A stretch of DNA of 26,520 nucleotides from a virus: positions 1 through 26,520 of the IMG/VR virus record IMGVR_UViG_3300038701_001497; one strand, written 5' to 3'. This document shows, piece after piece, positions 1 to 26,520 of this stretch. The position numbers were made by a program, and so were the translations under genes. Within the stretch, counting starts at the first letter, position 1, and every line of letters begins with the position of its first letter. Under the pieces are notes generated by a model. The model was not told the DNA's origin. It saw nothing but the letters and a program-made list of their open reading frames with translations, and ran no database searches.

Positions 1-67
1 TCGATATCCTCAATATACACACGCCAAACAGGTTTACAAGCGCTTTTTTACACCCAACCGAAAATAA

Positions 68-95
68 TTGCTTTTGTCTCGCATAGCGATACACT
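68..95 (+). promoter_or_regulatory. Candidate promoter ahead of the terminase genes
   Basis: TTGCTT (68-73) and TACACT (90-95) are separated by 16 bases and fit a loose sigma-70 type promoter. They lie in the AT-richer first 128 bases, just before the first gene. The spacer and the start region are covered by an 11-base direct repeat, which would suit a repressed promoter. The match to consensus is partial, so this is a candidate only. Confidence 0.3.
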
Positions 96-105
96 TGTCT
101 CGCAT
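74..105 (+). repeat. 11-base direct repeat, operator-like
   Basis: TTGTCTCGCAT occurs at 74-84 and again, identical, at 95-105. The copies start 21 bases apart, about two helical turns, so a protein bound to both would sit on one face of the DNA. One copy lies in the spacer of the candidate promoter and the other follows its -10 box. The repeat is seen directly; the operator role is inference. Confidence 0.45.
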
Positions 106-128
106 GAGGTATCTTAGGAACTTTCAGA

Positions 129-506
129 ATGCCCTCTAACAACCCGGCAGTGAGAAAAGGCGGACCGTCTCTCAATCCATCCGGCAGACCGAGGGAAGCG
201 CTCTCCCTCGGTAAAGACGTTATCGCCGCGATGCATCAAGCCTTCGAGACCGTCGGCAAGCATGAATACCTTGTAGAGGTGGCGCAGAACGATCCTAAAA
301 CCTTCTGCGCCATGATCAGCAAGGTCATACCGTCTGAAGTCAATCAGACGGTCCAGCATACCGTCATTGATCTATCGGCTGCCATGGCCCAGGCGAACGA
401 GCGGCTCGAACATATGGCCACCCTGATTGACATCACGCCGTCGGTAGAGACCCCCGACACAGAAGACAAACCCCCACAACCCGCGCCAGTCAAAAAATGG
501 CGGTAA
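129..506 (+). CDS. terS: Terminase small subunit-like protein (DUF5681 type)
   Basis: A 125-residue protein with the N-terminal NPSGRP motif (residues 16-21) typical of DUF5681 proteins, which usually lie directly before large terminases and are taken to be DNA-recognition subunits. The middle segment (FCAMISKVIPSEVNQT, about 61-76) resembles the helical core of other small terminases. The C-terminus is proline-rich and acidic, ending in basic KKWR. The ATG at 129 has AGGAA eight bases upstream. The next gene is the large terminase after a 239-base gap, an unusually long separation for these partners. The role rests on motif and position; DNA binding was not shown. Confidence 0.7.
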   Translation: MPSNNPAVRKGGPSLNPSGRPREALSLGKDVIAAMHQAFETVGKHEYLVEVAQNDPKTFCAMISKVIPSEVNQTVQHTVIDLSAAMAQANERLEHMATLIDITPSVETPDTEDKPPQPAPVKKWR

Positions 507-745
507 TCCGCCAATCTTGGATGCCAGCTATCCATAATACACATTATGCGACATGCAAAACCCAACAAAATCAATGGGTTAGCAGTTTCGCTGGGCTGTC
601 GTGGCGTCTGGTTCGCGGCTTGGTTGTGGATTTGGCGGTTGATGGACGGGGGGCGCACAGGGGGTACCCCCGGAGTTGCGGCGGCGGCAAAATAGTTATG
701 GTGGTCACGCTGACAATTTTTCTGAAAATTTTTTGAAAGAGAAAA
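507..745. other. Intergenic region between terminase genes, rich in inverted repeats
   Basis: No convincing gene is visible. The stretch holds three perfect dyads: CATAAT-ACAC-ATTATG (533-548); AACCCA/TGGGTT with a 10-base loop (559-580); and the 12-base palindrome GGGGGTACCCCC (660-671). The last 35 bases (about 711-745) are strongly AT-rich with two similar AATTTTT(C)TGAAA units just before the large terminase ATG at 746. A packaging site or a regulatory region would both fit this place, but neither is demonstrated. Confidence 0.5.
660..671. repeat. 12-base GC palindrome
   Basis: GGGGGTACCCCC is a perfect self-complementary site. It lies within a GC-rich patch between the terminase genes, followed by GGAGTTGCGGCGGCGG. 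It could be a protein-binding or terminase-recognition site; function unknown. Confidence 0.4.
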
Positions 746-2275
746 ATGGCCGACCGGTACACCGCCCAACCAGCAGACTTGCAGCTGCTCCAGAAAATGT
801 ACGAGTTCGCGGACGACCCCCTCGCCTACGTCATGTTCGCCTTCCCGTGGGGCCGGTCGCACTCACCCCTCGAGCAATTCGACAAGCCGCGAAAATGGCA
901 ACTCGAGGACCTCGAGGAGGTTCGCGATCACATCCGCAACAACCGCAACCTCGTACTCCAGAAGAACACCCCGTCACTCCACAAGATGGCGCGATCGTCG
1001 GGCCGGGGCACCGGCAAGACGGCTGAACTGGCGTGGCTGGCAACCTGGCTGTTCAGTTGCGTCCCTGCCTCCACCGTGATCGTCAGCGCGAATACCGAGC
1101 AGCAGCTGAAGACGTTCACCTTCCCCGAGATCCGCAAGTGGGCCACGATGGCGATCCACGCGCACTGGTTCGAGCACAACGCCATGAGCCTCCGGCCGGC
1201 GCCATGGCTGATCGAGGCCCTGAAGGCCACCACCGATTACGACGACGCCTACTGGTACATCCAGGCGCGGCTGTGGTCGGAGGAGAACCCCGACGCGTTC
1301 GCGGGCGCGCATTCGATGCGCGGGATGATGGTCCTGTTCGACGAGGCCAGCGGCATCCCCGCCAACATCTGGCCGGTCACGCAGGGCTACTTCACGGACC
1401 CCACGATCCACCGTCTCTGGTACGCCATCTCCAATCCGCGTAATCCGAGCGGCGCCTTCTTCGAGTGCTTCAACGCCGACCGGTCAAGCTGGAGTACGAA
1501 GACGATTGACGCCCGCGAGGTGGAGGAGAACGACCGGCAACTCTACGACGACATCATCGCACAGTACGGCGCGGACAGCGACGAGGCGCGCGTCGAGGTC
1601 TACGGCGAGTTCCCCCGGCAGGGCGACAACCAGTTCATCTCCCGCGGCGAGGTGGACGACGCGATGGAGCGCGAGCCGACCGACGACCCGGGGGCGCCCC
1701 TCGTCATGGGCGTGGACCCCGCGCGCTTCGGCGACGACGAGGCGGTGATCGCGTTCCGGCAGGGACGCAACGCCGACGTCCTGCCGTGGCAGAAGTACAA
1801 GCGGTGCAGCGTCACCGAACTGGCCGGGCATGTGGCGGACGCTATCGAGCGGTACAAGCCGGACGCCTGCTTCGTTGAGGGCGACGGCGTGGGCGGCGGC
1901 GTCATCGACATCCTGAAGAGCCTGGGCTTCCGCGTCATCGAGGTGACGGCGGGGGGCAGCGCCAATGACAAGGACCGGTACGCGAACAAGAGGACGGAGT
2001 TGTGGGGCGGTCTCAGGGACTGGCTCCCGACGGCGACCCTGCCACGGGACCGGCAACTGGCGGACGACCTCGGGGCGCCGCTGTACGACTACAGCCTGAA
2101 GGGCCAGATGAAGCTGGAGCCGAAGGACAGGATGAAGAAACGGGGCTACGCAAGCCCGAATAACGGCGATGCGATCGCGATCACGTTCGACCGGGCGATA
2201 GCCCGGCGGGACCATGCGGCGCTGAACCGGCGCCGGCGCCCCGTGGCGCGGGACGTGGACTACGCCGTTATATGA
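746..2275 (+). CDS. terL: Terminase large subunit (DNA-packaging ATPase and nuclease)
   Basis: A 509-residue packaging motor, which pumps DNA into the prohead through the portal and cuts the concatemer. Walker A is GRGTGKT (residues 86-92). Walker B with the catalytic glutamate is MMVLFDEAS (about 194-202), and the coupling motif is AISNP (about 228-232). The RNase H-like nuclease half begins at GVDPARFGDDE (322-332, first acidic residue D324), then FVEGDGVGGG (about 377-386), with a last acidic site near the C-terminus in GDAIAITFDRA. Length and domain order match complete large terminases. The start has only a weak AAAGAG upstream in an AT-rich stretch. The protein acts with the small subunit at 129 and the portal at 2918. 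Confidence 0.95.
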   Translation: MADRYTAQPADLQLLQKMYEFADDPLAYVMFAFPWGRSHSPLEQFDKPRKWQLEDLEEVRDHIRNNRNLVLQKNTPSLHKMARSSGRGTGKTAELAWLATWLFSCVPASTVIVSANTEQQLKTFTFPEIRKWATMAIHAHWFEHNAMSLRPAPWLIEALKATTDYDDAYWYIQARLWSEENPDAFAGAHSMRGMMVLFDEASGIPANIWPVTQGYFTDPTIHRLWYAISNPRNPSGAFFECFNADRSSWSTKTIDAREVEENDRQLYDDIIAQYGADSDEARVEVYGEFPRQGDNQFISRGEVDDAMEREPTDDPGAPLVMGVDPARFGDDEAVIAFRQGRNADVLPWQKYKRCSVTELAGHVADAIERYKPDACFVEGDGVGGGVIDILKSLGFRVIEVTAGGSANDKDRYANKRTELWGGLRDWLPTATLPRDRQLADDLGAPLYDYSLKGQMKLEPKDRMKKRGYASPNNGDAIAITFDRAIARRDHAALNRRRRPVARDVDYAVI

Positions 2276-2276
2276 C

Positions 2277-2305
2277 TTGTGGCACTAGGTCAAGGGTGCT
2301 AGTCT
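2277..2305 (+). promoter_or_regulatory. Candidate promoter for the portal/scaffold genes
   Basis: TTGTGG (2277-2282), a 17-base spacer and TAGTCT (2300-2305) lie directly after the large terminase stop and 40 bases before the next ATG. The CTTG start of the -35 region is usual in alphaproteobacteria. It has the same layout as the site before the capsid gene (TTGCAG, 18 bases, TAGTAT). Candidate by sequence only. Confidence 0.35.
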
Positions 2306-2345
2306 GAACCCCCTCCAGACACTATCCTTGGCCGAGGAGTTTTTT

Positions 2346-2555
2346 ATGGGTGGCTTATTCGGAGGGGGTTCGTCCCCTGAAATCGTCGAACCCGCTGCAC
2401 CCCCGACACGATCCGACGCGGAGGTCCGCGCAGAGGCGCTGGCCGAACGCAAGCGCCGCGCCGCCGCCGTAGGGCGCGCTGCGACTATCAAGACTTCACC
2501 CTCCGGTGTGACGGAAGACGCCCCCGTCGCGACCAAGGTCCTGATGGGCCAGTAA
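2346..2555 (+). CDS. Small virion-associated protein, first of a tandem pair
   Basis: A 69-residue protein starting MGGLFGGGSSP, with a proline-rich stretch, a basic middle (RKRRAAAVGRAA) and the end ATKVLMGQ. Small proteins of this plan (MGG/MGS, prolines, RRR..GRA, TK.LLG) are common beside portal genes in podoviruses and are usually called hypothetical or structural. I chose ATG 2346 over the upstream TTG 2328 because GAGGAG (2334-2339) sits six bases before it. The gene ends in a TAATG overlap with the next, which appears to be its paralog. Function is unknown; a head-neck position is inferred from location. Confidence 0.7.
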   Translation: MGGLFGGGSSPEIVEPAAPPTRSDAEVRAEALAERKRRAAAVGRAATIKTSPSGVTEDAPVATKVLMGQ

Positions 2556-2749
2556 TGGGCGGCGTCGTCAACCCCGGCACACAGACAGCAGCCCCCGCGC
2601 CTGCGCCCCCGCCGCCGGCCGCGGACACCGCCGGGGACACGCCCCAGGCGTTGCTGAAGCGGCGTCGGCTGTCCGAGGGGCGGGCCTTGTCTTCCACCAC
2701 TGGCGCGACCGACGGGCTGTCTGCCAGCAAAGCATTGTTAGGAAATTAG
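2555..2749 (+). CDS. Small virion-associated protein, second of a tandem pair
   Basis: A 64-residue protein starting MGGVVNPG, then an alanine/proline tract, a basic segment (KRRRLSEGRALSS) and the end SASKALLGN. The spaced pattern R..GRA, G.T, A[ST]K.L[LM]G is shared with the upstream neighbour, so the two look like a diverged duplication. The start overlaps the upstream stop by one base (TAATG), so translation is probably coupled. The next gene follows the stop directly. Function unknown. Confidence 0.65.
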   Translation: MGGVVNPGTQTAAPAPAPPPPAADTAGDTPQALLKRRRLSEGRALSSTTGATDGLSASKALLGN

Positions 2750-2917
2750 ATGGGTGGTCTGTTCGACATGGCGAAAGACCCGTTCGTGGGACCGGGCGAG
2801 AAGCTGGAGAAGATCGGCCTGCCCAAGCCCGATCTCAAGCGCGGCCCTCCGATGCCGAAGGATTTCATGAAGGCCAAAGAGAAAAGCCCCGCGGCGCAAT
2901 TGCTGGGGAGCAAATAG
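2750..2917 (+). CDS. Very small protein before the portal
   Basis: A 55-residue protein, MGGLFDMAKDPFV at the start and AAQLLGSK at the end. ATG 2750 follows the previous stop with no spacer, and the stop (2915-2917) abuts the portal ATG at 2918. The MGGLF start repeats that of the protein at 2346, and the LLG near the end recalls the family, but the basic centre and proline tract are missing. It may be a reduced relative or an unrelated small neck protein. Its tight fit between two genes in the same polarity supports it as real. Confidence 0.6.
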   Translation: MGGLFDMAKDPFVGPGEKLEKIGLPKPDLKRGPPMPKDFMKAKEKSPAAQLLGSK

Positions 2918-4549
2918 ATGGCCGATGCAATTGCCGCGAAGATCGTCAAGCGATACGACCAGCTGGACGGCCAGCTGGGCAACTGGCACTCGCACTGGGA
3001 GGAGATCGCCGAGCGTGTTCTCCCCCGCTACTCCACGTACATGGCGGCGAATGCCGGGGATCAGCAGACCCGGGGCAACAAGCGCACGGAGAAGATGTTC
3101 GACGCGACCGCCGCGCTGGGCGTGGAGCGGTTCGCTGCGGCGATGGAGAGCATGCTCACCCCCCGCAGCCAGCGGTGGCAGCGACTGAAGCCGTCGGACC
3201 CGGCCCTTGCGAAGGACCGGGACACGAAGTTGTGGTTCGAGGAGGCGACGCGTCTCCTGTTCAAGTACCGCTACGCTCCGAAGGCGAACTACGCCAGCCA
3301 GCAGCACGAGGCGTATATCGGCCTCGGTGCGTTCGGCACGGCGGGCCTGCTCACCGAGCGCAACATGCGCTATGGCGGGCTGCGCTACACGGCGATCAAC
3401 CTGCGCGAGATCGCGTTCGACATGTCCGTGCAGGGCCACGTGGACACGGCCTACCGGAAGTACACCCTGACCGCGCGGCAGATACAGCAGCGCATCGACG
3501 GCGGCGTGTTCGACCGCGGGCCGAACGACCTCGACAAGCACCTGAAAGAGAACCCTGACAAGACGTGGATGATTGTCCACTGCGTGTGCCCCCGCGAGGA
3601 GGTGGACCGCGACCGGGCCGACTTCGCGGGCATGGACTTCGCGTCTTACTATGTCCTGTACGACGAGAAGACCGTCCTCAAGGAGGGTGGCTACAGCACG
3701 TTCCCCTACGCGATCAGCCGGTATGTGACCGGCCCGGGCGAGATTTACGGCCGGTCGCCGGCCATGCTCGCGCTGCCGTCCATCAAGGTGCTGAACGAGC
3801 AGAAGAAGACGATGCTCAAGCAGGGCCACCGGGTGGTGGACCCCGTGCTTCTGAGCCACGACGACGGCATCCTGGACACGTTCTCGATGCGCCCCGGGGC
3901 GATGAACCCCGGCGGGGTGAACGCGAGCGGGCAGCGCCTCGTACACGAGTTGCCGACCGGCAACCTCGCGGCCGGGCAGGAACTGATGGACATGGAGCGC
4001 AGCGTCATCAACGACGCGTTCCTCGTCACGCTGTTCCAGATCCTGGTCGAGACGCCTGCGATGACGGCGACCGAGGTGCTGGAGCGCGCAAGAGAGAAGG
4101 GGGCGCTGCTGTCCCCCACGATGGGACGGCAGCAGTCGGAAGCTATCGGTCCCATGACCGAGCGAGAAGTCGATCTCCTGCTCAAACAGGGGCTTCTCCC
4201 TCCCCTGCCTCCCGCTCTCGTCGAGGCGGAAGGGGAGTTCGAGATCGAGTACGACAGCCCCCTTACCCGGGCGCAACGCGCCGAGGAGGCCGCCGGTTGG
4301 TTGCGGACCCTCGAGGCGGCGATCGCACACGCGAATACGACGCAGGACCTGTCGGTGCTGGACCACTTCAACACCGACGTGATTTACCCGCAGCTTGCCG
4401 AGATCAACGCCGTGCCGCCCAGCTGGATGAACGGTGAGAAGGAAGTCGCGGCGCTTCGTAAGCAGCGCAGCCAGCAGCAGGACACGCAGCAGATGATCGA
4501 GGCGGCGCCGGCGGCGGCTGGCGTGATGAAACAGTTGATGCCGAACTGA
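2918..4549 (+). CDS. Portal (head-to-tail connector) protein
   Basis: A 543-residue protein of the podovirus head-tail connector family (Pfam PF12236, T7 gp8-like by comparison). The portal dodecamer fills one capsid vertex, starts prohead assembly with the scaffold, and is the channel for packaging and ejection. Family features in the N-terminal 100 residues are the RYDQLDGQ..NW..HW.EIA..VLPRYS segment and RTEKMFDATAA, followed by FAAAMESMLTPRSQRW. The C-terminal part has the helical ATEVLERAREKG...LSPTMGRQQSE region typical of the wing and crown end. Length is normal for the family. The stop overlaps the next start (TGATG). Confidence 0.9.
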   Translation: MADAIAAKIVKRYDQLDGQLGNWHSHWEEIAERVLPRYSTYMAANAGDQQTRGNKRTEKMFDATAALGVERFAAAMESMLTPRSQRWQRLKPSDPALAKDRDTKLWFEEATRLLFKYRYAPKANYASQQHEAYIGLGAFGTAGLLTERNMRYGGLRYTAINLREIAFDMSVQGHVDTAYRKYTLTARQIQQRIDGGVFDRGPNDLDKHLKENPDKTWMIVHCVCPREEVDRDRADFAGMDFASYYVLYDEKTVLKEGGYSTFPYAISRYVTGPGEIYGRSPAMLALPSIKVLNEQKKTMLKQGHRVVDPVLLSHDDGILDTFSMRPGAMNPGGVNASGQRLVHELPTGNLAAGQELMDMERSVINDAFLVTLFQILVETPAMTATEVLERAREKGALLSPTMGRQQSEAIGPMTEREVDLLLKQGLLPPLPPALVEAEGEFEIEYDSPLTRAQRAEEAAGWLRTLEAAIAHANTTQDLSVLDHFNTDVIYPQLAEINAVPPSWMNGEKEVAALRKQRSQQQDTQQMIEAAPAAAGVMKQLMPN

Positions 4550-4815
4550 TGAGCGACAACCCCGTCCGCGACTTCCTGCTGGACCGCAAGCAGGGTTACG
4601 TCGCCGCGTTCGGCGGCGAGAAGGGCAGGATTGTCCTCGAGGATTTGGCGGGCTTTTGCCGCGCCGAAGAGAGTACGTTCCATGTGGACCCCCGTATCGA
4701 GGGGATCATGCAGGGACGTAGAGAGGTCTGGATACGGATCAGCAAGCACCTGAACCTGACCCCGGACGAACTGGTACAGTATTTCAACCCCACGGGAGAT
4801 ACGAGCAATGAGTGA
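4549..4815 (+). CDS. Bbp19-like phage protein
   Basis: An 88-residue protein that resembles the Bbp19 family of Bordetella phage BPP-1 relatives: an R..GYVAAFGGE.GR.VLEDLA.FC segment, then STFHVDP and EG.R.V..RI. The family sits between portal and scaffold genes, as here. Its role is not established in my knowledge; a small assembly or virion protein is likely. It overlaps the portal stop by one base and the scaffold start by eight bases, so the three genes are probably translated as a coupled group. Confidence 0.75.
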   Translation: MSDNPVRDFLLDRKQGYVAAFGGEKGRIVLEDLAGFCRAEESTFHVDPRIEGIMQGRREVWIRISKHLNLTPDELVQYFNPTGDTSNE

Positions 4816-5695
4816 AGAGACCGCAGAAACCGGCGAGACGACCGAGACCACGGAAACGACCGGGGCCACGGAAACGACCGGGACCACGGAAACGACCGAA
4901 ACGAAACAATCCGCCACTGGCGAGCATTGGCTCTCCGGCGTCGAGGACCCCGACTTGCGCGGCTGGGCCGAGGCCAAGGGTATGCAGAACGTGCAACCGG
5001 CGGACGTGCTGCGGAGTTACCAGAACCTCGAGAAGGTCATGGGCGCCGACAAGGCCGGTCGTACGGTCGTGTTGCCGGGGCCGGACGCCGACGAGGCGAC
5101 GCAGAACGAGTTCTACGCGAAGCTGGGACGCCCCGACGCCGCGGACAAGTATGAACTGCCGGTCCCCGAGGGCGACACCAGCGACATGGCCGAATGGGGC
5201 AGCGGGGTCTTCTTCGAGGCCGGGTTGACTGCCAGGCAGGCCGAGATCGTCGCTACCCGCTGGAACGAGAAGATGGCGGGGTTGAAGGACCAGGCGGCGG
5301 AAGCCAACGCGGCCACCGCACAGGAGGCCGAGCAGCAGCTGAGGCGCGACTGGGGTGCGGCTTATGACAAGAAGATGGCCGGCATCGACGATGCCGCGAC
5401 CCGGCTGGGCATGAACCAGGAGCAGCTTCAGGGCCTCCGCGCCAGCATGGGGCCGGTTGCTGCGCTCAAGTTCGTGGACGGCCTCGCGGTCAAGATGGGC
5501 GAGGCCGATTTCGACACCGGCGGCGACCCGCAGAACGGTGTACTGACCCCGGCCGCGGCACAGGAAGCCCTCGCCAAGCTGAACATGGACAAGGACTTCA
5601 TGGACGCCTGGCTCAACAAGCAACATCCGTCCCATGAGTGGGCGGTAACCCGTAAGCAGAGCCTCGCCAAAATGGCGGCGGGGCAGTCTGCGTAA
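4808..5695 (+). CDS. Scaffold / capsid assembly protein
   Basis: A 295-residue acidic protein placed between portal and capsid genes, the usual place of the podovirus scaffold. Residues 1-37 are low complexity, almost only T and E with G. Residues 40-75 (EHWLSGVEDPDLRGWAEAKG, then ADVLRSYQNLEKVMG) are a recognised pattern in phage scaffold/assembly proteins. The centre is helical and rich in A, E, Q and K; the C-terminus (about 265-295) is basic, as expected for a scaffold segment that contacts the shell. ATG 4808 has GGGAG about nine bases upstream within the preceding gene. No protease domain is visible. Confidence 0.8.
   Translation: MSEETAETGETTETTETTGATETTGTTETTETKQSATGEHWLSGVEDPDLRGWAEAKGMQNVQPADVLRSYQNLEKVMGADKAGRTVVLPGPDADEATQNEFYAKLGRPDAADKYELPVPEGDTSDMAEWGSGVFFEAGLTARQAEIVATRWNEKMAGLKDQAAEANAATAQEAEQQLRRDWGAAYDKKMAGIDDAATRLGMNQEQLQGLRASMGPVAALKFVDGLAVKMGEADFDTGGDPQNGVLTPAAAQEALAKLNMDKDFMDAWLNKQHPSHEWAVTRKQSLAKMAAGQSA
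4849..4902 (+). repeat. Three 18-base tandem repeats in the scaffold gene
   Basis: Three successive units of CACGGAAACGACCGGGNC lie at 4849-4866, 4867-4884 and 4885-4902; the third ends in AAAC. The period is a multiple of three, so copy-number change keeps the frame and only alters the length of the Thr/Glu tail of the scaffold protein. Confidence 0.8.
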
Positions 5696-5710
5696 CCTGG
5701 AGGACAGAAC

Positions 5711-6181
5711 ATGCCCGCACGTTTGGCACAAGACGAACTTTTTGTGACCCTCGAGGCCACGCCGACCATAGACACCTCCGCCTACGCGGCGGGGGATCTT
5801 ATGGGGAGCGCCGCTATCGAGTTGCCGCTGGCGGCAGCCCAGTCCAAGCGCGGGGCGATAATCCAGTCGGTCCTTTTGTGCGACGACGCCGCGCAGACGG
5901 CGGACATCGACGTCCTGTTCTTCGACGATGAGCCGGAGACGGATTTCTCGTCCATGGACAACGCTGCCGCGGATATCGACGACGCCGACCTGCACAAACT
6001 TGTCGGCTGTGTCTCGGTCACGGACTGGAAGTCGTTCAACGATAACTCGATGGGTCAGTCGCTGAACGTGGCGCTCCCCTTCGTGTTGGCCGCGGGGCCT
6101 CTGTGGGCGGTTCTCGTCAGTCGCGGCGCGGGGACCTATGCGGCGACAGGTCTTACGCTCCGCGTCGGCGTGATGGTCTGA
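5711..6181 (+). CDS. Putative head decoration/structural protein
   Basis: A 156-residue, mostly beta-strand protein with no signal or membrane segment. The pattern of a hydrophobic strand ending in DVLFFDDEPE, then FSSMDNAAADIDDADLHKLVG, is one I associate with structural proteins encoded beside capsid genes of many phages (strand, small-residue P, DNAA..ID.ADL). A capsid-binding or decoration role is inferred from that and from location between scaffold and capsid genes. GGAGG (5699-5703) precedes the ATG by seven bases. Molecular function not known. Confidence 0.55.
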   Translation: MPARLAQDELFVTLEATPTIDTSAYAAGDLMGSAAIELPLAAAQSKRGAIIQSVLLCDDAAQTADIDVLFFDDEPETDFSSMDNAAADIDDADLHKLVGCVSVTDWKSFNDNSMGQSLNVALPFVLAAGPLWAVLVSRGAGTYAATGLTLRVGVMV

Positions 6182-6185
6182 CGAC

Positions 6186-6380
6186 ATGCCACAGACAAAA
6201 GCAGCTAAAAAAGTCACCCAGGCCGAGCGCGACGCGTTCAACAAAGCCGTTGATGCGTTGCGCGCGGGCGAGAAAGTCCTCAAGGCCGGCCGACAGGATC
6301 TCGTGCAGGAGCGCGCGGCTTTTCAGCGGCGCGTGGAAGCTTTCGAGGCTCGCGTGGAGGAACTGGTTGCGGAGGCTTGA
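6186..6380 (+). CDS. Small coiled-coil protein
   Basis: A 64-residue protein that is nearly all charged helix, with repeated hydrophobic spacing from residue 13 to the end (AFNKAVDALRAGEKVL, then FQRRVEAFEARVEELV), predicting a coiled coil. The N-terminus is lysine-rich. It begins four bases after the upstream stop and is the last gene before the capsid promoter region. A prohead-assembly accessory role would fit its place but nothing in the sequence fixes a function. Confidence 0.6.
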   Translation: MPQTKAAKKVTQAERDAFNKAVDALRAGEKVLKAGRQDLVQERAAFQRRVEAFEARVEELVAEA

Positions 6381-6388
6381 AAAAAGTC

Positions 6389-6418
6389 TTGCAGCTTTTT
6401 GGCGAGCAGGTGTAGTAT
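6389..6418 (+). promoter_or_regulatory. Candidate promoter of the capsid unit
   Basis: TTGCAG (6389-6394), 18 bases, then TAGTAT (6413-6418), in the longest gap of the head region (6381-6564). The downstream leader of about 145 bases has short dyads: CACC/GGTG (6431-6442) and GCTGG/CCAGC (6458-6480). A strong AGGAGGG ribosome site precedes the capsid ATG at 6565. A separate promoter would fit the high demand for capsid protein. Motif-based only. Confidence 0.4.
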
Positions 6419-6564
6419 AACCGGGTAGCGCACCATCTGGTGTACGAACAGGCAACCGCTGGTAACCTGAAAAGGCCAGCACACTCTGCTTTAGTAGTTG
6501 CGGCCCCGGCTCCCGGGCAAGCCCTCTAGCTTTTGTTTTAACAGGACAGAAGGAGGGCAAATCC

Positions 6565-7431
6565 ATGTCCAACGAAATTCTCGACTGGTCAGTAATTGAC
6601 TATAAGTCGACTGTTGAGAGCCTGCTCCAACAGCGCGGCTCCAAATTCCGTATGTGTGTTATGGAAGACAGCTATACCGGCAAGTCCGGTAAGGCCGTCA
6701 ACCAGATCGGCCCGGTCATCGCTCAGAAGAAGACCACGCGCCACGCCGACACGCCGCTCATCGAGACCCCGCAGGACGCCCGCTGGGTGTACCCCGAGGA
6801 CTACGAGTGGGCGGACCTGATCGACGATCAGGACAAGCTTCGCATCATCGCCGACCCGACGTCGCCTTACGCGATCAACGGCGCCATGTCCATCGGACGT
6901 GCCATCGACGACGCGATCATCGCGGCGGCTACCGGCACGGCCAAAACCGGCGAAGACGGGGGCACGTCCACTGCGCTGCCCGCGGGCCAGACCGCCGCGA
7001 CTACCGCCGGCGGCATGACCATCGCCAAACTCCGCGAAGCCATGCAGCTTCTGCTCGCCGCAGAGGTTGATGTGGACAACGAACCGCTGTATTGCGCCAT
7101 CGGTGCACAGCAGCACGACGACTTGCTGGGCGAGACCCAGGCGGTCAGCCTCGACTACACCAACAAGCCGGTGTTGGTTGATGGCCGTATCAAGTCGTTC
7201 ATGGGCTTCAACTTCATCGACAGCCAGCGACTGGCGCTCTCGGGCACCGATCGCACGGCCATCTGCTGGGCGAAGTCCGGCCTTCACCTCGGAATGTGGA
7301 ACGACATCAACGTCAAGATTTCCGAGCGTGACGACAAGTCCTACGCGACACAGGTCTATGTCAAGGGCACTTTCGGCGCCACGCGGACGCAGGAAGAAAA
7401 AGTTGTCGCCATCACCTGCTCGGAGGCCTGA
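6565..7431 (+). CDS. Major capsid protein
   Basis: A 288-residue protein with features of the phage capsid family PF19821: an N-terminal S..V..Y..TVESLLQQRGS segment, an RHADTP.IETP.DARWV.P.DYEWADLID motif (about 54-90), then DPTSPYAINGAMSIGRAIDD. The later half has LVDGRIKSFMGFNFIDSQRL, the typical strand-turn of an HK97-fold A domain, and ends with SYATQVYVKGTFGATRTQEEKVV. AGGAGGG lies eight bases before the ATG, the strongest ribosome site seen here. The gene has its own candidate promoter and shares a terminator with the next gene. Confidence 0.9.
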   Translation: MSNEILDWSVIDYKSTVESLLQQRGSKFRMCVMEDSYTGKSGKAVNQIGPVIAQKKTTRHADTPLIETPQDARWVYPEDYEWADLIDDQDKLRIIADPTSPYAINGAMSIGRAIDDAIIAAATGTAKTGEDGGTSTALPAGQTAATTAGGMTIAKLREAMQLLLAAEVDVDNEPLYCAIGAQQHDDLLGETQAVSLDYTNKPVLVDGRIKSFMGFNFIDSQRLALSGTDRTAICWAKSGLHLGMWNDINVKISERDDKSYATQVYVKGTFGATRTQEEKVVAITCSEA

Positions 7432-7434
7432 TAG

Positions 7435-7893
7435 ATGGGTACCGTATATTCAGTCCAGAAAACGAAGTGGGACCAGGACACCCCCACCACGCGCATCAAG
7501 CCGAACGAGTTCAAAGGACGCGTTCGGGTGGCATACGCCAACTACGTCGCTGCGGCGGAACAGTCGGACATTCACATGTTCAACCTGCCCAATGGCGCGC
7601 GCATCCTCACCATGGAAGTCGCACACGCGGCCCTCGGTTCCGGCACCACGCTGGCTGTCGGCCACGCGGCCTACAACAACGCCGATGGCACCGCGGTTGC
7701 GGCTGACGTTGACGAGTTCAAGGCTGCCGCGGCTTCGACCAGTATCGCCGTCACGGGGGCTGCTCTCACGGAAGCCCTCGGTCGGCACACGGTCGTCGAT
7801 GCAGACGAGGACGGCATGCCGGTGACGGTGTCCCTTGCGGGCGCCAACGGCACCGGCGCGATCAGCCTCACCTGCACCTGGGTGCTTGACTGA
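7435..7893 (+). CDS. Putative capsid-associated structural protein
   Basis: A 152-residue protein beginning MGTVYSVQKTKWDQD, with a basic segment (NEFKGRVRVAYANY) followed by beta-rich, alanine-rich sequence with no cysteine or membrane helix. It starts three bases after the capsid stop with GGAGG (7423-7427) inside the end of the capsid gene, and ends immediately before a strong terminator. It therefore shares an mRNA with the major capsid protein, which suggests a high-copy partner such as a decoration or cement protein. This is inference from context; I recognise no named family. Confidence 0.55.
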   Translation: MGTVYSVQKTKWDQDTPTTRIKPNEFKGRVRVAYANYVAAAEQSDIHMFNLPNGARILTMEVAHAALGSGTTLAVGHAAYNNADGTAVAADVDEFKAAAASTSIAVTGAALTEALGRHTVVDADEDGMPVTVSLAGANGTGAISLTCTWVLD

Positions 7894-7897
7894 ACGA

Positions 7898-7925
7898 AGC
7901 GGGGGGCTTCGGCCCCCCGTTCTTT
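7898..7925 (+). terminator. Intrinsic terminator after the capsid genes
   Basis: CGGGGGGC (7900-7907), TTCG loop (7908-7911), GCCCCCCG (7912-7919) form a perfect 8-base stem closed as C(UUCG)G. It is extendable by a G-T and an A-T pair and followed by TTCTTTCT. It is placed five bases after the stop of the 7435 gene. The stem is very strong; the T tract is interrupted by C. Confidence 0.9.
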
Positions 7926-7944
7926 CTCCAATTGAGGGAACCAC

Positions 7945-8145
7945 ATGGCAAACCGAACTTTCACGATGACGCTCGCGGATTTCGACATGAACTCCAGTTC
8001 GTCTATCGCCGGGTCGGACGCAGGCTCCGCTTCCGCAGGCGAGGTTATCGTAGACGTGGCCGAAAGCGCTGACCGCGACAAGGTCGTCATCGCGCTCAAG
8101 GCACTGGCCGACAAGATCGGCGCGGCGCAGGAAGCTATCAACTAG
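7945..8145 (+). CDS. Small hypothetical protein before the tail adaptor
   Basis: A 66-residue acidic protein, MANRTFTMTLADFDMNSSSS at the start, then a small-residue linker (SDAGSASAGEV) and a helical end (DKVVIALKALADKIGAAQEAI). It is the first gene after the capsid terminator and ends nine bases before the tail adaptor start. Short proteins occur at this point in related phages, but I do not recognise the family or function. Confidence 0.55.
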   Translation: MANRTFTMTLADFDMNSSSSIAGSDAGSASAGEVIVDVAESADRDKVVIALKALADKIGAAQEAIN

Positions 8146-8154
8146 GAGGCTACC

Positions 8155-8712
8155 ATGCCTTCAGAAGTTGACATCTGTAACCTCGCGTTGCAGCGTCTCG
8201 GGGCCAAAGCCATCACCGCCCTAAACGATGACAGTGTTCGCGCTCGCGAATGCAATCGCGTTTATGCACACGCCCGGGACACCGAACTCCGCGCTCACCC
8301 GTGGAGTTTTGCGCGTAAACGTGCGGCGCTCGCCGCCAGCACGACCGCTCCGGCCTTCGGGTACACCAACGCTTTCCCCCTGCCGGCGGATTTTCTGCGC
8401 CTCCTGCCCACGCGGGAGCAGGCCGATTTGCAGATCGAGAGCGGGTCTATTCTCACGGACGACGGCGCGCCGTTGAAGGTTGTGTACCTGAAGCAGGTGA
8501 CCGACCCCAACGCTTTCGACCAGACTTTCACAGACCTTCTCGTGGCCCGGATCGCCCGGGATGTTTGTGAGAAGGTCACCAATTCCACGAAGAAACTCGA
8601 GATCGCTCAGACGATGTACCTCAACGCTAAAGCCGAAGCGCGCAAGGTCAACGCTTTTGAGCGGCCTCCGCAGGAGCCGCCGACGGACACCTGGATCACA
8701 GCGAGGTACTAG
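8155..8712 (+). CDS. Tail tubular protein A-like adaptor
   Basis: A 185-residue protein with the head-to-tail adaptor pattern of T7 gp11-like proteins: an N-terminal EVDICNLALQRLGAKAI helix, RECNRVYAHARDTELRAHPWSFARKRA (about 29-55), then F.LPADFLRLL (about 75-84), and a C-terminal helical hairpin around the KKLEIAQTMYLNAKAEAR segment. The RDT.LR.HPW.FA.KRA motif is highly characteristic. The protein would form a ring below the portal. AGGAGG lies seven bases before the ATG. Length is typical. The nozzle gene follows immediately. Confidence 0.85.
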   Translation: MPSEVDICNLALQRLGAKAITALNDDSVRARECNRVYAHARDTELRAHPWSFARKRAALAASTTAPAFGYTNAFPLPADFLRLLPTREQADLQIESGSILTDDGAPLKVVYLKQVTDPNAFDQTFTDLLVARIARDVCEKVTNSTKKLEIAQTMYLNAKAEARKVNAFERPPQEPPTDTWITARY

Positions 8713-11007
8713 ATGTCCCGTGCCGCGCCGATCCAGAACAACTTCAACGGCGGTGAAGTTACCGATCTCATATACGGGCGCCCGGATCTCGACAAGTACG
8801 GGACGGGACTGGCGACCTGTCTGAATTTCATCCCGCTCATCCAGGGGCCGGTCGAGCGGCGCCCCGGTACCGGCCACATCGTCGAGGTGAAGGACAGCAG
8901 TAAAGCGGTGCGGGTGGTGCGGTTCGAGTTTTCGACCGAACAGGCCTACATCCTCGAGTTCGGCGACCAGTACGTCCGGTTCATCAAGAACCGGGGGCAG
9001 ATCATATCGGGCACCGCCGTGGAATTGGCGACGACGTATCTCGAAGCAGACCTGTTCCAGCTTCAGTTCTCGCAAAGTGCCGACGTGCTGTACATAACGC
9101 ACCCGAGTTACCCGCCCCGGAAACTGACCCGCACGTCTGACACTGCGTGGACGATCACCAATATCACGTTTTACGACGGCCCGTTTTTCAACACGAACGC
9201 GACCGACACCACGCTCACACTCGGCGGCACAACCGGGTCTGTCTCGGTCACGGCCTCGGCGATCGCGGGCATCAACGGCGACACCGGTTTCCAGACGACG
9301 GACGTCGGCCGGCTCATCCGCTGGGAAGACCCGGCGGGGAACTGGACGTATCTGACGATCACGGCGCGCACCAGCACGACGGTGGTCACCGCTGCTATCG
9401 ACGGCCCCGACGCTTCGGCGACCACAGCCACGACGGTGTGGCGCCTCGGGGTCTGGTCGGAGACCACCGGGTACCCCGCCGCTTCGACTTTTCACAAGAA
9501 CCGCTTGGCGTTCGGCGGCGCGACTGACACTCCCCAGCGGGTAGACCTCAGCCGCACCGGCGATTTTGAGAACTTCGCGCCCACGGACCTGGACGGCACT
9601 GTTCTCGACGACAACGCCGCCACCACGGACCTGTCCGCGGACACCGTGAACTCCATCCGCTGGATGGAGGACGATGAGAAAGGTCTCGTCGTGGGGACCG
9701 TCGGGGGTGAATGGGTTGTCCGTCCAGACGATAACGGCGGCGCGCTCACCCCCGGCAATATCTCACCCTCCCGCTCCAGTGCTTTCGGCAGCGCCAACAC
9801 CCGACCGGCCCGGGTCGGGCGGGTGCTGGTGTTTGTGCAGAAGGCGCTGCGGAAGTTGAGGGAACTCGCGTACGTCTTCGAGGACGACGGTTTCCGGGCG
9901 CCGGATATGACGCTGGTTGCGGAGCATATCACTGGGTCCGGGGTTGTTCAGCTTGCCTACCAGGCCGAACCCCAGAGCATCGTGTGGATGTGCCTGACCG
10001 ACGGCACTCTTATCGGGATGACCTACGACCGCGACCAGCAGGTGTTGGGCTTCCACAGGCACACTCTGGGGGGTTACAGCGATGCCTACAGCAATGCCGC
10101 GGCGAAGGTCGAGAGTGTTGCTGTGATCCCCAACCCAACAGGGACGGCCGACGAATTGTACATGGTCGTCAACCGCTATGTAGACGGCGGTACGGTTAGG
10201 TATATCGAGTACCTGAAGAGTTTTTGGGACCAGGACAACGACCTCGAGGACGCGTTCTTTGTCGACAGCGGCTTGACTTTGGACACCCCGATCACGATCA
10301 CCGGCATCACGCAGGCGGACCCGGGGGTTGTCACGACAGACGGTGCCCACGGGTTCAGCGACGGCGCGATCGTGCGCCTCAAGATGCCCTTCGGCATGAC
10401 CGAGGTGGACGGGAAAGTGTACAAGGTCGCGAATGGTACCTCCAACACGTTCGAATTGAACACGCGGTCTGACGCCGACGTGGACACCACGGGATTTACG
10501 GCGTATCAGACCGGCGGGGAGGTGCGCGAGCGGGTCACCTCGATATCCGGTCTCGACCACCTCGAGGGACAGACTGTTGCCATCCTGGCGGAGGGTTCTC
10601 CCGTGGCGCAGGAGGTCGTTAGCAGCGGTGCAGTTACGGTGGAGGAGGTGTCCAAGGCGCAGGTGGGTCTGCCCTACGTCTCAGACATCCAGACACTCCG
10701 GTACGACGCGGGCGCGCGGAACGGTACCTCTCAGGGTAAACTGCAACGCTTCAACCGTCTCATCATCCGCCTGTTCCAGACGGTTGGCGGGAAGGTTGGT
10801 CCCGATGCAGACACTCTCGACCCTCTGATTTACCGGGAGGGCGGGGATGCGATGGACACCGCGGTGCCGCTGTTCACAGGTGATGTTGAGGTTGAGTGGG
10901 ACGGCGAGTACAGTTCGGACAGCACCTTGTTGTTCCGGCAGGACCAGCCGCTACCCGCGACGGTTCTGGCCTTGATGCCGCATGTAGAGACGGAGGACCG
11001 CCAGTGA
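8713..11007 (+). CDS. Tail nozzle / tail tubular protein B-like
   Basis: A 764-residue protein opening with NNFNGGEVTDLIYGRPDLDKY and FIPLIQGPVERRPGT, the start shared by many podovirus tail-tube or nozzle proteins. The beta-rich body includes a long propeller-like middle (KNRLAFGGATDTPQRVDLSRTG, then VGTVGGEWVVRP). Residues about 526-606 (TDGAHGFSDGAIVRL, then VYKVANGTSNTFEL) look like the FCCH fold named from ubiquitin-activating enzyme E1, a small beta domain often inserted in phage tail proteins. The gene follows the adaptor with no gap and overlaps the next gene by four bases (GTGA). It probably forms the distal end of the short tail. Confidence 0.8.
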   Translation: MSRAAPIQNNFNGGEVTDLIYGRPDLDKYGTGLATCLNFIPLIQGPVERRPGTGHIVEVKDSSKAVRVVRFEFSTEQAYILEFGDQYVRFIKNRGQIISGTAVELATTYLEADLFQLQFSQSADVLYITHPSYPPRKLTRTSDTAWTITNITFYDGPFFNTNATDTTLTLGGTTGSVSVTASAIAGINGDTGFQTTDVGRLIRWEDPAGNWTYLTITARTSTTVVTAAIDGPDASATTATTVWRLGVWSETTGYPAASTFHKNRLAFGGATDTPQRVDLSRTGDFENFAPTDLDGTVLDDNAATTDLSADTVNSIRWMEDDEKGLVVGTVGGEWVVRPDDNGGALTPGNISPSRSSAFGSANTRPARVGRVLVFVQKALRKLRELAYVFEDDGFRAPDMTLVAEHITGSGVVQLAYQAEPQSIVWMCLTDGTLIGMTYDRDQQVLGFHRHTLGGYSDAYSNAAAKVESVAVIPNPTGTADELYMVVNRYVDGGTVRYIEYLKSFWDQDNDLEDAFFVDSGLTLDTPITITGITQADPGVVTTDGAHGFSDGAIVRLKMPFGMTEVDGKVYKVANGTSNTFELNTRSDADVDTTGFTAYQTGGEVRERVTSISGLDHLEGQTVAILAEGSPVAQEVVSSGAVTVEEVSKAQVGLPYVSDIQTLRYDAGARNGTSQGKLQRFNRLIIRLFQTVGGKVGPDADTLDPLIYREGGDAMDTAVPLFTGDVEVEWDGEYSSDSTLLFRQDQPLPATVLALMPHVETEDRQ

Positions 11008-11432
11008 ATATAATCGAGTACAAACCGGCGCACCTCCAGTCGATCGATTTGCAGGAGGGGCAGGCGTACCTCTCCAGCTGGGTCACACCCGACCTGGCCG
11101 AGGCGCTGGGCCGGTCGGGTTGGGCGTACACCGGCATGGACGGCGACACCCCGGTGGGGTGTGCAGGCGTCATCAACGTGTGGCAGGGCCGCGGGATCTG
11201 CTGGGCTTACCTGTCCGCGTCCCTGTCGTCGCACAGGTTTCTCGAGGTCCACCGGGCGGTGTCCAGGTTCCTCGAGACCTGTTACGTGCAGCGTCTCGAG
11301 ATGACTGTCGATTGCGATTTTGAGCAGGGACACCGTTGGGCAGAGATGTTAGGTTTCGAGATGGAAGCCGAGCGTATGCAAGCTTACCGACCTGACGGTG
11401 GCGACTGCGCGCTGTACGCGAGGGTCTTATGA
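11004..11432 (+). CDS. GNAT-like protein, T7 gp13-type
   Basis: A 142-residue protein, starting at the GTG that overlaps the nozzle stop (GTGA). The acetyltransferase-like fold is suggested by LAEALGRSGWAYTGMDGDTPVGCAGVI, the CWAYLSASL strand, and the late DCDFEQGHRWAEMLGFEMEA helix-strand that ends many GNAT proteins. T7 gp13 is a related small protein in the same place, needed for virion assembly. No classic Q/R-x-x-G-x-G/A acetyl-CoA loop is obvious, so it may have kept only the fold. A longer upstream start in the same frame exists, but it would overlap the nozzle gene heavily. Confidence 0.65.
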   Translation: MNIIEYKPAHLQSIDLQEGQAYLSSWVTPDLAEALGRSGWAYTGMDGDTPVGCAGVINVWQGRGICWAYLSASLSSHRFLEVHRAVSRFLETCYVQRLEMTVDCDFEQGHRWAEMLGFEMEAERMQAYRPDGGDCALYARVL

Positions 11433-11923
11433 CCGGTGTTGAAATTGCTCTTATCGCTGGCATTGCCATCTCGGCGGCGGGTGCCTTATCTGCGGGAGCC
11501 GCGGCCAAGCGAAAAGGTGACTATGATGAGGCTGTCGGCAAGGTAAACGCCAAGGTTATCCGTCGCGACGCGGCGGAGAACGCGCGCCGGCAGGAGCGCA
11601 TCAACCGCAAGCACATCTCCACCTACCGCAACGCCGAGACGGTGTCGCTGGATCTCCTCGAGGATAACATCCGCGAGGCCAAGTTGATGGAACTGGATAC
11701 CATCCACAGAGGTGAGGTGCGCGCTCTCGGTGCCGAAGCCGGGGCGGGTCTCGCCAAGATGCAGGGCGAGGCCGGGCAGCAGGCGGGGTACTTCAGCGCG
11801 GCGGGTTCTCTCCTGAAGGGGGCCGGGTCCGTAGGAGGCTCCAGTTCCTTCAGCGGTACTCCTTCCGCGACCGGCTACGACAATACGGGCCAGACCCTCG
11901 CGTCTGGTTCCTACGGGTGGTAA
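11429..11923 (+). CDS. Internal virion protein B-like (T7 gp14 type)
   Basis: A 164-residue protein with one N-terminal hydrophobic helix (residues 5-25, rich in A, I and G), then a long charged helical region (NAKVIRRDAAENARRQERINRKH) and a small-residue, glycine/serine-rich C-terminus. This plan matches gp14-like ejection proteins, which leave the virion first and insert in the outer membrane. The start overlaps the upstream stop (ATGA). Position between the GNAT-like protein and the large internal proteins supports the call. Confidence 0.7.
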   Translation: MTGVEIALIAGIAISAAGALSAGAAAKRKGDYDEAVGKVNAKVIRRDAAENARRQERINRKHISTYRNAETVSLDLLEDNIREAKLMELDTIHRGEVRALGAEAGAGLAKMQGEAGQQAGYFSAAGSLLKGAGSVGGSSSFSGTPSATGYDNTGQTLASGSYGW

Positions 11924-11926
11924 AGC

Positions 11927-14245
11927 ATGCCTAAGATGGATATCAACGCGGCACCCAACGTCAACAGCGAGGGCGCCACGAGATTGGCCCCCGCCGGCGC
12001 GTTCAGCGGGGCGGGTCGCGGCTTGCAGCAGGCAGGCGCGGATATCTCGGCTTTCGGCATGGATCTCAAGCGGCAGGATGAGAAAGAGCAGCGCGAGGCC
12101 AAAATCGAGGCAGAGAAGGCCAAGCGCAACGCTGACCGGCTCGTGGCGCTGGACATCCAGAAGAAGATAATCGACGGCGAAGCCGAACTGACCGAGAAAC
12201 AGCTGCAATTGAGGCAGACGATGCCGCCGGGGGCCGCCGGTTACACCGAAGCTGTGTCCGAGATGGTGCGCGAATACAACCAGGGCTTCGCCGAGAATTT
12301 CGGGGACGTATCCCCGGAGAACCGGGGCGTTATGCAGGTCAGTCTCGCCCGGGTTCGCGCGCGCATGATCAAGGGCGCCGCGCTGTACCAGGCGGACGAG
12401 CAGGCCAAAAAGTCCGTGGCCGACTACACGGACGGCGTCGGGAAAATCCAGACGATGCTGCGCGGCGGCTTTATGGACCTGGAGACGGCCACAGAGCGGG
12501 CGACCATGTTGCTCGACGCCTCCGGCATACCGCCCAAGGACGCAGTGAAACTGCAACGCGCGTTTATCAGCACCTTCGCCGCGACCGATATCGAGCGGGA
12601 ACTCGACGATGCGGACACGGTGCAGGAGACCGCGGCTCTCCGCTCACGCGCGGACCAGCTTCGTGAGGCGTTCAGCCCCGAGATGTACAGTCGGGTCCTG
12701 CGGCAGATCGACACGGCGGAAGACCGCGTCAGGACCACCGAACAGGTGAAACGCCGGGAAGCCATTAACACGGCCATCAAGACCGAGCGCGCCGGTCTCA
12801 ATTCCGACGAGCCTCTCTCCCGCGAATATTTCGACGCAGCCTACGACGACCCCGAGAAAGCTTCCGACGCCTTTGGCGAGTACCAGCGCGCCCTTGAGGA
12901 GGGCGAGGCTGCGCGTAATGTTCGGGGCATGACGGCCCGTGAAACCGCCGCCCACCGCGCCAGCCTGGTCGAGCAGACGCGAGACACCCGTCTCAGTGAC
13001 GACGCGCGGCTCGGGAAGCTGGGAGAACTGCAACGCTTCGACACCGCCGTGCGGTCCCGGCAGGCTGCCTTCAAGGCGGACCCCGTGAACTTCGTTATCG
13101 CGAACGACCCGGTCGTGGGCACTCACCTCGAGGAGTGGCGCGCAGCGGCTCGAGAAGGCGCGGACGAGTCGGTGGTGAACGCGAGGCGCGAGCGTTACAT
13201 GAACAGCGTCCGGTCTGCACAGGTCCTCCGGGGCGCGGCGCCCGACGAGATCGTCCTGTTGCCGCCTTCAGACGTCCACGCGTTCGAGGCGGCGATTGCC
13301 AACGTCGATACCTCACCCGAGGGCGCGACCGATCTCATAAAGCTGTTCACGAACCAGCAGGTGGTTTGGGGGGACGACTGGCCCACCGTGTACCGCCAGC
13401 TGGTCAAGGAGGACGCGATCACCGGCGGGCATGTGGCGTTGGCCCGGCTGGCCGGCGACCCCCGGAAGAACCGCGTGACCGTGGAACTCGCGGTGGCGCT
13501 CGCCGTACCGACGGAGGAGTTCAAGAACCGCCTGCCCGACGGTCAGAAGGCCGTGTCAGACACCGACGCTCTTGTGCGGAGCGAACTCGCCGAGTTCACC
13601 AAGACCCTCTCCGGTCCTGACGGCGGGCGACAGCACCAGATGCTGTACCAGTCCATCAAGCAACTCGCCCTGTACCGCCAGGCCCACGGCGGCGACAGCA
13701 TGGCGGACGCCGTGTCTTACGCGTCCCAGAAGGTTCTCCTCGAGGATTACGACGTCGTGGGGTCTTATCGTGTGCCGAAGGCCGCAGACCGCAACGTTGA
13801 TATGGTCTCCCGCGGCGCTTCGGCGTTCAAGCAGTTCGCGATCGCGGGGTACGCCGACCGTCTGGACGTTGCCTACGGCATCTCCGCCGAGGAGCAACTC
13901 CGGGCGATCGCCTACAACGGCCGCTGGGTCACTAACTCCGACGAGAGTGGCCTTATGCTCGTGGACGAGCAGGGCGGCCCTGTCACTTTGAAAGATGGCA
14001 CGACCATCGCGCGGACATGGTCGCAGCTGGAGGATTACGGAAAGTTCGACCGCAGCACCCGCCGCGACCCGGGGACCGGTCTGCGGACCCCGGTAGAAGG
14101 CGGCCAAGGCGCGGCGCGCGAGACTGTCAAGGAAGTGGAGGGCCTCCCCGGTGACGAACCGGGACACCGTAAGGGCAGCTTCACGGACCTCAAGCTGGCT
14201 CCCCGGGCCTACGAGTGGATGACCCGTGGCGGTTGGAGGCCCTGA
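11927..14245 (+). CDS. Internal virion (ejection) protein C-like, gp15 type
   Basis: A 772-residue, mainly helical protein without membrane segment. It starts with proline/alanine-rich sequence (PAGAFSGAGRGLQQAGADIS), then a long charged coiled region (KRQDEKEQREAKIEAEKAKR, about 46-65). The rest is regular charged helix to about residue 640 and a less ordered C-terminus. Place, size and composition match gp15-like core proteins that extend the tail across the periplasm. No enzymatic motif seen. It overlaps the next start (TGATG). Confidence 0.7.
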   Translation: MPKMDINAAPNVNSEGATRLAPAGAFSGAGRGLQQAGADISAFGMDLKRQDEKEQREAKIEAEKAKRNADRLVALDIQKKIIDGEAELTEKQLQLRQTMPPGAAGYTEAVSEMVREYNQGFAENFGDVSPENRGVMQVSLARVRARMIKGAALYQADEQAKKSVADYTDGVGKIQTMLRGGFMDLETATERATMLLDASGIPPKDAVKLQRAFISTFAATDIERELDDADTVQETAALRSRADQLREAFSPEMYSRVLRQIDTAEDRVRTTEQVKRREAINTAIKTERAGLNSDEPLSREYFDAAYDDPEKASDAFGEYQRALEEGEAARNVRGMTARETAAHRASLVEQTRDTRLSDDARLGKLGELQRFDTAVRSRQAAFKADPVNFVIANDPVVGTHLEEWRAAAREGADESVVNARRERYMNSVRSAQVLRGAAPDEIVLLPPSDVHAFEAAIANVDTSPEGATDLIKLFTNQQVVWGDDWPTVYRQLVKEDAITGGHVALARLAGDPRKNRVTVELAVALAVPTEEFKNRLPDGQKAVSDTDALVRSELAEFTKTLSGPDGGRQHQMLYQSIKQLALYRQAHGGDSMADAVSYASQKVLLEDYDVVGSYRVPKAADRNVDMVSRGASAFKQFAIAGYADRLDVAYGISAEEQLRAIAYNGRWVTNSDESGLMLVDEQGGPVTLKDGTTIARTWSQLEDYGKFDRSTRRDPGTGLRTPVEGGQGAARETVKEVEGLPGDEPGHRKGSFTDLKLAPRAYEWMTRGGWRP

Positions 14246-15975
14246 TGGTCACTCCCTTGATCACCACCGCCCCGTCCAGTCTGGACTACCGGGTGTCCAC
14301 AGAGTTCACCGCGCCTCTGGTCGATGTTCTCGGGGCCGAGGCGTCCGAAGCATGGATACACTCCCCGATGTCGGCCATCGGCCGAACCCTCGAGTTGTCT
14401 CAAGCGGCGGGAGAGTACCGCCTGCCCGAGACGCGCGAAGGGCGCCGGGACGCCATCTATGGCGGCGAGATGGACTTCGTGCAGGGGACCGGCACCGGTT
14501 ACCACATGTCGCAGCAGGAAGCCTTGTCGGACGCGGACGCCGACCGGCTGAAGCTGAAGATACCCGTCTCGGGGATAACGCGCGGCGCGCTGGATATCCT
14601 GATCGACCGGAAGACCGAAGAGAACACCCGTAAAGATATCATGGCCCGCGCGCGAGGCGGTTTTGCCACCGGCGCTGCACGTCTCGGTGTCGGGCTTGGG
14701 GTGACGTTCCTCGACCCGCTGAACGTGGCGTCGGCCTTCGTCCCGGTTGTCGGCCCGGCGCGCGTGGCCACGGCACTGGCGCGGCAGAGCGGGCGGATAG
14801 GACGCGCGGGTGTGCGCGCCCGTGTCGGCGCCACCGAAGGCGCGGTTGGTGCTGCGATCATCGAACCGGTAATACTCAGCGCGGCGGCCGCGGACCAGGC
14901 CGATTACGATCTGCAAGACAGCATGTTGAACATTGCATTCGGCACCGTTGCCGGCGGCGGTCTCCACATGGGGTTCGGGGCCATCGGCGACAGCCTGCGC
15001 CGTCGTCGCATGGGACGCGCAGTCGAGGCGCTGGACCTCGCCGGGCACGAGGTCCGGGAAGAACTGGGTCGGTCGGCAATCTCCCAGATGGTCGATGGCC
15101 GACTGGTCGATGTTGAGGTCGTGGGAAACTTCACGCCGGTCAAGCCGGTGGATCGGCAGATCTACATCCCCGGTAAGGGGGAGCAGACGATCACGCAGGA
15201 CGCCGACGTTCTCGCGCGGACCATAAACCCCGACCTGATGCAACGGTTCGACCGTATCGAGCGGGAGAAAGCGGGGCTGCGTGTCGAGATCGAAGAGGGG
15301 AAAGACGCGCGCGCGGCGCTGGCCGAAGAGCAGGTTGCCGAGTTCGACCTCGAGATCGAGCGTCTCGAGGCCCGGCTCGAGGGCGCGACAAAGCGCAACC
15401 AGAAGAAATTGCAGAAGCGCATCGACGACGCAAACGTGGCCCGTGAGGACGTCCTGTCCTCTGTGCTGGCCCGCGACACCGACAGCATGGCACTCAAGCG
15501 ACAGAAGCTGCTCGCGCTCGACGCGCAGCAGCGTGACATGCTCCCCGAGGTCAACAGGGTGCGACAGGAGGCGCAGGCTCGGGCTGACGCCGAGGCGCGA
15601 ACGATCCCCGGCGAGGAGCCGTCGTTCCGGGTGGAACGCGCCTTCGAGGTGGACCGGGATTTCGACGCGGTCGCAGCTGCGGAGCGCACGTTCGACCCCG
15701 AGAGGGTGCGTCTGGCCGACCACGATGCTGCGCGAGAGGCGTTCGACCGGGTCCGACTGGCGGGCGATGATACCGACCCGGTGGCCCGCATCGACGAGGA
15801 AGCGGCCGCGACCCAGCAGGAATACGACCAGGCGCTGGAGCGCACCGGGCTAACCGACGAGGATATCGCGGGCATGGACCAGGACACGGCAGACGCAATG
15901 GAGTTGGTGGACGACATGACGACGTACCGGAAGGCACTGGAAGCTGGTGAGACCTGCATGGCGAGGCGTGGCTGA
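14245..15975 (+). CDS. Ejection protein with membrane-active segments (gp16-like N-terminal part)
   Basis: A 576-residue protein. ATG 14245 is preferred to an in-frame ATG at 14215 because GGAGG (14235-14239) is five bases upstream and the start overlaps the previous stop. Glycine/alanine-rich hydrophobic segments lie near residues 138-178, 193-217 and 228-247, fit for membrane insertion during ejection. From about 335 to 440 there is a strong coiled coil with many E, R and K (EFDLEIERLEARLEGATKRN). The position corresponds to the start of a T7 gp16-like protein, but no lytic transglycosylase motif is visible. It ends in TGATG with the next gene, which may supply the remaining part of a split gp16. 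Confidence 0.6.
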   Translation: MVTPLITTAPSSLDYRVSTEFTAPLVDVLGAEASEAWIHSPMSAIGRTLELSQAAGEYRLPETREGRRDAIYGGEMDFVQGTGTGYHMSQQEALSDADADRLKLKIPVSGITRGALDILIDRKTEENTRKDIMARARGGFATGAARLGVGLGVTFLDPLNVASAFVPVVGPARVATALARQSGRIGRAGVRARVGATEGAVGAAIIEPVILSAAAADQADYDLQDSMLNIAFGTVAGGGLHMGFGAIGDSLRRRRMGRAVEALDLAGHEVREELGRSAISQMVDGRLVDVEVVGNFTPVKPVDRQIYIPGKGEQTITQDADVLARTINPDLMQRFDRIEREKAGLRVEIEEGKDARAALAEEQVAEFDLEIERLEARLEGATKRNQKKLQKRIDDANVAREDVLSSVLARDTDSMALKRQKLLALDAQQRDMLPEVNRVRQEAQARADAEARTIPGEEPSFRVERAFEVDRDFDAVAAAERTFDPERVRLADHDAAREAFDRVRLAGDDTDPVARIDEEAAATQQEYDQALERTGLTDEDIAGMDQDTADAMELVDDMTTYRKALEAGETCMARRG

Positions 15976-18524
15976 TGTCTTTCCAAAGCTGCCTTGACGA
16001 GATCGCCACAGCTGCCGGGCGCGCGCTGAAGGAAGAGGAACTCGAGGCCCTCGAGCAGGACCTGTCACGCCTGAACGAACTCCACGGCGAAGGCGCGGCG
16101 CAAGACGCCACCCGGAACCTTGTAGAAAAAATCCTCGTTGAGAAAGAAGTCGCGGCGAAGATACAGGCGCGCAACGCAGTCATCAACAAGCTTCGCCGGG
16201 TTGAACTGTTCGATTACATCACCAATACTTGGGCCGATCGCCCGGAACTGGGTCTCGAGGCGGCGCTCGTGGGCGTCACGAAGGGGGCCAAGCAGGGTGC
16301 CCACGCGAGCGCGGCAGCGACACAAGGCACCATCTTTGCAAAGCATGCCATGGGCCTTGTCGCCGATATGAACGACGACGGCGTCTGGCGGATGTTCGTC
16401 AGCGGCGAGATGGACCGCGACATCTACCGGGCGATCCACGAGATCGACAAGCCCGAGCCGAACCTCCGGGAGATCCCTGACGAGGCGGTGATGATGGCCC
16501 GCGCCATCCAGAAACACACAGAGAGCCTTCGCATCCTCGCGAACCAGCACGGTGCGAATATCGGTCGTCTGCCGGGGTACCTCGTGAAACAGACCCACGA
16601 CTACGCCAAGATTTATCGGAACAAGGACGAGTGGCACACGTTCATCCGCGATAACCTCGATTGGGAGCGCAGCTTCCCCGACATCGACCTCAACAACAAG
16701 GCCGAGGTGGACGAGGTACTGAACAGCGTTTATGTCAGTCTCGCGTCGGGGGTGCATCTCGCCTCGCCGGGCGCGGGTAACCGTGTCAACGGTATCGACG
16801 GCAGCGCGCCTCCCGAGATGCGGTTTGTCGGCATCGCCAACATCGGCAAGAAGATGAGCCACGAACGGGTCCTGAACTTCAAGGACGCGGACGCCGAGTT
16901 CGAGTACAACCGGCAGTTCGGCGCAGGCAAGTTGACCGAGGGCGTCATCTACGGCATGGAGAAAATGGCGCAGGACATCGGCGTCATGCAGCACTTCGGC
17001 CCGAACGCCGATGCCAACCTGCGCGCCGTCCAGGACATGGTCTTGCGGAGATTGAAGAAAGAGGGTGATGTCAAGCGTCTCCAGCGCGCGAAGCGGGGCA
17101 TGGAGAAGTCGATGAGCATCTTCTGGCCGCAGGTCAACGGCCTCGCGCGCGTCCCCGGCAACCACATGCTGGCGCAGGCGTCGCAGACCGCGCGGGCGGT
17201 CCAGCAGTGGTCCAAGCTGGGCGGGGCGGTCATCTCCGGTATCGCCGATATCGGCTTGTACGCGTCGGAGGTATCCTACGGCGGCGGCAACATATTCAGC
17301 GGCATGGGCGAGGCGCTGACCTCGATCTCCAATAACACACCGGCGCGGGACCGCGCCCGGCTTCTCTCCTCTCTGGGGGTCATGCACGACGGTCTCATCT
17401 CCGCCGCGTCAAAAAGGTTCGACGCCTCGGACAACGCCCCCGGCAAAGTCTCCTCGATCACCAGCCTGTTCTTCAAGTACAACGGGCTGCGGTGGTGGAC
17501 GGACCAGTTACGCAGCGGCTTCGCGTTGGCCCGGTCGCACGACCTCGCCTTGCAGGCGGGTAACAACTGGGACGCCCTGTCGCCGGACACTCAGCGGGTG
17601 CTGGGTCTGTACGGCCTCGACAGCGCTAAGTGGGACATCGTCCGCATGTCCCCGCAGGACGTGGACGGCCGCGCGTACCTGACGGCCGAGGGTGTCGAGG
17701 AACTGGGAGACGAGCCGTTCATCGCGTACCTCAACAACGCGGGGTTGAAGCCCACCCGGGTCGCGATCCGCAACCTGCGGCAGGAGGTCGCCGGCCAGTT
17801 CCGGTCCTACTTCTTCGACCGCTCCACCACGGCGTCGCTTGAGCCAAACTCGAAGACCCAGGGCATCACCATGCGCGGCACCCAGCCGGGTACGGTCGAG
17901 GGTGAGAGCCTGCGCCACCTGATGCTGTTCAAGTCGTTCATCACGGCGGTCGTTCAGCGACCGCTCGCCCGGGAGTTCTACGGGCGGGGCGCGATGGACC
18001 TGAAAACTTCGCTGAAGAACGGCAACGGAGAGATGCAGGGGTTGGCCCAGCTTATGGTCATGTCCACCGTGTTCGGTTACGCCGCCATGTCTATCAAGGA
18101 CCTGCTGAAGGGTAAGACCGTGCGGGACCCCCTCGAGGGGCGCACCATGCTGGCCGCGCTGGCGCAGGGCGGAGCGATGGGTATCTACGGGGACTTCCTG
18201 TTCGGCGACATGAAGAACCGCTACGGCGGCGGCGCCGTCTCCACGCTTGCCGGCCCCACGGCTGGCACCATCGACAGTATCGCCGACCTGTTCCAGCGGG
18301 CGCGTGACGGGGACGACACCGCGGCCGCGGGCTTCCGCACGATCCTGAACAACACCCCGTTCATCAACCTGTTCTACACGAAGTGGGCGCTGGACTACCT
18401 GTTCCTCCACCAGATGTCGGAGAACCTCTCCCCCGGCTACCTTCGCCGCATGGAGCGCAGGGTGGAGAAGGAGACAGGGCAGTCGTACCTGTTCCCGCCG
18501 TCGCAGTACGCCGCTGGATTATGA
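15975..18524 (+). CDS. Large internal virion/ejection protein (gp16-like C-terminal part)
   Basis: An 849-residue protein. The N-terminus (residues 15-75) is charged helix. The middle is soluble, with HTFIRDNLDWERSFPDIDLN and a possible membrane-associated helix near 413-432 (LGGAVISGIADIGLYASEV). The C-terminal part carries the segments SFITAVVQRPLAREFYGRG, VFGYAAMSIKDLLKGKTVRD and ALAQGGAMGIYGDFLFGDMK, a combination I associate with large phage internal proteins at the end of the ejection cluster. No polymerase or hydrolase motif was recognised. It overlaps the 14245 gene by one base and is the last gene before the fibre module. Confidence 0.6.
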   Translation: MSFQSCLDEIATAAGRALKEEELEALEQDLSRLNELHGEGAAQDATRNLVEKILVEKEVAAKIQARNAVINKLRRVELFDYITNTWADRPELGLEAALVGVTKGAKQGAHASAAATQGTIFAKHAMGLVADMNDDGVWRMFVSGEMDRDIYRAIHEIDKPEPNLREIPDEAVMMARAIQKHTESLRILANQHGANIGRLPGYLVKQTHDYAKIYRNKDEWHTFIRDNLDWERSFPDIDLNNKAEVDEVLNSVYVSLASGVHLASPGAGNRVNGIDGSAPPEMRFVGIANIGKKMSHERVLNFKDADAEFEYNRQFGAGKLTEGVIYGMEKMAQDIGVMQHFGPNADANLRAVQDMVLRRLKKEGDVKRLQRAKRGMEKSMSIFWPQVNGLARVPGNHMLAQASQTARAVQQWSKLGGAVISGIADIGLYASEVSYGGGNIFSGMGEALTSISNNTPARDRARLLSSLGVMHDGLISAASKRFDASDNAPGKVSSITSLFFKYNGLRWWTDQLRSGFALARSHDLALQAGNNWDALSPDTQRVLGLYGLDSAKWDIVRMSPQDVDGRAYLTAEGVEELGDEPFIAYLNNAGLKPTRVAIRNLRQEVAGQFRSYFFDRSTTASLEPNSKTQGITMRGTQPGTVEGESLRHLMLFKSFITAVVQRPLAREFYGRGAMDLKTSLKNGNGEMQGLAQLMVMSTVFGYAAMSIKDLLKGKTVRDPLEGRTMLAALAQGGAMGIYGDFLFGDMKNRYGGGAVSTLAGPTAGTIDSIADLFQRARDGDDTAAAGFRTILNNTPFINLFYTKWALDYLFLHQMSENLSPGYLRRMERRVEKETGQSYLFPPSQYAAGL

Positions 18525-18561
18525 CCCGATGCCGGGCTACACTGGCCCCAGGAGTTAAGAT

Positions 18562-19602
18562 ATGACGATCACCACCTCGACCAACCGCGTGGACTTCGCC
18601 GGGAACGACATCACGACGGCGTTCGCGACCGGGTTCAAGTTTTACGCCGAGACCGACTTGACGGTTATCCTCGTCACGGACAGCACCGGGGCCGAGGCCA
18701 CGCAGGTGCTGACGACAGATTACACGGTCACGGGCACCGGCCTCGACGCAGGCGGCACCGTGACGATGAACACCGCCCCGGCCACGGGCGAGACGCTGGT
18801 CATCATACGATCGCAGGGGTACACCCAGACGCTCGACTTGGTCGAGAACGACGCGTTCCCTTCGGAGAGTGTCGAGGAGCAGCTTGACCGGACGGTGGTC
18901 ATGGCGCTCCAGCTTCTTGACAAGATCGGCAGGTCTGTGCAGCTTCCCGACGGCTTCACCGACACGTTCGACACCACCCTCCCCGCGGATCTGGACACCG
19001 CCTCTGCCGCGATCGTGGTCAACGACGCCGCAGACGGTTTCGAGATGAAGACACTGGTGGCGCTCGACGCGCTGGGCTTGCCGCTGTCTTTCGGAAACGG
19101 CGGAACGGGCGCGTCCTACGCCAATCTTGCTGCGCTCCTCGCCGGCTGGGGCATGGAGATCGGCACGGACATCCAAGCCTATGACGCCGACACGGCGAAA
19201 ACAGACGTGGCGAATACGTGGACCGCGAACCAGACCTTTGCGGACAACCAGGTTATTCGTGCGCTCCTGAAGGACACGGCGGAGGCGGTCAACGCCATCG
19301 GCGCCATAGGCGGCGGTACGCAGGACATCGACTACACGCTCGGCCAGTGCGTAACTGCCACGGTGGACACCTCGACCACGACCTTCACGTTCTCGAACCC
19401 GCCCGCGTCGGGCCGGAAGGGCAGCTTCGAGTTGCACTTGACGAACGGCGGGTCGCAGACGGTCAACTGGCCCGCCTCCGTGGATTGGGCGGGCGCCACC
19501 GCTCCGACCCTGACCTCCTCGGGTGTCGATGTTCTGGTGTTCGTCACGACCGACGGCGGCACTACGTGGCTCGGGTTCACCGCCGGTCTGGACATGTCCT
19601 GA
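18562..19602 (+). CDS. Tail fibre protein with T7 gp17-type N-terminus
   Basis: A 346-residue protein. Residues about 8-130 (NRVDFAGNDITTAFATGFKF, then a GGTVTMNTAPATGETLVIIR segment and ESVEEQLDRTV) match the N-terminal fibre domain of T7-like phages, which fixes the fibre to the tail. The C-terminal half is beta-rich (FGNGGTGASYANLAALLAG, then FTFSNPPASGRKGSFEL), probably a short shaft or adaptor end. AGGAG (18550-18554) is seven bases upstream of the ATG. The following beta proteins may attach to it, so this could be an adaptor rather than the receptor-binding tip. Confidence 0.8.
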   Translation: MTITTSTNRVDFAGNDITTAFATGFKFYAETDLTVILVTDSTGAEATQVLTTDYTVTGTGLDAGGTVTMNTAPATGETLVIIRSQGYTQTLDLVENDAFPSESVEEQLDRTVVMALQLLDKIGRSVQLPDGFTDTFDTTLPADLDTASAAIVVNDAADGFEMKTLVALDALGLPLSFGNGGTGASYANLAALLAGWGMEIGTDIQAYDADTAKTDVANTWTANQTFADNQVIRALLKDTAEAVNAIGAIGGGTQDIDYTLGQCVTATVDTSTTTFTFSNPPASGRKGSFELHLTNGGSQTVNWPASVDWAGATAPTLTSSGVDVLVFVTTDGGTTWLGFTAGLDMS

Positions 19603-20270
19603 TGCTCCAGCGAAGTCTCATGATGGCTGCGGGTGGCGTGTCGCCGGTAGAGGTTACTTTTTCGTCGAGCAACCTTCTCGGAACGAACACTTCGACCTAC
19701 ATATTTACCGGCGCGGCCCCGACAGCAACAGCCGACGATGTAGTTGTCGTATGTATAACCGCTGGCGCGGAAACAAGGACGATCAGTTCCGTCACGGTTG
19801 ACGGTAATGCGATGTCATTGGTTATCGCGTCGAACGGTGCCGAGAGTTGCGCTATTTATTCCTACGCTGGATCGACGGACGGTTCCGGCGACGTTGTTGT
19901 GACGTGGAGCAACGGCCAAGGCCGTTGTGGAATAGGCGTTTACGTTCTCACAAATGCCTCAGACACGGCCTCGGATACCGCATCTGACGTTGATACGAGC
20001 GGCGCACTCAGCACGACGATAGATTGCCCCGCAGGCGGCGCTGTTATCGCAATGACCGGGTGTCGAAGCAGTAATGATTCTGACCCTGCCGAGTTCAGTT
20101 GGTCACTTTCTGCGGAAGATTTTGACGAGCAGATCGAAGGTGGAAACGATTTATCCCATACCGGGGGAAGCGAAGAATTTGTAGCCGCGCAGACGAGTCT
20201 TGCCGTGACCTGTACGCCCAACAGAACCTACGCATCGGCCCGCCTGCTCGTGGCCTCCTTCGGCGCTTGA
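19602..20270 (+). CDS. Putative fibre-associated beta protein
   Basis: A 222-residue protein starting MLQRSLMMAAGG, with a Ser/Thr/Ala-rich beta-strand body (VEVTFSSSNLLGTNTSTYIF, then VVVVCITAGAETRTISSVTV) and no catalytic motif. ATG 19602 overlaps the fibre stop (TGATG) without a clear ribosome site, so translation is probably coupled; a longer frame upstream runs inside the fibre gene and is rejected. Base composition is visibly less GC-rich than in the head genes. A receptor-binding or fibre-tip role is inferred from position and composition; family unknown. Confidence 0.55.
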   Translation: MLQRSLMMAAGGVSPVEVTFSSSNLLGTNTSTYIFTGAAPTATADDVVVVCITAGAETRTISSVTVDGNAMSLVIASNGAESCAIYSYAGSTDGSGDVVVTWSNGQGRCGIGVYVLTNASDTASDTASDVDTSGALSTTIDCPAGGAVIAMTGCRSSNDSDPAEFSWSLSAEDFDEQIEGGNDLSHTGGSEEFVAAQTSLAVTCTPNRTYASARLLVASFGA

Positions 20271-20286
20271 CGGGAAATTATAGAGC

Positions 20287-20688
20287 ATGACAGATTACAT
20301 ACACCAGACCGATAACGTTATCGACGTGGCACCGGGGCCGTTGCCAGCCTCCTGGCGAAATGTATCCGGGTTGGAATTGTTGTCGGACGAGGACCTTAAG
20401 GTTGCGGGATGGTTGCCGGTCGTGGACGACGCACCGTCTTTCGACCCGGACCTGCAATACCTCGTACACGTTCTTGGTGCTATGGTGGGAGACGACGTTC
20501 CCGTGGGGGCCGACAGTGTCACGCGCTACTACGAGGTTCGCAACCGGCCCGCGGAGAGCGCGCTCCCCTCTATTCTCAAGCGCCGCTCCCTGTCGGAACG
20601 GGAAGAGATACTCGCGTCTCTCGGTGACGCGTTCACCGCCGAGCAAGTAGTCCTGTTGAAGAAAATCATCAACCTGACAGAAGGATAG
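20287..20688 (+). CDS. Hypothetical protein in the fibre module
   Basis: A 133-residue protein with NVIDVAPGPLPASWRNVSGL, LSDEDLKVAGWLPVVDDAP near the N-terminus, and a charged helical C-terminal part (ILKRRSLSEREEILASLGDA). The short N-terminal part resembles the small tail-attached or fibre-chaperone proteins found after fibre genes, where a (D/E)LK..GWLPV pattern is frequent. It has no signal peptide. It might be a fibre assembly chaperone, but this is inference; the family was not identified. Confidence 0.5.
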   Translation: MTDYIHQTDNVIDVAPGPLPASWRNVSGLELLSDEDLKVAGWLPVVDDAPSFDPDLQYLVHVLGAMVGDDVPVGADSVTRYYEVRNRPAESALPSILKRRSLSEREEILASLGDAFTAEQVVLLKKIINLTEG

Positions 20689-20694
20689 AACTCT

Positions 20695-21243
20695 ATGTCA
20701 AACGTTCAATACGACAGCACGACTGTCGGCGGTCTGAAACTGGCCGAACATGTCAACACCGCGCTCGGGAAGATCGACGAGGCGGGCACGATCAAGAGTC
20801 TTGCCGACAACAGCACCAAGGATGGTGCGTTGAAGGAGATGCTCGAAATCGGTTACGCGACCAAGGTCGTCGAGTTCTCGGTCGGCTCCCAGACGGGTAA
20901 CGTCTCGGTCGGCGATACGCTCACCGGCGGCACCAGTGGCGCGGAAGGTGTGCTGGTTTGGCAGAACGACGTGGGCAGTGTGGCCCACATGATCGTGCAG
21001 AAAGTGTCCGGCACCTTTCAGGAAGGCGAGACAGTCACCGGCAACGGCAACGGGAACACCATGACGATTACCGCCGGTACGCTGGTCACGGCCCCCGGCG
21101 GTGGCGACGGTAAATACCCCGGCGAGGTCCTGTTCGGCGCCGAGGCAGGCTCTGGTCCGGCGGTGTACGACGCGATTGTCGCGGCCATGGATGGCATGAG
21201 CGCGCTCCGGTCGAGTTACTCCGTGCTGTTCCAAGGCGGGTGA
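20695..21243 (+). CDS. Putative virion/fibre structural protein
   Basis: A 182-residue protein. The centre has two similar beta units, VSVGDTLTGGTSGAEGVLVW and FQEGETVTGNGNGNTMTI, the G(D/E)T(L/V)TG..(S/N)G type of short strand repeat frequent in phage tail and fibre proteins. The end (PAVYDAIVAAMDGMSALRSS) is helical. AAGGA precedes the start by about ten bases. It is in line with the fibre genes and overlaps the membrane-protein gene that follows. No enzyme motif. Confidence 0.5.
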   Translation: MSNVQYDSTTVGGLKLAEHVNTALGKIDEAGTIKSLADNSTKDGALKEMLEIGYATKVVEFSVGSQTGNVSVGDTLTGGTSGAEGVLVWQNDVGSVAHMIVQKVSGTFQEGETVTGNGNGNTMTITAGTLVTAPGGGDGKYPGEVLFGAEAGSGPAVYDAIVAAMDGMSALRSSYSVLFQGG

Positions 21244-21653
21244 TGAAAAAGCCCTGTGAAATATGGCACTGGTGGTTGTCGCAGTGGCTTGTCCCCATGC
21301 GCGCCGCCGCCATAATGCTCGGTTGGTTCGCGTTTTGCTGGGCTGCGCCGCTGCTGCCAAACCCTGAGCCGCGGAACGCTGTGCACATGCACCTCGCATC
21401 GGTCATTCCGTTGTGGGGCTACGGTGTCATCGCGCTGGTTGTGTTCATCTCTTACTGGCTGGCGGGGGCATTGGCTTTCCTCGTCCGGTACAGGTGGGCG
21501 GAGCACAATGCACACCTTCTGTCCTGCGGCTTCTGGTCTTTTATAAGCTGCCTGTTCTTCGTGTCGGGGGCGTCTCACACCGGGACCGGCGTCTACCTCG
21601 TCATGGCTATTTCATCCGGCACCTGCTCCCTTGTCACATATAACAGGAAATAA
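21243..21653 (+). CDS. Four-helix membrane protein, holin candidate
   Basis: A 136-residue, strongly hydrophobic protein rich in Trp and Phe, with membrane segments near residues 20-38, 50-81 (long, possibly a tight pair), 92-109 and 114-132. The ATG at 21243 overlaps the previous stop; a GTG three bases earlier is also possible. It is the first of four small membrane-protein genes before and around the identified holin, so a lysis or inner-membrane role is likely (holin, antiholin or membrane-altering protein). The sequence has no recognised family motif. Confidence 0.5.
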   Translation: MKKPCEIWHWWLSQWLVPMRAAAIMLGWFAFCWAAPLLPNPEPRNAVHMHLASVIPLWGYGVIALVVFISYWLAGALAFLVRYRWAEHNAHLLSCGFWSFISCLFFVSGASHTGTGVYLVMAISSGTCSLVTYNRK

Positions 21654-21655
21654 AA

Positions 21656-21964
21656 ATGACTGGATGGCTTGAGGAGCATTTTGTTGGCCCCGTCGCCGCG
21701 ATGGTCTTGTCGCTGCTTGTCGGCGTATTTGTACCGGTCGCGCTGGCGGTATACCGGCGCCGCAAGACATTCGGCGAAGTCCGCGAAAGCCTGTCGGCCA
21801 GTGAAGCAAAGTTTCGGGCGGATCTGATTGTGCGGTTGAACGCCATCACGGAACGATGCGACCGCTTGCAGAAAGAAAATATCGAATGTGAGCGGCGCAG
21901 CGCGGAACTCCTGGTTGAAGTCGAGTCACTCCGGGTTGGGCTTCAGAACATGCAGAAAGGATAG
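21656..21964 (+). CDS. Membrane-anchored coiled-coil protein, i-spanin-like candidate
   Basis: A 102-residue protein with one N-terminal membrane helix (residues 10-33) followed by basic YRRRK and then a long coiled coil (about 42-100, through RLNAITERCDRLQKENIECE). Single N-terminal anchor plus coiled coil is the plan of Rz-type inner-membrane spanins, which span the periplasm in the last step of lysis. Two cysteines lie in the coil. No o-spanin lipobox gene is embedded or adjacent, so the spanin role is uncertain; it may instead be a holin partner. Confidence 0.45.
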   Translation: MTGWLEEHFVGPVAAMVLSLLVGVFVPVALAVYRRRKTFGEVRESLSASEAKFRADLIVRLNAITERCDRLQKENIECERRSAELLVEVESLRVGLQNMQKG

Positions 21965-21968
21965 ATTG

Positions 21969-22400
21969 ATGATCAGTCAAGCAGCCAAGGGACTTGCGGA
22001 GGGTGTCGCCGGGCCGTTGTTCGGGTTGATCGACAACCTGTTCACCTCCGACGAGGAGCGGGCAGCAGCCAAGGTCAAGCTTCTCGAGATGGAGCAGCGC
22101 GGTGAACTCGACGCGACAAAACAGCAGCTTTCCGCCATCTTGGCCGAGGCCAACAGCGACGACCCGTGGACCAGCAGAGCGCGGCCGACGTTTCTTTACC
22201 TGATTTACACCATCATCCTGATGTGCGTCGGCGGCGCCATCATCGGGATCTGGTGGCCGGACCATGTGGCGACCGCCGCCAGCAACCTGACTAATCTGTT
22301 GAATGCCATCCCGGAAAGCCTCTGGTGGCTGTTCGGCGCCGGGTATCTCGGCTACACGGGCGCCAGGTCCATGGACAAGTGGCGGAAGGTCGGGCGATGA
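21969..22400 (+). CDS. Holin of the GTA three-helix type
   Basis: A 143-residue protein with charged helix at residues 25-62, then DPWTSRARP (65-73), a conserved hallmark before the first membrane segment (74-97). A second hydrophobic region is at 114-133 (ESLWWLFGAGYLGYTG), ending with ARSMDKWRK. This matches the holin family described from gene transfer agent release (GTA_holin_3TM, PF11351). It would form inner-membrane holes at lysis time. ATG 21969 was chosen for AAAGGA seven bases upstream. It overlaps the next gene by four bases (ATGA). Confidence 0.85.
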   Translation: MISQAAKGLAEGVAGPLFGLIDNLFTSDEERAAAKVKLLEMEQRGELDATKQQLSAILAEANSDDPWTSRARPTFLYLIYTIILMCVGGAIIGIWWPDHVATAASNLTNLLNAIPESLWWLFGAGYLGYTGARSMDKWRKVGR

Positions 22401-24691
22401 CCTTTGATCTGACATGGAGCGGTGAGAACGAGTTCAACCGGGCGCAATCCCGTGCGGGGGTTGTCTGGGACGGTTCCGCGCTCGGCATGGGTCTGCGCGG
22501 GCCGAACACGTTTCAGAACGGCGGCGCCTGGTCGTGGTTCGGCGATCCGCGGGCGGTTTATTCGGGCGGTATAACGTATGTCGGCTGGACGGACAGCGCG
22601 GCCCAGATCGGTATTTCGAGTTTCAACCACAGCACGGGCGAGCGTAAATCCTTCGTCCTCAAAACCGGGATCACGGAAGACGACCACGCCAACCCCGGCA
22701 TTTGCATACTGGACGACGGCAAGGTTTTCGTCACGTATTCCGAGCATAACGGTGCGGATGTCTTCTGGCGTATCTCGACCAGTGCCGGAGATATTTCAGC
22801 ATGGGGGTCTGAGACGGCTCTAACGACCGGCGGCAACGACAACACCTATCCGTCGCCGTTCCAGACCGATACCGGCCGCATCTATATTTTTTATCGCGAT
22901 GACGGGCACAACCTCGTCTATCAGTACACCGACAACGACGGTTCGACCTGGAGCGGTGAAACCGATCTGGTCACCGACGGCACGGGCAGCGATTTCGTTT
23001 ATTTCAAGATCGGCTTCGACGGAACCGACAGGTTCGATCTCGGTCTTTCTTATGCCGATCAGTCGGGAAGCCGGGAGCATGTCCGTCATGCTTATTTCGA
23101 GGGCGGTACGCTGTACGAGGCCGACGGAACGTCTATCGGTTCCAGTGCGGATCTGGACAGCATCCCCAAGGTTTACGACAGCGACGGCGGCGGGGAGGAT
23201 GCATGGATATGGGATTGCTCTCATAACGGCGGAAACGTCCAGCTTGCCTTTGCCCGTGTTCCGAGCGGGTCAGACCACACCTATGGTTACGCGCGCTGGA
23301 ACGGTTCGACATGGGACGTCAATGCAAGCGTCGTCTCGGCAGGAGAGCCGATCTACAACAGCAATCTTTCGGGTCAGGAAGAATACTCGGGCGGCATGAG
23401 CCTGAACCATGCGGCTGATGGAGAGATGTACCTTTCGATCAACAGCCCCGGCCCCGACGACGCCGCGATTTACAAATACACGACAGCCGATGATGGGGAC
23501 TCGTGGTCGTCTACGCTGGTGCAGGCGGCGTCTCCGGGAAACCGTGAGAACATCCGGCCCTATGTGCCGTGGAGCCTGACCGGGCCACATGCCGATCTGC
23601 CGGTGGTGTGGTTGCAGGGTATCTATCACGACTTCGAGGCCGGCGAGTTTCTCATGGCTCCGGTCTCCGCGGCGGAACTCGCGCGCCCGACGGGGATCGA
23701 AGCGAAGATGTCGGCGTTTTGGGATTTCTCCGAGGCGTCCGGGAATATTGATGAATCGACGCGCGGTGATATGCCGGGGACCGCCACGGCGCTGACATAC
23801 GAGCAGACAGGACCGTTCGGTTACGACGCGATCAGTTTTAACGGCACGACGTCGAAGATCATTACCGCGTCCGGCTATAGCTACAACGGGAACAGCAATT
23901 GGGCGCTGTTCATGTGGATCAAGACGTCGGTAACGTCGGTCAATAATTACCTGTTCGGCGGGCAGAACACGTCGGCATTCTATTCCCGGCTCGATACCAG
24001 CGGGAAATTCCGCGTTGCCTTCGGGGGCACAACCGTCGTCGATACTGGCGATGCCGTAAACGATGGCGAGTGGCACCGTGTCGGCCTGATCTGTGACGGC
24101 GACAACGGACGGCTCAAAGCGTCGGTCGATGGTGCGATCGTGGGGAATATCGCGCAGAGCGTTGCCGGTATGGTTGGCCCGCTGCATCTGGGCTACGCGC
24201 TGAACTTCGGTACGCCTGAATCGTTCGACGGCGACATCGCAGTGCCGGCGCTCTATCTGGACGAACTTCTATCCGATGCCGACGTGCAGGCCGATTACGA
24301 TGTTTTCTGGGACGCCGCTATTCTGGAATCGGCAGTTCAGGCATCCGACGCAGCCGGAGAAGGTGTGACGGCGACGATCGTTGCCAGCCTGCCGGCCAAT
24401 ACCTCGGCCAATCTGACGGTGTATTCCGACACGACGCCTGCCGGGCAAACGCTCGCGGTGGCGAACGGCACGAACGATTTGGATTTTGCGGATATCGACG
24501 CCGCGGATGGCGATGATATCTGGTGGGAATGGGAACCAGCCCGCACCGTTGAGAGTGCATCGCCGACGCTGACGTCTGTTCGCCTGGTCGGCGGCGCGGA
24601 AAGCGGCTCGGCCTCTGCTGCAGCGCCCCCCGGTCAAGTAGCGACATGGCGTCGTCGGTTCGGGCGCTCAGGGGGTTTGCGAAAACGATGA
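22397..24691 (+). CDS. BNR_4 beta-propeller plus LamG lectin protein, candidate depolymerase
   Basis: A 764-residue protein with the start at ATG 22397, overlapping the holin stop (ATGA). Residues about 42-410 resemble BNR_4 propellers: GGAWSWFGDPRAVY (42-55), YVGWTDS, EDDHANPGI (95-102), VTYSEHNG (112-119), and repeated strand-turn units such as DGSTWSGET. The same fold occurs in ulvan-type polysaccharide lyases (PL24/PL25 and relatives), so cleavage of a host surface glycan is possible. Residues about 437-640 look like a concanavalin/LamG lectin (AFWDFSEASG, FNGTTSKIIT, DGEWHRVGLICDG). The rest is a small beta domain and a basic tail. Catalytic residues could not be assigned, and no virion-attachment segment is evident. 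It could be a tail-spike-like receptor binder without activity. Confidence 0.65.
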   Translation: MTFDLTWSGENEFNRAQSRAGVVWDGSALGMGLRGPNTFQNGGAWSWFGDPRAVYSGGITYVGWTDSAAQIGISSFNHSTGERKSFVLKTGITEDDHANPGICILDDGKVFVTYSEHNGADVFWRISTSAGDISAWGSETALTTGGNDNTYPSPFQTDTGRIYIFYRDDGHNLVYQYTDNDGSTWSGETDLVTDGTGSDFVYFKIGFDGTDRFDLGLSYADQSGSREHVRHAYFEGGTLYEADGTSIGSSADLDSIPKVYDSDGGGEDAWIWDCSHNGGNVQLAFARVPSGSDHTYGYARWNGSTWDVNASVVSAGEPIYNSNLSGQEEYSGGMSLNHAADGEMYLSINSPGPDDAAIYKYTTADDGDSWSSTLVQAASPGNRENIRPYVPWSLTGPHADLPVVWLQGIYHDFEAGEFLMAPVSAAELARPTGIEAKMSAFWDFSEASGNIDESTRGDMPGTATALTYEQTGPFGYDAISFNGTTSKIITASGYSYNGNSNWALFMWIKTSVTSVNNYLFGGQNTSAFYSRLDTSGKFRVAFGGTTVVDTGDAVNDGEWHRVGLICDGDNGRLKASVDGAIVGNIAQSVAGMVGPLHLGYALNFGTPESFDGDIAVPALYLDELLSDADVQADYDVFWDAAILESAVQASDAAGEGVTATIVASLPANTSANLTVYSDTTPAGQTLAVANGTNDLDFADIDAADGDDIWWEWEPARTVESASPTLTSVRLVGGAESGSASAAAPPGQVATWRRRFGRSGGLRKR

Positions 24692-24963
24692 CCCCGCTCA
24701 AGCTGATAGCCATCATCATTGCGTCTCTCGGCGGCACCGGCGGGGTGTACGCTACCGCCGATCATTTCGGATTCCGCCCGGCGTATATCATGGAAGTGCG
24801 CGAGGTTAAGCAGGGCTTGACGCAGATCGCGGTCAACGTCGATTGGGTGCGGCTGGAAAATTACGAGCGTCTCCTGGACCGGGGCGGCAAGCTGTCCCGC
24901 CGGGAGTGCGCCGAGTACCGGAAGATCGCAAAACGCCTCGGGGTTACTCCGAAGGCTTGCTAG
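24688..24963 (+). CDS. Small single-helix membrane protein
   Basis: A 91-residue protein starting at ATG 24688, which overlaps the propeller gene stop (ATGA); an earlier ATG at 24646 would add 14 residues. Residues 4-22 (LKLIAIIIASLGGTGGVYA) form a membrane helix or uncleaved signal. The remainder is charged: a helical segment (VREVKQGLTQIAVNVDWVRL) then LSRRECAEYRKIAKRLGV near the end. It closes the plus-strand late operon. Similar short anchored proteins with a final R.EC..Y..L...L segment occur in lysis regions, but the function is not settled. The stop overlaps that of the opposing gene. Confidence 0.55.
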   Translation: MTPLKLIAIIIASLGGTGGVYATADHFGFRPAYIMEVREVKQGLTQIAVNVDWVRLENYERLLDRGGKLSRRECAEYRKIAKRLGVTPKAC

Positions 24964-25166
24964 TCCGGCCACACCATCTTGCTGATTAAACCCCCGTCCC
25001 CGCGTCGGCATTCGAGTGTGTCTGGCGGCACAGCGGGGTCTAATAAGACATCGACCAACGCCGTTTCCGGGTGGTCAGCCTTGATCCGTGCGGGGTTTGA
25101 TGCGTAGTAATAGGGGCCGCGAAATTCTTCGACGCCGTACTTGATACTGAGTTTGATCGGCTCCAT
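24960..25166 (-). CDS. Small hypothetical protein
   Basis: A 68-residue soluble protein (MEPIKLSIKYGVEEFRGPYY at the start, DTLECRRGDGGLISKMVW near the end). GGAGG lies about nine bases before the ATG on the minus strand, and it is the last member of a run of minus-strand genes. It meets the plus-strand late operon tail-to-tail: both stops share the CTAG at 24960-24963. I do not recognise a family. Confidence 0.55.
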   Translation of the reverse strand: MEPIKLSIKYGVEEFRGPYYYASNPARIKADHPETALVDVLLDPAVPPDTLECRRGDGGLISKMVWPD

Positions 25167-25196
25167 ACTGATCGGCCTCCATATTTGAAATCTAAC

Positions 25197-25214
25197 CCGC
25201 TGTCCGGTCAGCGG
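25197..25214 (-). terminator. Possible weak terminator or RNA hairpin
   Basis: CCGCTG (25197-25202), six-base loop, CAGCGG (25209-25214): a perfect 6-base stem, 15 bases after the stop of the minus-strand gene at 25230. In the minus-strand sense it is followed by GTTAGATTTC, only moderately T-rich. It sits between two same-strand genes, so it may reduce rather than end transcription. Confidence 0.3.
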
Positions 25215-25229
25215 TGGGGCGGGGCGCTA

Positions 25230-25433
25230 TTATGACTTGTCGGCGTCCCGTCCCGTTTCGCTGTTGAGAATCTTCGTTGTCCTGTCATCGATATGGGAAA
25301 GGTCGCGACCGTTCTGATACTGAACCTGCCAGGTATCCAGCGCCGCCTCCAGTTCTTCGATGCGGGCCTTGTTCTTTTCGTTCTCGATCGCGTGCAAGTC
25401 GCACCTGCGGCAAAAAGTTCCTTTGATGTTCAT
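25230..25433 (-). CDS. Small CxxC coiled-coil protein
   Basis: A 67-residue protein. C8 and C11 form a CRRC pair, then H14, followed by a charged helix (ENEKNKARIEELEAALDTWQ, about 17-36) likely to coil. Only one cysteine pair is present, so a full zinc finger would need a dimer or His ligands. Its ATG overlaps the TGA of the upstream sorting-signal gene (ATGA, 25430-25433), which suggests coupled expression and a possible shared task. No family recognised. Confidence 0.55.
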   Translation of the reverse strand: MNIKGTFCRRCDLHAIENEKNKARIEELEAALDTWQVQYQNGRDLSHIDDRTTKILNSETGRDADKS

Positions 25434-25903
25434 TTCCGTTCCTTCCTGATAAACAAAACCCCAAGCGCAAGCAAACCCGCCCCCGCTGGCGCTGGCACCG
25501 ACACCGCATCGAGCCAGCCATACGTCCCGCCGCCGCTTTCACCCGGCGCGGTATAGGTGAACGTCCCGTCCGTCTGGAAATTGAACAGCGTCGATAACCC
25601 CTGCGCGAAGGCAAAAGCGGTGAAAGGTCCGAGATTGCCCGCTGCGTCGACCTGGAAGAACGACAGGCGCGGGCCGAAGCTACCTTCCTGCAATGTGATG
25701 CCGTCCCATAGGCCGAGCGTGACAGGGCCGCTGCGGGCGTGTTGTGGCGTGTTGGGCGTGATCGTCTCGAATTGCCATTCGGCGGTGTATCGCTGGTCGC
25801 CGTCCCGTTCCATGTAGAACACGGGATAGGCGCGGGCCGATGCGGCAACGGCGAGCGATGCGACAATGATCGCGGCCACGAAAAGCGCGTTCTTGAATTT
25901 CAT
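25430..25903 (-). CDS. Secreted protein with a VPxPAG (PEP-CTERM-like) sorting tail
   Basis: A 157-residue protein. Residues 1-25 form a Sec signal peptide: MKFKNALF, a hydrophobic A/V/I core, then SARA before YPVFYMERDG. Residues 26-130 are polar, beta-rich and without cysteine. From residue 136 the protein ends with VPAPAG, a short hydrophobic run (AGLLALGVLFI) and the basic tail RKERK. Motif, membrane run and basic cluster at the very end are the three parts of PEP-CTERM/VPLPA-CTERM signals, which exosortases process for surface display or export. The tail is slightly short. GGAGGG precedes the ATG by nine bases. No exosortase gene is in the window, so host enzyme would be used. The core has no recognised function. 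Confidence 0.7.
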   Translation of the reverse strand: MKFKNALFVAAIIVASLAVAASARAYPVFYMERDGDQRYTAEWQFETITPNTPQHARSGPVTLGLWDGITLQEGSFGPRLSFFQVDAAGNLGPFTAFAFAQGLSTLFNFQTDGTFTYTAPGESGGGTYGWLDAVSVPAPAGAGLLALGVLFIRKERK

Positions 25904-25921
25904 CCGTCTATTCCCTCCAAA

Positions 25922-26233
25922 TCAGGAATATTGATTTCGTGTCCAGGCTTCCCAATCGAAGCCGCAGACACATTTCGAAGGCCACCCACCTCCGTTCGGT
26001 TCCGGTATTGGGATTCTCTCGCAATCAGGGCAAACAGGCTCCTCGATTTTGATCCTCGTGCCGGGCGGAAATATGTCCGCGCCGAGTATCAGCGTTTCCT
26101 CGATTCCGACGTCGCCCATGTCTCCCTCACAGGAGGTTTTCCATAGATGCTTTATCTGGTCGAACTGATCACCGTCGTAACAGTCGGGCGAGAGTTCGGC
26201 TCTCATTGTCTCTCGGCGTTCAACGTCTTTCAT
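25922..26233 (-). CDS. Small phage protein with a zinc-ribbon-like cysteine set
   Basis: A 103-residue protein. The C-terminal half contains VCPDCE (C-x2-C) and later CVCGFDWEAW (C-x-C), a four-cysteine set able to bind zinc. Between them is a proline-rich loop (PIPEPNGGGWPS). The middle ETLILGADIFPPGTRIKIEE followed by CPDC is a form I associate with small phage-encoded proteins of unknown task. It is in the minus-strand run, 18 bases before the sorting-signal gene. An AGGTGA site lies close to the ATG. Confidence 0.6.
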   Translation of the reverse strand: MKDVERRETMRAELSPDCYDGDQFDQIKHLWKTSCEGDMGDVGIEETLILGADIFPPGTRIKIEEPVCPDCERIPIPEPNGGGWPSKCVCGFDWEAWTRNQYS

Positions 26234-26250
26234 CCCGTCACCTCGCTCGT

Positions 26251-26520
26251 TTAAAAACTGTTGTGGGGCATATCGAACACACGAAGCGAACCGTTAGCGC
26301 GCTGTCGTGGCTCGATCACGGCGAACGGGGCGACGAACCCGCCAAGCCGTTCCTCAATGTCGCGAACGGACTCAAAATGCGTTTCGATGATCCGTACATG
26401 CCCGCCGTTCAGGCGCGAAGCGACGATGACCAGACTGTTGCCCCGAAAGTGACAATCCAGTGCAGTTGCCTGCGCTGTTTCCAGGGCATCATTCAAAAGC
26501 CTGTTGTTGCGGTCGCTTCT
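26251..26520 (-). CDS. Hypothetical protein, 5' end beyond the window
   Basis: The reading frame is open from the stop at 26251 to the right window edge, and the only start inside is a TTG at 26494-26496. The true start is probably outside, so this is treated as 5'-partial (at least 81 residues, 89 to the edge). The visible part begins with a helical stretch (NNRLLNDALETAQATALD), then beta strands (GNSLVIVASRLNGGHVRIIE) and EPRQRANGSLRVFDMP. It has no membrane segment or known motif. It is the most upstream visible gene of the minus-strand run. Confidence 0.5.
   Translation of the reverse strand, partial: RSDRNNRLLNDALETAQATALDCHFRGNSLVIVASRLNGGHVRIIETHFESVRDIEERLGGFVAPFAVIEPRQRANGSLRVFDMPHNSF

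Follow-up and report, generated by a model that had tools for sequence, protein, structure and literature searches.

A holin-coupled propeller protein with a PL25/PL42-like active-site pattern, a predicted surface-polysaccharide depolymerase of a short-tailed phage

Gene content of the window

The window, by which the whole stretch of 26,520 nt is meant and not the propeller gene alone, contained the backbone of a short-tailed phage, with portal, major head and tail tubular proteins, and this backbone was related to those of MW202898 and BcepC6B. The features around the propeller gene are collected in Table 1. The short fibre is a possible adapter, and two of the genes that follow it matched phrog_553 (19602-20270, 1.1e-8) and the tail-fibre family phrog_693 (20695-21243, 6.4e-5). 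The start of the propeller gene overlapped the end of the holin gene in the ATGA at 22397-22400, in agreement with the original prediction, and a second ATGA joined its stop to the start of the 91-aa gene (24688-24963). The original prediction also set the propeller gene far from the fibre gene at 18562, which is weaker than stated, since fibre-like and minor-tail genes continue past the fibre and three small genes only (21240-22400, about 1.2 kb) intervene after the tail module. Pfam scans of 19 other window proteins brought up no endolysin family.

Table 1. Features of the propeller gene and its surroundings (residue numbers are those of the 764-aa protein)
Feature	Position	Strand	Basis or counterpart
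Short fibre	18562-19602	+	PHROGs: tail-fibre N-terminal domain 1-135, second fibre domain 213-344
Three genes, two minor-tail or fibre-like	19602-20270, 20287-20688, 20695-21243	+	PHROGs
Two small genes ahead of the holin, with TM-like segments	21240-21964	+	First: phrog_8980, function unknown
GTA-type three-TM holin	21969-22400	+	PF11351 GTA_holin_3TM, E 1.6e-21; phrog_3427 holin, 9.6e-32
Propeller gene	22397-24691	+	Single open frame, 764 aa: short N-terminal piece, BNR_4 propeller, LamG, C-terminal beta-rich piece
Propeller, residues ~45-420	22529-23656	+	PL25/GH145/PL42-like; AlphaFold2 confidence mostly >90
His97	22685-22687	+	Matches PL25 His123, FoRham1 His85
His117	22745-22747	+	Matches PL25 His143, FoRham1 His105
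Tyr151	22847-22849	+	Matches PL25 Tyr188, FoRham1 Tyr150
Arg167	22895-22897	+	Matches PL25 Arg204, FoRham1 Arg166 (charge neutraliser)
Tyr202	23000-23002	+	Probable counterpart of FoRham1 Tyr202 (carboxylate contact), by position
LamG-like lectin domain, residues ~483-630	23843-24286	+	Laminin_G_3, E 1.7e-9, C-terminal piece scanned alone
C-terminal beta-rich piece and basic tail, residues ~655-764	24359-24688	+	Low-confidence models, no Pfam family
91-aa protein, one TM-like segment	24688-24963	+	No Pfam or PHROGs family found

The GC3 of the propeller gene was 0.71, against 0.81-0.90 in seven other genes of the window. Contigs with a 75-80% identical tubular protein kept the N-terminus of the fibre, and none of them gave a match to the propeller gene. 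Given the siblings without the gene and its lower GC3, it looks like an acquired, exchangeable (receptor-binding) cargo. In contigs L219 and L216 the fibre was directly followed by a protein whose start is LamG-like by eye. A BNR_4 protein was found in none of 49 records scanned whole, a search run without a positive control.

On the opposite strand, a gene at 25430-25903 encoded a protein of 157 aa that starts like a signal peptide and ends in VPAPAG, a hydrophobic stretch and RKERK, a C-terminus which we take to resemble PEP/VPLPA-CTERM sorting tails. No match of this type was found for it in NCBIfam or Pfam. It could be a lysogenic-conversion gene.

Domains and predicted fold

The propeller announced by the motifs WSWFGDPRAVY, DDHANP and EHNG, which start at residues 45, 95 and 116, was recovered by Pfam as BNR_4 (PF15892) over residues 60-308, with 78.7 bits against a curated cut-off of 27.3 (E 6.2e-22). 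The predicted LamG domain downstream was also found, as Laminin_G_3 (PF13385) with 38.4 bits against a cut-off of 27.6 when the C-terminal piece was scanned by itself; in the scan of the whole protein the sole LamG-type match was Laminin_G_2, under its cut-off, and Laminin_G_3 was not listed. Neither a TM-like segment nor a signal peptide was seen in the 764 residues.

A profile built from 17 relatives (A1) was searched against the PDB, and the first match was the PL25 ulvan lyase 5UAM (1.4e-17), followed by GH145 proteins (1e-14 and weaker) and the PL42 enzyme FoRham1 (8.8e-9). The single protein, searched with phmmer against the PDB, gave weak nanobody, pikachurin and LG3 matches only. The AlphaFold2 model, made with 62 sequences, contained a confident propeller at about residues 45-420 and a poor C-terminal third. 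The latter, folded alone without alignment, reached a pLDDT of 45.8, so no fold is claimed for it. The first 34 residues were of low confidence and matched no known anchor.

When Foldseek candidates were aligned to the model by VIA-align, 5UAM ranked first, with Z 36.5 over 362 residues, rmsd 2.5 and 19% identity, then GH145 (Z 35.8), PL42 (33.4), Photorhabdus lectins (about 25) and PL24/Uly1 (21-23); Foldseek gave the same order for PL25, GH145 and PL42. Structure prediction thus yielded a propeller with lyase and GH145 proteins on top and not bare lectin propellers. From the proposed PL24/PL25 type, the PL25 half stands and extends to PL42, and the likeness to PL24 is much the smaller: PL24 LOR_107, with Z 21, lies under the lectins, sharing the fold and not close. 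The best match among viral structure models came from Mycobacterium phage PP and is a minor tail protein (2.2e-18).

Active-site residues

The catalytic His, His, Tyr and Arg of the PL25/PL42 lyases were present; a comparison with the catalytic His/Tyr/Arg positions of known lyases had been called for in the original prediction. His97, His117, Tyr151 and Arg167 aligned by profile with the PL25 set, in which His123, Tyr188 and Arg204 are used and His143 is conserved; in 5UAM the aligned residues are chain positions 99, 119, 164 and 180, a constant 24 under the published numbers. His97 and His117 are 20 residues apart, and Tyr151 and Arg167 are 16 apart, the same spacing as in FoRham1. In that enzyme His85 is described as base and acid, His105 as helper, Arg166 as neutraliser and Tyr202 as standing at the carboxylate, with Tyr150 also in the site (PMC8377490).

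In addition, GH145 was compared, where His48 of BT3686, on the posterior face, is the sole catalytic His and most of the PL-like pocket is also kept (PMC8377490). By profile alignment this His corresponds to Ser56 of the window protein. As the PL25/PL42 pattern is present and the GH145 His is replaced, lyase action of the PL25/PL42 kind is expected. The zinc site of PL25 (His208, His264, Cys266, His278) is not kept at the level of sequence, with no His-x-Cys opposite it in the profile alignment. His171 has the Arg+4 spacing of the zinc ligand His208, and its equivalent in FoRham1 is Ser170. Judged from these residues, the protein should act like a PL25/PL42 lyase, and it is not filed as a member of PL25. 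Lyase activity of some kind is predicted with good confidence, while ulvan, which enters through the family name only, is an unlikely substrate.

Relatives in phages and cells

A DNA pattern for WxWFxDPRA matched viral contigs at 18 stretches, and 11 of these were found to encode a relative at 1e-5; a profile-guided scan of viral contigs confirmed 14 loci, some of them on contigs also found by the pattern. The single-protein scan of viral contigs gave no locus, and 50,697 phage records searched by tblastn with the protein gave no match at E 1e-3. Cellular rows of the alignment were drawn from 78 loci kept out of 381 relatives. Rows shorter than 300 residues were left out of alignment and tree, except L024, L117 and L118.

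The site was conserved in both sets. In the 20 viral rows, which include near-copies or loci of the same contig (L002/L031, L003/L028, L004/L035, L014/L029, L019/L027, L032/L033/L034, L036/L037), His97, Tyr151 and Tyr202 were kept in 20/20 and His117 and Arg167 in 19/20; in the 90 cellular and plasmid rows the numbers were 88 for His97, 87 for His117, 90 for Tyr151, 90 for Arg167 and 86 for Tyr202. The match of Gordonia phage Nordenberg to Arg167 depends on the alignment, being Arg in one and Ser in another. His231 was in excess in the viral rows (16/20 vs 14/90 in cellular rows), which may merely track the tree and was not used.

One phage BNR_4 propeller (L003:3951-5075, the same contig as L028:10007-11131) has Arg in place of His117 and Ala in place of Arg167, with the fold-defining positions kept. 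Going by these substitutions, it is a plausible candidate for a former enzyme, now inactive, that serves as a binder, and propellers of this clade can be maintained after loss of the site. Two phage contigs carried two propeller (BNR_4) genes each, L031 at 9998-11167 and 14422-15348, and L035 at 9992-11086 and 11180-12151.

In a tree of 111 rows the window protein fell inside a group of 12 viral rows (SH-aLRT 91). A second viral group of five rows stood near it, and four viral rows lay elsewhere. This quickly built tree has long branches and open forks. On it the viral label changes at least three times, of which the starred branches force one only. Unrelated phages carry relatives that have the same site, and most of these fall in groups of the tree made up of viruses only.

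Isolated phages were among them. The protein of Rhizobium phage RHph_X3_2 was matched by 16 Rhizobium phage records, and all six of the Rhizobium phage proteins inspected kept the D[DN]H, H, Y, R pattern, with C-terminal ends LamG-like by eye. Gp19 of Nordenberg was matched by 115 records, and in 11 of these the match covered at least 80% of its length. Among the 40 gp19 matches listed, 10 share residues 1-33 only, a pattern that would fit a single docking piece carrying exchangeable ends.

Gene neighbourhoods of the relatives

Genes around the propeller gene were inspected in 12 contig lineages. In seven of them a structural gene adjoined it or lay within three genes: portal in L012, spike base and portal in L033, tape measure in L031, L028 and L029, a fibre-domain protein in L027 and a tail protein in L035. 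Two had structural genes further off, portal and terminase in L011, and portal-terminase and tape measure in L030, and three (L010, L026, L037) had no informative neighbour among those scanned.

Positions in isolated phages were various. The relative stood just after the major tail protein in Nordenberg and was annotated as a minor tail protein in Gordonia phage UmaThurman. In Rhizobium phages it was located before the small terminase (RHph_X3_2), between terminase and portal (RHph N3_13), after head morphogenesis genes (RHph_Y60 and N17), after an endolysin and a 92-aa protein (RHph_I3_18), or past lysozyme and endopeptidase genes (RHph_Y3_1). In RHph_Y3_1 (L122, frame from 5692 on) the propeller gene is unannotated and two hypothetical genes are drawn over it on the opposite strand.

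Next to the propeller gene, L033 encoded an 89-aa and RHph_Y60 an 88-aa protein, both of them spike base proteins from the Rcc01079 family of RcGTA. The spike base model NF048002 was present in 4 of 24 related records, three of these being one lineage, and had no match in the window record, itself possibly a fragment. A Leu-Gly N-terminal motif, as in the head fibre of RcGTA, began 4 of 20 phage propeller proteins and 7 of 168 other frames (p 0.019); as the pattern was picked after the sequences were seen, it serves as a lead only.

In two other phage lineages (L029:7928-9043 and L027:7651-8901) the C-terminal domain of the window fibre recurred, one or two genes before the propeller gene, and the local search found it in no further viral locus. 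It is a possible partner of the propeller protein.

Proposed function and alternatives

The gene product is predicted, from its residues and its model, to be a surface-polysaccharide depolymerase, most likely a virion-borne spike that would open a capsule or slime layer (probability about 0.58). The fold, the residue pattern, the gene order and the recurrence in phages point to this reading, whose predicted parts are activity, class of substrate and place on the virion. If the protein is active, a virion role is probable. The neighbourhoods of the relatives favour a virion protein, though both layouts, structural and lysis, occur. Three points speak against a virion spike: the propeller gene is holin-coupled and outside the tail module, several of the Rhizobium phage relatives are among packaging, head or lysis genes and not tail genes, and the first 34 residues, modelled with low confidence, correspond to no known anchor.

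Beta-elimination by these lyase families requires a 4-linked uronic acid, and uronic acids are frequent components of the slime and capsules around bacteria of soil and water. The propeller would cut the glycan at such a residue, with Arg167, together with Tyr202, neutralising the carboxylate. The C5 proton would be taken by His97 or Tyr151, which would also protonate the leaving oxygen, and His117 would support His97. The LamG domain may help to hold the glycan. The protein would be made late, together with the holin, and as a spike on the virion, on the tail or possibly on the head, it would open capsule or slime at the next infection. Exopolysaccharide of Rhizobium leguminosarum contains beta-1,4-linked glucuronic acid (PMC1403797), which would suit the relatives in Rhizobium phages. 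For Gordonia, nothing usable on a polysaccharide with glucuronic acid was found in the open-access literature.

With the same catalysis and no virion role, the protein could instead be a free depolymerase, made with the holin and released at lysis, which dissolves the surrounding glycan for the spread of progeny. The ATGA coupling, the lysis-gene neighbours in RHph_I3_18 and RHph_Y3_1 and the lack of a TM-like segment agree with it, as does TspA of RcGTA, a spike that comes off the particle and breaks down biofilm (PMC13420450). This is nonetheless rather unlikely, for most phage relatives adjoin structural genes, residues 1-33 turn up by themselves in Gordonia phages as a docking end would, and a BNR_4 protein was encoded by the frame starting right after the holin in 0 of 80 holin relatives, though many of these contigs end soon after. 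A lectin-like receptor-binding propeller, which binds glycan and does not cut it, is improbable: the fold is common to lectins and the L003/L028 relative does without His117 and Arg167, but five of five active-site residues are kept here and the Z score of PL25 is far above those of the Photorhabdus lectins. A GH145-like hydrolase acting on the opposite face is very improbable, since the sole catalytic His is missing, despite the close fold and a sole NCBIfam match to a BT3686-type rhamnosidase (21 bits vs a cut-off of 700). An endolysin role was rejected, as the lyase chemistry needs a uronate and peptidoglycan is not known to contain one.

More broadly, it is a tentative and rather doubtful idea that phages hold their own branch of exchangeable PL25/PL42-like uronate lyases, unlike the usual beta-helix spikes, mounted variously on tails or GTA-type head spikes or tied to lysis operons, with the lysis-coupled copy in the window acting at both exit and entry. 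If true, phage-borne lyases cutting beside uronic acids would widen the depolymerase toolbox, isolated Rhizobium and Gordonia phages would supply testable enzymes, and phage spikes would be tied in with what has been proposed for head spikes and detachable spikes in gene transfer agents. In the open-access literature no description was found of a PL25/PL42-type site in phage spikes, or of its repeated appearance in head, tail and lysis contexts.

Comparison with known systems

The closest known protein is the PL25 ulvan lyase PLSV_3936 (5UAM, 5UAS), a seven-bladed propeller that was the top match by profile and fold and shares the four matched site residues. The window protein differs from it in the low identity (about 19%), the zinc site, the LamG domain, the phage setting and the lack of a visible signal peptide. 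The PL42 rhamnose-glucuronate lyase FoRham1 (7ESK and others) is alike in fold (Z 33.4) and in the site pattern, including Tyr202 by position; it has 14% identity, is fungal and exo-acting, and carries Ser170 where the window protein has His171. GH145 proteins (BT3686, BACINT_00347) share the propeller with Z up to 35.8 and differ in the catalytic His, which is Ser56 here.

Cleavage of surface glycans by phage spikes is well established, and endosialidase spikes are propeller-type phage depolymerases. Propeller depolymerases are a recognised phage class, with 119 propeller matches among 984 phage proteins in the DepoScope work (PMC11326577), and the window protein is like them a phage propeller predicted to cut a surface glycan. 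The accessible part of that description names no PL25/PL42-type site and no BNR_4 family.

Another comparison is with the head spikes and TspA of RcGTA, virion proteins of phage-like particles directed at capsule or biofilm (PMC7296036, PMC10218006, PMC13420450). TspA is described with its active site in a beta-helix domain (PMC13420450), unlike the propeller of the window. The RcGTA spike base holds a capsule-binding head fibre via its Leu-Gly N-terminal peptide (PMC7296036, PMC10218006), and two relatives of the window protein adjoin a head-spike base gene, while the window record is without one. The RcGTA head fibre is described as a capsule binder, whereas the window protein is predicted to be a depolymerase.

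Follow-up and report, generated by a model that had tools for sequence, protein, structure and literature searches.

Does a small gene near the end of a phage genome fragment encode an exported protein with a C-terminal tail destined for the exosortase of the host? An initial annotation, made by reading the DNA alone, proposed that it does, describing a secreted protein with a signal peptide, a beta-rich core and an end made up of VPAPAG, a hydrophobic run and RKERK, as in exosortase substrates. The window, that is, the whole stretch of DNA analyzed here, is the entire record IMGVR_UViG_3300038701_001497 (26,520 bases).

Genomic setting

The window is a podovirus-type late region, comprising a terminase (746–2275), a head–tail connector portal (2918–4549; PF12236 1.3e-102, phrog_332), a tail protein (8713–11007; phrog_376), a conserved tail-fibre-like gene (18562–19602), a holin-like gene and a BNR_4-domain protein (22325–24691, plus strand; BNR_4 6.6e-22 and a weak laminin-G match), the latter a probable tailspike acting on surface polysaccharide. 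A gene for a GNAT-like acetyltransferase (10896–11432, plus strand) lies between the tail and internal virion genes and is kept in most relatives at 45–63% identity. The record is probably a fragment of a longer phage genome; several long relatives are ∼37 kb, so ∼11 kb of early genes may be absent from it.

The open reading frame (ORF) in question, 25430–25903 on the minus strand, is found at the right end of the window, as one of five small ORFs that form a minus-strand run opposite in orientation to the late genes. The upstream ORF of this run (25922–26233, minus strand; 103 aa) belongs to the phage family phrog_24515 and has homologs in Vibrio and Morganella phages, tying the module that contains ORF 25430–25903 to phages. 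The next ORF (25230–25433, minus strand; 67 aa, with a CxxC motif) has a weak phrog_27254 match. A scan for promoters and terminators around ORF 25430–25903 produced signals no more often than in shuffled sequences.

A genuine gene encoding a putative exported protein

ORF 25430–25903, encoding 157 aa and ending in the VPAPAG...RKERK tail, is a genuine gene, as indicated by the reading frame itself, codon usage and third-position GC. A Shine–Dalgarno-like GGAGG (25914–25918, minus strand) lies 10 nt 5' of its ATG; at the other end, its stop codon and the start codon of the next ORF on the same strand overlap as ATGA (25430–25433). GC at the three codon positions (59/51/74) matches that of the other genes of the phage, and a codon score trained on the structural genes of this phage and compared over six frames is +0.09 in this frame and −0.22 or lower in all five others. 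Because only this frame scores positive, we consider a longer overlapping ORF (25285–25866, minus strand; 193 aa, Arg/Ser-rich) to be spurious. The ORF lies at the coordinates given in the initial annotation.

Residues 1–25 (25829–25903, minus strand), MKFKNALFVAAIIVASLAVAASARA followed by Y, look like a Sec signal sequence, with predicted n-, h- and c-regions and an AxA site (ARA/Y) according to hydropathy and the AxA rule, and with a helix at residues 2–21 in an AlphaFold model, in line with the signal peptide previously proposed. There is no Cys anywhere in the 157 residues, and the signal hence lacks a lipobox Cys. Residues 26–135 (25499–25828, minus strand) form the core, predicted from its composition to be periplasmic, in which hydropathy reveals no segment of membrane length and membrane strength between the signal and the tail. 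The cores of PEP-CTERM proteins have few basic residues, little Cys and raised Thr, Ser and Asn (PMC1569441). The present core (Lys 0%, Arg 3.6%, Cys 0%, Thr 11.7%, Gly 13.5%, Ser 5.4%, Asn 2.7%) fits in its low basic content, lack of Cys and high Thr; Ser and Asn are not raised. The beta-rich fold that had been suggested for it gained no support from single-sequence AlphaFold modelling of the protein (pLDDT 37). The core has no Pfam or PHROG match and no significant PDB match; all PDB sequence matches to the protein have E > 0.2 and were treated as chance.

The C-terminal end (residues 136–157; 25433–25498, minus strand) reads VPAPAG-AGLLALGVLFI-RKERK, the arrangement described earlier, and hydropathy peaks at this end of the protein. 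In terms of geometry, VPAP is followed by 13 uncharged residues and by RKERK-stop at the extreme C-terminus, comparable with the motif, ∼14-residue hydrophobic stretch and 5-residue basic end of PEP-CTERM tails (PMC1569441).

Comparison with curated sorting-tail models

For the isolated 23-residue tail, TIGR02595 returns 14.3 bits (cut-off 16) and PF07589 14.4 bits (cut-off 20.7), these PEP-CTERM models being the sole families reported for it in NCBIfam and Pfam. They are not reported at all for a 32-residue tail, nor does the whole protein have a PEP-CTERM match in the two collections, and a direct TIGR02595 search of the window record gave no match at E ≤ 10. The VPLPA-CTERM model TIGR03370 matches neither the whole protein nor its tail. 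Positive controls, comprising textbook-type tails and real tails from virus contigs, clear the model cut-offs. The near-invariant Pro-Glu-Pro of PEP-CTERM is absent, the tail reading PAP. With matches below cut-off or absent, the protein is not a PEP-CTERM member by curated criteria, and the above-threshold match to these models by which the initial annotation proposed to check its reading was not obtained. The sole whole-protein match in NCBIfam and Pfam, to lolB (E 0.039, 13.5 bits; cut-off 59.6), was dismissed as chance. Home-made models built from VPEPATWAM and VPLPA tails also fail on this tail; since they recognize each other's class unreliably and are too narrow to tell genuine tails of the other class from background, their failure carries little weight.

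The protein shares with PEP-CTERM proteins (TIGR02595/PF07589), the proposed substrates of exosortases of the EpsH family, a signal peptide without internal transmembrane segments, a motif followed by ∼14 hydrophobic residues and a basic end at the extreme C-terminus, and an orphan core with few basic residues and no Cys. It differs in having PAP for PEP, in coming within reach of the TIGR02595 cut-off only as an isolated tail, and in its setting, a phage gene run in place of a single-gene operon.

Sorting tails in other virus contigs

Scanning IMG/VR viral contigs for VPEPATWAM identified 45 contigs; in ∼42 of them an ORF closes with a PEP-CTERM tail, and most of these ORFs also encode a signal sequence. 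The proteins tested pass the NF035944 and TIGR02595 cut-offs. Among the contigs examined closely, which are those named here, PEPxxWA-CTERM genes were found after phage DNA polymerase and primase genes (L123:12681–13334, plus strand), beside a phage head-closure gene, Hc1 (L138:4677–5357, plus strand), beside a phage tail-fibre gene (L139:10498–11214, minus strand) and near a DNA polymerase gene (L145). A number of the remaining contigs may represent host DNA within prophage records. The PEPxxWA-CTERM proteins of L123, L157, L121, L145, L164 and L126, which derive from different samples, have similar N-termini; a search of the collection of phage records yielded none of this type.

A VPLPA pattern search led to IMGVR_UViG_3300032138_001046 (G039; loci L297/L298), a 27.6-kb podovirus contig encoding the small and large terminase subunits and a phrog_332 portal 24% identical to that of the window. 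G039 carries three proteins with a signal sequence and a VPLPA-CTERM tail near its tail and terminase genes (6009–6665, 6861–7511 and 14856–15509, all minus strand), one of them directly before the terminase genes. Two of the three pass TIGR03370; the third, a paralog with the tail SPVPLPAGLPLFAGALGLMMVLKRYRGRS, was assigned to no family by whole-protein hmmscan. This shows that curated models miss likely real sorting-tail variants, and model failure is consequently weak evidence against the tail in the window. The window protein resembles the VPLPA-CTERM class in having VPxPAG at the start of the tail, and G039, with three such proteins, has a portal of the same family; it differs in lacking a TIGR03370 match, in a hydrophobic stretch ∼3 residues shorter and in the absence of any core similarity found. 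Sorting-tail proteins do occur in virus contigs, and as an example of phage-borne ones G039 is clearer than the window. The broader idea that phage-borne proteins bear exosortase-type tails draws more support from G039 and the VPEPATWAM contigs than it does from the window.

Rarity and distribution

The VPAPAGxxLL motif by itself is common by chance, its DNA pattern matching 108 stretches in viral contigs. None of the pattern-matching viral loci retrieved has it as a C-terminal sorting tail, and no other VPAPA-type sorting tail was found in viral contigs. The full layout (a signal sequence, PxP, 11–20 uncharged residues and a terminus with three or more basic residues) is confined to the window ORF among 5,770 distinct ORFs read in six frames from 2.36 Mb of viral DNA, a rate that is indicative only since the rule was written after the sequence had been seen. 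A hydrophobic-plus-basic C-terminal end of any sort is found in 5 of the 5,770.

No homologs of the protein were detected in phages, IMG/VR viral contigs, GTDB genomes or plasmids. The window portal finds 80 IMG/VR loci at 60–83% identity, and neither a relative of the protein in 37 of the portal-matched records, mostly fragments, nor a similar tail in the portal-relative loci was seen. Conservation among the relatives does not extend to the region on the right of the tail fibre, and the gene is an orphan accessory gene; the occurrence in related phages that the initial annotation had asked about was accordingly not found in those searched. Most PEP-CTERM proteins have no homologs beyond the tail itself (PMC1569441), so orphan status is to be expected of such a protein, and it also means that there is no comparative support for conservation of the tail.

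The portal relatives are metagenome contigs, the only genome match being L117 (JAERTI010000028.1), whose portal is 72% identical to that of the window and which is binned in a Candidatus Uhrbacteria metagenome-assembled genome (MAG), either through a binning error or because the host is an unexpected one. This MAG contains no exosortase gene. As a host indicator via prophage relatives, this one contig is uninformative.

Alternative explanations and a proposed function

The main rival to an exosortase substrate is a plain type I bitopic inner-membrane protein, with a signal peptide, a periplasmic domain and an unprocessed anchor whose RKERK obeys the positive-inside rule, the VPAPAG being incidental; such a protein could work on the periplasmic side of the membrane, with superinfection exclusion as one possible role. 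We regard this as quite possible, if short of an even chance. A hydrophobic stretch followed by a basic end is required of every protein of this kind, the predicted topology is shared with type I bitopic phage envelope proteins such as superinfection-exclusion proteins, and the sub-threshold PEP-CTERM scores and the absence of the gene from relatives are in keeping with it. However, the stretch is short and rich in Gly and Ala, it has at the membrane border a VPxP motif for which an ordinary anchor has no need, and the layout is very rare among phage ORFs. We know of no VPxP sorting-type motif in type I bitopic phage envelope proteins.

A GlyGly-CTERM (rhombosortase) or other C-terminal tag in place of an exosortase tag is suggested by the SGGG upstream of the C-terminal helix. 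This is highly unlikely and was rejected: the SGGG lies ∼26 residues before RKERK, compared with 22 residues for an entire GlyGly-CTERM region, leaving it too far from the helix with a charged residue and VPAP in between, and the whole protein matches neither the GlyGly-CTERM nor the MYXO-CTERM models. A unimolecular spanin, an outer-membrane lipoprotein with a C-terminal inner-membrane helix that functions in lysis, is more improbable still: hydrophobic N- and C-terminal segments flank a periplasmic domain and the holin-like gene is only a few kb from the ORF, but the gene is on the strand opposite to the late genes and the missing lipobox Cys rules out a spanin of the known form.

We favor, at about even confidence, a membrane-anchored periplasmic protein that is plausibly a substrate of the host exosortase. 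What is established is that the gene exists and in which frame it is coding, that its product has N-terminal signal features and that the tail has three parts. The coding signals, the tail geometry, a core composition that mostly fits, a layout unique among 5,770 viral ORFs and the precedents in other virus contigs argue for an exosortase substrate; scores below every model cut-off, PAP instead of PEP, absence from relatives and the lack of any other VPAPA-type tail among the viral contigs searched argue against it. Of the reading first put forward, the export signal and the C-terminal geometry held up, whereas two of the outcomes named there as refuting it, concerning the model cut-offs and the relatives, went against it. 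The tail is best described as an atypical, unproven sorting tail. We predict that the protein would be exported by Sec via its N-terminal signal and anchored in the inner membrane by the C-terminal helix. In a host with an exosortase, VPAPAG at the outer (periplasmic) face of the membrane would most likely be recognized in place of PEP or VPLPA, after which the helix would be removed and the core passed to the envelope or exopolysaccharide layer. Whether processed in this way or left as an unprocessed bitopic protein, it may serve to change the surface of the infected cell or to block superinfection by other phages; surface display and altered adhesion are further possible effects.

Implications

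Known exosortase substrates are cellular proteins with links to exopolysaccharide and to the formation of flocs. A full-text search of the open literature, judged mostly by titles and abstracts, returned no paper with a title or abstract on phage-borne exosortase or PEP-CTERM substrates. It is conceivable, although we consider it rather doubtful, that several kinds of phage have, each on its own, orphan secreted proteins with a tag for the host exosortase, the VPAPA variant among them, and thereby reshape the surface of cells that they infect or lysogenize. If phages do use the exosortase pathway, a viral protein could sit on the surface of biofilm-forming bacteria, which would have a bearing on superinfection, adhesion and phage–biofilm ecology, and would give phage genes that are otherwise orphans a function open to testing.
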